NCBI GenBank assembly: GCA_036377595.1
Contig: DASUYB010000124.1
Span: forward strand, 1 to 64,000
DNA from: Longimicrobium sp.
GTDB taxonomy: Bacteria; Gemmatimonadota; Gemmatimonadetes; Longimicrobiales; Longimicrobiaceae
DNA: 64,000 nucleotides
Reading direction: 5' to 3'
Position 1 is the first letter of the stretch; every line of letters begins with the position of its first letter. A program made the translations under genes and the position numbers. The notes beneath the pieces are model-generated. The model made no database searches, was not told the origin of the DNA, and saw nothing but the letters and a program-made list of their open reading frames with translations. Positions 1 to 64,000 of this stretch are shown here, piece by piece.

Positions 1-34
1 GAGTGCGTTGGATCCGAGCTGGTCCAACGCACTC
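1..34. repeat. perfect inverted repeat at window edge
   Basis: The two arms are GAGTGCGTTGGA and TCCAACGCACTC, around a ten-base centre. Right after it come tandem GCACTTCC-type units up to about 58. The AGTGCG wording recurs in the hairpin at 23497-23594, so this looks like a member of a dispersed AGTGC-type palindrome family. No gene is visible in these bases. Confidence 0.6.
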
Positions 35-64
35 GCGCACTTCCGCACTTCCGCACTAACGAAG

Positions 65-97
65 AGGCGGGCCGCTCACCGAAGAGACGACCCGCCT
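65..97 (-). terminator. hairpin after HNH gene
   Basis: AGGCGGG and CCCGCCT arms lie immediately beyond the stop codon of the minus-strand HNH gene. The stem is short and no clear T run follows on the minus strand, so termination is inferred from position. Confidence 0.4.
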
Positions 98-98
98 G

Positions 99-719
99 TC
101 AGTTCACGAGGCTCACGTGCCGTTCGCCGTCGCCGTGGTGATGGTGGTGCCGGTGCTCGGCCTCGTGCTCGTGGCGGCGCAGCGCCTCGAGGATCTCCTC
201 GCCGTAGAACATGGCGATGTACTTGGCCTGCACGTCGGTGACGCGGCGCACCGCCCACACCAGCTCCACGTAGTTGGGCTCGTGCGGATGCTTCATCAGG
301 TGCATCCCGCACTCCTCCGGCAGATGGCTGGCCTTGCGGTTGTTGCAGGGCGAGCAGGCCGTGACCACGTTCTCCCAGGTGTTGTCCCCCCCGCGCGACA
401 TGGGGACCACGTGGTCGCGCGTGAGGAACTCGCGCCCGCGCAGTCCGCCGCGGTGCCGCCCGCAGTACTGGCAGCGGTAGCCGTCGCGCGCGAACAGGAA
501 GGTGTTCGTGACCTGGCGGCGGAACCGGCGCGGCACGTGGATGAACCGCTTCAGCCGGATCACCAGCGGCGCGGCGATCTGGTCGCGCGCCGAGCGGAAG
601 ATCCGGGCGTCATCGGCCTCCAGCACCTCCGCCTTCCGGTCGATCACGAGCCGCAGGGCCCGCTCCACGGGAAGGATGGTCAACGGCTCGAAGGATGCGT
701 TCAACGCCAGACACCCCAT
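99..719 (-). CDS. HNH endonuclease
   Basis: This is a 206-residue protein of the HNH nuclease family, which cuts DNA with one metal ion held in a beta-beta-alpha fold. The core is visible: a CxxC zinc pair at residues 83-86, RDHVVP with the catalytic His near 103, a second CxxC at 122-125, and NNRK directly after it. This is the free-standing 5-methylcytosine-restriction-like layout common in actinobacterial and gemmatimonad genomes; the biological target is unknown. The C-terminus (about 181-203) is strongly His-rich, with five consecutive His, and may bind metal. The ATG at 719 gives the usual MGCLALNASFEPL start. There are no partners nearby, and a hairpin lies just downstream. Confidence 0.9.
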   Translation of the reverse strand: MGCLALNASFEPLTILPVERALRLVIDRKAEVLEADDARIFRSARDQIAAPLVIRLKRFIHVPRRFRRQVTNTFLFARDGYRCQYCGRHRGGLRGREFLTRDHVVPMSRGGDNTWENVVTACSPCNNRKASHLPEECGMHLMKHPHEPNYVELVWAVRRVTDVQAKYIAMFYGEEILEALRRHEHEAEHRHHHHHGDGERHVSLVN

Positions 720-1170
720 ACGGATGCACCTCGTGGTCTCGGGTGGGTCGCCTGCCTCTTACGTCACCGGTGTCAGTGGGTCCACGGGATTCAAGCTTCG
801 TGCGCGCGCACCCGTTCGCGTCCGCTTCCGTGCCACGATCGTGTCACGGCGCGGCCCCCGGCGGGCCGGGGACGGTGGGCTGGCGTGGGGGTGGGAGGCG
901 CCGAAACCTGCGTATACGCATGAATTCTAGCCAGATCTGCCGCAAACGGTCAAGCTCCCGCACTACATCTTGTGTCAAGAGTCTCGCGCCCCACTTACCC
1001 GGATGCGTCCGTTCGTCCATCTTTCTCCCGCTCGCACGTTCTACGCACTCGGCCCGGGCCGTTGCAAGGGCGCCAAAATAGTTGGTCCCGGAGTTGCTGC
1101 ATCAACCGCTGTGAGCGGGAGATCTCCCGCGTTTGCGACGATCCGCAGAAACCCTCCCCATCATCCTGCA
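720..1170. other. divergent intergenic region
   Basis: This 450-base spacer separates the divergent HNH gene and the secreted protein at 1171. It must hold promoters for both, but I could not pick a convincing -35/-10 pair. No conserved reading frame, tRNA-like fold or long repeat was recognised. Confidence 0.4.
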
Positions 1171-1968
1171 ATGCGATATTCCGCAATCACTTTCGCCGCA
1201 TCGATGCTCGTTGCGCTGGCGCTTCCCGCCGCCGCGCAGCAGGAAACATCCGGAGGACAGCCTGTCCCCCAGCAGGGACGGGTGACGCTCACCGGCGTGG
1301 TGGTGGACGCCACCAACGGGCAGCCGCTGCGCGCCGCGCGGCTGCGCATCCCGGCCGCGCACGTGGACGTGTTCACCAACGAGGAGGGGCGCTTCTACGT
1401 CGAGGGCGTGCCGGCGGGCGAGTACGGCGTTTCCGTGTCGCTGCTGGGATACCGCCAGCTGGCGCAGATCTGGACGGTGGCCGACGACGAGGCGGAGCCG
1501 CAGGTGTCCCTTCAGCCCAACCCCATCCTGCTGCGCGCGATCAACGTGACCACCGGCCGGCTGGAGCGGCGGGTGCGGGCGAGCGGCGCGAACGCGATGG
1601 CGTTCAGCCGCGACTTCCTGGTGGCGTCGAACGACCGCGACGCCGCCATCTTCGTCCGCAACATGGCGCACGTGCAGCCGGTGCCCTGCGCCACCTTCGC
1701 CACGGCGGGCGCGGACCTGAACTGCCTGCGGGTGCGCGGCGTGGCCACCGTGCCGTGCGTGCTGATCAACGACACGCCGTCGAGCTGGGGCGAGCTGGCG
1801 ATGTACCGCCCGCGCGAGTTGTACCGCGTGGAGGTGTACAAGGGCGGGCAGGCGATCCTGGCGTACACCACGACGTTCGCCGAGGACATCGCCCTGCGCG
1901 GCTACAACCCGCCGCCCATCGAGTCGCAGGTGCAGATGTACTGCCGCCGCTCGGCCACGCTGAACTGA
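1171..1968 (+). CDS. secreted carboxypeptidase-regulatory-like (CarboxypepD_reg) protein
   Basis: This 265-residue exported protein has a signal peptide ending LPAAAQ. Next comes a carboxypeptidase regulatory-like beta-sandwich (about 35-105: GVVVDATNGQPLRAARL, GRFYVEGVPAGEY, LLGYR), then a Cys-containing domain with PRELYRVEVYKGG near the end. The first domain is the type found at the N-terminus of TonB-dependent receptors and secreted enzymes; the second is unrecognised. I chose the ATG at 1171 because an upstream in-frame extension to 970 has no signal peptide. It is paralogous to the next gene, sharing the domain order and a PRELYRxExY segment. Its role is unknown, probably on the cell surface. 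Confidence 0.8.
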   Translation: MRYSAITFAASMLVALALPAAAQQETSGGQPVPQQGRVTLTGVVVDATNGQPLRAARLRIPAAHVDVFTNEEGRFYVEGVPAGEYGVSVSLLGYRQLAQIWTVADDEAEPQVSLQPNPILLRAINVTTGRLERRVRASGANAMAFSRDFLVASNDRDAAIFVRNMAHVQPVPCATFATAGADLNCLRVRGVATVPCVLINDTPSSWGELAMYRPRELYRVEVYKGGQAILAYTTTFAEDIALRGYNPPPIESQVQMYCRRSATLN

Positions 1969-2073
1969 TCCCCCGGCCAGACGAATCCGGGGCCGCGCCA
2001 TCTCCCGCGGCCCCGGTGATCCGCCGGTCTCCCCATCCCGCATCCATCTCCCCTCCAGCCCGCCTCCCCTCGA

Positions 2074-2874
2074 ATGACGCGCCCGCTCCTCTCCGCCGCC
2101 GCGCTGGCTTTGCTCGCCGCATCCCCCGCGCTGGCGCAGCGCGACTCGGCCGCGTCGGCCCTCGAAGGCGGCGTGGTGGTCCTGTCCGGCCGCGTGGTGG
2201 ACGCGGGCACGGGCCGGCCGCTGCGCGCCGCGCGCGTCGGCGTAACGACGGCGGGGGCCGTGGCGTTCACCGACTCGCTCGGCGGCTTCTCCATTCCCGT
2301 GCCCGCGGGCGCGCACAGCGCGTTCGTGGGGCGGCCCGGCTACATGGCCATGGAAGGGAAGCTGACGGTGGCCGCGGGAGACGCGCCGCGCACCATCCGC
2401 CTGCCGGTCGATTCGGCGATGATGGCGGCGCTGCACCAGCAGGACGTGCGCCTTGCGCGCCGTGCCCGCGCCTCGGGCACCACGCCGCAGCTCTGGGAGC
2501 GCGACGCGCTGGTGGCCAGCGACTCGCCGAACGTCGCGCAGTTCCTGCTGGCCAGCGCGCGCATGGGGTGGACGCTCTGCGGCGGCGCCGTGCGCCGATC
2601 GCGCACGAGGGAGTACGTCGAAACGCCGATGCCCCCCAACGTGCCCGCGTGCGTGCGCACAGCGCGCCCCGGCGGCCTCTGCGTGATCGTGGACGAGCAG
2701 CGGTCGAGCATGTACCAGCTCACCACGCTCGACCCGAGGGAGCTCTATCGGCTGGAGGCGTATCGCCGCGCCGGCATCATAGTCGGCTACTCCACGCGCT
2801 TCGTGGAGTGGCTGGCGCGCCGGGGACGGATGCTGCCGCCGCTGGAGGGCCTGGTGCGCAACCTGTGCGGATGA
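2074..2874 (+). CDS. secreted carboxypeptidase-regulatory-like protein, paralogue
   Basis: This 266-residue protein has a signal peptide ending SPALAQ and a carboxypeptidase regulatory-like sandwich (about 32-105: GRVVDAGTGRPLRAARV, PGYM). Its C-terminal domain carries CGG, CVRT, CVIVD and a terminal Cys, which may form disulfides. DPRELYRLEAYRRAG matches the PRELYRVEVY segment of the preceding gene, so the pair arose by duplication and then diverged strongly. The gap between the genes is 105 bases, and they could be co-transcribed. A period-9 hairpin with a T run follows the stop. Function is unknown. Confidence 0.8.
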   Translation: MTRPLLSAAALALLAASPALAQRDSAASALEGGVVVLSGRVVDAGTGRPLRAARVGVTTAGAVAFTDSLGGFSIPVPAGAHSAFVGRPGYMAMEGKLTVAAGDAPRTIRLPVDSAMMAALHQQDVRLARRARASGTTPQLWERDALVASDSPNVAQFLLASARMGWTLCGGAVRRSRTREYVETPMPPNVPACVRTARPGGLCVIVDEQRSSMYQLTTLDPRELYRLEAYRRAGIIVGYSTRFVEWLARRGRMLPPLEGLVRNLCG

Positions 2875-2907
2875 TCCTCACGCTCATCCCCAATCCCGGA
2901 AACACCA

Positions 2908-2982
2908 GGTCTCACGCAGAGCAGCAGGGGTAGCAGGGGAAAGTTCTCCGCTGCCTCTGCTGCTCGCGTAAGACAAATCTTT
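2908..2982 (+). terminator. period-9 hairpin (copy 1) with T run
   Basis: The left arm GGTCTCACGCAGAGCAGCAG pairs with a right arm reading CTGCTGCTCGCGTAAGAC with a few mismatches. ATCTTTTTCC follows directly on the plus strand. It begins 33 bases after the stop of the preceding gene. Hairpin plus T run fits an intrinsic terminator. It is one of at least eight related hairpins in the window. Confidence 0.65.
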
Positions 2983-3026
2983 TTCCGGATTCGGAGTGAT
3001 ACCGGTTGCTGCAATTGATTGTGCAT

Positions 3027-3228
3027 TCAGATCGGATGTCGTTCCGAGCGGCGCCGCTGCTCCGAACCTTCAATCGCGCCGATACCGGGCGGCGCCCGAA
3101 TCTGTGGCATGCGTCCGAGCGACAGGCGGCCTGTGGCTCGGGAGCCGGCCACAGATTCCTCAGGCGCCACGGCTTTGCGTGGAGGACAGGCCGGCGCAGC
3201 GCCTTCGGAATGACATTGCACAGTTGAT
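3027..3228. repeat. ~200-bp imperfect inverted-repeat element
   Basis: The left end reads TGTCGTTCCGAGCGGCGCCG and the right end reads CGGCGCAGCGCCTTCGGAATGACA, which are near-complements. Internal palindromes include GTGGC/GCCAC and CCACGGCTTTGCGTGG. No conserved reading frame lies inside. It resembles the GTCATCCTGAGG-type elements at 13538-13725 and 20821-20888 in ending with a TGACA/TGTCG-like motif next to a GAAGG/CCTTCGG motif. It is probably a non-autonomous repeat. Confidence 0.5.
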
Positions 3229-3415
3229 CCTGAGACTCGGTATGAGACTTTCTGTTCTCCGATTCTGGATCGGGCTGCGGGTCCGCCCCGCGCATCCCAT
3301 CTCATCTACCGAAATCCGATTCAATCCCTCCGGCGTAGACACGGTGTCGCGGGCGCGGCACCCGCGGCGCGAAGACCCTCCCGTGCCGCCATCCGAACCG
3401 ATCCGGAGGACACCG

Positions 3416-3889
3416 ATGATCCGCAAGCTGATCGCCGCCGCGGTGGTGGCGGCCCTGGCCCCGTCGTTCGCGCACGCGCAGCAGACCGCCGGCGCCGCGG
3501 CCAACCCGCAGATGCAGCAGTCGCCGGGCGTGCTGATCGTATCCCTGCAGAAGTGCCACTTCGTGGGGATGGAGGAGCTGGACCAGTGGTGGCGCACCAA
3601 CGCCGCGCCGATCCTGAACCAGTTCGTGCGCGAGAACAAGCTGCAGGCGTGGGGGATCTTCGAGCACGCGTGGGGCGACGAGTGGAACTGGGGGATCTAC
3701 TACGTGGCGCCCGACTTCCCGACCTTCCACGCCACGTTCGACCGGTTCTTCACCACGCTGCGCCAGCGCCAGCCGCAGTTCATGCAGACCTTCGAGCAGC
3801 ACTGCACCGAGCACAAGGACAACCTGTACGAGCTAGCGATGACGGAGACGACCACCGGCGGGGGGATGGCGGCGCCGGCCCGGCCGTAG
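3416..3889 (+). CDS. small secreted protein of unknown function
   Basis: This 157-residue exported protein has a signal peptide (MIRKLIAAAVVAALAPSFAHAQ) and a mature domain rich in aromatic residues. That domain includes LQKCHFVGMEELDQWW, WGIFEHAWGDEWNWGIYY and a second Cys in EQHC; the two Cys could form a disulfide. The pattern resembles a single alpha/beta-barrel (dimeric ferredoxin-like) monooxygenase or stress-domain fold, but I do not recognise the family. The start is set by GGAG at 3404-3407 upstream of the ATG. A tract of CTGAGTG repeats follows the stop. Confidence 0.7.
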   Translation: MIRKLIAAAVVAALAPSFAHAQQTAGAAANPQMQQSPGVLIVSLQKCHFVGMEELDQWWRTNAAPILNQFVRENKLQAWGIFEHAWGDEWNWGIYYVAPDFPTFHATFDRFFTTLRQRQPQFMQTFEQHCTEHKDNLYELAMTETTTGGGMAAPARP

Positions 3890-3895
3890 ATCGCG

Positions 3896-3943
3896 AAGTG
3901 CTGAGTGCTGAGTGCTGAGTGCTGAGTGCTGAGTGCTGAGTGC
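3896..3943 (+). repeat. tandem CTGAGTG tract
   Basis: About six 7-nt units (GTGCTGA in other phase) lie head to tail just after the stop at 3889. Shorter versions occur at 8718-8741 and 11021-11047 next to other genes. It is a simple-sequence tract and may vary in unit number between strains. Confidence 0.8.
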
Positions 3944-3993
3944 GGGGCTCGTCGAAAGCGACGGGCCCCGCACGCGCGATGCAGCACCCGCGC

Positions 3994-4046
3994 TGAGTTC
4001 TCCCCTCCCCTGCGCAGCGGGGGAGGGGCCGGGGGAGGGGGCCATC
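3994..4046. repeat. GC-rich palindromic repeat (shared with 33738-33797)
   Basis: GCTGAGTTCTCCCC is followed by CCCCTGCGCAGCGGGGGAGGGG and a run of G-rich bases. Almost the same wording recurs at 33738-33797. The core CCCCTGCGNAGCGGGG is a hairpin. A second palindrome, CTCTCCCGGTACGGGAGAG, follows at 4098-4116. Both lie between convergent genes (3416 + and priA -), so a terminator-like role is possible. Confidence 0.55.
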
Positions 4047-4184
4047 CCGCGGCCACACAAACTCACGCCGTCCGAATGGATGTTCTCACCCCTACCTCTC
4101 CCGGTACGGGAGAGGTGGCGAGCCCCAGCGAGCCGGAGAGGGCGCGATGCGGCGTCGCGACGATCCAGGCGGCGCGCCCGGCTG

Positions 4185-6668
4185 CTACAGCAGCTGCACC
4201 GGATCCCGGTCGAGGATGACGCGGATGTCGGCGGACCGGGGGCTCTTCGGCCGCCAGCGCTCCCAGAAGTAGCGCGACACCTTCCCCAGCGTGTCCGCGT
4301 GGGTCGAGCGGAGGAGGAAGTGCCACCGCCACCGCCCGCGGATGCGGTCGATCGGGCACGGCGCCGGGCCCGTCAGCGTCACGTCGCGCACGCGGCGCTG
4401 CTCCAGCAGGCCGAGCACCCAGTCGCCCGCGGCCGTCGCCGCCTCCTGCGTGGGCGTCTCCTCCAGCCCGCTGATCACCACGTTGACCAGGCGCGTGAAG
4501 GGCGGGTAGCGCGGCTCGCGGCGCGTCTCCATCTCCTTCTCCGCGAAGCGCTCGAAGTCGTGCTCGGTGGCCGCCTCCACCGCGTAGTGGTTGGGGAGCG
4601 CGGTCTGGATGATCACTTCGCCACCCTTGGGGCCACGGCCCGCGCGCCCGGCGACCTGCGTCATCAGCTGGAAGGTGCGCTCGGTGGCACGAAAGTCAGG
4701 GAGATTGATCCCGACGTCGGCGTTGATCACCCCCACCAGCGTCACGTTGGGGAAATCGAGCCCCTTCGCGATCATCTGCGTGCCCATCAGGATGTCGACC
4801 TCGCGGCGCTCCACGCGGCCCAGGATCTCGTGGTGGCTCCACTTTCCGCTCGTCGTATCCACGTCCATCCGCGCGATCCGCGCGCTGGGGAAGGTCTCCG
4901 CCACCGTCCTTTCCACCTGCTCGGTGCCCACGCCGCGGAAGCTCAGGTCCTTCGAGCCGCACGCGGGGCAGTGGCTGGGCGCCTGCTCCTCGTGCAGGCA
5001 GTAGTGGCAGGTCAGCCGCGCGCGGCGGCGGTGGAAGGTGAGCGAGACGTTGCAGTTGGGGCACTGCCACACCATCCCGCACTCGCGGCACTGCACGAAG
5101 TTGGCGTAGCCGCGCCGGTTCAGCAGCAGGATGGTCTGCTCGCCGCGCCCGAAGCGCTGGCCGACCGCATCCACCAGCAGGTCGGAGAGGATCACGGGCC
5201 CGCGCTCCTGCACGGGTCCGCTCGTCTCGCGCTGGCGCTTGCGCTCGGCGCGCAGGTCGACGATGCGGATGGGCGGCATCGGCTGGCCGCCTACCCGCTC
5301 GGGGAGTTCCAGCAGCGTGTACTTCCCCGCCTGCGCGTTCGCCCAGCTCTCCAGCGAGGGGGTGGCGGAGCCCAGGACGCAGACGGCGCCCTCGATGAGC
5401 GCGCGGACGACCGCCACCTCGCGCGCGTGGTAGCGCGGCGCCTCGCCCTGCTTGTACGAGCTCTCGTGCTCCTCGTCCACCACGATGGCGCCCAGGTCGG
5501 GGAGCGGGGCGAAGATGGCCGAGCGCGCACCGACCACGATCCGCTTCTCCCCCGACCGCAGACTGCGCCATTCGTCGTAGCGCTCGCCGTCGGACAGCGC
5601 GGAGTGGAGCACGGCCACGCGGTCGCCGAAGACGGCCTTGAAGCGCCCCACCGTCTGCGGCGTCAGCGCGATCTCGGGGACGAGCACGATGGCCGTCTTC
5701 CCCTGCCGCTCCACGATCTCCCGCAGCAGCTCGATGTAGACCAGCGTCTTCCCCGAGCCGGTGACGCCGCGCAGCAGGAAGGTCCCCGGCCGGCGCGTCC
5801 GCGTGGCCGCGACCAGCGTGCGGATGACGTTGGCCTGCGCGGGCGTGGGGCGGTGCGGCGGCGCGGCGGAGGCCTCCACGCCGGCGTAGGGGTCGCGCGC
5901 CACCTCCTCCTCGGCGATGTCGGCCACCTCCTTCTTCACCAGCGCGTTCAGGATCTCACGCGAGAAGCCGAGCTCGTTCACCAGGTGGGGGACGTCGGCC
6001 GCGCCGCCCATGGCCTCCACCGTCTCGAACGCCTCGCGCTGGCGCGGCGTGCGCGCGAAGATGCGGTCACGCTCGAGCAGGCTGGGCAGCTCGCGCACGC
6101 GCAGCACGCGGACGGTGCGCACCGGCGGCTCCACGCGCGGGCCCTCCGTCATCACCCGCACCAGCCCGATCTCCTCCAGCCGGCGAATGGTCGGCCACCA
6201 CACGCGGTCGCCCAGTTCGCGGCGGAGGCGCTGCATCGGCTGCGGGCCCTCTCTCCCGCGCAGCCACTCGACCAGCTTCAGCTCCTGCTGGGTCACGTCG
6301 CGCCCGGGTGCTCCGTCCCGCGTCAGCTCCAGGTAGTCGGTCGACGAGTCCGTCAGCCCGGCGGGGAGCGCGGTGCGGATCACCTGCCCCAGCGGCGCCA
6401 GGTAGTAGTCGGCGATCCAGCGGCAGAGGCGCAGCACCGAGGGCGTGGCGCTGGGCGACGCGTCGAGCACGCCCAGCAGCGGCTTCACCTTCTCGGGGTC
6501 GGAGACGGAGGCGTCGTCGGCGATCCGGTCAATCCACCCGATGCGCTCGCGGTTGGCGAACGGCACCAGCACGCGCGCCCCAGGCCGCGCCTGCGCGCGC
6601 AGGGCGTCGGGCACGCGGTAGGTGAACGGCCGCGGCAGCGGCAGCGGGAGCGCGACGTCTACGTACAA
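4185..6668 (-). CDS. priA: primosomal protein N' (replication restart helicase PriA)
   Basis: PriA is the 3'-to-5' superfamily-2 helicase that reloads the replisome at collapsed forks. The 827-residue protein has the expected order: N-terminal DNA-binding domain, Walker A GVTGSGKT at 301-308, DEEH at 398-401, and the eight-Cys zinc region between 527 and 570 (CxxC-x5-CxxC, then CxxC and CxxC). The helicase C part carries MGTQMIAKGLDFP and AGRAGR. Length is slightly above the common ~730-800. The only in-frame start that keeps the conserved YVDVALPLPLPRPFTYRVP beginning is a TTG at 6668, with no clear ribosome site. It is transcribed away from the short-peptide cluster and ends next to a GC-rich palindrome. 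Confidence 0.95.
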   Translation of the reverse strand: MYVDVALPLPLPRPFTYRVPDALRAQARPGARVLVPFANRERIGWIDRIADDASVSDPEKVKPLLGVLDASPSATPSVLRLCRWIADYYLAPLGQVIRTALPAGLTDSSTDYLELTRDGAPGRDVTQQELKLVEWLRGREGPQPMQRLRRELGDRVWWPTIRRLEEIGLVRVMTEGPRVEPPVRTVRVLRVRELPSLLERDRIFARTPRQREAFETVEAMGGAADVPHLVNELGFSREILNALVKKEVADIAEEEVARDPYAGVEASAAPPHRPTPAQANVIRTLVAATRTRRPGTFLLRGVTGSGKTLVYIELLREIVERQGKTAIVLVPEIALTPQTVGRFKAVFGDRVAVLHSALSDGERYDEWRSLRSGEKRIVVGARSAIFAPLPDLGAIVVDEEHESSYKQGEAPRYHAREVAVVRALIEGAVCVLGSATPSLESWANAQAGKYTLLELPERVGGQPMPPIRIVDLRAERKRQRETSGPVQERGPVILSDLLVDAVGQRFGRGEQTILLLNRRGYANFVQCRECGMVWQCPNCNVSLTFHRRRARLTCHYCLHEEQAPSHCPACGSKDLSFRGVGTEQVERTVAETFPSARIARMDVDTTSGKWSHHEILGRVERREVDILMGTQMIAKGLDFPNVTLVGVINADVGINLPDFRATERTFQLMTQVAGRAGRGPKGGEVIIQTALPNHYAVEAATEHDFERFAEKEMETRREPRYPPFTRLVNVVISGLEETPTQEAATAAGDWVLGLLEQRRVRDVTLTGPAPCPIDRIRGRWRWHFLLRSTHADTLGKVSRYFWERWRPKSPRSADIRVILDRDPVQLL

Positions 6669-6784
6669 CTGTCGGGAGACAGGGGACAGGGGAAAGGGAA
6701 CAGCGGGCGGAAAGGTAACAGCGCGGGCAAGACGGCGCGGCGGAGACTGGAACAGGCGAGGCGGGGGCGATGGCGTCGCGGGAG

Positions 6785-6812
6785 TTGCGGCTCACTCTTT
6801 GCGACGTAATAT
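6785..6812 (+). promoter_or_regulatory. sigma70-like promoter for short-peptide cluster
   Basis: TTGCGG at 6785-6790 and TAATAT at 6807-6812 are separated by 16 bases, a good match to a housekeeping promoter in an otherwise GC-rich region. It lies 60 bases before the ATG at 6872. Confidence 0.5.
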
Positions 6813-6871
6813 TCTGTATCCCCGCCCATACATCCGGCGGGGAGGCACCCCCTCATTTCTGGAGGAATACG

Positions 6872-7051
6872 ATGGAACGCAAGCTGTCGCTCGATCCGGA
6901 CGCCCTCGCGGTCGATTCGTTCCCCACGGAGCGGACGGCCGCATCCCTGAACGCCACCGCGAACCGCCACGCGCTCGGGCTGACGCTCACCACGTGTGAC
7001 CCGAACGGCGCGTGCCACACCCGCAACACCTGCACGACGAACCTCTGCTGA
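6872..7051 (+). CDS. short leader-type peptide A (putative RiPP precursor)
   Basis: This 59-residue peptide begins MERKLSLDPDALAVDSF, the leader shared by five short genes in this window (consensus KLxLxxxxLxVxSF). It ends in a Thr/Cys-rich stretch, CTTNLC. The usual RGTV motif after the leader is absent here; SLNA takes its place. A conserved leader with a variable Cys/Thr-rich tail is typical of ribosomally made, modified peptides, and pinensin-type leaders look similar, but no modifying enzyme is encoded nearby. GGAGG lies eight bases before the ATG. It is the first of three tandem genes under the promoter at 6785. Confidence 0.7.
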   Translation: MERKLSLDPDALAVDSFPTERTAASLNATANRHALGLTLTTCDPNGACHTRNTCTTNLC

Positions 7052-7102
7052 AGCCGGGGCGGAGATCGTCATCACCCCCAACACGCCGTCGTGGAGGGTA
7101 AG

Positions 7103-7300
7103 ATGAAACACAAGCTCACGCTGGATGTCGACACGCTCGCCGTCGCCTCGTTCGAGGCAGGCGGCGGCGCCGAAGCGCGCGGGACGGTGAACGCGCGGGA
7201 GGAGAAGGAGCGCCCCTGCCCGTGGTCGGAACCCTTCTCGTGCCCGGCCACGGTGCACACCTGCGCCTCGTTCGACGTTTCCTGCCGAGTGGCAGGCTGA
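7103..7300 (+). CDS. short leader-type peptide B (putative RiPP precursor)
   Basis: This 65-residue peptide has the leader MKHKLTLDVDTLAVASF, then ARGTVNA near residues 28-34 and a tail with four Cys (PCPW, FSCP, HTCAS, VSCRV). The leader and RGTV are shared with genes at 7407, 46629 and 47069. The start is the ATG at 7103, preceded by GGAGGG; an in-frame GTG at 7091 overlaps that ribosome site and is rejected. It lies 51 bases after peptide A, so co-transcription is likely. Product and modification are unknown. Confidence 0.7.
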   Translation: MKHKLTLDVDTLAVASFEAGGGAEARGTVNAREEKERPCPWSEPFSCPATVHTCASFDVSCRVAG

Positions 7301-7317
7301 GGCGCGCACAAGAACAG

Positions 7318-7346
7318 GGCGGCCGCCGAGACGCGGGGCCGCCCCT
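7318..7346 (+). terminator. hairpin between peptides B and C
   Basis: GGGCGGCC and GGCCGCCC arms surround a loop of about 12 bases, 17 bases after the stop of peptide B. No T run follows, so it may be an attenuating or processing hairpin rather than a full terminator. Confidence 0.35.
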
Positions 7347-7406
7347 TGCGCGGCCGTGCCCGATCGTCGGGCCGGCACGCGGCCACCCCGAACCAGGGAG
7401 GAATCC

Positions 7407-7604
7407 ATGCCTCGCAAGCTCACGCTGAACCCGGAAACGCTGTCGATCGAGTCATTCGAGCCCGGAGATGCCGCGGACGCGCAGGGGACCGTCGAGGCGT
7501 ACGACGCGAAGATCCCGTGCGTGATCTCGGGAAGCATCAGGTTCTCGTGTCCCAACACGTGGGACTGCTCCGGCAATCCCTGCGTGACGGGTGCTGGCTG
7601 CTGA
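7407..7604 (+). CDS. short leader-type peptide C (putative RiPP precursor)
   Basis: This 65-residue peptide has the leader MPRKLTLNPETLSIESF and AQGTVEA at about residues 27-33. The tail is Cys-rich (IPCVIS, FSCPNTWDCSGNPC, GAGC). CPNTxDCS resembles CPNTCDNS in the two peptides at 46629 and 47069, so the clusters are related across 39 kb. GGGAGGAA precedes the ATG at good spacing. An in-frame extension to 7356 lacks the leader pattern. A strong hairpin follows the stop. Confidence 0.7.
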   Translation: MPRKLTLNPETLSIESFEPGDAADAQGTVEAYDAKIPCVISGSIRFSCPNTWDCSGNPCVTGAGC

Positions 7605-7625
7605 GCCTCGCCATCGGGAGACGAA

Positions 7626-7657
7626 ACGAGGCGGCCGCTCGCTCGCGGCCGCCTCGT
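7626..7657. terminator. strong hairpin between convergent genes
   Basis: ACGAGGCGGCCGC and GCGGCCGCCTCGT form a perfect 13-bp stem with a six-base loop between the stops of peptide C (+) and the epimerase gene (-). It is well placed to end transcription from both sides. Confidence 0.7.
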
Positions 7658-7682
7658 CTGCGTCTGGCCGGCGCGGGCGCCG

Positions 7683-8714
7683 CTACGCCCGGGTGACGCC
7701 CAGGCCGGGGTCGTCGTTGAAGCGGAGGGTGCCGTCGCCCTCCAGGCCGGGGCCGTAGAAGGGATCGCTCGCCAGGAGGGCGGCGCCGTCGAGGTCGGCG
7801 TAGTCCACCAGCGGCGTCAGCTGCACCGCCGCGGCGATGCCGACCGACGACTCGATCATGCAGCCGATCATCACGCTCATCCCGTGCGCGCGGGCCGCGT
7901 GGACGATGCGGATGGCCTCGCGCAGGCTTCCGCACTTGGCGAGCTTGATGTTCACGCCGTCGACCGCGCCGGCGAGCTTCGCCACGTCCGCCGCCACCTC
8001 GCAGCTCTCGTCGGCGATGATGGGGAGGCGCGAGCGGCGGCGGACCAGCTTCAATCCCTCGAGATCCTCCGGCGGGAGCGGCTGCTCCACGAACTCCACC
8101 CCGTACTCCTCCAGCATGGGGATGCGGCGGATCGCCTCCTTCGCGGACCACGCCGTGTTCGCGTCCACGCGGATCGTCTTCTCCGGCGCCTCGTCGCGGA
8201 TCATCTGCAGCACCTCGCGGTCGCGCGGGGTGCCCACCTTGAGCTTGAGGATCGGGTAACCGGCCGCCTCGCGCACCTTCTGCCGCATCACCTCCGGCTC
8301 GTCGATGCCGATGGTGAAGGACGAGCGCGGCGCCGCGGCGGGGTCCAATCCCCACAATCTCCAGAGCGGGACGCCGAGCTTCTTCCCCACCCAGTCGTGC
8401 AGCGCCATGGAGACGGCCACGCGCGCCGCGGGATTGCGGCCGATGGAGTGCTCCAGCGCGCGCTCGATCCGCTCCAGCGCGAACAGGTCGCCGTCCGCCG
8501 CGCGCGCGGCCACGGCGGAGAGGTGCGGCATCAGCGCCGTCACCGTCTCCGCCGTCTCGCCGTAGTAGGGCGTGGCGGGCGCCTCGCCCCACCCTTCGAC
8601 GTCGTCGTGCTCGATCCGTACGAGCACGGAGCGGCGCGTCCGCGGCGCCGCCTCGCGCGCGATGTTGAACGCGTGCTTCGTGGGGAGGTCGATGGTCTCG
8701 AAGGTGAGCTTCAT
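7683..8714 (-). CDS. enolase-superfamily dipeptide epimerase-like protein
   Basis: This 343-residue protein matches the mandelate-racemase-like branch of the enolase superfamily, in which a Mg-bound enolate is formed and one or two Lys move the proton. Visible features are the N-terminal cap (FETIDLPTKHAFNIAREA, GWGEAPATPYYGE), KLKVG with the first catalytic Lys, the metal ligands in VDAN, EQPLP and ADES, and the second Lys in VNIKLAKCGSL. That pattern fits L-Ala-D/L-Glu and related dipeptide epimerases, which recycle murein peptides; o-succinylbenzoate synthase is less likely because no menaquinone genes are near. The ATG at 8714 is chosen over upstream extensions into repeat DNA. Confidence 0.85.
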   Translation of the reverse strand: MKLTFETIDLPTKHAFNIAREAAPRTRRSVLVRIEHDDVEGWGEAPATPYYGETAETVTALMPHLSAVAARAADGDLFALERIERALEHSIGRNPAARVAVSMALHDWVGKKLGVPLWRLWGLDPAAAPRSSFTIGIDEPEVMRQKVREAAGYPILKLKVGTPRDREVLQMIRDEAPEKTIRVDANTAWSAKEAIRRIPMLEEYGVEFVEQPLPPEDLEGLKLVRRRSRLPIIADESCEVAADVAKLAGAVDGVNIKLAKCGSLREAIRIVHAARAHGMSVMIGCMIESSVGIAAAVQLTPLVDYADLDGAALLASDPFYGPGLEGDGTLRFNDDPGLGVTRA

Positions 8715-9006
8715 CCGACGGAGTGCTGAGTGCTGAGTGGGTTCGGCGCGGGGACGAGGTGTAGCGCGTCGCGCCTGCCTCGCCGCCCTCTCCCTGGCGC
8801 TTCGCGCCTGTCCCTCCCCCAAAACCGACTGGGGGAGGGACGGGCTCGCTGCGCTCGTGACGCGCGGACGAGAATCCACACCCTCTCCCGTTATCGGGAG
8901 AGGGCGAGCCTCTAAGGCGCGGGGTGAGGGCGGCCGGCGCCGCGCCGGCGGCCGCTCTCCGCACAGATCCCTTTCCGCCGGACCTCTGCCCCCTATCTCC
9001 TGTCCC
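8715..9006. repeat. duplicated intergenic spacer, copy 1
   Basis: The whole spacer is similar to 11013-11318. In order, both contain a short GTGCTGAGTG tract and the block starting CCCTCTCCCTGGCGCTTCGC at 8786 with the palindrome CCCTCCCCCAAAACCGACTG/GGGGGAGGGA. Next come CTCTCCCGTTATCGGGAGAG, GCGCGGGGTGAGGG, and finally TCCTGTCCCCTAC just before the next gene. The CCCTCTCCCTGG block occurs a third time at 60743-60818. No reading frame is conserved between copies. Confidence 0.75.
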
Positions 9007-9795
9007 CTACTTCGGGCGGCCCGGCGGCGCGGGCTCCGTCATCGGTGGGGGGGTGAGCATGGAGACGAAGTCGTAGGGCGGCCATGGGCCGGTGAGGTCC
9101 AGCTCCAGCGCGGAGTTCAGCGCGGAGAGCTGGTCCACCCGGTCGCGGAAGGCCTCGGACGCGCCGCGCTCGACCAGGAAGGCGGCGCTCAGCACGCGCG
9201 TCTGGTCGCGCGGGAAGGGCACCGCCGCGCGCGACAGGCGCCGCAGCTCGGCGTAGATGTGCGTGGCCAGGTCCAGCGCCTTGTTCTCGGGGAACGCGCT
9301 GTCCGCCAGCGCGACGTGCAGCCGGTACTCCCACCGCCCGCGCACCCGCGCCAGCGCGCCGCGCAGCGCCGTGTAGCTGTCGGCCAGGAACGCCAGCAGC
9401 TCGCCCTCGCCGGGGAAGACGACGCCCGCCGGCGCGGGGACCACGTCGCCCGACAGCAGCGCGCGGTGCACCTCCCAGTGGCGCGCGGTCACGTGCAGCG
9501 GGTCGCGGTCCGCGCCCTCCGGCGGCGCGGGGGCGACCAGCGCCGCCACGTCGTCGTGGAGGACGAGCCGCGCGCCGAGCCTGGGGTCGACCGGGTCCCA
9601 CACGGGGTCGTCCAGGTCGCCCGGGAGCACGGCCAGCAGCGCCAGCCCGCGCGGAGGGCGTCGGCGGTCGGGGCGGCCGCCGTTCTGCGCCGCGGGCGCC
9701 TCCACCGGCCCGTCGTCGATGCGCGGCGGGCGGGCGCGTCCCGCGGGCGGGGACTCGGACAGGGGCGGCGGCACGGGGGGGCGGTCGTCGCTCAC
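9007..9795 (-). CDS. GvpL/GvpF-like gas vesicle protein
   Basis: This 262-residue protein has features of the GvpL/GvpF family, minor gas-vesicle components thought to help nucleate the shell. They are GRWEYRLHVAL in the middle, LSAAFLVERGASEAFRDRV, and LTGPWPPYDFV close to the C-terminus, which is the family's most recognisable motif. The N-terminal 60 residues are Pro/Arg-rich and low in complexity. The GTG at 9795 overlaps the upstream TGA by four bases, so its translation is probably coupled to the M24 peptidase gene. No gvpA, gvpN or other gas-vesicle gene is in the window, so a vesicle role is uncertain. Confidence 0.75.
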   Translation of the reverse strand: MSDDRPPVPPPLSESPPAGRARPPRIDDGPVEAPAAQNGGRPDRRRPPRGLALLAVLPGDLDDPVWDPVDPRLGARLVLHDDVAALVAPAPPEGADRDPLHVTARHWEVHRALLSGDVVPAPAGVVFPGEGELLAFLADSYTALRGALARVRGRWEYRLHVALADSAFPENKALDLATHIYAELRRLSRAAVPFPRDQTRVLSAAFLVERGASEAFRDRVDQLSALNSALELDLTGPWPPYDFVSMLTPPPMTEPAPPGRPK

Positions 9796-11012
9796 GCGAA
9801 GGGGTTCTCCCGGAAGAGCGGATAGATGGCGCGCTGCGGATCGGGCGTGGTGACCTCGGGGCCGTCCGCGCCCATGTACATGTCCAGCTCGGTGCGGAAT
9901 CCCACGTCGCCGGGGATGTAGATCCCGGGCTCGACGGAGAAGCCCACGCCGCGGATCAGCGTGCGCGTGTCCTTGGTCTCCAGGTTGTCGATGTTCGGCC
10001 CGGAGCCGTGCAGCTCGCGGTCGATGGAGTGCCCGGTGCGGTGGATGAAGTACTGCCCGTAGCCGCCGCGCTCGATCACCCCGCGCGCCACGTCGTCCAC
10101 CTCGAAGCCGCGCACCGCCTCGCCGGCCGCGCTGCGCCGCGTCACGTGCTCGACCGCGGCGTCTCGCGCCTCGGCCAGCAGGCGGAAGATCTGCGCCAGG
10201 CGCTCCGGCACCTCGTCGCCCAGGTACCCCATCCACGTCTGGTCGGCGTAGACGGCGTCGTCGTTCTCCTTCCCCCACAGGTCGATCAGCACCAGGTCAC
10301 CGGGCTTCATCACCGCGTGGCTCTCGGCGCTGGCGGCGTAGTGGGGATTGGCGGCGTTCGCGTTCACGGCGACGTCGGAGTCCGCGCCGACCTTGAGTCC
10401 GCGACGGTCGAAATCGGCCGCGATCCAGCCGCGGACGTCCCATTCGGTGACGCGCTCGCCCGCGCGGACGGCGTCGGCGATGCGGCGGAAGGCGTCGTGC
10501 GCGGCCTCGTAGACGTGGATGGCGGCGCGGCGGTGGCTGGCCTCGCCCTCGGGCGTCCAGCGCGAGTAGAAGGTGCTCACCAGGTCGCCCGAGGAGACGA
10601 CGGCGGCGCCGGCGCCGCGCACCATCTCGAGCACGCCGGCGGGGGTCTTGTCCACGTACGGCACCCCGTCGCCCTCGGCGTACTCCATCGCCACCTTCGG
10701 CTGGCCGCGGAGGACGTCGGCCAGCGCGGCGTCGAGCTCGCGCCAGCTGGAGTACTCGAGCTTGCGGCCGCGCCAGGTGCTCCACGGCTGCTGCTCGATG
10801 CGATGGGTGATGGCGGTGGGCTCGCCGTCGGTGGGGAGATAGACGAAGTAGCGGCGGGTGAGCGCCGGGATCCCCAGCACCTTCGAGGCAATGTCATTGC
10901 CGCCGCGGAAGTTGAACAGGAGCCACCCGTCCAGCCCGCGCGCGCGCAGCTCGCCGCGCACCTGCTCGATGGTGTCGGGGGTGAGGGAGACGGTTTCGGA
11001 GGTGATGGCCAT
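9792..11012 (-). CDS. M24 family (Xaa-Pro-type) metallopeptidase
   Basis: This 406-residue protein is built like aminopeptidase P/prolidase. An N-terminal creatinase-like domain (LDGWLLFNFRGGN, TRRYFVYLP) leads into a pita-bread catalytic domain from about residue 170. Candidate metal ligands are in VLIDLWGKENDDAVYADQTW, HRTGHSIDRELHGSG, SVEPGIYIPG and RTELDMYM. The second canonical Asp lies in a DDAVYAD variant, so substrate and metal use may differ from E. coli PepP. It probably hydrolyses N-terminal or dipeptide Xaa-Pro bonds in the cytoplasm. The ATG at 11012 is used. Its stop overlaps the GvpL/F-like start. Confidence 0.88.
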   Translation of the reverse strand: MAITSETVSLTPDTIEQVRGELRARGLDGWLLFNFRGGNDIASKVLGIPALTRRYFVYLPTDGEPTAITHRIEQQPWSTWRGRKLEYSSWRELDAALADVLRGQPKVAMEYAEGDGVPYVDKTPAGVLEMVRGAGAAVVSSGDLVSTFYSRWTPEGEASHRRAAIHVYEAAHDAFRRIADAVRAGERVTEWDVRGWIAADFDRRGLKVGADSDVAVNANAANPHYAASAESHAVMKPGDLVLIDLWGKENDDAVYADQTWMGYLGDEVPERLAQIFRLLAEARDAAVEHVTRRSAAGEAVRGFEVDDVARGVIERGGYGQYFIHRTGHSIDRELHGSGPNIDNLETKDTRTLIRGVGFSVEPGIYIPGDVGFRTELDMYMGADGPEVTTPDPQRAIYPLFRENPFA

Positions 11013-11318
11013 ATCTACCGAAGTGCTGGGTGCTGAGTGCTGAGTTGATTCGGCTCGGGGCCGGGTTTCGGTGCGTCGCGCCGGCTCCGTGGCCCTCTCC
11101 CTGGCGCTTCGCGCCTGTCCCTCCCCCAAAACCGACTGGGGGAGGGACGGGCTCGCTGCGCTCGTGACGCTTGGGGCGAGGCCCTGCTCGGAAGCCTCAC
11201 CCTCTCCCGTTATCGGGAGAGGGCGAGCGCTCCAAGGCGCGGGGTGAGGGTGGCCCGCGCGGCGCCGGCCGACGCTCTCCGCGCAGATCCTTCCCGCCGG
11301 ACCCCTGTCTCCTGTCCC
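11013..11318. repeat. duplicated intergenic spacer, copy 2
   Basis: This is a second copy of the spacer at 8715-9006, colinear over nearly its full length, with the same orientation and the same placement between minus-strand genes. The CCCTCTCCCTGG block begins at 11093. Any promoter for the M24 gene must lie here, but none was obvious. Confidence 0.75.
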
Positions 11319-12161
11319 CTACGTCTCCTGCGACCAGCGGGTGCCCTTGATCATCGTCAGGCCCAGGACGCGCTCGCGGGTGAGGAGGCGGTGGATCTCG
11401 CGCTCGCGCACCAGCGCGCCGCGCACGCCCCGCCATCCCCACCGCTTCAGCGCCCGCCGCAGGATGCCGACCTTCTCGCGGAAGGTGAACATCTCCGCGA
11501 AGTCGGGGAACGGCCCGCCCGCCGCCGGGCGGAAGGGCGACGGCGCGTCGGACCAGTCCTCCACCGTCAGCTCCACCACGCCGGCGTCGCGCAGGAGCTG
11601 CTTCCACTCCACCAGGATCATCGGCCGCGCGCCGAGGTGCGCCACCAGCACCTCGCGGCGCGCCGGGTCGACGTTGCCGGTCCAGATCAGCTGCACCAGC
11701 ACCACGCACCCGAACGGCTTGGTCACGCGCGCCAGCTCGCCCACCGCGCGCGCCGGGTCGGCCGACGACGCCAGCCCCAGCTCGCCGATGGCCACGTCGA
11801 AGATCCCGTCGCGGTAGGGCAGGTCGTCGAGCTGCGCGGTCTCGAACGTCACCCGCGCGTCCAGCCCCTCGTCGCGCGCGCGGCGCTGCGCCTCGCGCAC
11901 CAGCGCGGGGTCGGGATCGACTCCGACGCATCCCACGTCGTACTGCTGCGCCAGGAACGACGTGGTCACGCCGCGGCCGCAGGCGCAGTCCAGCACCTCC
12001 ATCCCCTCGTGCATCTCCACCAGCGTGCCGATGCGGCGGTACAGCGCCTGGCCGCCGGGCGGAAACACGACCTCGCGGCTCAGCCGCACCAGGTCCAGCA
12101 TCGACGGGCCGGACTCGCGGTCGGGCGGCAGGTGGAACGCGTCCGGGGCGGGCGAGGGCAT
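11319..12161 (-). CDS. class I SAM-dependent methyltransferase
   Basis: This 280-residue protein has a Rossmann-type methyltransferase core: MEVLDCACGRGVTTSFLA (motif I, slightly unusual CACGRG), GVDPDPALVREAQ (motif II), FETAQLDDLPYRDGIFDVAIGE, and VLVQLIWTG. The layout matches UbiE/COQ5-like small-molecule methyltransferases. A basic C-terminal helical tail (REKVGILRRALKRWGWRG) may be substrate- or membrane-facing. The substrate cannot be told from sequence. It stands alone downstream of a GC-rich spacer. Confidence 0.85.
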   Translation of the reverse strand: MPSPAPDAFHLPPDRESGPSMLDLVRLSREVVFPPGGQALYRRIGTLVEMHEGMEVLDCACGRGVTTSFLAQQYDVGCVGVDPDPALVREAQRRARDEGLDARVTFETAQLDDLPYRDGIFDVAIGELGLASSADPARAVGELARVTKPFGCVVLVQLIWTGNVDPARREVLVAHLGARPMILVEWKQLLRDAGVVELTVEDWSDAPSPFRPAAGGPFPDFAEMFTFREKVGILRRALKRWGWRGVRGALVREREIHRLLTRERVLGLTMIKGTRWSQET

Positions 12162-12518
12162 GGAGATGGAGTATACGAGCGGCGGCAGGCGGGCGCGAGA
12201 GACCGCGCACGGTAACGATTCGCACGTACCCCTTGCGGGGCCCGTCCGCCGCGTGCACCTTCATCCCCGGCTAATCTTCCGAGACCATCTGTAGGGGCGT
12301 CGCCCACGCGGGGCGGCGGTGCACGTGTTGGGGGGCGGCGCCCGCAGTCACGGCAAAGGAGCAGAGATTCGGGGAATCACCCGGACCTCTGCTCCTTTGC
12401 ATTTCAGGCGATCTTTTCATCTCTAACAGAGGACACAGAGGACACAGAGAAAGAGAAGAGCCAGCGAAGGTCTCCTCTGTGCCCTCTGTGTCCTCTGTTA
12501 GAGGCTTCTTTTCGATTG
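12162..12518. other. spacer with two hairpins
   Basis: This 357-base gap between two minus-strand genes contains a hairpin at 12353-12400 (arms GCAAAGGAGCAGAG and CTCTGCTCCTTTGC) and the larger period-9 hairpin at 12421-12505. The rest, 12162-12350, is unremarkable and presumably carries the methyltransferase promoter. Confidence 0.6.
12421..12505. terminator. period-9 hairpin (copy 2)
   Basis: The left arm is built of ACAGAGGAC units (CTCTAACAGAGGACACAGAG). The right arm mirrors it, ending CCTCTGTTAGAG. It is bordered by ATCTTTTCAT on the left and CTTCTTTTCG on the right. It lies 14 bases past the stop of the minus-strand gene that ends at 12519. Its ends (CTAACAGAG) differ from the TCACGC ends of the other copies, but the 9-nt stem build is the same. 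Confidence 0.6.
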
Positions 12519-13448
12519 TCAGGCAGGCGGAAGGCCGGCCAGCGCGCGGAGATGCTGGACCACGGCGGCGCCGAGGCCGGTGCCGTAGCCGCCTTCCAGC
12601 ACGGAGACGAGACGGCCGCCGGCGCGTGCATCCGCCCACTCCACGAGCTCTGCCGTCAGGTCGTACACCTCGCGCGGGGTGACGGCCAGGCCGCCGCGCG
12701 GGTCGCCCGCGACGATGTCGAGGCCGGCGGAGAGGAGCACGAAGTCCGGCGACTCCCCGGGGGCGACGGCGCCCAGCGCGTCCCGCATCGCCTCGCCGAA
12801 CGCGTCGCCGCCGCTGCCCGGGGGGATGGCGCGGTCGGAGCGGTGCGGCTCGTCCGCGCCTTCGAACTGCTGGTGGACGGAGATGACGGAGATGCCGGGA
12901 TCGCCCGCGACGACCTCGCGGATTGCCGTGGCGGGATGGATCCCCCAGGCGACGATCAGCACCCGCGACGAGCCGTGCCGCTCGCGCAGGTGCCGCGCCG
13001 CGACGGCGACGTTGTTGAACAGCGAGTGCTCGCCGGGCGCGTCGGCGCGACCGCCGCGCCCGGGCGGCCGCGCGGCGACGAACGCGTTGCGCACCTCGCC
13101 GCCCAGCACCACGTCCGCCGCGGTGATGGCGCCGCCCGCCGCCGCCAGCGCCGCGTCCCAGCTCGCGCCGGAGACGGGGACGCCGCCCAGCTCCAGCGGC
13201 CGCCCCTCCGCCGCCGCGGCGATGGCGGTGCGCCGCACGTCGTCCACGTAGCGCCGCGTGTGCACGCGCAGCAGGTCCGCCTCCGTCGCCGGCTCCGCCT
13301 GCACCTGCAGCAGCGGGTCGAACATCGCCACCATGTCGCGGTAGACGGCGCGCGTGACCGCCGGCAGCCGCCCCTGGTGGTCGGGGTGGTGCCACCCGGT
13401 GTCGTGGCGCGAGCAGTCCTCGTGGCTGACGTACGCGGTGGCCTTCAA
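12519..13448 (-). CDS. histone-deacetylase-fold protein with degraded active site
   Basis: This 309-residue protein aligns by eye along the whole HDAC/AcuC/acetylpolyamine amidohydrolase fold: SRHDTGWHHPDHQGR near the N-terminus, HTRRYVDDV, ARPPG at 126-130, LFNNVAVAARH, VLIVAWGIHP, and SAGLDIVAGDP at 240-250. Two essential elements are missing. The His-His dyad normally following RPPG is RGG. The DWDxHHGNGT zinc-ligand segment reads AWGIHPATAI, so its Asp is gone. Catalysis of deacetylation by the usual route is therefore unlikely. The TTG at 13448 is chosen because GGAG lies five bases upstream; a GTG at 13490 is in frame but has a poor ribosome site. A hairpin follows the stop. Confidence 0.75.
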   Translation of the reverse strand: MKATAYVSHEDCSRHDTGWHHPDHQGRLPAVTRAVYRDMVAMFDPLLQVQAEPATEADLLRVHTRRYVDDVRRTAIAAAAEGRPLELGGVPVSGASWDAALAAAGGAITAADVVLGGEVRNAFVAARPPGRGGRADAPGEHSLFNNVAVAARHLRERHGSSRVLIVAWGIHPATAIREVVAGDPGISVISVHQQFEGADEPHRSDRAIPPGSGGDAFGEAMRDALGAVAPGESPDFVLLSAGLDIVAGDPRGGLAVTPREVYDLTAELVEWADARAGGRLVSVLEGGYGTGLGAAVVQHLRALAGLPPA

Positions 13449-13886
13449 CTGCGCTCCAGGGAGATGGGGGCGGGTGCCGGCGAGCCGCACCAGTCTACCA
13501 TTCCCCGTTCGCCATGGCGACCCGCACCCGCCAGGGTGTCATCCTGAGGGCGCATGCGCACAACTCTCGTCCACGCCGATGGTTGCGCGCCCGAAGGATC
13601 TACTCGATGCGGCACGAATGTCCGTGCGATAGGCCGGCGCTTCCGTGGGGGCGAGTAGATCCTTCGGTCGGCGCCACGTTTGGTGAGGACGAGAGCCGGG
13701 TGCGGCGCCTCCCTCAGGATGACATCGAGCGTGGTGTGAGATGATCTGGGCAATGCGTCGGGCGGACGTCGAGGCGTGCGGCGTGGCTGCGCGGCGCAAA
13801 TGAAGTTACCCCCTCCCGTTATCGGGGCGTTATCGGGAGGGGGTACGCGGCCCCAGCCGCGGGGGGAGGGCCTCGCGGGGGAGGGT
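13449..13886. other. spacer with paired inverted repeats
   Basis: This 438-base gap is largely occupied by the inverted element at 13538-13725. It also holds a palindrome at 13810-13846 (CCCCTCCCGTTATCGGGGCG, then TTATCGGGAGGGGG) close to the aroB stop. No conserved reading frame was seen. Confidence 0.6.
13538..13725. repeat. inverted pair of GTCATCCTGAGG elements
   Basis: Outer ends are GTCATCCTGAGGG and CCCTCAGGATGAC. Inner ends are CCGAAGGATCTACTCG and CGAGTAGATCCTTCGG. Thus two copies of one ~65-base unit (outer end to GGATCT) face each other around a ~50-base centre. A single copy with the same ends is at 20821-20888. No coding content. Confidence 0.7.
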
Positions 13887-15014
13887 CTACGTGCGGTTGC
13901 CGACGCCGGCGAGGACCTCCTGCACCGTCTCGTCGGCCACGGGCGAGCCGTAGCGCCCGTCGCGGCCCACCGCGGGCGAGCCGACCGCCTCGATCAGCGA
14001 GTACTGCACGCGCCCCTCGCGCGCCTTCTTGTCGGTGCGCGTGCCGTCGATCACCTCGTCGACGTTCATCTCCAGCGGCAGCGACGTCGGCAAACCGAGG
14101 CGCGACAGCACCTTGCGCAGCCGCGCCGCCGTTCCCGTGGCGGTGATGCCGCAGCGCTCGCCGATCCGCGCCTCCTCCACCATCCCGATGGCGATGGCCT
14201 CGCCGTGCAGGAGCGCGTAGCCGCTCAGCGCCTCGATGGCGTGGCCGATGGTGTGGCCGAAGTTCAGCAGCTTGCGCGGGCCCTTCTCCGTCTCGTCGCG
14301 CTTGACGATCTCGGCCTTGATCTCCACCGAGCGCACGATCAGCCGGCAGAGCGCCTCGCTGTCGCCCGCCAGCAGCTCGGCGGCGGCGGACTCGATCCAG
14401 TCCAGGTACTCGGGGTCGGCGATGGCGCCGTGCTTGACCGCCTCGGCCAGCCCCGCGCGCACGTGCGCGTCCGGCAGCGTCGCCAGCAGCTCGGGGTCGG
14501 CCACGACCACCTGCGGCTGGTGGAAGGCGCCCACCAGGTTCTTCCCCGCGGGCGTGTCGACCCCCGTCTTCCCGCCGACCGACGAGTCGATCATCGCCAG
14601 CAGCGTGGTGGGCACCTGCACGAGCGGGAGGCCGCGCATGTACGTCGCCGCGACGAAGCCGCCCAGGTCGCCGGGAACGCCGCCGCCGAACGCGATCAGC
14701 GCGGCGTCGCGGCCGATGCCGGCCTCGAGCATGGCGTCGGTGACCAGCGCCCAGGTCTCGCGCGTCTTCCGCTCCTCGCCGTTCTGGAAGGCGAACACGT
14801 CGGCCCGGTAGCCGGCGGAGTGCAGCATCCGCGACAGGCGCACCGCGTACAGCTCGGCCACGCGGTCGTCGGTGACCACGGCGTAGCGGTGCGCGGGGCA
14901 GAACTTGGAGAGGATGCTGGCGATGGAGGCGAAGAGACCCCCGCCCACCAGGATCTCGTATCCCCGGGCGCCCTTCTCGGGAAGCTGAACGGCGATGCGC
15001 TGCTTGATGCTCAT
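13887..15014 (-). CDS. aroB: 3-dehydroquinate synthase
   Basis: AroB converts DAHP to 3-dehydroquinate in the shikimate pathway, using NAD and a divalent metal. The 375-residue protein has all expected blocks: AFGGGVPGDLGGFVAATYMRG (NAD-binding), PTTLLAMIDSSVGGKTGVD, GKNLVGAFHQP, GLAEAVKHG with its Lys and Glu, LLNFGHTIGHAIE with metal-ligand His, and LLHGEAIAIGM. Length is normal. The ATG at 15014 overlaps the upstream gene's TGA by four bases, so translation is coupled to the ligase gene. No other aro genes are present in the window. Confidence 0.96.
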   Translation of the reverse strand: MSIKQRIAVQLPEKGARGYEILVGGGLFASIASILSKFCPAHRYAVVTDDRVAELYAVRLSRMLHSAGYRADVFAFQNGEERKTRETWALVTDAMLEAGIGRDAALIAFGGGVPGDLGGFVAATYMRGLPLVQVPTTLLAMIDSSVGGKTGVDTPAGKNLVGAFHQPQVVVADPELLATLPDAHVRAGLAEAVKHGAIADPEYLDWIESAAAELLAGDSEALCRLIVRSVEIKAEIVKRDETEKGPRKLLNFGHTIGHAIEALSGYALLHGEAIAIGMVEEARIGERCGITATGTAARLRKVLSRLGLPTSLPLEMNVDEVIDGTRTDKKAREGRVQYSLIEAVGSPAVGRDGRYGSPVADETVQEVLAGVGNRT

Positions 15015-16168
15015 ACCGTGGTCTCTTCCAGCCGCTGCTCGCCGCGCCGGTCCATCCCCAGCCCCAGCACGGTCTCGTCCGCCGCCCACAGCGCCAGCCG
15101 CCGCAGGTCGCCCCCCAGCTCCGCCGCGGCGCGCCGCATCCGCGCCGCCGCGCATCCCCGCTCGAACACTTCCTCCAGCGCGTCGAGCGACTCGGCGTCG
15201 CCCAGCTCGCGCGCAAGCGGACGGAGCCGCTCCGCCAGCCCCAGCACCGCGTCGCGCGCGGAGACCGTACGCGGCTCGCGGCTGAAGACGTCGACGAATT
15301 CCGCCTCGGTCCCGTCGCGCGCGGCCCGCCACGCGTTCTCGCCCAGCAGCGGCTGCGCCACCGAGCCGGGGAGCGCGGGCTCGCCGATCGCCCCCGCGGC
15401 GATCCCCGCCACCACCGCCCGCGCCAGCGCCGCGATGGCCACGGCATCCTCCAGCCGCGGCGTGACGTCGGCCGCGCGGAACTCCAGCGTCGGGTAGCGG
15501 TGGTGCGGCCGCAGGTCCCAGTAGATGCGCCCCGGCGCGTCCACGCACTTCGTCTCCGTCAGCCACCGCAGCAGCAGGTCCAGCTCGCCCGCGCCGTCGA
15601 AGCGCGGCGGCGCGCCGGTGCGCGGCCAGCGGCGCCAGAGCAGGGTGCGGAACGACGAGTATCCCGTGTCGCGCCCCGCGTGGAAGGGCGAGCTGGCCGA
15701 CAGCGCCAGCAGGAGCGGGAGATGGAACCGCGCCGCGTTGGCCACCCGCACCCGGTCGAGGTGCGCCGGCACGCCCACGTGCACGTGCATCCCGAAGATG
15801 GTCTGCGTCTCGGCCAGCTCGCGGTACTCGTCGCGGATGGCGGCGTAGACCTCGGCGTCGGTGAAGTCGTGCCCCGCGTCGGGCGCCGTCGGGTGCGTTC
15901 CCGCCGCGGCGATGCGCAGCCCCTCGGCCGCGGCCACGGCGGCGGCCTGGAAGCGCAGCCGCGCCAGGTCGTCGCGAACGCAGTGCGTACCCTCGCACAC
16001 CCGGGTCTCGACCTCGATGGTGTGCTGCTGCATCTCGGGCTTCACCTCGCCGGTCCAGTCTCCGGCGATGACCCAGCGGGCGCGGCTGCGGAGGTCGCCC
16101 GTGCGCGCGTCGAGGAGCTGGTACTCCTCCTCCACGCCGATGGTGAAGTCCCGCGGCGAGATTGTCAT
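15011..16168 (-). CDS. GCS2-family carboxylate-amine ligase (YbdK-like)
   Basis: This 385-residue protein belongs to the glutamate-cysteine ligase family 2 (YbdK/EgtA-like), enzymes that join an amino acid to glutamate using ATP. Family marks include FTIGVEEEYQLLDARTG at the start, VEVETR-like IEVETRVCEGTH, FGMHVHVGVP with metal and substrate residues, and HHRYPTLEFRAADVTP. Real glutathione synthesis cannot be inferred since no GshB is near; many members have weak or unknown activity. The gene is directly upstream of and overlaps aroB, an unusual pairing. The ATG at 16168 gives the standard N-terminus. Confidence 0.88.
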   Translation of the reverse strand: MTISPRDFTIGVEEEYQLLDARTGDLRSRARWVIAGDWTGEVKPEMQQHTIEVETRVCEGTHCVRDDLARLRFQAAAVAAAEGLRIAAAGTHPTAPDAGHDFTDAEVYAAIRDEYRELAETQTIFGMHVHVGVPAHLDRVRVANAARFHLPLLLALSASSPFHAGRDTGYSSFRTLLWRRWPRTGAPPRFDGAGELDLLLRWLTETKCVDAPGRIYWDLRPHHRYPTLEFRAADVTPRLEDAVAIAALARAVVAGIAAGAIGEPALPGSVAQPLLGENAWRAARDGTEAEFVDVFSREPRTVSARDAVLGLAERLRPLARELGDAESLDALEEVFERGCAAARMRRAAAELGGDLRRLALWAADETVLGLGMDRRGEQRLEETTV

Positions 16169-16283
16169 CCGTCCGTTTCGGGCCTGCCGTGGCCCGTTTG
16201 AGAGTTAGCGGAGCGTGTGTGAACGTGCAAGAACGTACAAAGGAAGTCCGGGCCGCTGGATCTCGATTCCGTTCCGCGCGTCA

Positions 16284-16808
16284 TCAACCTCGCCGCCGGC
16301 CCGCGCCCTCTTCGTCACGCTCGACGCGCTCCAGCGGCGGCGCCGCCGAAAGCAACTCCCGCGCCGTCATCCCGAGCACCGGGTGGACCCACTCCGGCGC
16401 GACTTCCGCGAGGGGATGGAGGACGAAGCCGCGGTGCGGGATGCCGGGATGCGGCAGCGTGAGCCGCGGATCGTCCCTCACCTCGTCTCCATAGGACAGC
16501 AGGTCGATGTCGATCACCCGCGGCGCGTTGCGGAAGGTGCGCTCGCGCCCCATCTCCCGCTCCACGCCGAGGATGCGGTCCAGCAGCTCCTCCGGCGCCA
16601 GCGCGGTGACGCCGCGCACCACCAGGTTGAGGAAGTCGGGCTGGTCGCGGTGGCCCACCGGCTCGGTGCGGTAGACCGACGACGCGCGCACCTCGCCGAC
16701 GAACGCGCCGAGCGCCTCGACCGCGCGCGCCAGCTGCCCGCGCGGGTCGCCGAGGTTGGCGCCCAGGCCGAGCAGCACCTCGACGGGCGGATGTTTGCCG
16801 TTCGGCAT
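16284..16808 (-). CDS. folK: 2-amino-4-hydroxy-6-hydroxymethyldihydropteridine diphosphokinase
   Basis: FolK transfers pyrophosphate from ATP to the pterin in folate synthesis. The 174-residue protein shows LLGLGANLGDPRGQL, SSVYRTEPVGHRDQPDFLNLV, EREMGRERTFRNAPRVIDIDLL and LPHPGIPHRGFVLHPLAEVAP, which are the pterin and ATP loops of the family. A short charged tail (VERDEEGAGRRRG) follows. The ATG at 16808 matches the usual length; longer in-frame extensions run into the lipoprotein's terminator. folP and folB are not in the window. Confidence 0.95.
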   Translation of the reverse strand: MPNGKHPPVEVLLGLGANLGDPRGQLARAVEALGAFVGEVRASSVYRTEPVGHRDQPDFLNLVVRGVTALAPEELLDRILGVEREMGRERTFRNAPRVIDIDLLSYGDEVRDDPRLTLPHPGIPHRGFVLHPLAEVAPEWVHPVLGMTARELLSAAPPLERVERDEEGAGRRRG

Positions 16809-16891
16809 CGGTCGCTGGAAACCGTTTCGTGAGCGCGAGATCTCCGTGACGGGGGAAATCTCGCCGGGGCGGGGGGATGGGGGAAGGCGCG

Positions 16892-16918
16892 GCCGGGCGC
16901 GGCGAGGCCGCGCCCGGC
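16892..16918 (-). terminator. GC-rich hairpin after lipoprotein gene
   Basis: GCCGGGCGCGGC and GCCGCGCCCGGC form a perfect 12-bp stem with a 3-base loop, ten bases past the stop of the minus-strand lipoprotein gene and upstream of folK. No T run follows. Confidence 0.5.
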
Positions 16919-16927
16919 ATCCCGGGA

Positions 16928-17155
16928 TCAGTGCGCCTGCAGGATCACGGACTGCTCCTGCGGGACGTTGATGGCCTGGTCGGTCAGGAAGGGCGGGACG
17001 TACGACCGTCCGCCTCCGCCGCAGTACACGCACGCGGGCACCACCTGGTTGGCGGAGAGCTGCCCGCCCGGCGCGAAGGTGGGGCTGGAGCACGCGGCGG
17101 CGGCCGCTGCTGCCGCGACGATGGCGAAGGTGCGGGAGATGGCAATACGGCGCAT
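16928..17155 (-). CDS. small putative lipoprotein
   Basis: This 75-residue protein starts MRRIAISRTFAIVAAAAAAAAC, a short signal peptide with a lipobox-like AAAC, so the Cys at 22 is probably lipidated. The mature part contains CVYCGGGG (a CxxC) and ends in a plain polar stretch. It matches no family I know. GGAGGT six bases upstream fixes the ATG at 17155. It may be transcribed from far upstream through the leader described at 17330-17440. Confidence 0.65.
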   Translation of the reverse strand: MRRIAISRTFAIVAAAAAAAACSSPTFAPGGQLSANQVVPACVYCGGGGRSYVPPFLTDQAINVPQEQSVILQAH

Positions 17156-17329
17156 GACGGACCTCCGGTGGCGTTCGAGTTCGCGGTCGTCCTCGGGCCC
17201 TTGCTCCCGCTCGCCACCGGCGCCCGTGCTCCGCGCGCTGGCCTGCGCGCGGCGGTCCCGGCGTCGGGACCCGCGGGCGCCCCTCGAGGTCTCGTGGACC
17301 ACGGCTGGGGGCCTTCCCTCAACGAAAAT

Positions 17330-17355
17330 CGGCTCCGGTGCGTGGGCACCGGAGC
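17330..17355 (-). terminator. hairpin with T run in lipoprotein leader
   Basis: CGGCTCCGGTGC and GCACCGGAGCCG form a 12-bp stem; on the minus strand it is followed by ATTTTCG. This is a good intrinsic terminator placed between an AT-rich stretch (17410-17440) and the lipoprotein start at 17155. It could act as an attenuator or end an unrecognised small transcript. Confidence 0.55.
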
Positions 17356-17601
17356 CGTCGTCGGCAGTAGAGGAAGAACGCAACGCGCGTGCCATCTCCA
17401 TCACCAGCTATCTCTTTAATTTGCAAGTCGATGTGCAGTTGTTCGGAAACGGGCGAACTGCTCCGTGCCCGATGCGCCGCCGCCGGTGCGGCGACCTCCC
17501 ACGCGCCGCCGGGGGCGCGCGCATTGCGGAGGCGGGGCGGCTTCGCCAGCTTCGCGCGTCTCCCGAACCTGACGCCACTCACGTCCTGACGCAGGGTCCG
17601 C
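17356..17601. other. divergent regulatory spacer
   Basis: This spacer between the lipoprotein (-) and cation efflux (+) genes contains a locally AT-rich patch, CTATCTCTTTAATTTGC around 17408-17424, the likely promoter area. A short minus-strand frame starting with ATG at 17404 reads MMEMARALRSSST and runs through the terminator at 17330; I do not call it a gene. Confidence 0.35.
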
Positions 17602-18606
17602 TTGAGCGACCAGCCCCAGCTCACCCGCTTCGCCTGGCTGTCGATCGCCGCCGCGGTGGTGACCATCGCGCTGAAGTTCGGCGCGTTCGTGGTTACCGGC
17701 TCGGTGGGGCTGCTGTCGGACGCGCTGGAGAGCCTGGTGAACCTGGCCGCGGCCGTCATGGCGCTGGCGATGCTGACCCTGGCCGCGCGCCCGCCCGACG
17801 AGGAGCACGCCTACGGGCACGGCAAGGCGGAGTACTTCGCCAGCAGCTTCGAGGGCGCGCTGATCATGGTGGCCGCGGCCAGCATCGCCTACTCGTCGGC
17901 GGTGCGGCTGATGCACCCGCAGCCGGTGCGCGAGCCGGCCGTCGGCGTGGCCGTGGCGCTCCTCGCGCTGGTGGTGAACCTGGTGGTGGCGATGATGCTG
18001 CTGCGCGCGGGGCGGAGATACCGCTCCATCGCGCTGGAGGCCGACGCGCACCACCTGCTGGCCGACGTGTGGACCACGGTGGCGGTGGTGATCGGCGTGG
18101 CCGCCGTGGCGGTGACGGGGTGGAACTGGCTGGACCCGGTGATGGCCATCGTGGTGGCGCTCAACATCGTGCGCATCGGGATCGGGCTGATGCGGCGCTC
18201 GGCGCTGGGGCTGCTCGACACCGCCATCCCCGGGCGCGACCGCGCGATCGTGCTGGAGATCCTGGAGCGCTTCGCCGCCGAGGGCGTGCAGTACCACGCG
18301 CTGCGCACGCGCCAGGCGGGGATGCGGCGCTTCGTCTCGGTGCACGTGCTGGTGCCCGGCGCGTGGACGGTGCAGCGCGGCCACGAGCTGCTGGAGCGGA
18401 TCGAGGAGGAGATCCGCGCCGCCATCCCCCAATCGACCGTGTTCACCCACCTGGAGCCGATCGAGGACCCCGTCTCGTTCGAGGACCAGCAGATCGAGCG
18501 GCGGCGGGCGGAGGGTGGGGGGATCGGGCCGTCCGCGCCGGGATTGCCGGGCTCGCCGGGGCCGCTGGGCTCGCCAAGTCCGCCGCCGGGTCCGCCGGGC
18601 GAATGA
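17602..18606 (+). CDS. cation diffusion facilitator (CDF) family transporter
   Basis: This 334-residue membrane protein exports divalent metal (Zn, Fe, Co or similar) in exchange for protons. It has six predicted helices and the CDF metal sites: [10 protein letters not shown] in helix 2 and [11 protein letters not shown] in helix 5. [13 protein letters not shown] lies between helices 2 and 3. The cytoplasmic C-terminal dimerisation domain spans about residues 212-298. The tail beyond about 300 is Pro/Gly-rich, low in complexity and unlike the family; its last residues and stop fall within the inverted-repeat element at 18597. The start is a TTG at 17602. It stands alone. Confidence 0.9.
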
Positions 18607-18828
18607 ATTCGCGGCAACAACTGCACGAAGTCCCTGCGGGACTGCTGGGGACGCATCCGGGCGAATACTCAGGATTATCGCGGCCGCGGCACGGAGGCTC
18701 CCCAAGGGAGGGCGCCCTGCAACTGGCGGCTCACTTTCGACCACGCATGCGCCGGCAATACGAGAAGATGCATCGGCCGCAGTCGCGCAGCGACTTTGTG
18801 CTCTTGTTGCAGTGAATTCATTCGCCGG
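18597..18828. mobile_element. ~230-bp inverted-repeat (MITE-like) element
   Basis: The left end reads GCGAATGAATTCGCGGCAAC and the right end reads GTTGCAGTGAATTCATTCGC. The similarity continues inward through GCACGAAGTCCCTGCGGGAC versus the complement of GTCGCGCAGCGACTTTGTGC. The interior has no reading frame. A short element with long inverted ends and no transposase fits a MITE. Its left end supplies the GAATGA that closes the cation efflux gene. Confidence 0.65.
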
Positions 18829-19053
18829 TCCCCTCTGGCCCGACGCGATCTCCGATCGCTCCCACCCATCTCCCTCATCCGTGAGAGATCGTTTCCCCGC
18901 GTGTGGGGAGAGGCGGGGTAGGGAGGTGCCCCACAACGGTTTCAGGCGGGCGCGGACTGACCGGCATCATCCCCGGGCGTAGCTTTCCTCCTCGACGTCA
19001 CCCGGAACGGTGTGCCCGGGCGCGAAGGCGACGCGAAGAAAGGAGGCGCGGCG
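18829..19053. other. intergenic, upstream of histidine kinase gene
   Basis: This 225-base stretch has no gene and contains GAGAGATCGTTTCCCCGCGTGTGGGGAGAGG-like short palindromes only. AGGAGG at 19041-19046 is the ribosome site of the next gene. Confidence 0.4.
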
Positions 19054-20178
19054 ATGAGCTGGCCGCAGAACGAGACGAAGCATCCCCGCCGCGCCGCGCG
19101 GCTCCGGCTGGGCCGGGTGCTGCTGCGGATGCCGGTGTTCTACAAGGTGCTGCTGGCCAACGCCGCCGTGGTGGTGCTGGTGGCCACCGCCAGCGCCGCG
19201 GCCGCGCACCGCCTGCTCAGCGGCGCGCCCCAGCTGGCGTCGGTCGCGCTCTTCCTGCTGATCGGCTCGGTGTGCGCCTCGCTCACGCTGCCTCTGTACG
19301 CCGCGGTGCTGCGCCTGGCGCTGGGCCCGCTCGACGCGCTGGAGCACGCGGCCGAGAAGGTGGCCGGCGGCCGCATGGACGCGCGCGCGCCGCTCCCCCG
19401 CATGGCCGATCCGCGGCTGGAGCGGGTGATCCGCGTGTTCAACCGCCTGCTCGACGGCCTGGCCGCCGACCGCCAGCGCCTGCGCGAGGTGGCCGCCCGC
19501 GCCTTCCGCGCGCAGGAGAGCGAGCGCGTCCGCATGGCGCACGAGCTCGAGGGCGAGACCGCGCAGACGCTCTCCGCGCTCCTGCTGCGGCTCCGCATCG
19601 CCCGCCGCGCCACGGACGCGGCGTCGCGCGACAAGCTGCTGGATGCGCTGCGCGACGACATCGTGGGCCTCACCGACCGCATCCGCGACTTCGCGGGGAT
19701 GCTGCACTCGCCCACGCTGGCCGAGGTCGGCCTCCTCGCCGCGCTGGAGGGGTACTGCCGCCGTCTCTCCGCGCACTCGGGGGTGGAGATCACCGTGCAC
19801 GGCGGCGACGCCGACGGGCTGCTGGCGGCCGACGGCGAGCTGGCGCTGTACCGCGTCGTGCAGGAGGCGCTCTCCAACGTCCTCCGCCACGCCGGCGCCG
19901 CGAAGGCCAAGGTGGAGGTGGCGGCGGAGAAGGGAGTCGTGGTGGCCACCGTCCGCGACGACGGCCGCGGCTTCGAGGTGGAGGCGACGGAGGCGCGCGA
20001 GCCCTGCTTGGGCTTCTTCGGGATGCGCGAGCGCGCGATGTACGTGGGCGGCACGGTGGAGTTCGACAGCGCGCCCGGCGTGGGGACGCGGGTGACAGTC
20101 CGCATCCCCGCCGCGGGAGACGCGGCGCCGCTCGCCGCCCGCCCCGCGCTGGCGACCATGCCGGCCACCGCGGCGTGA
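19054..20178 (+). CDS. NarX-type sensor histidine kinase lacking the phospho-acceptor His
   Basis: The 374-residue membrane protein has two N-terminal helices (about 30-50 and 62-88), a HAMP-like linker, a HisKA_3-like dimer helix (about 150-215) and a HATPase_c domain. The ATPase has VVQEALSNVLRHA with Asn275, DDGRGF, and GFFGMRERA, so ATP binding looks intact. The dimer helix reads ERVRMAHELEGETAQ where the family has ERxRIARELHDxxxQ; the catalytic His is Glu166 and the next Asp is Gly167. A His at 163 is out of register. Autophosphorylation by the standard route is doubtful. AGGAGG precedes the ATG at 19054. No response regulator gene is adjacent. Confidence 0.85.
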   Translation: MSWPQNETKHPRRAARLRLGRVLLRMPVFYKVLLANAAVVVLVATASAAAAHRLLSGAPQLASVALFLLIGSVCASLTLPLYAAVLRLALGPLDALEHAAEKVAGGRMDARAPLPRMADPRLERVIRVFNRLLDGLAADRQRLREVAARAFRAQESERVRMAHELEGETAQTLSALLLRLRIARRATDAASRDKLLDALRDDIVGLTDRIRDFAGMLHSPTLAEVGLLAALEGYCRRLSAHSGVEITVHGGDADGLLAADGELALYRVVQEALSNVLRHAGAAKAKVEVAAEKGVVVATVRDDGRGFEVEATEAREPCLGFFGMRERAMYVGGTVEFDSAPGVGTRVTVRIPAAGDAAPLAARPALATMPATAA

Positions 20179-20222
20179 TCCCTGCTGTGCCGCACCGCGA
20201 CTGACGGCAGGGAGGGGCACGG

Positions 20223-20678
20223 GTGTATTCGCTGGTGCGGAGGTTCATCAAGACCGGCCTGGGGTTCGGCGCCGCCGGGCTGGTGATGGGGGTGTGGATG
20301 CTGGCGGAGCGCGAGGTCGGCGGCCGCTGGCCCAGCCCGTACCTGGTGTCGGCCCACGCGCACGCGGTGCTCGTGGGCTTCGTCATGTTCCTGATCCTGG
20401 GCGTGGCGCTCTGGCTCTTCCCCCGCCCGGAGAAGGACGACGCGCGCTACCGCCCGCAACGCATCGAGGCGGCGTACTGGCTCCTCGCCGTCTCCACCGC
20501 CGTGCGGCTGGTGACCGAGGCGGCGCGCGCGTGGGTGCACGCGCCCTGGCTGGGATGGATCGTGCTGGCCGGCGGCGTGGGCCAGGCCGCGGGGCTCGTC
20601 CTCTACTTCTGGACCATGTGGGGACGCATCCGCCCCGTCGGCAGCCACCTCCGCGAGGCCAGGGGGGAGCGGTTCTGA
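20223..20678 (+). CDS. membrane protein resembling a heme-copper oxidase subunit I fragment
   Basis: This 151-residue protein has four hydrophobic segments. SAHAHAVLVGFVMFLILGVALWLFPRP resembles the first core helices of cbb3-type oxidase subunit I or NnrS-like proteins, where such His residues bind heme. Only this portion is present, so it cannot be a full oxidase; it may be a small heme or NO-related membrane protein. The start is the GTG at 20223, with GGGAGG seven bases upstream. It lies 44 bases after the kinase-like gene and is probably co-transcribed with it. Confidence 0.7.
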   Translation: MYSLVRRFIKTGLGFGAAGLVMGVWMLAEREVGGRWPSPYLVSAHAHAVLVGFVMFLILGVALWLFPRPEKDDARYRPQRIEAAYWLLAVSTAVRLVTEAARAWVHAPWLGWIVLAGGVGQAAGLVLYFWTMWGRIRPVGSHLREARGERF

Positions 20679-20820
20679 TCGGTGTCTACGTAGATAGCGG
20701 GTTCGGGACCGGACAGGTGGGATCGGCGGTTGCGCGGGGGGGATCGGCTCGTCTCCGCGACCTTCATCTCATGCGAAATCCGTGAATCCGGTTGATGCAC
20801 CCGGACCGGTCCGCGCCGAC

Positions 20821-20888
20821 GTCATCCTGAGGCCGGACAGACCGTAATCAGCGTCTGTGCAAGCGTTTGCAGGCCGAAGGATCTATAA
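20821..20888 (+). repeat. single GTCATCCTGAGG element
   Basis: It starts GTCATCCTGAGGCC and ends GGCCGAAGGATCTA, the same ends as each half of the inverted pair at 13538-13725. It sits in the 273-base gap between two membrane-protein genes. No coding content. Confidence 0.6.
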
Positions 20889-20951
20889 CTGCGGCAGCAC
20901 GAGATCCGGTCGGACACACCCACACTTCACCCGGAGTCGATATCAGGGGCG

Positions 20952-21449
20952 ATGCGGAATCTTTATCTCCTCAACGTGACGATCCACGTGCTGGCGGCGA
21001 TGCTGTGGCTCGGGGGGATGTTCTTCCTGGCCGTGGTCGGCGCGCCGGTGCTCCGCTCGATCGACCCGCCGGAGCTGCGCGCGCGGCTGTTCGGGCGCAT
21101 CGGGCGGCAGTTCCGCGCGGTGGGATGGATCGCCATCGCGATGCTGGTGGCCACGGGGATCGGCAACCTGGCGTTCGCGGGCGCCCTGCGCGGCGACGCG
21201 ATCCTGCACGCGGAGATGTGGAGCACGCCGTACGGCCACGCCCTCGCGTGGAAGCTCGCGTCCGTGCTGGCGATGGTCGGGGTGAGCGCGATGCACGATT
21301 TCTGGCTGGGGCCGCGGGCCGGCCGCCTGGCCGCGGGATCGCCCGACGCCCTGCGCGCGCGGAGATGGGCGTCGTGGCTGGCGCGGATCAACGCGCTGCT
21401 CGGCATCGCCATCGTGGCCGCGGCGGTGCGCCTGGCGCGCGGGGGGTGA
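20952..21449 (+). CDS. CopD/DUF4149-like four-helix membrane protein
   Basis: This 165-residue protein has four predicted helices: residues 5-30 (HVLAAMLWLGGMFFLAVVGAPVL), 53-75, 95-115 and 140-160. The first helix pattern, HxxxAxxWxGG, is that of the CopD/PCuAC-associated and DUF4149 families, which are linked to copper or heme handling in membranes. The function of this short form is unknown. A bidirectional terminator-like hairpin separates it from the convergent subtilase gene. Confidence 0.7.
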   Translation: MRNLYLLNVTIHVLAAMLWLGGMFFLAVVGAPVLRSIDPPELRARLFGRIGRQFRAVGWIAIAMLVATGIGNLAFAGALRGDAILHAEMWSTPYGHALAWKLASVLAMVGVSAMHDFWLGPRAGRLAAGSPDALRARRWASWLARINALLGIAIVAAAVRLARGG

Positions 21450-21462
21450 GGGAAGAATCAGG

Positions 21463-21548
21463 AAAAAAACAGGCCTCACGCAGAGCAGCAGAGGCAGCGG
21501 AGATGAGCTCTCTGCTGCCTCTGCTGCTCTGCGTGAGGCCAATCTTTT
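21463..21548. terminator. period-9 hairpin (copy 3), bidirectional terminator
   Basis: GGCCTCACGCAGAGCAGCAG pairs with CTGCTGCTCTGCGTGAGGCC, a nearly perfect stem of about 30 bp. GGAAAAAAAC lies to the left and AATCTTTTAC to the right. It sits between the stops of convergent genes at 21449 and 21566. A/T runs on both sides are exactly what a two-way intrinsic terminator needs. Confidence 0.8.
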
Positions 21549-21565
21549 ACCGAGCTACGCCGCGG

Positions 21566-23026
21566 CTACAGGCCGAGCGCGCTGGCCACGTCGATGCGGC
21601 CGTGGCCGTAGAACGGGTCGGTGCCCGGCTCGCCCAGGTCCAGCGCCGACGACACCAGGCGGTTCTTGATGTAGGCCGGGTTGGTGTTGCCGGTCTCGGC
21701 CATCAGCAGCGCCGCCAGCCCCGCCACGTGCGGCGACGCCTGGCTGGTGCCGATGAAGCCGCTCAGCCGGTTCCCCGCCGCGCAGGTGGTCAGGATGGGC
21801 ACGCCGGCCGGGGTGAGCCCCGCGATGCGGTTCTTGGGGCAGTACGACCACACCCACGACGCGATGTCGGTGCCCCACGGCCAGGCCGAGGCCGCGAACG
21901 CGTGCGCCGCGTCGGCGTTGCCGCCGGGGGCCGCCACGGTGATGGCCGAGCGGCCGAAGTTGCTGTAGTACGAGAAGTGGTCACCGTTCGCGGTGGCCGT
22001 CTCGGGCCCCACCGCCGACACGCAGATCACGTGCGGCGTGTTGCAGTAGGTGACCATCAGGTTGCCGTCGTGGTCCAGGTCCGCGGCGTCGTTCGACGCC
22101 GACACCACGATCAGCATGCCCTGGCGGTTGGCGTAGTTGAACACGCGGTTGATGATGGACACCAGCTGGCCGTTGCCCGCCTTGGCGAAGCCGCCGCCCA
22201 GGCTCATGTTGGCCACGTTGGCGCCGTGGTCGGCCGCCCACAGCACGCCGTTCAGGGTAGTGCCCACCGTGCCGCCGCCGGTGCGGCTCAGCACCTTCAC
22301 CCCGATGAGCGTGGTGCGCGAGGTCACGCCGGCCAGCGCGAAGGCCTTGCTGCTGACCTGCGTGGCCACGTTGGTGCCGTGCCCGTTGAAGTCGGTGACC
22401 GGGTTGCGCGTGGGGAAGTAGGTGGCCCGCAGCGCGTTGTCGGAGGCTACCAGCGAGGTGGAGCGCGACAGGTCGACCAGGCCGTTCAGGTCGTTGATGT
22501 CGTAGTCCAGCCCGCTGTCGAGGATGGCCACCGTGATCGAGGCCGAGCCCAGCTTGCCGGCGGCCCACGCGTTGTTGGCGTGGATCAGCCGCATGTTCCA
22601 CTGCCACGAGTAGCGCGCGGCCGTGGTGGGGTTCGTCTGGCTGTTGGCCACGTCGGCGGCGATCTCGCCGGCGTCGGCTTCGGCCGCGGCCTGCGGCTGG
22701 TCGATGGTGAACGCGGCGTCGGCCGCCACCTGCTGCACCGCGCCCAGCGCGCCGATCTGCGCCGCGCCGGCGGCGTCGATCCCCGACACGGTGGCCAGCC
22801 CCACCCCGGAGTGCGCGAAGACGACCGTGCCGCCCAGCGCCTGCACCTGCGAGGCGAACTCGGCGGGGACCTTGTTGCCCTTGAAGAGCACCAGGTACTG
22901 CCCGGCATCGGCCGCGGCGTCGAGCGACGGCGCGCGCGGCGCCAGGGGGGCGGTGGCGTCGTTGGAGCAGGCGCCCGCCGCCAGGACGACCGCGAGCACC
23001 GCCGAGAACATTCCGTACCGCTTCAT
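21566..23026 (-). CDS. S8 family serine peptidase (subtilase), lipoprotein-like
   Basis: This 486-residue secreted protease has a signal peptide ending LAAGACS (a lipobox-like Cys near 21). An I9-type pro-domain follows (about 43-120: QYLVLFKGNKVPAEFASQ), then the subtilisin domain. The catalytic triad is visible in AILDSGLDYDIND (Asp), DFNGHGTNVATQ (His) and FIGTSQASPHVAGLAALL (Ser). The pro-domain normally folds and then inhibits the enzyme until cleaved. GGAGGT precedes the ATG at 23026. The leader contains a probable c-di-GMP-I riboswitch, suggesting second-messenger control of secreted proteolysis. Confidence 0.92.
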   Translation of the reverse strand: MKRYGMFSAVLAVVLAAGACSNDATAPLAPRAPSLDAAADAGQYLVLFKGNKVPAEFASQVQALGGTVVFAHSGVGLATVSGIDAAGAAQIGALGAVQQVAADAAFTIDQPQAAAEADAGEIAADVANSQTNPTTAARYSWQWNMRLIHANNAWAAGKLGSASITVAILDSGLDYDINDLNGLVDLSRSTSLVASDNALRATYFPTRNPVTDFNGHGTNVATQVSSKAFALAGVTSRTTLIGVKVLSRTGGGTVGTTLNGVLWAADHGANVANMSLGGGFAKAGNGQLVSIINRVFNYANRQGMLIVVSASNDAADLDHDGNLMVTYCNTPHVICVSAVGPETATANGDHFSYYSNFGRSAITVAAPGGNADAAHAFAASAWPWGTDIASWVWSYCPKNRIAGLTPAGVPILTTCAAGNRLSGFIGTSQASPHVAGLAALLMAETGNTNPAYIKNRLVSSALDLGEPGTDPFYGHGRIDVASALGL

Positions 23027-23049
23027 CGGACCTCCATCACGATAGGTGG

Positions 23050-23160
23050 GGGTCGGCGCGCTTGCGCCGACGGGGGAACCCGTCTTCGGCGGCCGGACGG
23101 TCTCGGAGAGACTCCTGGCTTTGCGGACCGGCCTCACGGCCGGGGTGCCTTTGGTCGGTG
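23050..23160 (-). ncRNA. putative cyclic di-GMP-I (GEMM) riboswitch
   Basis: On the minus strand, upstream of the subtilase, GGCACCCC is followed by a GGCC-GTGA-GGCC hairpin, where GTGA is a GNRA loop. Then comes GGTCCGCAAAGCC, close to the near-invariant GGACGCAAAGCC of this class. A second arm with GAGTCTCTCCGAGAC and GGCCGCC follows. Next is a hairpin GTCGGCGC-AAGC-GCGCCGAC just before the ribosome site. The order of elements matches the aptamer plus expression platform; pairing of the closing stem is imperfect by eye. Secreted and surface proteins are common targets of this class. Confidence 0.5.
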
Positions 23161-23676
23161 GGTACTGGTCAGTGCGAACGGCGCCTGTGCCCCGGACTCC
23201 GGGGTGGGGGCGGCGCACGCTGGCTGCTCGGAAGTTGGCTGAACTGGAGAGACTATCGACCCGTCCGCGCTGCGTCGCGCGGGTAAGCACACATCATAAC
23301 AGCGAATTGGATGCCGGTCAATGCTTCCGTCGGCGCTAAGTGTTTGTCTCCCATTTAGTTGGGTGCCCAAAGAGATGCCACGGCGCCCCCGGTGCGGCGC
23401 CCGTCCTGCACGTGCCGTCCTGCCGCCCCGCGCCACGGATGTTGCGCGACCGCCACGCCGCCGGGCATGGCGCCGCGGGGGAGGCCCAAAGAACAGTGCG
23501 AGAGTGCGAAAGTGCGAAAGTGCGCTGGCCTGGTGTGCCGCCGCGTCTCGCGCATGCCGGACGCACTCTCGCACTCTCGCACTCTCGCACTCGGGCGTCC
23601 CGCTGTTCATCTTCGTCTTGCTCGACGCTCACCCCGGACGGTTGAATGATGGGGCTTTCTGCGGTAACTTTTCGGG
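23161..23676. other. long divergent spacer between subtilase and uvrA
   Basis: This spacer is about 516 bases long. It should include the subtilase promoter (an AT-richer patch lies at 23290-23310) and the uvrA promoter (AT-richer at 23640-23665). The middle is taken up by the hairpin at 23497-23594. No conserved reading frame was seen. No LexA-like box was evident by eye upstream of uvrA. Confidence 0.4.
23497..23594. repeat. AGTGCGA-unit hairpin
   Basis: The left arm is made of GTGCGAGAGTGCGAAAGTGC units. The right arm mirrors it as GCACTCTCGCACTCTCGCAC, around a ~50-base centre. It resembles the tracts at 1-58 and 3896-3943 in its GTGC core but has an 8-nt period. Confidence 0.7.
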
Positions 23677-26556
<2,880 letters not shown>

Positions 26557-26686
26557 GCTCCGTCATCGCGTGCGCTCGGCGGCCGTACGCTTTACGCATC
26601 AGCAGGTACCTGCGCGCGAGCGCGTTGACCCTGCCCGCCCGCATGGTTAGGCGCGCGGCCCGCACAAAACAGCGGTGCCGGAAATC

Positions 26687-26715
26687 TTGTCCTGTCTACA
26701 TGTGCGGTTTAGCTT
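26687..26715 (+). promoter_or_regulatory. possible promoter for EACC1-caspase operon
   Basis: TTGTCC (26687-26692) and TAGCTT (26710-26715) are 17 bases apart, and the latter ends 41 bases before the first ATG of the island. The -10 match is weak; placement at the start of the low-GC region supports it. Confidence 0.3.
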
Positions 26716-26756
26716 GCCGCTGGAAACCAGCTCATCCTCCGATCACGTGTGGCTCT

Positions 26757-27122
26757 ATGGCAGCGACGTTCAAACTTGCGCTCATTTCGGAGATGGGGCC
26801 CGACGTGGAGGGCGAACTTTCGCACGACCTGCAGATGGCGCTACGCGAAACAGGAGCATTTTCCGTTTCGATGGACGCGCCTGCAGATAACGATTCGCAA
26901 ACTAAAGGCGTTGAAGAACTCGGCCATCTTGTTATCTCATTTCTGAGCGGAGCAGGCGGGTTGGCTCTCATCCGTGTGATCCGCAGCTATATAGAACGTG
27001 ACCGAACCATCAAAATCAAGCTGCAGCGCAAGGATGGCGCAAAGTTGGAACTAAATGCCAACAACTTGGCCGGTTCCCAAGTCACCGCCACTCTGAGCAG
27101 CCTTGAACGATTTCTCGAGTAG
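26757..27122 (+). CDS. EACC1-like effector-associated small protein
   Basis: This 121-residue protein has no signal peptide. The N-terminal half is alpha/beta (FKLALISEM, SHDLQMALRETGAFSVSM). It is followed by KGVEELGHLVISFLSGAGGLALIRVIRSYI (about 50-79), a hydrophobic helix after an acidic turn, and then a small beta hairpin (TIKIKLQRKDGAKLELN). That order matches the effector-associated constant component 1 (EACC1) family, found next to caspase, trypsin and other effectors in bacterial conflict systems, where it is thought to be a shared adaptor. The identification is by pattern only. It is 32 bases upstream of the caspase gene and clearly co-transcribed. Confidence 0.65.
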   Translation: MAATFKLALISEMGPDVEGELSHDLQMALRETGAFSVSMDAPADNDSQTKGVEELGHLVISFLSGAGGLALIRVIRSYIERDRTIKIKLQRKDGAKLELNANNLAGSQVTATLSSLERFLE

Positions 27123-27154
27123 CCCTGGACAACTGAAAGCGACTCTTGCCAGCG

Positions 27155-28810
27155 ATGGCTCGTCGAATCGCCCTGCTCATCGGGAATTCCGAATTCGTCC
27201 ATAAAGAGACGCTACCGGACCTGCGCGGTCCGACCAACGACGTCCTGCGTCTCCGTGATATCTTGGGAGATCCGTCGGTTGGAGCATTCTCCGTCACCAC
27301 CTTTTTGAATTGGTCAAGTTTCGATCTTCTTTTCAAGCTCGACACGACATTACAGCAAGCAGAGCGTAATGACCTGGTTCTCATTTACTACTCCGGTCAC
27401 GGTAAACTAAATCTGCGGGGCCAACTATGCTTGGCTGCCCGTAACACGAATTCCGATGCGCTACAGACGACTTCACTTCCACTGACACAAATCAAGGAGT
27501 TGGTCGATAACACCCCGTGCCGGAACGTCATCCTCTTGTTGGACTGCTGCTTTAGTGGTGCGGTCGGGAGAGCGATGATTCGAGGTGCGGTGGAAGACCA
27601 ACTACGCGCGAGCGTTGCGCAAACCGCAGGCTTTCATATCCTGACCTCGTCAACGGCGATCCAAGCCTCCTTCGAAGATCAGGAGGAAGATGGGGAAGTG
27701 CTTGGCGCATTCACAAGGTGTGTAGTCGAGGGATTACGAAGCGGCGATGCTGATGTAGATGGCGACGGTGCAGTCACCGTCAGTAATCTCAGGCAGTATG
27801 TCCAGCAACGATTGGTGTCTCAGCGGCCCAAGTACTGGGGTGTTGATTCCGAAGTAGATCCCGTCATCGCATACAACATCGCGCTACAGCGCCAGAATGA
27901 CGAACAGAAACAACGACTTCGGAGCGCACAGGGCTTGCTTGCCTCGTGGTTTCGAGAAGGGGCGATTCCCACCCATGTCTATAGCAGCTTCCTTACCTGG
28001 ATGGATGAAGACCCCTCGGGCACACCACCACCGATTTCCCGGACTCAGATATTAGAACTGCTGGAAAGTGAGAGAATCAGCCCGAAGCAGGTAATCACCA
28101 CTTGGGAACACCTCCATTCGTATAGTTCTCACACAGTTCCTGTGTCTCACGGTTTCGAGCCGAAACAGGACCTCGATGACCACCAGTATCGACCGATTTC
28201 TGGCAGCCAGCAGCGTCAGTCAGTTTTCGAACTCCAGCAGCATCAGGGTCATCAGGTTCTTGGGGGGACAGCGCTGGTCGAGAGCCCCGCAGCCAAGCAG
28301 CAGCCCGATCGACGGGTTCAAAATACCATTGTTGCGCTAGTGCTTCTGCTCTTCATGCTGGCGGTTGCCTTCAAGTCGGGAATGATCGAATTGCCTCGTA
28401 ACACCAACACGCCTCTACGCGACGGCTCTCAAGATACCGCGCTTGCGGAAACGGTGATTGAGACGATACCCACGTCGACTTCTCGCAGACCGATTGTGTA
28501 TGACGTGCAGATGATTACAACGGCTGACGGCGCTTCCGGCCGATTCGAGCCGGACAGTGTTATCGTCCATAGAGGTGACATCGTTCGATTCAGGACTGAC
28601 GGGGTATCCGTGCATAATGTTTCGTTTCCGTCGAACGAAAATCCGGGTGCGGGCAATCTACCTCCTTCACCGGGTCCATATCTCACGTATGCCGGGCAGA
28701 CATACGACATTGCAATTGGCATGGATCCAGGAGTGTACAGATTCCAGTGTGACCCGCATGCTCCGACGGGGATGAAAGGTAAGGTGTACGTTCAGGGTGA
28801 CCCAATGTAA
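27155..28810 (+). CDS. caspase-like protease fused through a membrane helix to a cupredoxin domain
   Basis: The protein has 551 residues. Residues 1-245 are a peptidase C14 (caspase/metacaspase) domain: MARRIALLIGNSEF, catalytic His82 in YYSGHGK, catalytic Cys132 in LDCCFSG, and an EF-hand-like DxDxDG loop at 200-205. A helical segment (255-320) and a Gln/His-rich linker follow. One membrane helix lies at about 390-408. Residues 447-546 form a plastocyanin-like cupredoxin with all four type-1 copper ligands: His487 (VHNVSFP), Cys532 and His535 (FQCDPH), and Met540. With no signal peptide, the protease should face the cytoplasm and the copper domain the periplasm. I infer that a copper or redox change outside triggers proteolysis inside. 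The ATG at 27155 is used. Confidence 0.88.
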   Translation: MARRIALLIGNSEFVHKETLPDLRGPTNDVLRLRDILGDPSVGAFSVTTFLNWSSFDLLFKLDTTLQQAERNDLVLIYYSGHGKLNLRGQLCLAARNTNSDALQTTSLPLTQIKELVDNTPCRNVILLLDCCFSGAVGRAMIRGAVEDQLRASVAQTAGFHILTSSTAIQASFEDQEEDGEVLGAFTRCVVEGLRSGDADVDGDGAVTVSNLRQYVQQRLVSQRPKYWGVDSEVDPVIAYNIALQRQNDEQKQRLRSAQGLLASWFREGAIPTHVYSSFLTWMDEDPSGTPPPISRTQILELLESERISPKQVITTWEHLHSYSSHTVPVSHGFEPKQDLDDHQYRPISGSQQRQSVFELQQHQGHQVLGGTALVESPAAKQQPDRRVQNTIVALVLLLFMLAVAFKSGMIELPRNTNTPLRDGSQDTALAETVIETIPTSTSRRPIVYDVQMITTADGASGRFEPDSVIVHRGDIVRFRTDGVSVHNVSFPSNENPGAGNLPPSPGPYLTYAGQTYDIAIGMDPGVYRFQCDPHAPTGMKGKVYVQGDPM

Positions 28811-29020
28811 GTACAGTGTTACCAGTCGCACCAAAAACTCCGGGTGGTGCCTGAAAGCGCCACACGTTAATGTCGGTTGTTGGTTGGCTTCTTCAGGCGC
28901 TCTTGCCGCCCGTCTCCCGCTTGGCTCGCCCACCCGGACCGGCGTATGCAATAGTTCCGGATCGTGCACATCCGCAGTCCTTAGCTCGTGTCGCACTCGC
29001 TTATCCAAGTATCTGAACAA
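28811..29020. other. right edge of island
   Basis: This stretch follows the caspase-cupredoxin stop. The base composition returns to high GC after about 28890. No gene, T-run terminator or integrase site could be recognised. Homology to uvrA starts at CTCGACGTGATC, 29021. Confidence 0.4.
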
Positions 29021-29236
29021 CTCGACGTGATCAAGACGGCCGACTGGGTGATCGACCTGGGCCCGGAGGGCGGCCCCGCCGGCGGGCGCATCGTGGCCGA
29101 GGGCCCGCCCGAGGCGGTGGCCGCGGTCTCCGAGTCGTTCACCGGCCAGTACCTGCGGCCGATGCTGGACGGGCGCGTGGCGTCGGTCGCGCCCGCCGCA
29201 CCCAAGCCGCGGCGCGGGCGCAAGGCGAAGACGTAG
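29021..29236 (+). pseudogene. uvrA: uvrA 3'-end fragment, copy B
   Basis: This 72-codon in-frame fragment encodes the last residues of a UvrA, beginning [18 protein letters not shown] and ending [10 protein letters not shown]. It matches the intact uvrA end at 26338-26556, with silent changes and a few replacements such as FLKP to YLRP. It lacks any UvrA function alone. An upstream in-frame GTG at 28988 could start a short peptide, but no ribosome site supports it. Just after its stop, the hairpin GGAGGGTGC/GCACCCTCC with a T-rich tail (29260-29290) may be the original uvrA terminator, which would make copy B the resident end. Confidence 0.85.
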
Positions 29237-29259
29237 ATCGTGCTTCTTGGATGCGTGTG

Positions 29260-29290
29260 GAGGGTGCGACCAGCACCCTCCAGATTTTCT
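29260..29290 (+). terminator. hairpin with T-rich tail after uvrA fragment
   Basis: GGAGGGTGC and GCACCCTCC pair around GACCA, followed by AGATTTTCTCC. It fits an intrinsic terminator and probably ended the ancestral uvrA transcript before the island arrived. Confidence 0.6.
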
Positions 29291-29319
29291 CCTCATCCCA
29301 TCTCATCGTAGGAACCTCG

Positions 29320-29952
29320 ATGAAAACACAGGTTGTGCTGACCGCCGCCCTCGCGGTGCTCGCGTGCTCGCGCGCATTGGCGCAGGTCACGGTCGCGCAG
29401 GTGCAGGGCCTGGCCCCGGGGACGCGCGTGCGCGTGTCGGCCATCGCCGCGGAGGACCGCGAGATGGAGCGCCGCACCACGAGCACGCGCTGGACGGTGG
29501 GCACCGTGCACGAGGTTGCGTCCGACGCGCTCGTCATCCGGACCCGCGCGGCGAATCCCGACGCGACCGTCTCCATCCCGCTGGACCTGATCCAGGCGGT
29601 GGAGGTGAGCCGCGGAAAGCGCGACGTGCCCGGCAGCGCGGGGCGCGGCGCCCTGCGCGGGACGCTGATCGGGGCGCTCGTCGGTGGGGTGTTCACCGGG
29701 ATGAAACAGGTCATGGACAACGACAACTGCGGTTCGGAGGGCGGCTGTCGCAACCGTATCTGGACGGGAATCCTGGCCACGGACGGTGAGTCTGTGGTCC
29801 GCGACGTTGCCGGAGGCGCCATCCTCGGTGCAACGGTCGGCGCGCTCGCGGGGAGCCGCTCGCGCGAGGTCTGGGAGCCCGCGGCACAGCACGTGACCGT
29901 GGGCGCCGCCCGCGAGGGCGGGACGCGCGTGGGTCTCGCTTTCCGGTTCTGA
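29320..29952 (+). CDS. secreted glycine-zipper protein of unknown function
   Basis: This 210-residue exported protein has a signal peptide ending SRALAQ. The first half is a small beta domain (GTRVRVSAIAAEDREMERR, GTVHEVASDALVIRT, IPLDLIQAVEVSRGKR). The second half has two Gly-rich helices (GALRGTLIGALVGGVFTG and VAGGAILGATVGALAG) separated by a Cys pair in NCGSEGGC. Glycine zippers insert in or associate with membranes, so it may be outer-membrane attached. I do not recognise the family. A strong hairpin separates it from the convergent PaaK-like gene. Confidence 0.7.
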   Translation: MKTQVVLTAALAVLACSRALAQVTVAQVQGLAPGTRVRVSAIAAEDREMERRTTSTRWTVGTVHEVASDALVIRTRAANPDATVSIPLDLIQAVEVSRGKRDVPGSAGRGALRGTLIGALVGGVFTGMKQVMDNDNCGSEGGCRNRIWTGILATDGESVVRDVAGGAILGATVGALAGSRSREVWEPAAQHVTVGAAREGGTRVGLAFRF

Positions 29953-30024
29953 TCACCTGCCCAAGGTCCGCTCGAAGCCCCGGCGCGGGCGGAAGGCGTG
30001 GTGCCGTGGATCGCGGGAGCGGAT

Positions 30025-30056
30025 GCGGCCCGCCGGCAGAGATGCCGGCGGGCCGC
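30025..30056. terminator. hairpin between convergent genes
   Basis: GCGGCCCGCCGGC and GCCGGCGGGCCGC form a perfect 13-bp stem with loop AGAGAT. It lies between the stops at 29952 (+) and 30083 (-) and can serve both. Confidence 0.65.
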
Positions 30057-30082
30057 GATCACGTGATCCGCCTGTCGGCCCG

Positions 30083-31516
30083 TCACTTCGTGGTGTCGGC
30101 AGGCTGGCGCGCGGGGTCGTGCGCGCGGATCCAGTCGTTGCGCACCGTGCGCAGCTTGCCGTTCGGCTCGCGCTCCACCGCGTCGACGCGGCGGACCACG
30201 GCCTCCATCCCGTCGAGTTGTTCGGCCACCTCGGCCCGGATGCGCTCCTGCAGCACCGGCGCGAGCGGCTCGTCGCTGACCAGCCGCACCTCGAGCGTGG
30301 CCGGGCCGGTCTGGACCACCTGGAACTGCCGGAACCCCCCGAGCTCCTTCCACTGCCGCGAAAGCACGTAGTCGATCCGCTCGCCGTGCCAGCGGCGGCC
30401 CAGCGGGGTGTACACCACGTCCTGGATCCGTCCGTCGACGCTCGCCAGCGTGCGGAAGCCGCGCCCGCAGGAGCAGGGCGCGGCGGCCTTCGAGGCGCGG
30501 TCGCCCAGGCGGTAGCGGATCAGCGGGGTGTGCGTGTTGACCAGGTCGGTGACCACGACCTCGCCGGTCACGCCCGGCTCCGCCTCGCGTCCCTCGTCGT
30601 CGAGCACCTCCACCAGGGTGGTCTCGGTCATCAGGTGCAGGCCGCCCCGGGGGCAGTCGTACGCCATCACCCCCAGCTCGCCGCAGCCGTACTCGTTCTG
30701 CACCGGGGCGCCGAACACGCGGCGGACGGCCTCGCGCTGGACGGGCGAGAGCCCTTCGGCCGTGGGAACGACCAGCCGGATCCCCGCGGCGCGCCCGTCC
30801 CATCCGCGGCGCTCCACGTGCTCCGCGAGCAGGTGGAGGAGCGAGGCGTAGCCGTAGAGCCAGGCCGGGCGGAAGCGCAGGCACCGGCGCCAGTGCCGGT
30901 CCAGCTCCTCCGGCGCCAGCTGGGTGGCGGGAAAGCGGATGCGGTGCGAGGCCAGGTCGGCCAGCGCCGACCGGAGCCGCCGGTCCGGCGTGAGCGGCGT
31001 TCCCCAGAACCGCGCCACGCGGTCGCCCGGCCCGATCCCGAACCAGCCCAGCGCCATCCAGGTCACCGCCCGCTCGCGCGCCACGCCGTCGGCGCCCTTG
31101 TCCACCCGCACCGGCGCGCCCGTGGAACCGCCGGTCGACTTGGCGGTGACGCGGCCGGTGAAGCCGCGGCAGCGGAGCTCCGCGCCGTGCTCCTGCACCG
31201 TGCGCTTCTCCAGCAGCGGGAGCGCCGCCAGCACCTCGCGGGCGTTCGCCGCGGTGACGCCGGCGGGGATGCGCGCGCCGTACCAGGGCGACTCGGCCGC
31301 CGCCCAAGCCAGGAGGCGGGCCAGCTTCTCGTCCTGACGGCGCAGCAGCGCCGCGGGATCGAGGCGCTCCACCTCCCGCAGCTCGCGCAGGTACGCCGCA
31401 ACGCGCCCCTCTCCCCTCAGCCGGGTGGCCAGGGGATACACGACGCTGCGGTGCAGCGCGTGGGCGAGCGGGCCCATCATGCCGCGACCGCCGTGGGCGA
31501 GGGGGCGGGTCACCAT
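30083..31516 (-). CDS. PaaK-like adenylate-forming enzyme (phenylacetate-CoA ligase family)
   Basis: This 477-residue protein is related to phenylacetate-CoA ligase and coenzyme F390 synthetase, which activate a carboxylate or phenol with ATP. Visible parts are the P-loop TAKSTGGSTGAPVRV, QNEYGCGELGVMAYDC (acyl-adenylate motif), DLVNTHTPLIRYRLGD, CSCGRGFRTLASVDGRIQDVV and GKLRTVRNDW near the C-terminus. The substrate is unknown; members often load polysaccharide or lipid pathways. The ATG at 31516 overlaps the upstream stop by seven bases; a GTG at 31513 is possible. It is translationally coupled to the methyltransferase-like gene, which suggests a shared pathway. Confidence 0.82.
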   Translation of the reverse strand: MVTRPLAHGGRGMMGPLAHALHRSVVYPLATRLRGEGRVAAYLRELREVERLDPAALLRRQDEKLARLLAWAAAESPWYGARIPAGVTAANAREVLAALPLLEKRTVQEHGAELRCRGFTGRVTAKSTGGSTGAPVRVDKGADGVARERAVTWMALGWFGIGPGDRVARFWGTPLTPDRRLRSALADLASHRIRFPATQLAPEELDRHWRRCLRFRPAWLYGYASLLHLLAEHVERRGWDGRAAGIRLVVPTAEGLSPVQREAVRRVFGAPVQNEYGCGELGVMAYDCPRGGLHLMTETTLVEVLDDEGREAEPGVTGEVVVTDLVNTHTPLIRYRLGDRASKAAAPCSCGRGFRTLASVDGRIQDVVYTPLGRRWHGERIDYVLSRQWKELGGFRQFQVVQTGPATLEVRLVSDEPLAPVLQERIRAEVAEQLDGMEAVVRRVDAVEREPNGKLRTVRNDWIRAHDPARQPADTTK

Positions 31517-32469
31517 TCGCCCTCGCGGTGCAGCCACTCCAGCCGGCCGCCGCGCTTCCGGGCGATCCCGAACGACTCGCTGTTCCCGGTCAGCAGGAAC
31601 CCGCCGTCGGCCAGCGCGCGCGCCAGGCTGCGGGTGCCGAGGGCGATCCGCTCCGGCGGAAAGTAGCTGCGCTGCAGGAGGTTGAAGCTGATGGCCAGGT
31701 CGAACTCGCCCTCGGCGTCCAGCGCGAACACGTCCATGTCGCGGATGGTGACCTGGCCGCCGCGGGCCAGCTCCTGCACGCCGGGATGGACGAGGGGAAG
31801 GGGCACGAGGCCGCGCCCCGGCGCCAGCGCGTGCCGGCGCCGCAGCCGCCGCGCGCGCAGAGCCAGCGGGAGCAGCGCGGCGCGCGTGAGCGGCGAGTAC
31901 GCGTCGCCCCCCGAGAACGAGCGGTAGAGGCTGAAGAACCCGCCGGGCGTCCGCACCTGCAGCAGCCGTCCCGCGGCGTCGTAGACGCACCCGGTCTCGG
32001 GGTCGAGGTACACCTCCTGGCAGAGGTCGCCCAGCACGTACGCGCCGATGGGGTAGCGGGTCCGCAGCAGCGCCAGGGTGTCGAGGCTGGAAGCGCCGCT
32101 CGACGACGGGAGGTCGAGCACCCGCAGCGGCGATCCGTCGGGCGGGCGCTCGGGGCGCTCCAGGAACGCCGCCAGCGCCGCGTTCTGCCGCCGCCGGTAG
32201 GTGGTCTTGGCCACACCGTTGGGAAGCACCAGGCTGTCGAGCACGGCGTCGAACCGCCGCAGCAGTGCCTCCCGCTCGGCCGGCCCGGCCGCGGCGTAGC
32301 GCTCCGCGAGCCCCACGAGCGTGCCCGCGAAGCGGTCGGGCGCGTGCACCTGCCGGTAGCGCGCCAGGTAGCTGGCCACGTACTGCACGCCGCTCCTGCG
32401 CAGCCCGGTGCGCACGGGCGCGGGGAGAAGGGTCGACCAGCTGGCGATGCGCCGGGCGAGGACGGGCAT
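31510..32469 (-). CDS. SAM-dependent methyltransferase-like protein
   Basis: The 319-residue protein has LRVLDLPSSSGASSLDTLAL (motif I variant), IGAYVLGDLCQEVYLD, FDLAISFNLLQRSYFPPERI and ALADGGFLLTGNSESFG. These correspond to the Rossmann core of class I methyltransferases, but the glycine motif DLPSSSGASS differs from the common DxGxGxG. An N-terminal helical region covers about 1-110. The ATG at 32469 is preferred, because the extra 28 residues from a GTG at 32553 are Pro-rich and look unconserved. Its stop overlaps the PaaK-like start. The substrate is unknown. Confidence 0.7.
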   Translation of the reverse strand: MPVLARRIASWSTLLPAPVRTGLRRSGVQYVASYLARYRQVHAPDRFAGTLVGLAERYAAAGPAEREALLRRFDAVLDSLVLPNGVAKTTYRRRQNAALAAFLERPERPPDGSPLRVLDLPSSSGASSLDTLALLRTRYPIGAYVLGDLCQEVYLDPETGCVYDAAGRLLQVRTPGGFFSLYRSFSGGDAYSPLTRAALLPLALRARRLRRRHALAPGRGLVPLPLVHPGVQELARGGQVTIRDMDVFALDAEGEFDLAISFNLLQRSYFPPERIALGTRSLARALADGGFLLTGNSESFGIARKRGGRLEWLHREGEW

Positions 32470-32835
32470 GGTGAGCGGGAGCGCGATGGGGCGCGGGAGC
32501 GGGATCGCGAGGGACGCCGGCAGCGGGAAACGACGACCGGCGCCCGTGTCCACGAATATGTCCGGGTCGGCACGCGCGGGGAAGCGTTCTGCTCGTTATC
32601 CCCGTCGGCCGGGGTGGCCCGGCGCACCGGCGGTTTCCACCGGCACCGTGCTCGCCGGGGCTGTCCCGCGTGGTCCGCGGGTATCCGGGTGACGGGGAAT
32701 TTGCGCCCCCGGTTCGCCGAACGTACTCTCCACCGTTCTCCCCATCCGGCCCGCCCACCCGCGCCGGCGCGTGAAACCGTGCCGGCTTCGCGCGCATCCA
32801 TACTCCCCAGCAGGTTCACCTCACCGGGAGGATCC

Positions 32836-33606
32836 ATGCGTCTGAAGGACAAGGTCGCGCTCGTGACCGGCGCCAGCAGCGGCATCGGCGCGGGGATCGC
32901 GGCGCGCTTCGCGGCGGAGGGCGCGCACGTGGCCGTCAACTACCGCCCCGGCAGCCCGAAGGACGCCGAGGTTGCCCTCGCCGCCGCGCACGGCTTCGAT
33001 ACCCACGCCATCGCCATCGAGGCCGACGTGTCGCAGCGCGACGACGTGGAGGAGATGGTGGCCGAGGTGGTGCGCGCCTTCGGGCGGATCGACATCGCCG
33101 TGTGCAACGCGGGGATCGAGATCAACAAGCCCTTCCTGGAGACGGACGACCATGAGTGGAACCGCGTTCTCGGCGTGAACCTCTACGGCTCGTTCGTGGT
33201 GAGCCAGGCCGCCGCGCGCGAGATGGTGAAGCAGGGCGGGGGAGGGCGGCTGATCTACATCTCGTCGGTGCACGAGGACATCCCGTTTCCCGGCTACACT
33301 TCGTACTGCGCCAGCAAGGGCGCCATCCGCATGATGATGCGCAACCTGTGCATCGAGCTGGCGCCGCACGGGATCACCGCCAACAACATCGCCCCGGGGG
33401 CCATCGCCACGCCCATCAACCAGGCGGTGCTCGACAACCCGATCGCCTTCAAGAACGCGGTGAGCGAGATCCCGCTCGGAAGATTCGGGAAGCCGGACGA
33501 CGTGGCCGCCGTGGCCGTGTTCCTGGCCAGCGACGAGGCCGCGTACGTGACCGGGAGCACGTACTACGTCGACGGCGGGCTGACGCAGCAGGTGACGATG
33601 TACTGA
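32836..33606 (+). CDS. SDR family oxidoreductase (glucose 1-dehydrogenase-like)
   Basis: This 256-residue short-chain dehydrogenase shows VTGASSGIGAG (NAD(P) binding), CNAG, and the catalytic Ser-Tyr-Lys in YISSVHEDIPFPGYTSYCASK. It also has APGAIATPIN and the classical C-terminal YVTGSTYYVDGG. The overall sequence resembles glucose 1-dehydrogenases, which oxidise glucose to gluconolactone. The gene next to it encodes a GH63-like glucosidase, so a shared role in releasing and oxidising glucose is reasonable but inferred. GGGAGGA precedes the ATG at 32836. Confidence 0.9.
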   Translation: MRLKDKVALVTGASSGIGAGIAARFAAEGAHVAVNYRPGSPKDAEVALAAAHGFDTHAIAIEADVSQRDDVEEMVAEVVRAFGRIDIAVCNAGIEINKPFLETDDHEWNRVLGVNLYGSFVVSQAAAREMVKQGGGGRLIYISSVHEDIPFPGYTSYCASKGAIRMMMRNLCIELAPHGITANNIAPGAIATPINQAVLDNPIAFKNAVSEIPLGRFGKPDDVAAVAVFLASDEAAYVTGSTYYVDGGLTQQVTMY

Positions 33607-33654
33607 CGGCGGAGGGCTGCACCCGCGTGGCGCCCTCCCCGGCTCGCCCAGGCT

Positions 33655-33800
33655 CGCCACCCCTCCCGTACCGGGAGGGGTAGCCGCCCAGTCATCGGGG
33701 GGAGGGGAGACCTCAGCGCGGAAGCCATCCACGGCGCTGAGTTCTCCCCCGCCCCTGCGAAGCGGGGGAGGGGGCCGGGGGGAGGGGGCCCCCCTGCGGC
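33655..33800. repeat. GC-rich palindromes between SDR and glucosidase genes
   Basis: CCCCTCCCGTACCGGGAGGGG (33658-33680) is a near-perfect palindrome. Next, GCTGAGTTCTCCCC with CCCCTGCGAAGCGGGG (33738-33797) repeats the block at 3994-4046. The whole 264-base gap is otherwise non-coding. Confidence 0.6.
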
Positions 33801-33870
33801 CGCGAGAATCCCTGTAGTCCGAACCGGAACCATCCCCCTCTCCATCGCGATCTCCATCTCCGAAGATGCC

Positions 33871-36543
33871 ATGACCGAGGAGCACAGGCGGCTGGACGAG
33901 GCACGCGCGGGGACGGCGCCCTGGCGTCGCTGGGGGCCGTACCTGGCCGAGCGCGCCTGGGGCACCGTGCGCGAGGACTACAGCGAGCGCGGCGACGCCT
34001 GGGAGTACTTCCCCCACGACCACGCCCGCAGCCGCACCTATCGCTGGAACGAGGACGGGCTGCTGGGGATCTGCGACGAGGACCAGCGCCTCTGTTTCGC
34101 CCTCTCCCTCTGGAACGGCGCGGACCCGTTCCTCAAGGAGCGCTTCTTCGGGCTGACGGGGCCGCAGGGGAACCACGGCGAGGACGCGAAGGAATACTGG
34201 TTCTACCTCGACAATCTCCCCTCCCACGCGTACATGCGCGCGCTCTACAAGTATCCCCAGCGCGCGTTTCCGTACGACCGGCTGCTGGATGAGAGCCGCC
34301 GCCGCACGCGCGACGACCCCGAGTTCGAGCTGCTCGACACCGGCATCTTCGACGACGACCGCTACTGGGACGTGCAGGTGGAGTACGCCAAGTCCGCCGC
34401 GGACGACCTCCTCGTGCGCGTCACCGCCTTCAACCGCGGGCCGGACGAAGCGACGCTCCATCTTCTCCCCACCCTCTGGTTCCGCAACAACTGGACGTGG
34501 AGCAGCCACGGCGCGCATCCCACGCTCACCCTCCTCCCGCCCGACGGCGGCGATGGGACGTGCCTGCAGGTGCTCGCCGACCACCACGCGCTCGGGCGCT
34601 ACCACTGGACGTGCGAGGGGCAGCCCGATCTCCTCTTCACCGAGAACGAGACCAACACCGAGCGCCTGTTCGGCTCGCCCAACGCGCAGCCGTACGTGAA
34701 GGACGCCTTCCACGCGCGCGTCGTCGACGGGCGCGAGGAGGCGGTGAACCCCGCGCGCACGGGGACGAAGGCGGCGGCGTGGTACCGCCTCTCCGTCCCC
34801 GCTGGCGGCGCAGCGTCGGTGCGGATGCGGCTCTCCGCGCACATGTACGCGCCGCCGTCGCAAGCGTATGGGGATTTCGACGCGGTGTTCGAGGCGCGCA
34901 TCCGCGAGGCGGACGAGTTCCACGCCACGCTGCTGCCGCCCGAGGCGAGCGACGACGAGCGGCGGGTGCAGCGCCAGGCCCTCGCCGGGCTGCTGTGGAG
35001 CAAGCAGTTCTACCACTACGACGTGCATCGCTGGCTCGACGGCGATCCCGCCGGGCCGCCGCCGCCGGGCGCGCGCTGGGGCGGGCGCAACCACACATGG
35101 TTGCATCTCAACAACCACGACGTCGTCTCCATGCCCGACAAGTGGGAGTATCCGTGGTACGCGGCGTGGGACCTGGCCTTCCACTGCATCCCCCTGGCGC
35201 TGGTGGACGCCGACTTCGCCAAGGAGCAGCTCGTCCTCCTGTTGCGCGAGTGGTACATGCACCCCAACGGGCAGCTCCCCGCGTACGAGTGGGCGTTCGG
35301 CGACGTGAACCCACCGGTGCACGCGTGGGCGGCCATGCGCGTCTACCAGATCGACCGGCGGCTGCGCGGCGCGGGCGACACGAGCTTCCTGGAGCGGGTG
35401 TTCCACAAGCTGCTGATCAACTTCACCTGGTGGGTGAACCGCAAGGACGCCGAGGGGCGCAACGTATTCCAGGGGGGATTCCTGGGGCTCGACAACATCG
35501 GCGTGTTCAACCGCAGCGAGCCGCTTCCCGGCGGCGGCTACCTGGACCAGAGCGACGGCACCAGCTGGATGGCGATGTACTGCCTGAACATGCTGGCTAT
35601 CGCGCTGGAGCTGGCGCGGCAGGACGCCTGCTACGAGGACGTGGCCACGAAATTCCTCGAGCACTTCTTCCACATCGCCCACGCCATCAACGACCGCCCG
35701 GCCACGATGGGCGACGAGGGCGTCGATCTCTGGGACAACGACGACGGCTTCTACTACGACCTGCTGCACTACGATGGGTGGATGTCGTACGTGAAGGTGC
35801 GGTCGATGGTGGGGCTGATCCCCCTGCTGGCGGTGGAGACGATGGACGCGGAACTGCTCGACCGCCTCCCCGGCTTCCGCGCCCGCCTCGAGTGGTTCCT
35901 GCGCAACCGCCCCGACCTGGTAGGCGACGCGGCCTCTGTCACCCGCGCGGGGGAGATGGACCGGCGCCTTTTCGCCGTCGTGAGCGAGAAGCGGCTGCGG
36001 GCGATCCTGCAGCGGATGCTGGATGAGGGCGAGTTCCTGTCGCCGCACGGGATCCGCTCCGTCTCGCGCCACCACGCGGCGCACCCGTACCGGATGGAGC
36101 TGGGCGGGCAGACGTACGAGGTGCGCTACGAGCCGGCGGAGAGCCGCAGCGGGCTGTTCGGGGGGAACAGCAACTGGCGGGGGCCGGTGTGGTTCCCCAT
36201 CAACTACCTGATCGTGGAGGCGCTGCAGAAGTTCGACTGGTACTACGGCCCGTCGTTCACCGTCGAGTGCCCGTCCGGCTCGGGGCGGATGCTGACGCTG
36301 TGGGAGGTGTCGGTGGAGCTCTCGCGCCGGCTGATCTCCATCTTCATCCGCCACCAGGGTCGGCGCCCCGTTTTCGGCGGGGTGGAGAAGTTCCAGCAGG
36401 ACCCCCACTGGCGCGACCTGATCCCCTTCCACGAGTACTTCCACGGCGACGACGGCGCGGGGCTGGGCGCCAGCCACCAGACGGGATGGACCGCGCTGGT
36501 CGCCAAGCTCATCCAGCAGAGCGGCGTGCCCGCGGTGACGTAG
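33871..36543 (+). CDS. GH63-like glucosidase
   Basis: This 890-residue cytoplasmic protein belongs to the MGH1/GH63-type glycoside hydrolases, with an (alpha/alpha)6 barrel. The N-terminal beta-rich region spans about 1-360 ([29 protein letters not shown]). The catalytic barrel follows, with [54 protein letters not shown] and [15 protein letters not shown]. An Asp/Glu pair in such segments usually provides acid and base. Likely substrates are alpha-linked glucosides such as glucosylglycerate or oligosaccharides; the exact one is not deducible. It follows the SDR gene by 264 bases. The start at ATG 33871 has no strong ribosome site. Confidence 0.85.
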
Positions 36544-36544
36544 G

Positions 36545-36982
36545 ATGCGCGCGCCGATGCCGCGGGGCCTGCGCGCGATCCGCGTGGCGGTGACGGTGCT
36601 GGCGCCGGTGTTCGCGCTGGCGCTGCTCGCCGCCGCGCTCGACGTGGTGCCGCGGCGCATCGGCTACTCCGTCGGCGGGCGGCCGGTCACGCGCGGTGAG
36701 TGGATGCGGCTGGCGGCGCCGCTCTTCGCCGCGTCGGCGGCATGGTTCGGCGCGGCGGCGGTGGGACTCTGGCGTGGGCGGAGATGGGGACGCGCGTGCG
36801 TCGTCGCCGCGTTCGCGACCGTGGCGGTGTATGCGCTCGGCGGGCTGCTCGCGGGGACGATGCCGGCGGCGCTCGCGTGGCGCGCGGTGGCCGAGGCGGG
36901 GGTGATCGGCGGCGCGGCGTGGTGGTACCTCTACCGCGAGCCGAACGTGGCCGCGTACTTCGACAGCCTGCGGGGGGGATGA
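36545..36982 (+). CDS. small four-helix membrane protein
   Basis: This 145-residue protein has four hydrophobic stretches (about 14-32, 55-75, 82-104 and 108-126) and basic termini. There are no known motifs. It begins one base after the glucosidase stop, so it is surely co-transcribed and perhaps translated by re-initiation. An internal ATG at 36557 is an alternative start. Function is unknown. Confidence 0.6.
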   Translation: MRAPMPRGLRAIRVAVTVLAPVFALALLAAALDVVPRRIGYSVGGRPVTRGEWMRLAAPLFAASAAWFGAAAVGLWRGRRWGRACVVAAFATVAVYALGGLLAGTMPAALAWRAVAEAGVIGGAAWWYLYREPNVAAYFDSLRGG

Positions 36983-37033
36983 TACCCTATTGGTCGACTA
37001 GCCATGCACTCTCGAGTCGGTCAACAACATGAC

Positions 37034-37127
37034 ATCACACGGAGGAAACGGAGGGAACGGAGGGAAGACGATCGAGTTCTCAATTCCCTCCGTTTCCTCC
37101 GTTCCCTCCGTGTGATCCTTCTTTTCT
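37034..37127 (+). terminator. period-9 hairpin (copy 4)
   Basis: TCACACGGAGGAAACGGAGG and CCTCCGTTCCCTCCGTGTGA are the outer arms, and ACGGAGGGA units fill the stem. TCCTTCTTTTCTGG follows. It begins 51 bases past the stop of the preceding plus-strand gene. Confidence 0.65.
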
Positions 37128-37161
37128 GGATCGGAATGCACGGTCGTTTGCCCGATCTGGC

Positions 37162-37662
37162 ATGAGAGATCCCATGCGACCCGACCGCGAGCACGCATTC
37201 CTCGGTGTGCCCGTGCTGTTGATGGTGCACAACTACGAGGAGATGCTGACCATCGAGCGGGCGCTGCCGCGCGTCGTGGAGCATCTCCCCGCGTCGCTAG
37301 CGGCGTTCGTCCCGACGCTGGAGCAGATGTACTTCGCGCTGGCGCTGGCGACGGTGATCCCGTGGGTGATCTTCCTCATCGCGCGGTTCGGGACGCGCGC
37401 CGGCGTGGCCCTCCTCCTCCTGCTGCAGTGCATCGTGCTGGTGAACGTCGCCTGGCACGCGGCGGCGGCCGTCTTCCTGCGCGGCTACGCGCCGGGCCTC
37501 GTCACCGCCATCGCATTCAATCTACCCTTCTCCATCTACCTGCTGCGCCGCGCGTACCGCGAGGAGTGGATCCGCCGCCGCACGCTGCTCGTATTCCTCC
37601 CGCTGGCTGTGCTGCTGCACGGGCCGCTGATCTTCGGGGTGATCCAGCTCGCGCGCGGGTGA
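37162..37662 (+). CDS. HXXEE domain membrane protein
   Basis: This 166-residue protein has MVHNYEEMLTIERALP near its N-terminus; HNYEE is the HxxEE motif that names this family of small membrane proteins. Helices are at about 60-80 (LALATVIPWVIFLIARF), 83-105, 110-130 and 142-160. The conserved His and Glu suggest metal binding in the membrane, but the activity is unknown. A start at 37174 (GAGAG upstream) is as likely as 37162. Confidence 0.75.
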   Translation: MRDPMRPDREHAFLGVPVLLMVHNYEEMLTIERALPRVVEHLPASLAAFVPTLEQMYFALALATVIPWVIFLIARFGTRAGVALLLLLQCIVLVNVAWHAAAAVFLRGYAPGLVTAIAFNLPFSIYLLRRAYREEWIRRRTLLVFLPLAVLLHGPLIFGVIQLARG

Positions 37663-37791
37663 CGCCACACGTTTCCTCCAGTTTTCGAGCGATCCCAATT
37701 AACATTGAGGGCATGGCGTTGGTGATCGCCCCCACCGTCCCGTCCTTCGGCCCACCTCGAAATCGCCCCTCCCCGTGATGGAGTGCTCCCG

Positions 37792-38838
37792 ATGAAGATG
37801 CGATCGATCGCCGCGACCGCCGCGGTGCTGCTCGCCTGCGCGCCGGCCGCGGCGCGGGCGCAGATGCACGCGCACGTGATCAACGTGGGCCAGGGCCAGT
37901 CGGTGCTGCTGGAGTTCGCCGGCGACGCGGTGCTGGTGGACGCCGGCGGCGATCCGGGCACCGCCGCGCGGCAGCATCTCAAGTCCTATCTCGAAGCCTT
38001 CTTCGCCCGCCGCACGGATCTCAACCGCACGCTCGCGGCCGTCATCGTCACCCACCCGCACATCGACCACACGCGCTTCCTGATGGAGGTGATGCGCGGC
38101 TACACCGTGCGCGAGCTGGTGGACGGCGGGCGGTCGACGAGCGCCAGCGGACTCCCGCAGGTGCGGCAGGCGCGCCGGTGGGCGACGGAGCACGACATCG
38201 TCTACAACCGCGTGCCCGATGCGCGGATCAGCCAGGGCGGCTACCAGCCGATGATGCTGCGCGGGCTGAAGACCGGCGCGTCGCAGGCCGACGTTCGCTT
38301 CCTGAACGGCGCGACGGCGTGCGCGGACGAGAACAACAACTCGGTGGCGGTGCTGGTGCGCTACCAGGCGTTCTCGATGCTCGTCCCCGGCGACGCGGAG
38401 AGCGAGGACGGCGACTGCACGCCGGCGATCCAGCGGATGCTGCGCCGCTTCGGCACCACGCTGCTGAACGTGGACGCGTACGTGGCCGACCACCACGGCT
38501 CCGACAACGGCGCCACCGACGAGTACCTGGCCGCGCTCTCGCCGCGCGTGGCCGTCATCTCCGCGGGGGACAGCATCGACACGCCGCCGCTGTTCAACGC
38601 CTACGCCTACGGCCATCCGCGCGAGCAGGCGCTGGCCGCGATCGAGCGCGCCGTTCTCGACACGCGCACGTCGCCCGCGACCGTCTGGTCGATGGACGCC
38701 GTACGGGCGATCCGCCGCGCGCGCGTTGTCTCCAAGGCCATCTACTGCACCTGCTGGGACGGCGACGTGATCGTGGACGTGGACGCCACCGGCCGGCAGA
38801 TCTCCGTCCGCACGCTGCGCGCAGCGTCCCCGCCCTGA
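37792..38838 (+). CDS. secreted ComEC-like metallo-beta-lactamase-fold hydrolase
   Basis: This 348-residue exported protein has a signal peptide ending AAARAQ and an MBL fold. Visible parts are HVINVGQGQSVLLEF with VDAGG, VTHPHIDHTRFLMEV (HxHxDH metal site, here HPHIDH), NNSVAVLVRYQAFSMLVPGDAESE and ADHHGSDNGATDEYL. This arrangement is that of the C-terminal domain of the DNA-uptake protein ComEC and free-standing relatives, which may cut phosphodiester bonds. It has no membrane channel part, so competence cannot be inferred. ATG 37792 is chosen over a GTG at 37783 because the signal peptide starts there. Confidence 0.85.
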   Translation: MKMRSIAATAAVLLACAPAAARAQMHAHVINVGQGQSVLLEFAGDAVLVDAGGDPGTAARQHLKSYLEAFFARRTDLNRTLAAVIVTHPHIDHTRFLMEVMRGYTVRELVDGGRSTSASGLPQVRQARRWATEHDIVYNRVPDARISQGGYQPMMLRGLKTGASQADVRFLNGATACADENNNSVAVLVRYQAFSMLVPGDAESEDGDCTPAIQRMLRRFGTTLLNVDAYVADHHGSDNGATDEYLAALSPRVAVISAGDSIDTPPLFNAYAYGHPREQALAAIERAVLDTRTSPATVWSMDAVRAIRRARVVSKAIYCTCWDGDVIVDVDATGRQISVRTLRAASPP

Positions 38839-38957
38839 GCGCGGTTGCGGCGAGGGTGGACGATGCGGAGATTGCGCGCCGTCCCGACTCCATCGATCCG
38901 CCGAGCCGCATCCGACATGCATTCCACCCGTCCGGCCGCCGCGCCGGGTGACCGCTG

Positions 38958-39392
38958 ATGGCGCAGAGCCGCCGCCGTCCACACGCGCCGCCGGCCGCGC
39001 GCCTTCCGGGCCTCCTGCGCGCGATCCGCATCGCCGAGCTGCTGTTCTTCCCCGTCGTCTGCTTCATGCTGCTGAGCCTCCCCGTTCCCTCCGTCACCAG
39101 CGCGGGCGAGATGGTGACGTACGCCATCCTGGTCGCGGAGGCGTTCGCGGCGGTGGCGGTGTTCGTGGGGCTGGGGAGGAAGAAGACCTGGGCGTGGCTG
39201 CTGGCGATCGTACTGGCGGCGTGGGTGCTGACGGGGATCGTGCGCCTGGGCCGCCTGGCGTCGCTCGCCAGCCAGCCGGGGAACACGGTGCTGGTCTGGT
39301 CGCTGATACTGGTCGCGTGGACGTTCCTCGTGCAGCTGGTGATCCTCGGCTGCTGCCTGGCGTTCGTCCCCCGGCGGCGCGAGCTGGGCTGA
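38958..39392 (+). CDS. small membrane protein of unknown function
   Basis: This 144-residue protein has four predicted helices (about 27-45, 50-72, 78-97 and 112-136), a basic N-terminus and a basic end (PRRRELG). No motif was recognised. It lies between secreted-protein genes, all on the plus strand, with a 119-base gap upstream. Confidence 0.6.
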   Translation: MAQSRRRPHAPPAARLPGLLRAIRIAELLFFPVVCFMLLSLPVPSVTSAGEMVTYAILVAEAFAAVAVFVGLGRKKTWAWLLAIVLAAWVLTGIVRLGRLASLASQPGNTVLVWSLILVAWTFLVQLVILGCCLAFVPRRRELG

Positions 39393-39526
39393 TGCCGCGC
39401 TTGCGCGCCGCCGCGAATCTCCCGAAACTCCATCCGTTCCCAGCCGCCGAGACCCGCCCCGGATCACCTTCTCCCGAAGGCCGGTCGCGTGCGCCCCTCG
39501 TTCGCCATCTCCATCCATCCGACCCG

Positions 39527-40183
39527 ATGAGGCTCCTCCGGATCGCAGCGCTGGCGCTGGCCGCGATGATCTCCGCGCGCGGGGTGCACGCGCAGACCGC
39601 CGCCCCCGCGCCGCGCGACTCCGCGTCGGCGGCGTTCCTGCAGCGGCTGGCGGCGGACGCGCGCGCCGCGGCGGGCGCCGGCGCCAAGGGGCTGGTCGTG
39701 TTCACCGCGGAGCCGGCGGCGGGGCGCGCGGAGCTGAAGCTGGCGCACGCGACGGTCGCGGACAGCGCGCTGGCGCCGGTGCTGCAGCGGGCGCGCGCGG
39801 GGCTGGGCTCGCTGGCGGCGGCGGCGTCTGTCGTCTGGCACTTCCGGCTGGACTCGGCCGCGGGCGGCGCCAACGGGCCGGCGAAGCAGCCCGCGATCCG
39901 CAACGCGGCCGAGGTGCGCGCGCGGGTGCTGCGCTACGTGGCCGAGCACTTCGCCAGCATCTTCGAGGGGCGGCGCGGGCTGCGCGTGGACCTGCTGATG
40001 GTGGTGGCGCAGGAGGGCGACGTGGCGTGGGCGAAGGTCGCGCGCTCCAGCGGCAACGCGCAGGTCGACGCCGCCGCGCTGGAGATCGCGCGCACCATGC
40101 GCTTCACCCCCGCGGAGGCGGGCGGCCGGCCGGTGGACACGACGATGACCTTCCCCCTCCACTTCGTCGTGGGAGAAGCCTGA
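39527..40183 (+). CDS. secreted TonB C-terminal-domain protein
   Basis: This 218-residue protein has a signal peptide (MRLLRIAALALAAMISARGVHAQ) and an Ala-rich middle. The C-terminal domain resembles the TonB/TolA fold: LRVDLLMVVAQEGDVAWAKVARSSGNAQVDAAALEIARTMRFTPA, then TMTFPLHFVV. That fold normally contacts outer-membrane receptors. Here it carries a cleavable signal instead of a membrane anchor, so it would be free in the periplasm. The role is unknown. The ATG at 39527 begins the signal peptide. Confidence 0.75.
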   Translation: MRLLRIAALALAAMISARGVHAQTAAPAPRDSASAAFLQRLAADARAAAGAGAKGLVVFTAEPAAGRAELKLAHATVADSALAPVLQRARAGLGSLAAAASVVWHFRLDSAAGGANGPAKQPAIRNAAEVRARVLRYVAEHFASIFEGRRGLRVDLLMVVAQEGDVAWAKVARSSGNAQVDAAALEIARTMRFTPAEAGGRPVDTTMTFPLHFVVGEA

Positions 40184-40199
40184 GGGCTCGGAACAAGCA

Positions 40200-40268
40200 T
40201 CACGCGGAGGCGCGGAGGACGCGGAGAAGGTCTCTCGCCGTTCTCCGCGCCTCCGCGTCTCCGCGTGA
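40200..40268. terminator. period-9 hairpin (copy 5) between convergent genes
   Basis: TCACGCGGAGGCGCGGAGGA pairs with CCTCCGCGTCTCCGCGTGA, with a short loop. It fills most of the 104 bases between the stops at 40183 (+) and 40288 (-). No strong T runs flank it. Confidence 0.65.
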
Positions 40269-40287
40269 GACCCTGTCTGTTTGCGGT

Positions 40288-41181
40288 CTACTTCGATGAC
40301 AGCCAGTCGAGGATGGCGTCGCTGACCGCGTAGTCGCTCACCGCGTCGAAGGCGGCGAACATCGGGCTGGAGTTGACCTCCATGAAGCGCAGCTCGCCCG
40401 TCTCGGGATCGGCCTTGAAGTCCGCCGCGCCGTAGTCCATCTCCAGCGCGTCCATCAATCTCCCGAGCCCGGCGAACACGCCGGCGTCCACCTCGCCGGG
40501 GGCCAGGTGAACGACGCGGCTCTGCTCGTCGACGCGGTAGTCCAGCTCGTCGGATTCCACGCGGAAGGCCTCGAACCGCCGCCCGGCTCCCACCCCCACG
40601 GCGTAGACGCGCACCTCGGGCGGAACCAGGCGCTGCTGCACGAACGCGGGCGCGGCGGAGCGGCCTTCGCGGCGCTCCGTCTTCTCCAGCAGGTCCTCCA
40701 TCTTCTGCGCGAACCCCCCGCCCGGTACCGGCTTGGCGATCATCGGCCCGAGCTCGCCCGCGCGGCGCTCCAGCGCGTCCAGCTCGTTGGTGATGAGGGT
40801 GCGGGGGATGGGCAGCCCCACCCGGCGCGCCAGGTCCAGCATGAACGGCTTGTTCCCCTCGCCGCGATAGCGCCGGTTCAGCATCCGCACGCCGGGGTGC
40901 GCCAGCAGCCAACCCAGCAGCGTCATGTACCACGCCTGCGAGCGCAGCTGGGTGACCGGGCGCTTGTCGGCGAGCACCGAGAACACGTCGTAGCGCAGGA
41001 ACACGCCGCCCGGGCACACCTCCTCGCCGTCGACGGCCAGCCGCTCGGACTGGAAGTCCCAGGTGAGCGCGGGGTTGGCGGCGCCCACGCGCAGCACCCG
41101 GGCGCCCAGCCCGCGCTGCTCCATGCGGCGGACGATGGAATCGACGTTGAAATCCGCTTCGCCCCCGGCGATCAGCAGCAC
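40288..41181 (-). CDS. graspetide-type ATP-grasp ligase (MvdD/RimK-like)
   Basis: This 297-residue ATP-grasp protein resembles the RimK/MvdC-MvdD branch that forms ester or amide links between side chains of a precursor peptide. Features: VLLIAGGEADFNVDSIVRRM; NRRYRGEGNKPFMLDLARRVGLPIPRTLIT; PMIAKPVPGGG; FVQQRLVPPEVRVYAVG; and DYGAADFKADPETGELRFMEVNSSPMF, with the Asp and Glu/Asn metal ligands. The start is the GTG at 41181, preceded by AGGAG at nine bases; a longer frame would run through the precursor gene. It lies 77 bases after a 40-residue ORF that looks like its substrate. Confidence 0.85.
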   Translation of the reverse strand: MLLIAGGEADFNVDSIVRRMEQRGLGARVLRVGAANPALTWDFQSERLAVDGEEVCPGGVFLRYDVFSVLADKRPVTQLRSQAWYMTLLGWLLAHPGVRMLNRRYRGEGNKPFMLDLARRVGLPIPRTLITNELDALERRAGELGPMIAKPVPGGGFAQKMEDLLEKTERREGRSAAPAFVQQRLVPPEVRVYAVGVGAGRRFEAFRVESDELDYRVDEQSRVVHLAPGEVDAGVFAGLGRLMDALEMDYGAADFKADPETGELRFMEVNSSPMFAAFDAVSDYAVSDAILDWLSSK

Positions 41182-41258
41182 GGTCCGGATCTCCTGCGAC
41201 AGGGTGGAAAACAGGGCGGGCGGCCCCGGAACGAGGCCGCCCGCCCGCTCTGCCGGGC

Positions 41259-41381
41259 TCAGAACGAGCCGAACGGGTTGTCCACCGGCGTGGGCGACGG
41301 AGCGAACAGGTCTTCCTCGCACCCGCGGTTGGTCGTGGGGTTCGTGTCCTCGCCGCAGGCCTGCGTCTTAGTGCCGAGCAT
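41259..41381 (-). CDS. putative graspetide precursor peptide
   Basis: This 40-residue peptide starts MLGTKTQACGEDTNPTTNRG and ends LFAPSPTPVDNPFGSF. The middle NPTTNRGCEEDLF holds Thr next to a Glu/Glu/Asp cluster, the side-chain chemistry that graspetide ligases join by ester links; the PFGSF end is a plausible recognition element. Being short, it is easily missed. Support comes from a good ribosome site (GGGAGG six bases upstream), a promoter at 41448-41476, and the downstream ATP-grasp gene. It is not a known microviridin precursor (no PFFARFL). Confidence 0.7.
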   Translation of the reverse strand: MLGTKTQACGEDTNPTTNRGCEEDLFAPSPTPVDNPFGSF

Positions 41382-41447
41382 CGGGCGCCTCCCTGTGTGC
41401 GGTTATGGGTGCCGCTACCGCGCAGAATCGGCACCCGTTATCCGCAA

Positions 41448-41476
41448 CTTATCACACTACGTTGGGGATGCGTCAA
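41448..41476 (-). promoter_or_regulatory. sigma70-like promoter for graspetide genes
   Basis: On the minus strand TTGACG (41476-41471) and GATAAG (41453-41448) are spaced by 17 bases. It is about 67 bases upstream of the precursor ATG, in a locally AT-rich patch. Confidence 0.55.
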
Positions 41477-41788
41477 GGGCGCCGAAATCGCCGTTTCGTG
41501 CTGCATCAGGCCAGTGTTGCAGAGAGATCGGTACCTGGACGAGATGCACGTTGCAACGCTCGTTATGATCCACGACGGGGCAGGATTCTCTGTCTCATTC
41601 CACGCGCGTCCGCAGGGTTGAAACATCCCCCTATCCACCTTCGAGCAGGAATTCAGGACCTCTGGCCTCCCGATCGTCGAACCGCTTCGTTTGTTCGATG
41701 ATACGGAGCTGCCGATCGCGCCGCCTCGTTGCCGCGCCCGGCACCGCGCGGCTATTCTGTGCGCCCAAACTCTCAACGCGGAGGCGGG
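41477..41788. other. divergent spacer between graspetide and hut genes
   Basis: This spacer of about 310 bases has a composition slightly lower in GC than average. It should hold the hutH promoter; CGGCTATTCTGTGCG near 41748 could include a -10. No HutC-like operator was identified by eye. Confidence 0.3.
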
Positions 41789-43312
41789 ATGCGGGTCGAG
41801 ATCGACGGCGACGGGCTGACGCTGGAGGAGGTGGAGCGGGTGGCGCGCGATGCCTCCGCCGAGGTGGCGCTCGCGCCGGGGGTGGAGGAGCGCATCGTGC
41901 GCTCGCGGGCGGTGGTGGAGGATGCGATCCGCCGCGGCGCGGTGGTTTACGGCGTCACCACCGGCTTCGGGCGGCTGGCGGAGACGGTGATCCCGCTCGA
42001 CCGCATCGAGGAACTGCAGATCAACCTCATCCGCAGCCACGCCTGCGGCACCGGCCCCGCGCTTCCCCGCGACGAGGTGCGCGCCATCACCCTGCTGCGC
42101 GCGAACGTGCTGGCGAAGGGCTTCTCCGGCGTCCGCCCCGTGGTGGTCGAGCGGCTGCTGGACCTGCTGAACCGCGGCGTCCACCCGGTGATCCCCGAGC
42201 AGGGCTCCGTCGGCGCGTCGGGCGACCTGGCGCCGCTCTCGCACCTGGCGCTCGTCCTGGTCGGCGAGGGCGAGGCGGAAGTCGGCGGCGAGACCGTTGC
42301 CGGCGGCGAGGCGCTGCGACGCGCCGGGCTGGAGCCGCTGCGGCTGCAGGCCAAGGAAGGGCTGGCGCTGAACAACGGCACGCAGGTGATGACGGGGATC
42401 GGCGCGCTGGCCCTCCTCGGCGCCGAGCGCGCGGCCGAGACGGCGGACGTGGCCGGCGCCATGTCGCTCGAGGCGCTGCGGGGGACGCCGGACGCCTTCC
42501 ACCCGGCCATCATGCGCGCACGCCCGCACCCCGGCCAGGCCGCCAGCGCCGAGCGCCTGCGCGCGCTCCTGGCCGACAGCGAGATCCGCGAGAGCCACCG
42601 CTACGGCGACCCGCGGGTGCAGGACGCGTACTCCCTGCGCTGCATGCCGCAGGTGCACGGCGCGGCGCGCAACGCCTTCGCCTACGTGCGCCAGGTGCTG
42701 GAGACGGAGGCCAACAGCGCCACCGACAACCCCCTCATCTTCCCCGGCGAGGACGGCGGTCTGGTGATCAGCGGCGGCAACTTCCATGGCCAGCCCGTCG
42801 CCCAGGTGCTCGATTTCCTGGCCATCGCGCTGGCGGACCTGGCGTCGATCTCGGAGCGGCGGATCGAGCGGCTGGTGAACCCCGACCTGAGCGGCGATCT
42901 CCCCCCGTTCCTCACGGACGACGCGGGGGTGAGCAGCGGCTTCATGATCGCGCAGATCACCGCCGCCGCGCTGGTGAACGAGTGCAAGGCGCTGGCGACG
43001 CCGGCGAGCGTGGACTCCATCCCTACCGGCGCGGGGAAGGAGGACCACGTAAGCATGGGGATGACGGGCGCGCGCAAGCTGCGTCAGGTGCTGCGCAACG
43101 TGGAGACGGTGCTGGGGCTGGAGCTGATGATCGCCGCGCAGGGGCTGGAGCACCGCAAGCCGCTGCGCCCCGGCCGCGGCGTGGAGCGCGCATACGCCAT
43201 CCTGCGCGAGCGCATCCCCCCGCTCGACCGCGACCGCATCCTCGCGCCCGACATCGAAGCCGCCGCCACGCTGGTGCACAGCGGCATTTTCGCAGAGATT
43301 TGGAAGGGGTGA
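41789..43312 (+). CDS. hutH: histidine ammonia-lyase
   Basis: HutH removes ammonia from histidine to give urocanate, the first step of histidine breakdown. The 507-residue protein contains the MIO-forming Ala-Ser-Gly in [14 protein letters not shown] (near 145). It also has [51 protein letters not shown] and GNFHGQP. Length is normal. GAGG lies four bases before the ATG at 41789. Its pathway partner hutU is 1.5 kb downstream, with two Uma2 genes in between. hutI and hutG are not in the window. Confidence 0.96.
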
Positions 43313-43411
43313 CGCTCGCCATCCGCGAAGGGCGAGCGGGATATTCCTGAACGACGAACGCCCAGCAGCACGACTCGCTCCCGCGCGATGGGAGCCGCAC
43401 GGAGGTGCACG

Positions 43412-43984
43412 ATGTCGACACAGCCCGCAGCCCGTCCCTGGACGTACGAGGAGTTCGCGCGTCTTCCGGACGATGGGCAGCGCTACGAAGTCATCGGGGG
43501 AGTGTTGTACGTGTCTCCTGCTCCGCAACCGCTTCACCAGGAGATCTCGGCTCGCCTGTTCGAGCTGCTGAGGCCGTTCGCACGCAAGAACGGACTCGGC
43601 CGTGTGTTGTCCGCTCCCATCGACGTGCTCTTCGGTGATGGCGACTACATGGAACCCGACCTCGTGTTCATCCGCGCCGGCCGGAGAGGCGTGTATACGA
43701 AGCGCGGTCTCGAATCCGCTCCCGATCTGGTGGTCGAGGTGATCTCTCCCACGACGGGGCTGCGCGACCGCAGCATCAAGCGCGAGCGGTACGCGCACTT
43801 CGGCGTTCCGGAATACTGGATCGTCGATCCGTCCGCGGAGCGGATCGAGGTGTATCGCCCCGAGTCCGAGGCGCCATCGGTGCTCATCACCGATATCCTC
43901 GATTGGCAGCCCGTCCCGGACGGTCCGAAGCTCACGATCGACGTGGTCGAGCTCTTCAGCGACCTCGACGAGCTGCTGGAATAG
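43412..43984 (+). CDS. Uma2 family PD-(D/E)XK nuclease-like protein, copy 1
   Basis: This 190-residue protein of the Uma2 family (DUF820) has a restriction-endonuclease-like fold. EPDLVFIRAGRR and PDLVVEVISPTT supply the Asp and Glu/Val/Glu of the PD-(D/E)XK core; RSIKRERYAHFGVPEYWIVDP follows, with the Lys. Uma2 genes multiply in cyanobacteria and other groups, and their targets are unknown. The upstream ~65 bases and the first 28 codons are nearly identical to those of the next gene, so this is a recent tandem duplicate that then diverged in its 3' part. GGAGG precedes the ATG. Confidence 0.88.
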   Translation: MSTQPAARPWTYEEFARLPDDGQRYEVIGGVLYVSPAPQPLHQEISARLFELLRPFARKNGLGRVLSAPIDVLFGDGDYMEPDLVFIRAGRRGVYTKRGLESAPDLVVEVISPTTGLRDRSIKRERYAHFGVPEYWIVDPSAERIEVYRPESEAPSVLITDILDWQPVPDGPKLTIDVVELFSDLDELLE

Positions 43985-44159
43985 CGCGGTGGTCAATCCA
44001 CGCTATCAAAGCTGTGCGAGCGGCGGAGACGGGTGGACGCCGACGCCGAGGTGCCGGAGCTGGTTCCGGAAGTCGGGTAGGGGCGGAGCTTGTATCCGAA
44101 CGTAGAGCGGTTTACGCACGACTCGCTCCCGCTCGCTGGGAGCCGCACGGAGGTGCACG

Positions 44160-44723
44160 ATGTCGACACAGCCCGCAGCCCGTCCTTGGACCTACGAGGA
44201 GTTTGCGCGTCTTCCGGACGATGGCCAGCGCTACGAAGTCATCGGGGGGGAGCTTTTCGTGTCGCCCACGCCAAAAGCGATTCACCAGAAGATTTTGATG
44301 CGCCTGGGGGCCGCGCTCGAGGTGTTCGCGGTCGAGCACGGCGTCGGGGAGGTGTTCGGGCCATTGGACGTGTTGTTCGGCGAGGAGGACTATATCGCGC
44401 CGGATCTCGTGTTCGTGCGTCGCGAGCGGATCGACATCGTGACGGATCGGGGAGCGGAAGGTCCGCCCGATCTCGTGATCGAAGTGCTTTCGCCCAAGAC
44501 GGCGATCCGCGATCGCGGGATCAAGCGCGAGCGGTATGCGCACTTCGGCGTCCCCGAATACTGGATCGTGGATCCCACGCGGCGGCGGATCGAGGTGTAT
44601 CGTCTGCGGGAGGATGCGGAGCGGCCGGCGGAAATCGCCTCCGAGCGGCTCGAATGGCAGCCGGTTCCGGATGGCCCTGTCCTCACGCTCGACGTGCACA
44701 AGCTGCTCCGCGACTTCCGCTGA
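44160..44723 (+). CDS. Uma2 family PD-(D/E)XK nuclease-like protein, copy 2
   Basis: This 187-residue second Uma2 copy begins with the same MSTQPAARPWTYEEFARLP and shares APDLVFVRRERI, PPDLVIEVLSP, and IKRERYAHFGVPEYWIVDP. Core residues are intact. Middle and C-terminal parts differ from copy 1 more than the ends do, suggesting duplication followed by divergence or gene conversion. It lies 176 bases after copy 1 and 80 bases before hutU, inside the histidine-degradation region, though no functional link is known. Confidence 0.88.
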   Translation: MSTQPAARPWTYEEFARLPDDGQRYEVIGGELFVSPTPKAIHQKILMRLGAALEVFAVEHGVGEVFGPLDVLFGEEDYIAPDLVFVRRERIDIVTDRGAEGPPDLVIEVLSPKTAIRDRGIKRERYAHFGVPEYWIVDPTRRRIEVYRLREDAERPAEIASERLEWQPVPDGPVLTLDVHKLLRDFR

Positions 44724-44802
44724 TCGTCCCGGAGCCGGCCGCCGCTTCTCCGACGTGATACGAAGGTCCGACGACCATAACGGGAATCCCATCGAGCCAT
44801 AG

Positions 44803-46479
44803 ATGACCACCATCGCCGAGGCGCCGACGGGGGCGCGCCGCACCATCCGCGCGCCGCGCGGGACGGAGATCTCCTGTCGCGGATGGCCGCAGGAGGCCGC
44901 GCTGCGCATGCTCATGAACAACCTCGACCCCGACGTGGCCGAGCGCCCCGAAGACCTCGTCGTCTACGGCGGCACCGGGCGCGCCGCGCGCAGCTGGGAG
45001 GCATTCGACGCCATCGTCGCCACGCTCCGCCAGCTCGCCGACGACGAGACGCTCATCGTCCAGTCCGGCAAGCCCGTCGCGGTCCTCCGCACGCACCGCC
45101 ATTCGCCGCGCGTGCTCATCGCCAACTCCAACCTCGTCCCCCGCTGGGCCACGTGGGAGAAGTTCCGCGAGCTCGAGCGGCTGGGGCTGACCATGTACGG
45201 CCAGATGACGGCCGGGTCGTGGATCTACATCGGCACGCAGGGGATCCTGCAGGGGACGTTCGAGACCTTTGCCGAGGTGGCGCGGCGGCACTTCGGCGGC
45301 TCCCTGCGCGGCACCTGGACGCTGACCGGCGGGATGGGCGGGATGGGCGGCGCGCAGCCGCTGTCGGTGACCATGAACGAGGGCGCCGTCCTGGTCGTCG
45401 AGGTCGATCCGTGGCGGATCGAGCGGCGCATCCAGACGCGCTACTGCGACCGCATGACGCACGACCTGGACGAGGCGCTGCGCTGGACCTTCGAGGCGCG
45501 CGACGCCGGCCGCCCCCTCTCCGTGGGCCTGGTCGGCAACTGCGCGGAGGTGCTGCCGGAGCTGGTGCGGCGCGGCATCACCCCCGACGCGCTGACCGAC
45601 CAGACCAGCGCCCACGACGCGCTGAACGGCTACGTCCCCGCCGGGCTCTCGCTCGACGAGGCGGCCGGCCTGCGCGAGTCCGATCCCGCCGAGTACCAGC
45701 GGCGCTCGATGGCGTCGATGCGCGCGCACTGCGAGGCCATGGTGGAGATGATGCGCCGCGGCGCCATCACCTTCGACTACGGCAACAACCTGCGCACCCA
45801 GGCGCTCGATGCCGGGTATGCCGACGCGTTCGCCTTCCCCGGCTTCGTCCCCGCGTACGTCCGCCCGCTCTTCTGCCAGGGGAAGGGGCCGTTTCGCTGG
45901 GTGGCACTTTCGGGCGACCCGGCCGACATCCACCGCACCGACGACCTCGTGCTGGAGCTCTTCCCGCACGACGACCACCTGCGCCGCTGGATCACCCAGG
46001 CGCGCGAGAAGGTGGCGTTCCAGGGGCTCCCCGCGCGCATCTGCTGGCTGGGGCAGGGCGAGCGGGCCAGGTTCGGCGTGGCGCTGAACGACCTGGTCGC
46101 GCGCGGCGAGCTGAAGGCGCCCATCGTCATCGGCCGCGACCACCTCGACACCGGCTCGGTCGCCTCGCCCTTCCGGGAGACGGAGGGGATGAAGGACGGC
46201 AGCGACGCCATCGCCGACTGGGCCATCCTGAACGCGATGGTGAACGTGGCCAGCGGCGCCAGCTGGGTGTCGTTCCACCACGGCGGCGGGGTGGGGATCG
46301 GGAACTCGCTGCACGCCGGGCAGGTGATCGTGGCCGACGGCACGCCCGAGATGCGCGTCCGCCTGGAGCGCGTGCTGACGAACGATCCGGGGATGGGTGT
46401 CGCCCGCCACGCCGACGCGGGGTACGAGGACGCCGTCGAGACGGCGCGCCGCGAGGGGCTGAAGCTGCCGATGCTCTGA
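44803..46479 (+). CDS. hutU: urocanate hydratase
   Basis: HutU adds water to urocanate to form imidazolonepropionate, using NAD+ as an electrophile. The 558-residue protein has the family landmarks: [80 protein letters not shown] and [18 protein letters not shown]. Length and ends are normal. The ATG at 44803 follows a short gap after the second Uma2 gene. It works with hutH at 41789. Confidence 0.96.
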
Positions 46480-46628
46480 TCCCCCGTCACGCCGCGGCGC
46501 GTTCGCGCGCCCCGGCGGAGCTGGATGAGAGATCCTGTTGTGACTCAAAGCGCGTGATAATCGTATATTTGGACGATCCGGTGCATGGACCGGCCACCGT
46601 ATTCACGCGTTTCACACGGGAGGGTGCA

Positions 46629-46835
46629 ATGAAGAAGCTCAGGCTGAGGATGGACGAGCTGTGCGTCGAGTCGTTCCCGACGGCGGAGGGCGTCGGCGAC
46701 CGGGGGACGGTGAACGGTGCGGGCCGCACCTTCCCGGGTACCGGCTGCCACTCGTGCGAAAACCCGTCGGCGTGCATCGAGACGTGCCCCAACACCTGCG
46801 ACAACTCGTTCGACCTCTGCACCTGCGCGTGCTGA
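46629..46835 (+). CDS. short leader-type peptide D (putative RiPP precursor)
   Basis: This 68-residue peptide has leader MKKLRLRMDELCVESF and DRGTVNGA at about residues 24-31. The core is Cys-rich: GCHSCENPSACIETCPNTC, then DNSFDLCTCAC. Core spacing (CPNTCDNSxDxCTCAC) is the same in the next gene. GGGAGGG lies upstream of the ATG. An AT-rich stretch at 46536-46570 is the likely promoter. No modification enzyme is encoded close by. Confidence 0.72.
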   Translation: MKKLRLRMDELCVESFPTAEGVGDRGTVNGAGRTFPGTGCHSCENPSACIETCPNTCDNSFDLCTCAC

Positions 46836-47068
46836 TCCACGACCGGGAATGACGGCCGGCGGGTGTCACCCGAAACGGGCGCCGTGCGTTCACCGTACGA
46901 TCATCCTGGGACGGGGCGATGCGGTTCGGCCGCCGAGGCGCTGGCGCGTCCAGCGGCACTCCATCGCCATCCCCGCCCCGGGCCTGATCGCACCCGCGAG
47001 GACGTCCGTGCGACGCTGATCCGCGAGTGCATCCCTCCTTTTCCATCCCCCCACTCCGGAAGGCTGCC

Positions 47069-47344
47069 ATGAAAAAGCTGAAGCTGGACGTCGGCGAGCT
47101 GTGCGTGGAATCGTTCCCCGTGCACGAGGGCGAGGCGCTCCGCGGCACCGTGGCGGCCGCCGCGACGATCTTCGGCACCAACGGGTGCTACACCTGCGAT
47201 GCCAGCCGCTGCATCGCCACCTGCCCCAACACCTGCGACAACTCGCTGGACTACTGTACCTGCGCGTGCAGCGACGACTGCAGCTACACCTGTCCGGAGC
47301 CGACGCAGGCCACCGGCGTCTGCGTCTGCATCACGGAGCCGTGA
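47069..47344 (+). CDS. short leader-type peptide E (putative RiPP precursor)
   Basis: This 91-residue peptide has leader MKKLKLDVGELCVESF, LRGTVAAA, and CYTCDASRCIATCPNTCDNS in the core, followed by DYCTCACSDDCSYTCPEPTQ. It is the longest of the five and carries 13 Cys in all. The second half extends beyond what is shared with peptide D. The start is the ATG at 47069; an in-frame extension to 47027 lacks the leader pattern. The pair D-E mirrors the triple A-B-C at 6872-7604. Confidence 0.72.
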   Translation: MKKLKLDVGELCVESFPVHEGEALRGTVAAAATIFGTNGCYTCDASRCIATCPNTCDNSLDYCTCACSDDCSYTCPEPTQATGVCVCITEP

Positions 47345-47629
47345 CGGGACTGCGCGGCTGACTTCCGCCGCCTGCCCGCATCCGCGGGTGGGCGGCGTCT
47401 CGTTCGCCGTGCTCGATCTGCGCCGGACCTTCGACAAGCCGGCCCCGACGCTTTATCTTCATCGCCGCTCGGCCGGCGAAGTCCCACCTGTACGCCCGCC
47501 CCGCTGGACAGCCCCACCGCGCATATTCGCGCAGCACCCAATCCGATCCGTCCGCGCCACCGGTGCGTCGAGGATCGGCTATCTCGTTGTATCCTCATCA
47601 TTTCAGTCTATTCGGACGGGAGCATGGTC

Positions 47630-48574
47630 ATGGCTCAAGGTCCCATCGCCCCATCGAGAAAAGACGAGCGAGACGAGAACGCGGGCGCGAAGGCCGTCCC
47701 CCGCGTGCACTGGATCGGCGTCGGCGGCACGCGGCTGCACGTGCTGGACTGGGACGGCGGAGGGCGGCCGGTCGTCTTTCTCCCCGGGCTGGGGCAGAGC
47801 GCGCACGTCTTCCGCGCGCTGGCGGCGGAGCTGGGCGCCGGCTTCCGCTGCATTGCCGTCACCCCGCGCGCGCACGGCGAGAGCGACACGCCGGAAGCCG
47901 GATACACGCTGGCCGGCTTCGCGGGCGACGTGGCGGCGGTGATGGACGCGCTGGAGATCGGACGCGCGGCCGTCGTCGGCCACTCGTTCGGTGGCGCGGT
48001 GGCCACGCGTCTCGCGGTGGATCGCCCCGCCCGCGTCGCGGCGATCGTCTACCTGGACTCGCTGACCGACTACCGCGGCGTGAGCCACATCCAGTATCGC
48101 AACCCCGCGCGGCCGCCCGCGCTCGAGCCCGGCGCGGACGACGCGGCGGAGCGCGCGTGGCACCGCACCTACGTCTACGGGCTGTGGGACGACGCGCTCG
48201 AGGCGGACTGGCGCGCGCGTCCGGCGACGTCGCAGGCGCGGGCCCATCGCCGCGAGCTGCTGGCGGAGCTGATGGACGTGGCCGTGCACTCGCGCGAGCC
48301 GTTCCCGGCGCTGCGCTGCCCGGCGCTGGCGCTGATGGCGGCGGAGACGGTGGAGGCGCAGTTCCCCTGGCTGGCGCCCGACGATCCGCGCCGCCCCGCC
48401 GCGGAGAAGTTCGTGCGCGAGACGCGCGCGCCCTGGCGCCGGCTCTCGGCCGAGCGCTTCCGCAGGGAGGCCCCGAACGCGCGCGTGGCGGAGGTCGCCG
48501 GCAACCACTTCTTCTTCCTCTCCGCGCCGCGGCAGACGGCGGCGGAGATCCGCGCCTTCCTGCACTCCACCTGA
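47630..48574 (+). CDS. alpha/beta hydrolase
   Basis: This 314-residue alpha/beta-hydrolase-fold protein shows VVFLPGLGQSAHVFRAL (oxyanion region), TPRAHGESDTPEAGYTLAGFAGDV, the nucleophile Ser in VVGHSFGGAV, and the catalytic His in VAEVAGNHFFF near the C-terminus. The acid is probably in the VEAQFPW region or nearby. The substrate is unknown. The ATG at 47630 is chosen because GGGAG lies seven bases ahead; an ATG at 47624 is too close to it. Fourteen bases separate it from the methyltransferase gene, so they form an operon. Confidence 0.85.
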   Translation: MAQGPIAPSRKDERDENAGAKAVPRVHWIGVGGTRLHVLDWDGGGRPVVFLPGLGQSAHVFRALAAELGAGFRCIAVTPRAHGESDTPEAGYTLAGFAGDVAAVMDALEIGRAAVVGHSFGGAVATRLAVDRPARVAAIVYLDSLTDYRGVSHIQYRNPARPPALEPGADDAAERAWHRTYVYGLWDDALEADWRARPATSQARAHRRELLAELMDVAVHSREPFPALRCPALALMAAETVEAQFPWLAPDDPRRPAAEKFVRETRAPWRRLSAERFRREAPNARVAEVAGNHFFFLSAPRQTAAEIRAFLHST

Positions 48575-48588
48575 CCTGAAACGGCCTG

Positions 48589-49371
48589 ATGACGATCGGA
48601 ATGGGGTACGTCGATCCCACCTACCTCGACGCGGCCGCCCGCCTGGTGGCCCGCGGCAAGCGGCTGAGCCACGAGCGGATGCGGCTGTCGCCGGGCGACG
48701 TGGTGCTGGACGTGGGCTGCGGGCCGGCGAGCGACACGCTGGCGCTGGCGGAACTCGTCGGCCCCGGCGGCGTGGTCCACGGTGTCGACCGGGACGAGGT
48801 GATGGTGGAGGAGGCGGAGCGCCGCGCCAGCGAGGCGGGCCTCTCCGGCCGCGTGGAGCACCGCCGCGGCGACGTCTACGCGCTCCCGTTCGCCGACGCC
48901 ACCTTCGACGCGGTGCGCAGCGAGCGCCTCTTCCTCCATCTCCATCACCCCGAAAAGGCCACGGCGGAGATGGTGCGCGTGACGAAACCCGGCGGCCGCG
49001 TGGTACTGATGGACACCGACTGGGGGACGCGCTCGGTCGACACGCCCGAAGTCGACGCCGAGCGGAAGATCGCGCGCGTGCTCACCGAGACGTGTCTCGC
49101 CAACGGCTACTCCGGCCGCCGCCTGTACGGGCTGATGCGCGGCGCGGGGGTGACGGATCTCACCGTCGACCTCGTCCCCCTGCACGTGGACGACTACGAG
49201 CTCTGGCGCCTGCTCTCGCGCATGGAGATGGCGTTGGAGGAGGCGGTGCGGACCGGGGCGATGACGGACGACGAGGCGCGGCGGCTGGACGACTCCCTGC
49301 GCGAGAAGGACGCCGCCGGCACCTTCTTCGCCTCGACCACGGTGATGCTGGTGGCGGGGATCAAGGGATGA
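48589..49371 (+). CDS. class I SAM-dependent methyltransferase (UbiE-like)
   Basis: The 260-residue protein has VVLDVGCGPASDTLALAEL (motif I), VHGVDRDEVMVEEAERR (motif II), GDVYALPFADATFDAVRSERLFLHL (motif post-I/III) and VTKPGGRVVLMDTDWG. It is closest in style to UbiE/ArsM-like small-molecule methyltransferases; the substrate is unknown. It follows the hydrolase gene by 14 bases. The final ATGA overlaps a possible upstream start of the next gene, but that gene probably starts at a signal sequence further on. Confidence 0.87.
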   Translation: MTIGMGYVDPTYLDAAARLVARGKRLSHERMRLSPGDVVLDVGCGPASDTLALAELVGPGGVVHGVDRDEVMVEEAERRASEAGLSGRVEHRRGDVYALPFADATFDAVRSERLFLHLHHPEKATAEMVRVTKPGGRVVLMDTDWGTRSVDTPEVDAERKIARVLTETCLANGYSGRRLYGLMRGAGVTDLTVDLVPLHVDDYELWRLLSRMEMALEEAVRTGAMTDDEARRLDDSLREKDAAGTFFASTTVMLVAGIKG

Positions 49372-49505
49372 TCCGGGAGGGGAAGATCGCTGTCCCGGGA
49401 TTTCGTTCGGGATCGGCCGGCATGTCGCAGAAACGGGCGTTTGGACGTTGTACCCGCCGGAAGTCCAGCCCCACCGTCCCGCTTTCCTTCTCCGAAGCAC
49501 CGTCC

Positions 49506-50216
49506 GTGCTCGAGCGACTCCCGCTGTTCGCACTCCCGGCGCTCTTCGCCTGCGCGCCGGTGATCACGCACGGCCCGCGCGTGGAGCCGGGGACCACCGT
49601 CACCGCGAACTTCGGCCTTCCCGCGCTGGAGTGCGGGAAGGGAAACGGGTGCGGCACGGGCATCGCCCCCGCGTTCAGCTTCGGCGTGCGCCGCGGGTTC
49701 GTGGCCGAGTCGGCGCGCGGGCCCGCGTTCCTGCTCGGCCTGTCGCTCCCCGTCTTCGACCCCGCGGCGCCGGAGCTGGACGCGTACGTGCAGGCGCCGG
49801 CGCCGGGGCTGTTCGCCGCGGGCGCGGGCGCGCTGGCCTCGCCGCACCACCTGGAGCCGTACGTCGAGGCCGGGCTCTCGCGGCCGAACGGCGACGGATG
49901 GTTCGTCACGGGGGGATACGCCTGGCTCTTCGCCGACCCGCGCAGCTACTTCCTGAGCGACGACGCAACGAGGATGCAGCAGGCGCCGCGCTACTGGGCG
50001 CCGGGCGTGGGCTTTCACGGGCACATCCTCGGGCGCAACCTCACCGCGTATGCATCCGGCGCGATCGGGCACTACGTGGACCGGGAGCTGCGCTACGGTC
50101 CGGAGCGCGTCGATACCGTGGTGGCACGCAAGAAGGTGCGGATGCTGGTCATCGGCATCTCGGGGCAGATGTCGCCGCGCGGCCTGCTGTCGTTCCCGCT
50201 TCCATTCCCGCACTGA
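49506..50216 (+). CDS. putative outer-membrane lipoprotein of unknown function
   Basis: The frame is open from 49368. The GTG at 49506 gives MLERLPLFALPALFAC, a short signal with a lipobox-like LFAC, so I use it (236 residues). The mature part has alternating hydrophobic residues, with Gly at turns (GTTVTANFGLPALECG, FSFGVRRGF, GLSRPNGDGWFVTGGYAWLF, GIGHYVDRELRYGP-like end), as in beta-rich surface proteins. The Cys pair in CGKGNGCG may be a disulfide. I do not recognise the family. Alternative starts at ATG 49368 or 49422 cannot be excluded. Confidence 0.6.
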   Translation: MLERLPLFALPALFACAPVITHGPRVEPGTTVTANFGLPALECGKGNGCGTGIAPAFSFGVRRGFVAESARGPAFLLGLSLPVFDPAAPELDAYVQAPAPGLFAAGAGALASPHHLEPYVEAGLSRPNGDGWFVTGGYAWLFADPRSYFLSDDATRMQQAPRYWAPGVGFHGHILGRNLTAYASGAIGHYVDRELRYGPERVDTVVARKKVRMLVIGISGQMSPRGLLSFPLPFPH

Positions 50217-50327
50217 GCGGGTCTGTCCTCATCACGCACGAAACGGCGGCGGCGGGTGACATCCCGCGCGCCGCCGTTTATCATCCCCCGTCGTCCTCTC
50301 CCGTCCCTCCTTCCGCTGCCGCGCCTG

Positions 50328-51656
50328 ATGGACCTGGTCATCGAGCATCTCTGGAAGACGTATCCCAACGGCGTGGTGGCGCTGCGCGACGTGTCGCTCA
50401 CCATCCCGCCGGGGCTGTTCGGGCTGCTGGGGCCCAACGGCGCCGGGAAGAGCACGCTGATGCGCATCCTGGCCACGCTGCAGGAGGCCGACACCGGCAC
50501 CGCGCATCTCGGCGAGATCGACGTGCTGCGCGACCGCGACGCCGTCCGCCGCACGCTGGGATATCTCCCGCAGGAGTTCGGGCTGTACCCGCGCATCAGC
50601 GCCGAGGCCATGCTCGACCACTTCGCGCTGCTGAAGGGGATCACCAGCCGCGGCCAGCGTCGCGAGACCGTGCACGCGTTGCTGCAGCAGACGAATCTCT
50701 GGAGCGCGCGCAGGCAGCGGCTGGGCGGCTTCAGCGGCGGGATGCGGCAGCGCTTCGGCATCGCCGTGGCGCTGATCGGGCAGCCGCGGCTGATCATCGT
50801 CGACGAGCCCACGGCGGGGCTGGACCCGGCCGAGCGCGCGCGCTTCCTGAACCTGCTGAGCGAGCTGGGCGAGAACGCGGTGGTCATCCTCTCCACCCAC
50901 ATCGTGGAGGACGTGAGCGACCTGTGCACGCGCATGGCCGTCATCCAGGGCGGCCGCATCCTGCTGGAGGGCGCGCCGGCGCGCGCGGTGGAGGCGGTGC
51001 GCGGCCGCATCTGGCGGCGGCAGGTCGACCGCACGGAGCTCCCCGTCTTCGAGCAGGCGCTCCCCGTCATCTCCACCACGCTGGTCGGCGGGCGCACGGT
51101 CATCCACGTCCACGGCGACGCGCCGCCCGACCCCACCTTCGAGCCGGTGGAGCCCGACCTCAAGGACGTCTACTTCACCGTGATCCGGGGGATTCCCGTC
51201 GACGCGCGCGGCCTGAGGGTCGAGCCGTCGGGAGATGGGATGCCGCCGCCGCCCTTCGTCTCCCGCGTGATGGGGGATGAAGATAGCGGGGCGATGGAGA
51301 TGTCTGCTGGGGCGACGGAGATGTCATCCGCACCACCGCCGGAGGAGGCGCGCGACGTTCCTTCTCCGGAGATGACGGATGCGGCGCGCGCGGAGATGCC
51401 ATCCTCGCCGGGGATGGAGACGCCGACCGCGGCGGTGGAATCATCACCAGCGCCCGAGGTAATCCCGCCCGCGCCGATGTCATCGTCACCAGCGCCCGAG
51501 GTGACGTCGGACGCGCCGCCGCCCGCTCCTGAGCGCGCCGGACCCGGCGCGGCGCACGTGCCCTTCTTCGGCGATCCGCGTGCTGGCGTCTCGCGCGAGA
51601 ACCGCGACGCCGTGCCGCCGGCGGATGCCGATACCGAGCGCGGCGAGGCGCCGTGA
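50328..51656 (+). CDS. ABC transporter ATP-binding protein with long acidic/Pro tail
   Basis: This 442-residue protein has a standard ABC-2 ATPase (1-240): Walker A GPNGAGKST at 35-43, Q-loop YLPQEFGLY, signature FSGGMRQRF, Walker B LIIVDEPTAGLDP and switch STHIVED. A small C-terminal beta region follows to about 300. The last ~130 residues are unusual: Pro/Ser/Glu/Met-rich, with repeats such as SSPAPEV and MEMSAGATEMSS, and unlike the family. The stop overlaps the next start by four bases (GTGA), so it is coupled to the permease-peptidase fusion. Together they probably form one exporter or membrane-remodelling unit. Confidence 0.88.
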   Translation: MDLVIEHLWKTYPNGVVALRDVSLTIPPGLFGLLGPNGAGKSTLMRILATLQEADTGTAHLGEIDVLRDRDAVRRTLGYLPQEFGLYPRISAEAMLDHFALLKGITSRGQRRETVHALLQQTNLWSARRQRLGGFSGGMRQRFGIAVALIGQPRLIIVDEPTAGLDPAERARFLNLLSELGENAVVILSTHIVEDVSDLCTRMAVIQGGRILLEGAPARAVEAVRGRIWRRQVDRTELPVFEQALPVISTTLVGGRTVIHVHGDAPPDPTFEPVEPDLKDVYFTVIRGIPVDARGLRVEPSGDGMPPPPFVSRVMGDEDSGAMEMSAGATEMSSAPPPEEARDVPSPEMTDAARAEMPSSPGMETPTAAVESSPAPEVIPPAPMSSSPAPEVTSDAPPPAPERAGPGAAHVPFFGDPRAGVSRENRDAVPPADADTERGEAP

Positions 51657-54600
51657 TCACCGTCTTCCGGCTGGCGTGGTTCGACCTGCGCTACCAGCTG
51701 CGGCGCGTGGCCACCTGGGTGTACTTCGCCATCTTCGGCGCCATCGCGTTCACGGTGATGGCGGCGGCGGGCGGCGCCTTCGGCGGCGACACGGGCTCGG
51801 CCATCATGGTGGTCAACTCGCCGATGCGCATCGCGCGGCTCCTCCTGCTCCTGTCGGTGATGGGTGTCCCCGTCACCGCCGCGTTCGCGGGGAACTCCGT
51901 CTACCGCGACTTCCAGACGGGCGCGTATCCGCTCTTCTTCACCACCCCCATCAAGCCCGTGAGCTACCTGGCGGGGCGATGGCTGGGGGCGGTGCTGGCC
52001 AACCTCGTCTGCTTCGCCGGCGGTATCCTGGGGATGCTGCTGGCGTGCGTGTGGCCGACCGTGCACCGCGACCGCATCGGCCCGCTGCACGCGATGGACT
52101 TCGTGCTCCCGCTGGCCCTCCTCGTCGTCCCCAACCTCCTCTCCACCGCCGCCATCTTCACCACGCTGACGGCGCTCACCCGGCGCATGCTCCCCGCGTA
52201 CGTGGGCGGGGTGACGCTGCTCCTCGGCTGGGCTGTCTCCCAGGCGTTCGTCAGCCTGGTGGGCGACGACACGGTGCAGCGCCTGGCCGACCCGTTCGCG
52301 CTCACCACCGTGGTCAAGGCCACGCGCTACTGGACGGTGGTCGAGCAGAACCTGTCGCCGATCCCGATCGACGGCGTCCTCGTGGCCAACCGCGCGATCT
52401 GGGTGGGCCTGGGCGCGCTGATGTTCCTGCTCGGCGCGCTCACCTTCCGCTTCCGCCAGACGGGAAGCGAGGGGCGCGTCCCCGCCTTCCGCCCGGGGAT
52501 CGACGACGCGCCGCCGCCGCACCCGCTCTTTGTTCCCGCGGCCACGCGCGCGTTCACCGCCCGCGCGCGGCTGCAGCAGCTGGCGGCCGAGACGCGCAGG
52601 TCCATCCGCGAGGTGGTGTTCAACGTCTGGTTCCCGCTGCTGCTGGGCATCTGCCTGACCTTCGTGGCCATCGGCGGCACGCAGGTGGGCAGCATCTACG
52701 GCACGCGCACCTTTCCGGTCACCTACAAGGTGCTGGAGCTGGTGACGGGCACCTTCCTCCTCTTCATCGTCGTCATCATCGCCTTCTACGCGGGCGAACT
52801 GGTGTGGAACGAGCGCGAGAGCCGCGCGGCGGGGATCCACGACGCGCTCCCCGTGCCCACCTGGGTGCCGTTCCTCGCCCGGCTCTTCGCGCTTCTCGCC
52901 GTCGTGCTGGGCCTGCAGGCGGCATCGATGGCGTGCGGGATGGCCATCCAGGCGGGATACGGCTACTTCCGCTTCGAGCCGGGGCTGTATCTCCGCTCGC
53001 TCTTCGTGCACCAGCTGTTCGGCACGCTGCTGCCGGTCGTCTTCCTCGCGCTGCTGGTGCAGACGCTGGTGAACCACAAGTACGTGGGCCACCTCGTGGT
53101 CATCCTCGTGTTCGTGGGCCAGGGGCTCGTCTACTTCCTGCTCGGCATCCAGCACAACCTGCTGATGTACGGCAGCACGCCCACGCTGGTCTACTCGGAC
53201 ATGAACGGCTTCGGCCACGCCGAGGGCGCGTGGGCGTGGTTCGCGCTCTACTGGCTGCTGGTGGGCGTGCTGCTGCTGGTGATCGCGAGCCTGTTCTGGG
53301 TGCGGGGACAGGAGACGGGGCTGCGGTGGCGCCTCCGGCTCGCGCGGCGGCGGCTGACGCCGGGGCTGCTGGGCGTGGCCGCGGGGGTGATGGCGCTGGT
53401 CGCGGCCACGGGCGGGTTCATCTTCTACAACACCAACGTCCTCAACCACTTCGAGAGCAAGAAGGAGGGCGAGCGCGTCCAGGCCGACTACGAGAAGCTG
53501 TACAAGCGGTGGGAGTGGGCGCCGCAGCCGCGCATCACCGCCGCGGCGCTGAACATCGACGTCTATCCCGGCACGCGCGACGTGCGGCTGCGCGGCGCCT
53601 ACACGCTGGTCAACCGGACGGATCGCCGGATCGACTCGCTGCACGTCGACATCCCCAACTCGCTGGGCGTGCGGCTGCTGGCGCCGGAGCGGCCCGCGCG
53701 GCGCGTGGTGGCCGACTCCGCGCGCGGCTACTACGTCTTCCGCCTCGCCACGCCGCTGGCGCCGGGAGATTCGACGAGGCTGCGCTTCGACCTGCGGCAG
53801 GTGAACCGCGGATTCGAGAACGAGCCGTCGTATCAGCCGGCGGTGAACAACGGCACCTTCTTCAACAGCCAGTTCCTTCCGCACATCGGCTACAACGCCG
53901 AGGGCGAGCTGATGGACGAGGGCGTGCGCGCGAAGTACGGGCTGCGGACGCGCCCGCGCGCCGCGAACATCCACGATCCCCGCGCGCGGACGCGCAACTT
54001 CGTCAGCAGCGACGCGGACTGGATCGCGTTCGACGTCACGCTGGGGACGTCGGCGGAGCAGACGGCCATCGCGCCGGGGTATCTCCGCCGCACGTGGAGG
54101 GAGGGGGATCGGCGCTACTTCCGCTACACGATGGACGCGCCGATCCTGAACTTCTACGCCTTCCTCTCCGCGCGCTACGCGGTGCGGCGCGACCGCTGGC
54201 GCGATGTGTCCATCGAGGTCTATCACCACCCCCCGCACGGGTACAACGTGGCGCGGATGATCCGCGCGGCGAAGGCGGCGCTGGACTACTGCACGCGCGA
54301 GTTCGGGCCGTACCAGCACCGCCAGGTCCGCATCCTCGAGTTCCCGCGCTACGGCGAGTTCGCGCAGAGCTTCGACAACACCATCCCCTACAGCGAGGCC
54401 ATCGGCTTCATCGCCGACGTGCGGAGGGACGACATCGACTATCCGTACTTCGTGACCGCGCACGAGGTGGCGCACCAGTGGTGGGGGCACCAGGAGGCGC
54501 CGGCCGACGTGCAGGGCGCGGCCATGCTCAGCGAGACGCTGGCCGAGTACACCGCGCTGATGGTGATGGAGAAGGAGTACGGGCGGGAGAAGATCGGCCG

Positions 54601-55303
54601 CTTCCTGCGCTACGAGCTGGACCAGTACCTCGATGGGCGGGGATTCGAGGGGCGCGCCGAGGAGCCGCTGGTCCTGGTCGAGAACCAGCAGTACATCTAC
54701 TACAACAAGGGCGCGCTGGCGATGTACGCGCTGCGCGACTACATCGGCGAGGCGGCGGTGAACGGCGCGCTACGGGCATTTCTCGCGGAGTGGCGCTTCC
54801 GCGGACCGCCGTACCCCACGTCGATCGACCTCGTCCGCCACCTGCGCGCGGCCACACCCGACTCGCTGCAGTACGTGGTGACGAACCTGTTCGAGCAGGT
54901 GACGCTCTGGGAGAACCGCGCCGTCTCCGCGCGCTCGCGCCCGCTTCCCGGTGGCGGGTACGAGGTGACGCTGACGGTGGAGGCGAAGAAGCTGCTGGCC
55001 GACTCGCTGGGCGCGCAGGAGCCCCTGCGCGTGGACGACTGGGTGGACGTGGGCGTGTTCGCCGGCTCGCGGGTGGCGTACCTCGCGAAGCAGCACCTCA
55101 CGCGCCCGCGCGAGACCTTCCGCATCGTCGTGCCCACGCCCCCGGACAGCGCCGGCATCGACCCGCAGCACAAGCTCATCGACCGCGACCTGAAGAACAA
55201 CGTGATCCGGGTCACGGGCGAGAACGGCTCTCCCGCCCCCGTCCTGCCGCGGCGGCGGCCCACGCCAGCGCGCGCCGATTCCCCGGCCGGGCGGCGGCGA
55301 TGA
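51653..55303 (+). CDS. ABC-2 permease fused to M1 family aminopeptidase
   Basis: This is a 1216-residue fusion. The first ~600 residues hold about a dozen membrane helices in two sets, matching ABC-2-type permeases (VTAAFAGNSVYRDFQTGAYPLFFTTPIKP; GELVWNERESRAAGIHDALPVPTW). The rest is an M1 metallopeptidase: an N-terminal beta domain with WAPQPRITAAALNIDVYP, zinc motif HEVAHQWWGHQ, downstream Glu in LSETLAEYTAL, and a C-terminal part. Such fusions are known in Bacteroidetes and gemmatimonads. The ATPase partner is directly upstream with a GTGA overlap. Its cargo and peptide substrate are unknown. Confidence 0.9.
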   Translation: MITVFRLAWFDLRYQLRRVATWVYFAIFGAIAFTVMAAAGGAFGGDTGSAIMVVNSPMRIARLLLLLSVMGVPVTAAFAGNSVYRDFQTGAYPLFFTTPIKPVSYLAGRWLGAVLANLVCFAGGILGMLLACVWPTVHRDRIGPLHAMDFVLPLALLVVPNLLSTAAIFTTLTALTRRMLPAYVGGVTLLLGWAVSQAFVSLVGDDTVQRLADPFALTTVVKATRYWTVVEQNLSPIPIDGVLVANRAIWVGLGALMFLLGALTFRFRQTGSEGRVPAFRPGIDDAPPPHPLFVPAATRAFTARARLQQLAAETRRSIREVVFNVWFPLLLGICLTFVAIGGTQVGSIYGTRTFPVTYKVLELVTGTFLLFIVVIIAFYAGELVWNERESRAAGIHDALPVPTWVPFLARLFALLAVVLGLQAASMACGMAIQAGYGYFRFEPGLYLRSLFVHQLFGTLLPVVFLALLVQTLVNHKYVGHLVVILVFVGQGLVYFLLGIQHNLLMYGSTPTLVYSDMNGFGHAEGAWAWFALYWLLVGVLLLVIASLFWVRGQETGLRWRLRLARRRLTPGLLGVAAGVMALVAATGGFIFYNTNVLNHFESKKEGERVQADYEKLYKRWEWAPQPRITAAALNIDVYPGTRDVRLRGAYTLVNRTDRRIDSLHVDIPNSLGVRLLAPERPARRVVADSARGYYVFRLATPLAPGDSTRLRFDLRQVNRGFENEPSYQPAVNNGTFFNSQFLPHIGYNAEGELMDEGVRAKYGLRTRPRAANIHDPRARTRNFVSSDADWIAFDVTLGTSAEQTAIAPGYLRRTWREGDRRYFRYTMDAPILNFYAFLSARYAVRRDRWRDVSIEVYHHPPHGYNVARMIRAAKAALDYCTREFGPYQHRQVRILEFPRYGEFAQSFDNTIPYSEAIGFIADVRRDDIDYPYFVTAHEVAHQWWGHQEAPADVQGAAMLSETLAEYTALMVMEKEYGREKIGRFLRYELDQYLDGRGFEGRAEEPLVLVENQQYIYYNKGALAMYALRDYIGEAAVNGALRAFLAEWRFRGPPYPTSIDLVRHLRAATPDSLQYVVTNLFEQVTLWENRAVSARSRPLPGGGYEVTLTVEAKKLLADSLGAQEPLRVDDWVDVGVFAGSRVAYLAKQHLTRPRETFRIVVPTPPDSAGIDPQHKLIDRDLKNNVIRVTGENGSPAPVLPRRRPTPARADSPAGRRR

Positions 55304-56094
55304 TCGGCGCCATCGCGGGAGACGTGATCGGCTCGGTCTACGAGGCCCGTCCGTGCAAGGACCCGGGCTTCCAGCCGCTGGTCGCGGACGATGCGGTGTT
55401 CACCGACGACACGGTGCTCACCGCCGCCACCGCCCAGGCCATCCTGCGCGGCGGCGACTACGCGGCCGCGTACCGCGAATGGGGGCTCAGGCATCCGCTC
55501 GCCGGGTACGGGGGCACGTTCCGCCAGTGGCTGCTCACCCCCGGCGCGGGACCCTACAACAGCTGGGGGAATGGGAGCGCGATGCGCGTCAGCCCCGTCG
55601 CTTGGGCGTTCCACTCGGAGTCGGACGTGCTCCGCGAGGCCGGGCGCAGCGCCGCGGTCACGCACGATCATCCCGAGGGGATCAAGGGCGCGCAGGCGGT
55701 CGCGCTGGCGATCTTCCTGGCGCGCCGCGGGGCGGGGAAGGAGGACATCCGCCGGGAGATCGCGGGCCGGTTCGGCTACGACCTCTCGCGCACGGTGGAC
55801 GAGATCCGGCCCGGGTACGGATTCCACGTCTCCTGCATGAAGTCCGTCCCCGAGGCGCTCGTCGCGTTCCTCGACTCCCGCGACGCGGAGCACGCCATCC
55901 GCCTCGCTATCTCGCTCGGCGGCGACGCGGACACGCAGGCCGCCATCGCCGGCTCCGTCGCAGAGGCGTTCTACCGCGGCATCCCGGAACCGGTGCGTGT
56001 GCCCGTGCTCGAGCGGCTCACGCCGAATCTGCGCGCGGTGCTGGACGAGTTCGAGACGCGATACGTCCGTCCCGCGCAAAGCACATCGCAGTGA
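55300..56094 (+). CDS. ADP-ribosylglycohydrolase family protein
   Basis: The 264-residue protein has both metal-binding signatures of the DraG/ARH fold: FTDDTVLTAATAQA near 33-46 and SLGGDADTQAAIAGSVAEAFY near 207-227. MIGAIAGDVIGSVYEA starts the fold, and YNSWGNGSAMRVSPVAW is typical. Members remove ADP-ribose from proteins, DNA or small molecules. The ATG overlaps the TGA of the M1-permease fusion (ATGA), so all three genes of this run are translationally coupled. Why an ADP-ribose hydrolase sits with an ABC-peptidase unit is not known. Confidence 0.92.
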   Translation: MIGAIAGDVIGSVYEARPCKDPGFQPLVADDAVFTDDTVLTAATAQAILRGGDYAAAYREWGLRHPLAGYGGTFRQWLLTPGAGPYNSWGNGSAMRVSPVAWAFHSESDVLREAGRSAAVTHDHPEGIKGAQAVALAIFLARRGAGKEDIRREIAGRFGYDLSRTVDEIRPGYGFHVSCMKSVPEALVAFLDSRDAEHAIRLAISLGGDADTQAAIAGSVAEAFYRGIPEPVRVPVLERLTPNLRAVLDEFETRYVRPAQSTSQ

Positions 56095-56146
56095 TACCGT
56101 TTCGGCCGATTGACCGTGCACTCCGAATTCCTCAACAGAATTGGCA

Positions 56147-56218
56147 TCACACGGAGGAAACGGAGGTAACGGAGGAACTTCTGTCAGTCCTCCGCTCCCT
56201 CCGTTTCCTCCGTGTGAT
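56147..56218 (+). terminator. period-9 hairpin (copy 6)
   Basis: TCACACGGAGGAAACGGAGG pairs with CCTCCGTTTCCTCCGTGTGA through ACGGAGGNA units. It lies about 52 bases past the stop of the ADP-ribosylglycohydrolase. No strong T run follows. The remaining 56219-56545 holds no recognisable gene. Confidence 0.6.
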
Positions 56219-56545
56219 CCTGAATGCGAAATTGGAAATATGAGCCGTGGGATGATCGTGGGGACGATTCGAAGGGCGCGGTTGTAGATCGTAATCCATC
56301 TTTCCAGCCGATAATCGTCAGCACGATCAATTAATCTGCTTGACTCCGTCCCGGCTCTCCATGAACTTCTGACCCGGGTGCGGGCGTGCTTCGTCGTGGA
56401 GCGCGCCGGAACTCGGCATCTCCCTGACCATCCTGTGCATAGATCCTATTGAGTCGCGGAAGGCAGGATATCCACGGCTCATTTCCGCCGCCGCCCGCGT
56501 GCGTGGGCGGCATGGCTCGGCAACCCACGGCAGGAGGGCGCGTCG

Positions 56546-58018
56546 ATGGCGAACATGGATCGCAGGAGCTTCGTGCTGGCGGCGCTCGGCGGGCTGGGCG
56601 GGGCGGCCCTGTCCGGGTGCGACGACGTGCCGCGCATCTTCGGCCCGCAGACGGGGCTGCTTGCGGACGTGGATGCGGCGGGCATCCACATCCGGCAGAA
56701 CATCTACTGCCTGGGCGACACGCACCCGGACCTGGTGGCGTACCGCAACGCCATCACCACCATGAAGACCTGGCCCGCCACCTTCCCCACCAGCTGGATG
56801 GCGCAGGCCAACATCCACGGTACCAGCAGCCCCCCGCCGGGGATGCTGGCCAACCTCTGCCAGCACGGGAACTTCTTCTTCCTCTCCTGGCACCGGATGT
56901 ACCTCTACTACTTCGAGCGCATCATCCGCTGCGTGTCGGGGCAGCCGAACTTCGCGCTCCCGTTCTGGGGCTACACGCCGTCGGGGACGCGCAACCTTCC
57001 CAAGCCGTTCCGCGTGCCGGCCGATCCGTCGAACGTGCTGTACGAGTCCAGCCGCGACCCCAGCGTCAACGCCGGCAACCCGCTCTCCGCGGGCATCGTG
57101 GATCCGGGCGTGGCGCTGGCGCAGATCGCGTTCAACAGCTTCTCGTCGCTGCTGGAGGGCACGCCGCACGGCGCGGTGCACGTGGCCGTGGGCGGGCTGA
57201 TGGGGTTCGTCAACACCGCGGCGCAGGACCCCATCTTCTGGCTGCACCACGCGCAGATCGACCGGCTGTGGAACGTGTGGCTGGCCATGGGCGGCGGGCG
57301 GGCGAACCCCACCGATCCCACCTGGCTGAACACGAGCTGGGAGTTCTACGACGAGTTCGGCCACATCGTGAAGCTGACCGGCGCGCAGGTGGTGGACACC
57401 GCCATGCAGCTTTGCTACCGCTACGGCTCGGTCCCCTGCCTGACGGTGGCTACGCCGGAGACGCTGGCCTACCAGCCCGACGGATCGACGATGATGGTGC
57501 TCGACCCCATCCGCTCGCGCCCGGTGCTTCCCGACCCGATCCCCGTCGGCGTGCAGGGGCCGGTCACGCTGGCGTCGAACCCCGTGCAGGTGACCATCCC
57601 CGTCTCCGCCGACGGACAGAAGGCGCTGCAGGCGTTCGCGAACGACTCGAACGGCGGCAACGCGCTGATCGTGCAGCTGGACGACATCTCGCTGCAGCAG
57701 CCGGCGCGCATCTACTACGAGGTGTACGCCGACCTCCCGTCGGGGACGACGGACACGGCTTACACGAGTCCGTACTTCGTCGGTAACCTCGACTTCTTCG
57801 GCATCGGGCAGCAGATGACGGGGATGGCGATGCCGGCCTCGCGGCGCCTCAGCCTGACGCGCGTGTACGCGTATCTCCGCAGCCGCAACCTGTGGTCGGA
57901 CAAGGAGGTGCGGCTGACCTTCGTCCCGCGCGGCAATACCGAGGACCAGGTACCGGCGCAGCGATTGGGTGGCGCCGCGCAGGCCACCATCGGCAAGGTG
58001 ACGCTGCGCATCGAGTGA
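56546..58018 (+). CDS. tyrosinase / polyphenol oxidase-like type-3 copper protein
   Basis: This 490-residue exported enzyme has a twin-arginine signal (DRRSFVLAALGG) ending at a lipobox-like LSGC (Cys25). The type-3 copper ligands are clear. CuA: His91 (QANIHG), His107 (CQHGNFFF) and His116 (SWHRMYLYYFE). CuB: His208 and His212 (PHGAVH) and His in PIFWLHHAQIDRLW (about 234). The arrangement is closer to plant polyphenol oxidases than to Streptomyces tyrosinases. The C-terminal beta domain (about 320-490) resembles the shielding domain of plant enzymes. It would oxidise phenols to quinones outside the cytoplasm. AGGAGG upstream fixes ATG 56546. Confidence 0.92.
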   Translation: MANMDRRSFVLAALGGLGGAALSGCDDVPRIFGPQTGLLADVDAAGIHIRQNIYCLGDTHPDLVAYRNAITTMKTWPATFPTSWMAQANIHGTSSPPPGMLANLCQHGNFFFLSWHRMYLYYFERIIRCVSGQPNFALPFWGYTPSGTRNLPKPFRVPADPSNVLYESSRDPSVNAGNPLSAGIVDPGVALAQIAFNSFSSLLEGTPHGAVHVAVGGLMGFVNTAAQDPIFWLHHAQIDRLWNVWLAMGGGRANPTDPTWLNTSWEFYDEFGHIVKLTGAQVVDTAMQLCYRYGSVPCLTVATPETLAYQPDGSTMMVLDPIRSRPVLPDPIPVGVQGPVTLASNPVQVTIPVSADGQKALQAFANDSNGGNALIVQLDDISLQQPARIYYEVYADLPSGTTDTAYTSPYFVGNLDFFGIGQQMTGMAMPASRRLSLTRVYAYLRSRNLWSDKEVRLTFVPRGNTEDQVPAQRLGGAAQATIGKVTLRIE

Positions 58019-58033
58019 TCTAAGAACAACAGA

Positions 58034-58130
58034 AGGTCTCACGCAGAGGCCGCAGAGGTCGCAGAGGAACAGCGTGGGCGAAGAGTTCTCTGCGACCTCT
58101 GCGGCCTCTGCGTGAGATTGGCTGTTTTTC
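58034..58130 (+). terminator. period-9 hairpin (copy 7) with T run
   Basis: GGTCTCACGCAGAGGCCGCA and TGCGGCCTCTGCGTGAGA form the outer stem, with GCAGAGGNC units inside. GGCTGTTTTTCG follows. It starts 15 bases after the tyrosinase-like stop. It fits an intrinsic terminator well. Confidence 0.75.
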
Positions 58131-58485
58131 GTATCTGGGAGATCCGTCCGCACGCGGGCGGCGTAGATGGGGCAAGGGACGTTCGATCCCGATTCTGGCG
58201 CGTGGGTGTCGCTCCGGCCCCTCAAAAGTTTCGTTGACGCCGCGGAGACAACGGGTTAGCGTGCGGATCGAGGGCGGGACGTCGGGGTGGACGCGGAAGG
58301 CATCCGGTTGGAGCCGTGAACTCGTGCGGGCCCCTCCCGTGCGCGAACCGTGTCCGGAGCAATCTACCCCGCGGACGTTCCGGCGCCCGCCCCACATCAC
58401 CTGCTGTAACCATCGCGGCCGGGGGCCCTCCAATCCCCCGGCCGCCGGCGTTTCGTGATCTCCCCCTCATCCCGCGATCTCGCCC
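58131..58485. other. intergenic, with GC hairpin before TPR gene
   Basis: These 355 bases have no gene. CGGCCGGGGG and CCCCCGGCCG (58416-58444) form a hairpin about 40 bases upstream of the next ATG. The promoter was not located. Confidence 0.4.
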
Positions 58486-60099
58486 ATGCTCCGCATCTCC
58501 ATCGCCATCCCCCTCCTCGCCGCGCTCCCGCTGGCCGCGCAGCAGCCCGCCGCGCCCGACTCGGTGCCGCTGTTCGACAACCTGGGCACGCTGCATCACC
58601 CCGTCACCGCCTCGCCCGCGGCGCAGCGGTACTTCGACCAGGGGCTGAGGCTGATGTACGGCTTCAACCACGAGGAGGCGATCAACTCCTTCCGGCAGGG
58701 GGTGAAGCTCGATCCCGGCTGCGCCATGTGCCACTGGGGGATCGCGCTCGCGCTCGGGCCCAACATCAACGCGGCGATGGACCCGGCATTGGAGAAGGAG
58801 GCGGCGGACGAGATCGCCGCCGCGGCCGCGCTGGCGCCGCGGGTGACGGAGGCCGAGCGCGCGTACATCGCCGCGGCGGGACGGCGCTACTCGGCCACGG
58901 CGGGCGCGAACCGGGCCGCGCTCGACTCCGCGTACGCGAACGCGATGCGCGACCTGGCCCGTCGCTATCCCGACGACGCGGACGCGCAGGCGCTGTTCGC
59001 CGAGTCGATGCTGGACCTGAGCCCGTGGGACAACTGGACGCCGGACGGCACGCCGAAGCCGGGGACGCAGGAGCTGGTCGCCGCGCTGGAGGGTGCGCTG
59101 GCCAGGCATCCCGATCACCCCGGCGCCTGCCACTTCTACATCCACGCGGTCGAGGCGTCGCTCCATCCCGAGCGCGCGCTGCCGTGCGCGGAGCGGCTCC
59201 CGTCGCTGATGCCGGGCGCGGGCCATCTCGTCCACATGCCGGCTCATCTCTACATCCGCGTGGGCAGGTACGCGGACGCGACGCACGCCAACGAGCACGC
59301 CGCGCACACCGACCAGGTGTACCTCGCCGACCGGCAGCCGAAGGGGAACTACCCCTTCTACTTCTTCCACAACCTCGACTTCCTGCGCGCGGCCACCACG
59401 TTCGAGGGCCGCAGCGCGGAGGCGATCCAGACGGCGCAGGGGATGGTGGCGCAGATCACGCCCGAGGTGGCGCGGCAGGTGGGGCAGGCGGAGATGGCGA
59501 TGCCGGCGCACGCGCTGACGCTGGCGCGCTTCGGCCGCTGGGCCGACGTGCTGGCCGCGCCCGCGCCGCCGGCGGATCTCCGCTATGCGACCGGCGCCTG
59601 GCGCTACGCGCGCGGGCTGGCGTTCGCCGGGACGGGTCGTTTCGCCGAGGCGATGGTGGAGCTCGACAGCGTGGCCGCCATCGCCGCGGCGATGCCGGCG
59701 GACAGGCTGCTCGGCTTCCACCGCGCGAAGGACCTGCTGGAGGTGGCTCACCACGCGCTGGCGGGCGAGATCGCGCTGCGGCAGGGGCGGGCGGCCGAGG
59801 CGGTGCCGCACCTGGAGATGGCGGTGCGGCTGCAGGACGGGCTGCGCTACGACGAGCCTCAGCCGTGGTACTATCCCGTGCGCCAGTCGCTCGGCGCCGC
59901 GCTGCTGGCCGCGGGCCGCCCCGCCGACGCGGAGCGCGTCTACCGCGACGACCTCGCGCGCAACCCGCACAACGGGTGGTCGCTCTTCGGGCTGGCCGAG
60001 GCGCTGCGCGCGCAGCACAAGGACGACGCCGACGCCCGCCGCCAGTTCGCCGCCGCCTGGCAGCGCGCGGACGTGACGCTGACCTCGTCGCGGTTCTGA
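58486..60099 (+). CDS. secreted TPR-like protein with CxxCH motif
   Basis: This 537-residue exported protein has a short signal peptide (LLAALPLAAQ). A helical-repeat array follows, starting AAQRYFDQGLRLMYGFNHEEAINSFRQGVKLDP. CAMCHWGIALALGPNIN at 79-95 is a family hallmark; here it makes a CxxCH, the c-type heme-attachment sequence, although relatives often have other residues and the motif may not bind heme. Further conserved parts are HPDHPGACHFYIHAVEAS, HLVHMPAHLYIRVGRYADA and DDLARNPHNGWSLFGLAEAL. This protein type is common in gemmatimonads and acidobacteria; its function is unknown. A period-9 hairpin follows. Confidence 0.82.
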   Translation: MLRISIAIPLLAALPLAAQQPAAPDSVPLFDNLGTLHHPVTASPAAQRYFDQGLRLMYGFNHEEAINSFRQGVKLDPGCAMCHWGIALALGPNINAAMDPALEKEAADEIAAAAALAPRVTEAERAYIAAAGRRYSATAGANRAALDSAYANAMRDLARRYPDDADAQALFAESMLDLSPWDNWTPDGTPKPGTQELVAALEGALARHPDHPGACHFYIHAVEASLHPERALPCAERLPSLMPGAGHLVHMPAHLYIRVGRYADATHANEHAAHTDQVYLADRQPKGNYPFYFFHNLDFLRAATTFEGRSAEAIQTAQGMVAQITPEVARQVGQAEMAMPAHALTLARFGRWADVLAAPAPPADLRYATGAWRYARGLAFAGTGRFAEAMVELDSVAAIAAAMPADRLLGFHRAKDLLEVAHHALAGEIALRQGRAAEAVPHLEMAVRLQDGLRYDEPQPWYYPVRQSLGAALLAAGRPADAERVYRDDLARNPHNGWSLFGLAEALRAQHKDDADARRQFAAAWQRADVTLTSSRF

Positions 60100-60116
60100 T
60101 TTTCCGAACGGAATGA

Positions 60117-60192
60117 CCTCACGCGGAGACGCGGAGGCGCGGAGAACTCACTGCAGCCCTGGGTTCTCCGCGCCTCCGCGTCTCCGCGTGAG
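60117..60192 (+). terminator. period-9 hairpin (copy 8)
   Basis: CCTCACGCGGAGACGCGGAG and CTCCGCGTCTCCGCGTGAG are the arms. It begins 18 bases after the TPR gene's stop. No T run follows closely. Confidence 0.6.
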
Positions 60193-60269
60193 CCAATCAG
60201 TTGAGCTTCTTCTGCACGCAACGGTAGATTCCGCCGCTCTGGCCTGGTCTCCCCCGGGTATGCGGTGAC

Positions 60270-60719
60270 ATGGACGAGCATGCGATCACCGACTGGATCC
60301 TCCGCTCGTTACCGGGCGTGGAGACCACGTCCGCGCTGGGCTACACCTTCTTCTTCCATGGCGCGGACCGGAGGCTGCCGTTCGCGACGATCGCCACCGC
60401 GGACAACGAGTACGACCGCGCGTCGAATCTCGATCGCCCGGGCGTGTTCCGGCTGAACGTGGGCGTCGGCCGGGAGTCGTACCTGTCGCGCTTCGGCCCG
60501 AAGCCGCCCCGCTCCGGCCCCAGGGGGGTGGTGGACACCGGCCACGACTTCACCGCGCTCGACCAGCTGATGCCGCATCCCGTCTACGCGCCGCAGTGGT
60601 GGGTGTGCGTGCTCAACCCCGGCGACGAGACCTTCGCCGCCGTGCAGCCGCTCCTGCGCGAGGCCTACGAGCGCGCCGTCCAGCGCCACGACCGCGCCGC
60701 CGCTCGCGAGAAGGAATAG
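60270..60719 (+). CDS. DUF6194-like protein
   Basis: This 149-residue cytoplasmic protein shows FRLNVGVGRESYLSRFG, a Gly/Pro spacer, then TGHDFTALDQLMPHPVYAPQWWVCVLNPG and LLREAYERAVQRHDRA. This is the pattern of DUF6194 proteins, which are small, widespread in actinobacteria and of unknown function. The conserved His in the HPVY block may be functional. It stands between a period-9 hairpin and the CCCTCTCCCTGG repeat. Confidence 0.75.
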   Translation: MDEHAITDWILRSLPGVETTSALGYTFFFHGADRRLPFATIATADNEYDRASNLDRPGVFRLNVGVGRESYLSRFGPKPPRSGPRGVVDTGHDFTALDQLMPHPVYAPQWWVCVLNPGDETFAAVQPLLREAYERAVQRHDRAAAREKE

Positions 60720-60742
60720 CGCAGTTCGCGAAGCCGCGTGGG

Positions 60743-60818
60743 CCCTCTCCCTGGCGCTTCGCGCCTGTCCCTCCCCCAAAACCGACTGGGGGAGGGACTT
60801 GGGCTCGCTTCGCTCGCG
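60743..60818. repeat. CCCTCTCCCTGG block, third copy
   Basis: It is nearly identical to 8786-8861 and 11093-11168, including CTGGCGCTTCGCGCCTGTCC and the palindrome around AAAACCGACT. Here it lies between convergent genes (60270 + and 60843 -), alone, without the rest of the duplicated spacer. Confidence 0.75.
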
Positions 60819-60842
60819 ATTGTTCGATGGCCGCCGTCCGCC

Positions 60843-61868
60843 TCACCACTCCGTCCGCGGCTCCAGCTCCATCGCCTCCGCCAGCAGCTCGTACGAGCGG
60901 CAGCGCGCGGCGAACTCGTGCGTCACCGTCACCGCCAGCAGCTCGTCCACGCCGCAGTGGTCGGCCACGCGGAGGAGCTCGCCGCGCACCTCGTCCGGCG
61001 TGCCGGCCACGAGCCGCGCCCCGTCCTGCCCCAGCGGCGGCGCCTGCCACCCGGGCTCCAACTCCGCCAGCGCCTCGTCGGGCGAGGGGATGCCGCGGTC
61101 GTAGCCGCGCATGATCCGCCGCCGCCACAGCTCGATCCCCGACGCCAGCCGCCGCGCCTCGTCCTTCGTCTCCGCGCAGGTGACGCCGACGGCCACGCTC
61201 GCCCGCGGCTCGCCGAGCGCTGGCGACGGGCGGAAGCGCTCGCGGTAGGCGCGGACGAACGGCGCCGCGTCGATCCCGCTGATGAACTGAGCGAACGAGT
61301 ACGACGCGCCCAGCTCCGCGGCGATGTAGCCGCTGTCGCCGCCGGAGCCGAGGAGCCACACGTCGGGCACCGACTCGCCGCGCGGCATGGCGCGCACGCG
61401 GCCCCAGGGGTGCGCGCTGCGGTCGAAGGTGTTGCCCAGCCAGCCGGCGAAATCTTCCACCTGGTGCGGGAAGGCCTCGATGGGCAGCGCGCCGCGCCCG
61501 TACTGCAGCGCCTGCACGGTGCGCATGTCGCCGCCGGGCGCGCGTCCCACGCCCGCGTCGATGCGGCCGGGAAAGAGCGTGGCCAGCACGCGGAACTGCT
61601 CGGCCACCTTGAACGGCGAGTAGTGCGTCAGCAGCACGCCGCCGGTGCCCACCCGCATCTCGCGCGTGGCGGCGGCCACCATCGGCAGCAGCACCTCGGG
61701 CGCCGAGCCGGCGAACGAGTTGGTGCTGTGGTGCTCGGCCAGCCAGTAGCGGCTGAATCCCAAGCGCTCGCACAGGCGCGCCAGCTCCAGCGTCTCGCGC
61801 AGCGCGTCGGCGCCCGTGCCGCCCGTCCGCACCGGCGACTGGTCCACCACCCCGATCTTCAGCGGCAT
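60843..61868 (-). CDS. LLM class flavin-dependent oxidoreductase (LuxA-like)
   Basis: This 341-residue protein is of the bacterial luciferase-like monooxygenase superfamily: MPLKIGVVDQSPVRTGGTG, RYWLAEHHSTNSFAGSAPEVL, RVGTGGVLLTHYSPFKVAEQFRVLATLFPGRIDAGVGRAPGGD and VWLLGSGGDSGYIAAELGASYSFAQFI. These match the FMN-dependent group known as MsnO8-like, which lack the full luciferase partner subunit. The substrate is unknown. The ATG at 61868 begins the usual short N-terminus; upstream in-frame ATGs lead into unconserved sequence. Confidence 0.9.
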   Translation of the reverse strand: MPLKIGVVDQSPVRTGGTGADALRETLELARLCERLGFSRYWLAEHHSTNSFAGSAPEVLLPMVAAATREMRVGTGGVLLTHYSPFKVAEQFRVLATLFPGRIDAGVGRAPGGDMRTVQALQYGRGALPIEAFPHQVEDFAGWLGNTFDRSAHPWGRVRAMPRGESVPDVWLLGSGGDSGYIAAELGASYSFAQFISGIDAAPFVRAYRERFRPSPALGEPRASVAVGVTCAETKDEARRLASGIELWRRRIMRGYDRGIPSPDEALAELEPGWQAPPLGQDGARLVAGTPDEVRGELLRVADHCGVDELLAVTVTHEFAARCRSYELLAEAMELEPRTEW

Positions 61869-62496
61869 CCGGATCTGCGTCCACGTGAGGATGATTCTGC
61901 GCCGGCGGCAAGCTGTGCGGCGCGGGAAGGCTCCGCAACCGATGAACTGCGGGATTCGGGCGTGTTTGGCGCCGAGACGCCAAAACGGGCTGCGCGCGCG
62001 GTAGGCAACGATACTACCGTTGCCAACCGCGCCGGGCCGCCGCCGCGCCCGGCATCCCCACGTCCCTCGGCATCCCCGCGCGCGCGGCGCCGTCCCGGCC
62101 CTCCGGGCGCGCATCCCTCACGCAGTCGCCATCCCCCCCCGATCCCCTTCCGCCACCCGCCCGGCCGAACCGGTGCAGGTCCGCTGTCGCGCCGCGAGGC
62201 ATCCCCGATCCCCCTCGACACGCTCCGGCCACGCTGGCGCGGATCGTCCCCGATCACCCCCGTTTCTCCGTCATCCGCTTGCCTTCTCGCGTTCCCGCGA
62301 GAGACCGGAGGCGGAGTTGATCGCCCCGTCCGCGGACGCGTGGGCGAGGCTTGTTCCGATACCGGAACGGCCCCGGAGGTGCTGTCCTGCTGGGAATGGA
62401 ACTTGCGCCCGGCACCGCGCGGCGGCGGTCGAGTGCGCACCCGCCGCCGCGCCTCAGGATCCGGCCGCGCACCCCAACGTTCGGAGGAATTCAGCC
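61869..62496. other. long divergent spacer
   Basis: This spacer is 628 bases long. It contains small palindromes: GGCAACG/CGTTGCC at 62004-62024 and GTTCCG-ATAC-CGGAAC at 62350-62365. Most of it is CCCC/CGC-rich low-complexity DNA with frames open on several strands but no codon pattern of a gene. GGAGGA at 62483-62488 is the ribosome site of the next gene. Confidence 0.4.
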
Positions 62497-63162
62497 GTGG
62501 GCCTCACCCGGAACACGTCGCGTGCAATGCAGCGGCAGGTGGACCTGGCCACCGCCGTGGCGCAGGAAAAGCTGCTCGACACCCACGTCCGCCACGTCCT
62601 GGCGTTCGTGGAGCTGGTGCACGACCAGCTCCCGTTCGACGCCGCCCTCGACATCTACGCCCGCATCCTGCGCCTCAACCCCGAGCAGGCGCGCAACGTC
62701 GGCAGCCGCGCCTTCGCCGAGCTGGGGCGGCGCGGCCTGGTGGCCGGCGGCGGCCACGGCGAGGTCACGCTGATGGAGGACGACGCCGCCGACCACGAAG
62801 ACGCGCGCCGCCCCGCGCCCGACGACAGCGGGCGCTTCGAGCAGGTGTTCTCGCGCGTGCGCCGCCGCATCCGCGGCCGCGTGCAGGACGACCTGCGCCA
62901 CCGCATCAACCTGGCCGCCGCCCGCGCCGAGGACGACCTCTTCGAGCGGCACGTGGAGAACGCGCTGGAGTTCGCCCGCGCCCTCCAGGCCGAGGTGCCG
63001 CTGCACGAGGCCGTCGACCTGTACCTCGAGATCATGTCCGTTCCCGACGGCGTGTCGGACGTGGTCTTCAACCGCGCGCTCCGCCACGTGGCCGACGGCG
63101 AGCTGCCGCCGCTCGAGGGCGCCGCGCACGCCGCCGGGGTGGCGGCGTCGACCGCGGCCTGA
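62497..63162 (+). CDS. duplicated helical-domain protein, unknown function
   Basis: This 221-residue cytoplasmic protein starts at GTG 62497 with GGAGGA at eight bases. It is almost all helical and consists of two related halves. Residues about 14-76 (LATAVAQEKLLDTHVRHVLAF, LPFDAALDIYARILRLNPE) match about 132-195 (LAAARAEDDLFERHVENALEF, VPLHEAVDLYLEIMSVPDG) position by position. An acidic/charged linker (EDDAADHEDARRPAPDDS) and an Arg-rich stretch separate them. No known domain. The internal duplication suggests a scaffold or pseudo-dimer. Confidence 0.65.
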   Translation: MGLTRNTSRAMQRQVDLATAVAQEKLLDTHVRHVLAFVELVHDQLPFDAALDIYARILRLNPEQARNVGSRAFAELGRRGLVAGGGHGEVTLMEDDAADHEDARRPAPDDSGRFEQVFSRVRRRIRGRVQDDLRHRINLAAARAEDDLFERHVENALEFARALQAEVPLHEAVDLYLEIMSVPDGVSDVVFNRALRHVADGELPPLEGAAHAAGVAASTAA

Positions 63163-63383
63163 TCGCCGCCTGCGGCGCGCCCCGGAGCGAACGGGCGCGC
63201 CGCAGGCGGTGACGTGCGCCACGGCGCGCGCGTCGTTATCTTGCCGCCGACGAAATACTGGCGTTCGACGCACAAACTGCATATTCCTTACGCGAAACGC
63301 AGTTGGGATCGCGGACGAACACGGGCAACGGGCCGCACCGGCGCGGGAGCAGCGTCTTCCCGCACGCCGGCCGATGGAGGGGC

Positions 63384-63863
63384 ATGGGGGTGAGCTGGGG
63401 GGGCATCGTGTGGGCGGGGTTCGTGGCCGGCGTGCTCGCCGCGTCCGTGTTCTGGCTGTTCCGCGCGCTCGGCTTCACCCTGCTCAGCCCCACCGGCCAG
63501 CTCGGCTGCCTCTTCTACGACGATCCCCGCCTGCCGATGACCGAGACCGTCGGCTTCGGGCTGTTCCTGGCGCTCCACGCCACGCTCGTGGCCGCGCTCC
63601 TGGCGGCCGTGCTGCGCGGCCTGGGCGGCCCCGGCTGGGGCACGGGGGCGGCGGCGGGAGGGATCCTCGGCTTCATCGCGGCGGCGGCGCTCCCCTGGCT
63701 GGCGCGCGCCAGCCGCTGCGTGCGCATGGGACGGCTTCCCCCGCCCGGCCGCTTCGGGCTGGACTGGGGACGCGCCACCCCGGTGGCGCTGGTTGCCGGC
63801 TACGCCGCGTACGGCGGCGTGCTCGGGGCCGTCCTCACGGCACTGTCCACCCGCGCCCCCTGA
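63384..63863 (+). CDS. small membrane protein of unknown function
   Basis: This 159-residue protein from ATG 63384 (GGAGG just upstream) has four predicted helices: about 7-28, 47-73, 82-102 and 132-152. The loop between the first two carries a single Cys (LGCLFYDD), and another follows the third helix (ASRCVRMGRLPPPGRFGLDWG). No motif was recognised. An in-frame extension to 63303 is Arg-rich and less likely. Confidence 0.6.
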   Translation: MGVSWGGIVWAGFVAGVLAASVFWLFRALGFTLLSPTGQLGCLFYDDPRLPMTETVGFGLFLALHATLVAALLAAVLRGLGGPGWGTGAAAGGILGFIAAAALPWLARASRCVRMGRLPPPGRFGLDWGRATPVALVAGYAAYGGVLGAVLTALSTRAP

Positions 63864-64000
63864 AGGGCGCAGCGATCGAGAGGAGGTGCACCGCCACGAG
63901 CCGTGCCGCAGTGGGGAGGCCGGGTTTCGGCAGGCTTCCCGGAAGCAGGTGTTGTGTGTGGTCGGGGGAACGTGTGTTGGCGGGTGCCCCGCGGTACCGA
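63864..64000. other. end of window, no feature recognised
   Basis: These 137 GC-rich bases contain an AGAGGAGGTG stretch (63878-63887) that could precede a start beyond the window. No RNA gene could be identified. Confidence 0.3.

Follow-up and report, generated by a model that had tools for sequence, protein, structure and literature searches.

A two-gene locus of a Longimicrobium species, a soil bacterium, probably constitutes a minimal graspetide system in which the core of a 40-residue precursor is cross-linked by an ATP-grasp ligase guided by a C-terminal follower tail on its substrate. With somewhat less confidence, we take the locus to represent a widespread natural branch of the graspetides that has no N-terminal leader and in which a short C-terminal xPFGx[FYR] follower recruits the ligase. 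In the general view, an N-terminal leader steers the enzymes of RiPP pathways. The locus lies on the minus strand of the window, by which we mean the whole 64,000-nucleotide stretch of DNA that was analyzed, and its features are listed in Table 1. The earlier note on this DNA had pointed to a short Thr-containing, acidic ORF beside an ATP-grasp ligase gene, and both were present where it had placed them.

Table 1. Features of the precursor-ligase locus, in window coordinates
Feature	Positions	Strand	Basis
ATP-grasp gene (GTG start, AGGAG upstream) for a predicted macrocyclase of 297 aa, a graspetide synthetase	40288..41181	-	Profiles; PDB sequence and fold matches; invariant residues
15-bp GC hairpin followed by TGTTTT, in the gap between precursor and ligase	41214..41246	-	Terminator scan; folding
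Precursor gene	41259..41381	-	Translation; ribosome-binding site and start; homologs upstream of orthologous ligases
NPFGSF end of the precursor, putative follower motif for docking	41262..41279	-	Frequency versus control ORFs; ligase tree; orphan precursors
Core unit 2, TTNRGCEE, residues 16-23, plesiocin-type TTxxxxEE	41313..41336	-	Sequence; matched in L014 and L016
Core unit 1, KTQACGED, residues 5-12; putative Lys/Thr donors and Glu/Asp acceptors	41346..41369	-	Position-matched to homologs
Ribosome-binding site GGGAGG, just upstream of precursor	41388..41393	-	Sequence
Weak promoter-like TTGACG-17-GATAAG	41448..41476	-	Read by eye

The ligase is related to PsnB

The nearest solved relative of the ligase by sequence is PsnB (PDB 7drm; E 5e-23, or 2e-29 with a profile), and PsnB is also the best fold match to its predicted model (pLDDT 93; Foldseek E 7e-20, probability 1.00). 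Six residues at positions typical of ATP-grasp catalysis (D254, E268, N270, K111, K150, and R191) are invariant across 35 aligned relatives. The best NCBIfam profile was TIGR04187 (tgmB, "ATP-grasp ribosomal peptide maturase"), yet its score of 80.5 bits is far below the cutoff of 350; the MvdD/MvdC profiles also fell below their cutoffs. In a phylogenetic tree, 40 members of the family form one separate clade, to which PsnB and a haloarchaeal enzyme from Halocatena are nearest and from which TIGR04187/tgmB is set apart. Comparison of sequences and of the model thus gives good support to the prediction that the enzyme is a macrocyclase of the PsnB/MdnC type. It is the only ligase at the window locus.

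The family is sparsely distributed. The ligase was found in 6 of the 395 genomes of the phylum and in 7 of the 21 of the family, and a profile search also recovered it from Acidobacteriota, Cyanobacteria, Verrucomicrobiota, Pseudomonadota, and Bacteroidota. Four further samples yielded it in 1/339, 2/347, 7/342, and 1/338 genomes, counts that take in the genomes that served as sample centers. Searching the genome contigs with a nine-sequence alignment returned 34 loci, and a scan with a single sequence returned none. No relatives were found in viral contigs, and a plasmid search gave only distant tgmB-like enzymes.

The ligase is paired with a family of repeat precursors

Directly upstream of the ligase, 37 loci in six phyla carry a precursor gene whose product is rich in Thr and Glu and is built of repeated units. 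Across relatives, the upstream ORFs consist of TTxxxGEE units, with 1 to 24 units per precursor; many Longimicrobium precursors have 5 to 8, and the maximum of 24 occurs elsewhere. In Bacteroidota, the N-terminal part of the precursor is longer and contains a GG pair, and the tail described below is absent. Cyanobacterial, verrucomicrobial, and alphaproteobacterial precursors have in common an N-terminal beta domain of about 100 residues, for which one example (L025:5276-5611) and 18 homologs were collected; its model (pLDDT 89) had no match in the PDB. Neither the precursors nor this domain matched any entry in Pfam, NCBIfam, or the PDB. The consistent pairing, together with the structural match to PsnB and the invariant catalytic-type residues, lends good support to the reading of the two genes as a graspetide-type precursor and its ligase. 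The earlier note had named two outcomes that would speak against this reading, namely, that relatives lack a conserved precursor or that the ligase is paired with something else; the precursor proved to be conserved, and the ligase homologs are paired with the precursor family.

The 40-residue precursor of the window (MLGTKTQACGEDTNPTTNRGCEEDLFAPSPTPVDNPFGSF, from the ORF translation) ends 77 bases before the ATP-grasp gene, and both genes have good ribosome-binding sites. The core motif of plesiocin is TTxxxxEE, and units of this form are present as TTNRGCEE in the window and as the many TTxxxGEE units of relatives. Where a single TT unit had been recognized before, the core in fact holds two. 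Unit 1 aligns by position with [KT]T[LA][AV]CGE[ED] in four short homologs, and unit 2 has counterparts in TTARGCEE (L014) and TTAPRYEE (L016). Lys substitutes for the first Thr in unit 1; because KTxxxxEE units are also present in alphaproteobacterial precursors, a Lys-Glu/Asp amide at this unit is plausible.

This short form of the precursor occurs in four Longimicrobium genomes as five copies. Its layout is [KT]TxxCGE[ED], TTxxxCEE in most copies, a linker, and VDNPFGSF or a similar end. Invariant in all five copies are T6, C9, G10, E11, E22, and NPFG.F, and the Cys pair is retained in three of the four genomes. Looking for homologs of the peptide next to ATP-grasp genes, as the earlier note had suggested, revealed conserved short precursors upstream of orthologous ligases (L013, L014, and L016). 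Because these have matching spacing of Thr/Lys, Cys, and Glu/Asp and the same end, we conclude that the 40-residue peptide is not a chance ORF.

Between the two genes lies a strong GC hairpin with a U-run that had been overlooked before. The segment from 41190 to 41258 folds with -46 kcal/mol (z -3.9), and comparable hairpins occupy the same place in L013, L015, L016, and L018. Partial terminators often set the level of the precursor above that of the enzyme in RiPP operons, and the hairpin is probably such a partial terminator, lowering expression of the ligase. Upstream of the precursor, the "good promoter" reported earlier could not be upheld at that strength: promoter-like elements can be read there, but a consensus promoter scan found no site meeting the consensus.

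A conserved C-terminal tail and no N-terminal leader

In Longimicrobium precursors with clean ribosome-binding sites, the start codon lies only two to six residues ahead of unit 1, so there is no room for an N-terminal leader. NPFG[SA]F, or a sequence close to it, forms the C terminus of nearly all of these precursors. PFG occurs within the last eight residues at 28 of the 37 loci with an identifiable precursor, compared to 4 of the 6,684 other ORFs of the same loci, which served as controls (Fisher p about 1e-65, a significance inflated by near-copies and shared ancestry). A chance C terminus was ruled out by these control ORFs. The loci with a PFG tail span Gemmatimonadota, Acidobacteriota, Cyanobacteria, Verrucomicrobiota, and Pseudomonadota, and four more loci have the variant ends AFGSF, AFGEF, or ALGSF. 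The tail is kept whether the precursor has no N-terminal extension, the beta domain, or a basic N terminus (L021). Its last residue is Phe or Tyr in most lineages and Arg in the alphaproteobacterial ones.

The presence of the tail agrees with the phylogeny of the ligase. Mapped on the ligase tree, tail presence and absence require 2 changes, a number as low as which was reached in 0 of 500 shuffles (mean, 6.6), although near-copies contribute to this clustering. Among six held-out ligase loci, four were tailed, two of these being near-copies of a known locus. The divergent held-out loci L106 and L107 are tail-less; the former has a GG leader. In L107 (G1356), a ligase of the family accompanies a precursor of seven units from which the PFG tail and any obvious leader are both missing, and a ligase of this family may thus work on the core alone. 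Within the ligase, position 179 was the only residue separating the tailed type from both tail-less types, too weak a signal to name a pocket, and the comparison of ligases for PFGxR with those for PFGx[FY] is confounded by phylogeny.

The earlier note had suggested, from the missing microviridin motif PFFARFL, that the precursor may belong to a group of its own. This motif is indeed absent from the 40-residue sequence; the support for a separate group comes from elsewhere, namely, the lack of any N-terminal leader and the conserved xPFGx[F/Y/R] tail.

Orphan precursors and bromoperoxidase fusions

When the 21 genomes of the family were searched for the encoded tail, four gave matches, and a reversed control pattern gave none. 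One match, in the window's own genome, is an orphan multi-unit precursor ending in VDNPFGAF (G000:C170:1214-1441; L070). A protein search revealed a second in the same genome, ending in VNPFGGF (G000:C62:13693-13926; L081 and L092). No ligase was found near either orphan. A search of PDB chains for PsnA2 with an orphan precursor gave only chance matches. The genome thus has one ligase of the tailed type and three scattered tailed precursors, an arrangement that a docking tag would allow. Both orphans adjoin genes resembling those of amino sugar metabolism (GlcNAc kinase- or glucosamine-6-phosphate deaminase-like and GH20-like hexosaminidase).

The second ligase of the genome, on C173, and its counterpart in L019 each follow a vanadium-dependent bromoperoxidase, identified by PDB matches to E 8e-64. 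The bromoperoxidase genes are located at G000:C173 (L002:118-1332; L072) and L019:7004-8947, in two Longimicrobium genomes. About five TT/ST/SS...EE units, without a PFG end, form the C terminus of the enzyme. From this arrangement, the bromoperoxidase itself seems to be the ligase substrate in this small clade, and the fusions suggest that enzymes, as well as small inhibitors, can be decorated with graspetide cross-links.

Proposed mechanism and alternatives

We propose that the ATP-grasp enzyme would activate Glu and Asp side chains of the precursor with ATP and join them to Thr and, at one position, to Lys. Two hairpin-like bicycles could result, one per unit (KT...ED and TT...EE), with the loss of up to four water molecules, and the two conserved Cys residues, one per loop, may add a disulfide. 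Instead of an N-terminal leader, the NPFGSF tail would serve as the docking element, a follower by which the enzyme recognizes the precursor. The same ligase would probably also act on the tailed multi-unit precursors at other sites of the genome. The likely function of the product is to inhibit proteases, by analogy with plesiocin and with the characterized graspetides, for which such activity has been described (PMC8939145). Should the ligase be recruited by a C-terminal follower, then any protein ending in TTxxxxEE units and the tag could be cross-linked, be it a free peptide, a dispersed orphan precursor, or a folded domain with such a tail.

The tail could instead serve another step. The ligase of a graspetide pathway might read the TTxxxxEE core units themselves, independently of a leader, with the PFG tail used for export, protease trimming, or partner binding. 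The core units of L107, which come with neither leader nor tail, and the tail-less units of the bromoperoxidase-linked loci fit this reading, and unit number and linkers vary freely among precursors, as recognition of the core would allow. The bromoperoxidase-linked ligases (L002 and L019), if functional, work without a tail, which counts against docking. Against recognition of the core stand the close agreement of the tail with the ligase tree and its occurrence in precursors of widely different size and phylum; moreover, no transporter or protease gene was seen adjoining the pair in the window. We consider this account unlikely.

It is very improbable that the enzyme, rather than cross-linking side chains, acts like RimK or other peptide ligases, appending an amino acid or attaching the peptide to a different molecule. 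Its fold class is common to RimK and LysX, and generic RimK models match it weakly, but PsnB and other macrocyclases are clearly closer by sequence, fold, and tree, and the paired TT/EE pattern recurs many times within the precursors, as is reported for PsnB substrates. Nor do we give more than the slightest credence to the 40-residue ORF being a chance or decayed sequence while the orphan multi-unit precursors are the real substrates of the ligase. In its favor are the existence of the tailed multi-unit precursors at C62 and C170, the lower regularity of the short Cys-containing form compared with the multi-unit ones, and the second copy in L013, whose unit 2 no longer has its TT pair. However, four Longimicrobium genomes retain the short form, and in them its spacing is similar, its tail the same, and a ribosome-binding site present; three of the four also preserve the Cys pair. 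In the comparison with L014, synonymous changes are found at 8 of the 28 identical residues. The simplest reading remains a graspetide with its docking element shifted to the C terminus.

Comparison with known graspetide systems

The window system most resembles plesiocin and PsnB (group 2), with which it shares the ligase fold, the nearest solved sequence, tandem TTxxxxEE units, and the predicted use of one ligase for all bonds. It differs in that its ligase is only about 26% identical to PsnB and belongs to a separate clade, and in that its precursor lacks an N-terminal leader and has the C-terminal xPFGx[FYR] tail, Lys, and Cys. With microviridin and its ligases MdnB and MdnC, it has in common the ATP-grasp macrocyclase fold and predicted ester and possible Lys amide bonds, whereas the leader motif and the two-ligase MdnB/MdnC set are missing, the core is different, and the ligase is more distant.

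Fuscimiditide offers a parallel to the tail. The graspetide synthetase ThfB still works when the leader of its precursor, ThfA, is moved artificially to the C terminus, as was recently done, and RPFG has been proposed as the key motif (PMC13003496). In both systems, then, a short proline-aromatic-glycine motif would be the key recognition element, functional from the C terminus, although the likeness between the PFG tail and RPFG extends over three residues. In ThfA, the motif naturally lies in a 67-residue N-terminal leader and was moved by engineering (PMC13003496), while in the window PFG is naturally C-terminal; by analogy, nature's equivalent of the engineered leader could be the xPFGx[FYR] end. 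The fuscimiditide system also has another core and an associated methyltransferase. The neighbors of the window locus are a TonB-like protein and hutH, and no protein isoaspartyl methyltransferase was recognized among them by eye.

As far as we found, a C-terminal recognition element in graspetides had previously been shown by engineering only (PMC13003496). Among the papers covered by our literature search, none was found to mention a natural C-terminal recognition motif in graspetides. In the accessible part of a 2026 survey, long precursors with repeated motifs are described for groups 34 and 35, and group 35 is said to consist of a synthetase and precursor only (PMC13097080). That part mentions no C-terminal motif for these groups, and loci of the window type may already be described, for example, within groups 34 or 35 (PMC13097080).

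If follower-guided graspetides form a natural family, their very short C-terminal tags would be ready for use in stapling peptides and the tails of proteins. Such a family would also account for the chance that precursors of this kind escape searches relying on a leader. A substrate of 40 residues makes the question of what the synthetase reads directly testable.

Other genes in the window

Behind a urocanate hydratase gene on the plus strand, positions 46629 to 46835 encode a Cys-rich ORF of 68 residues (MKKLRLRMDELCVESFPT...) that resembles a pinensin-type lanthipeptide precursor and had no NCBIfam match. A similar ORF adjoins the C173 ligase. At 43388-43984 and 44160-44723, also on the plus strand, are two tandem, very similar genes (MSTQPAARPWTYEEFARLPDDGQRYEVIGG...) that resemble paralogs of a Uma2-type nuclease. 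This pair is inserted between the histidine degradation genes hutH and hutU.
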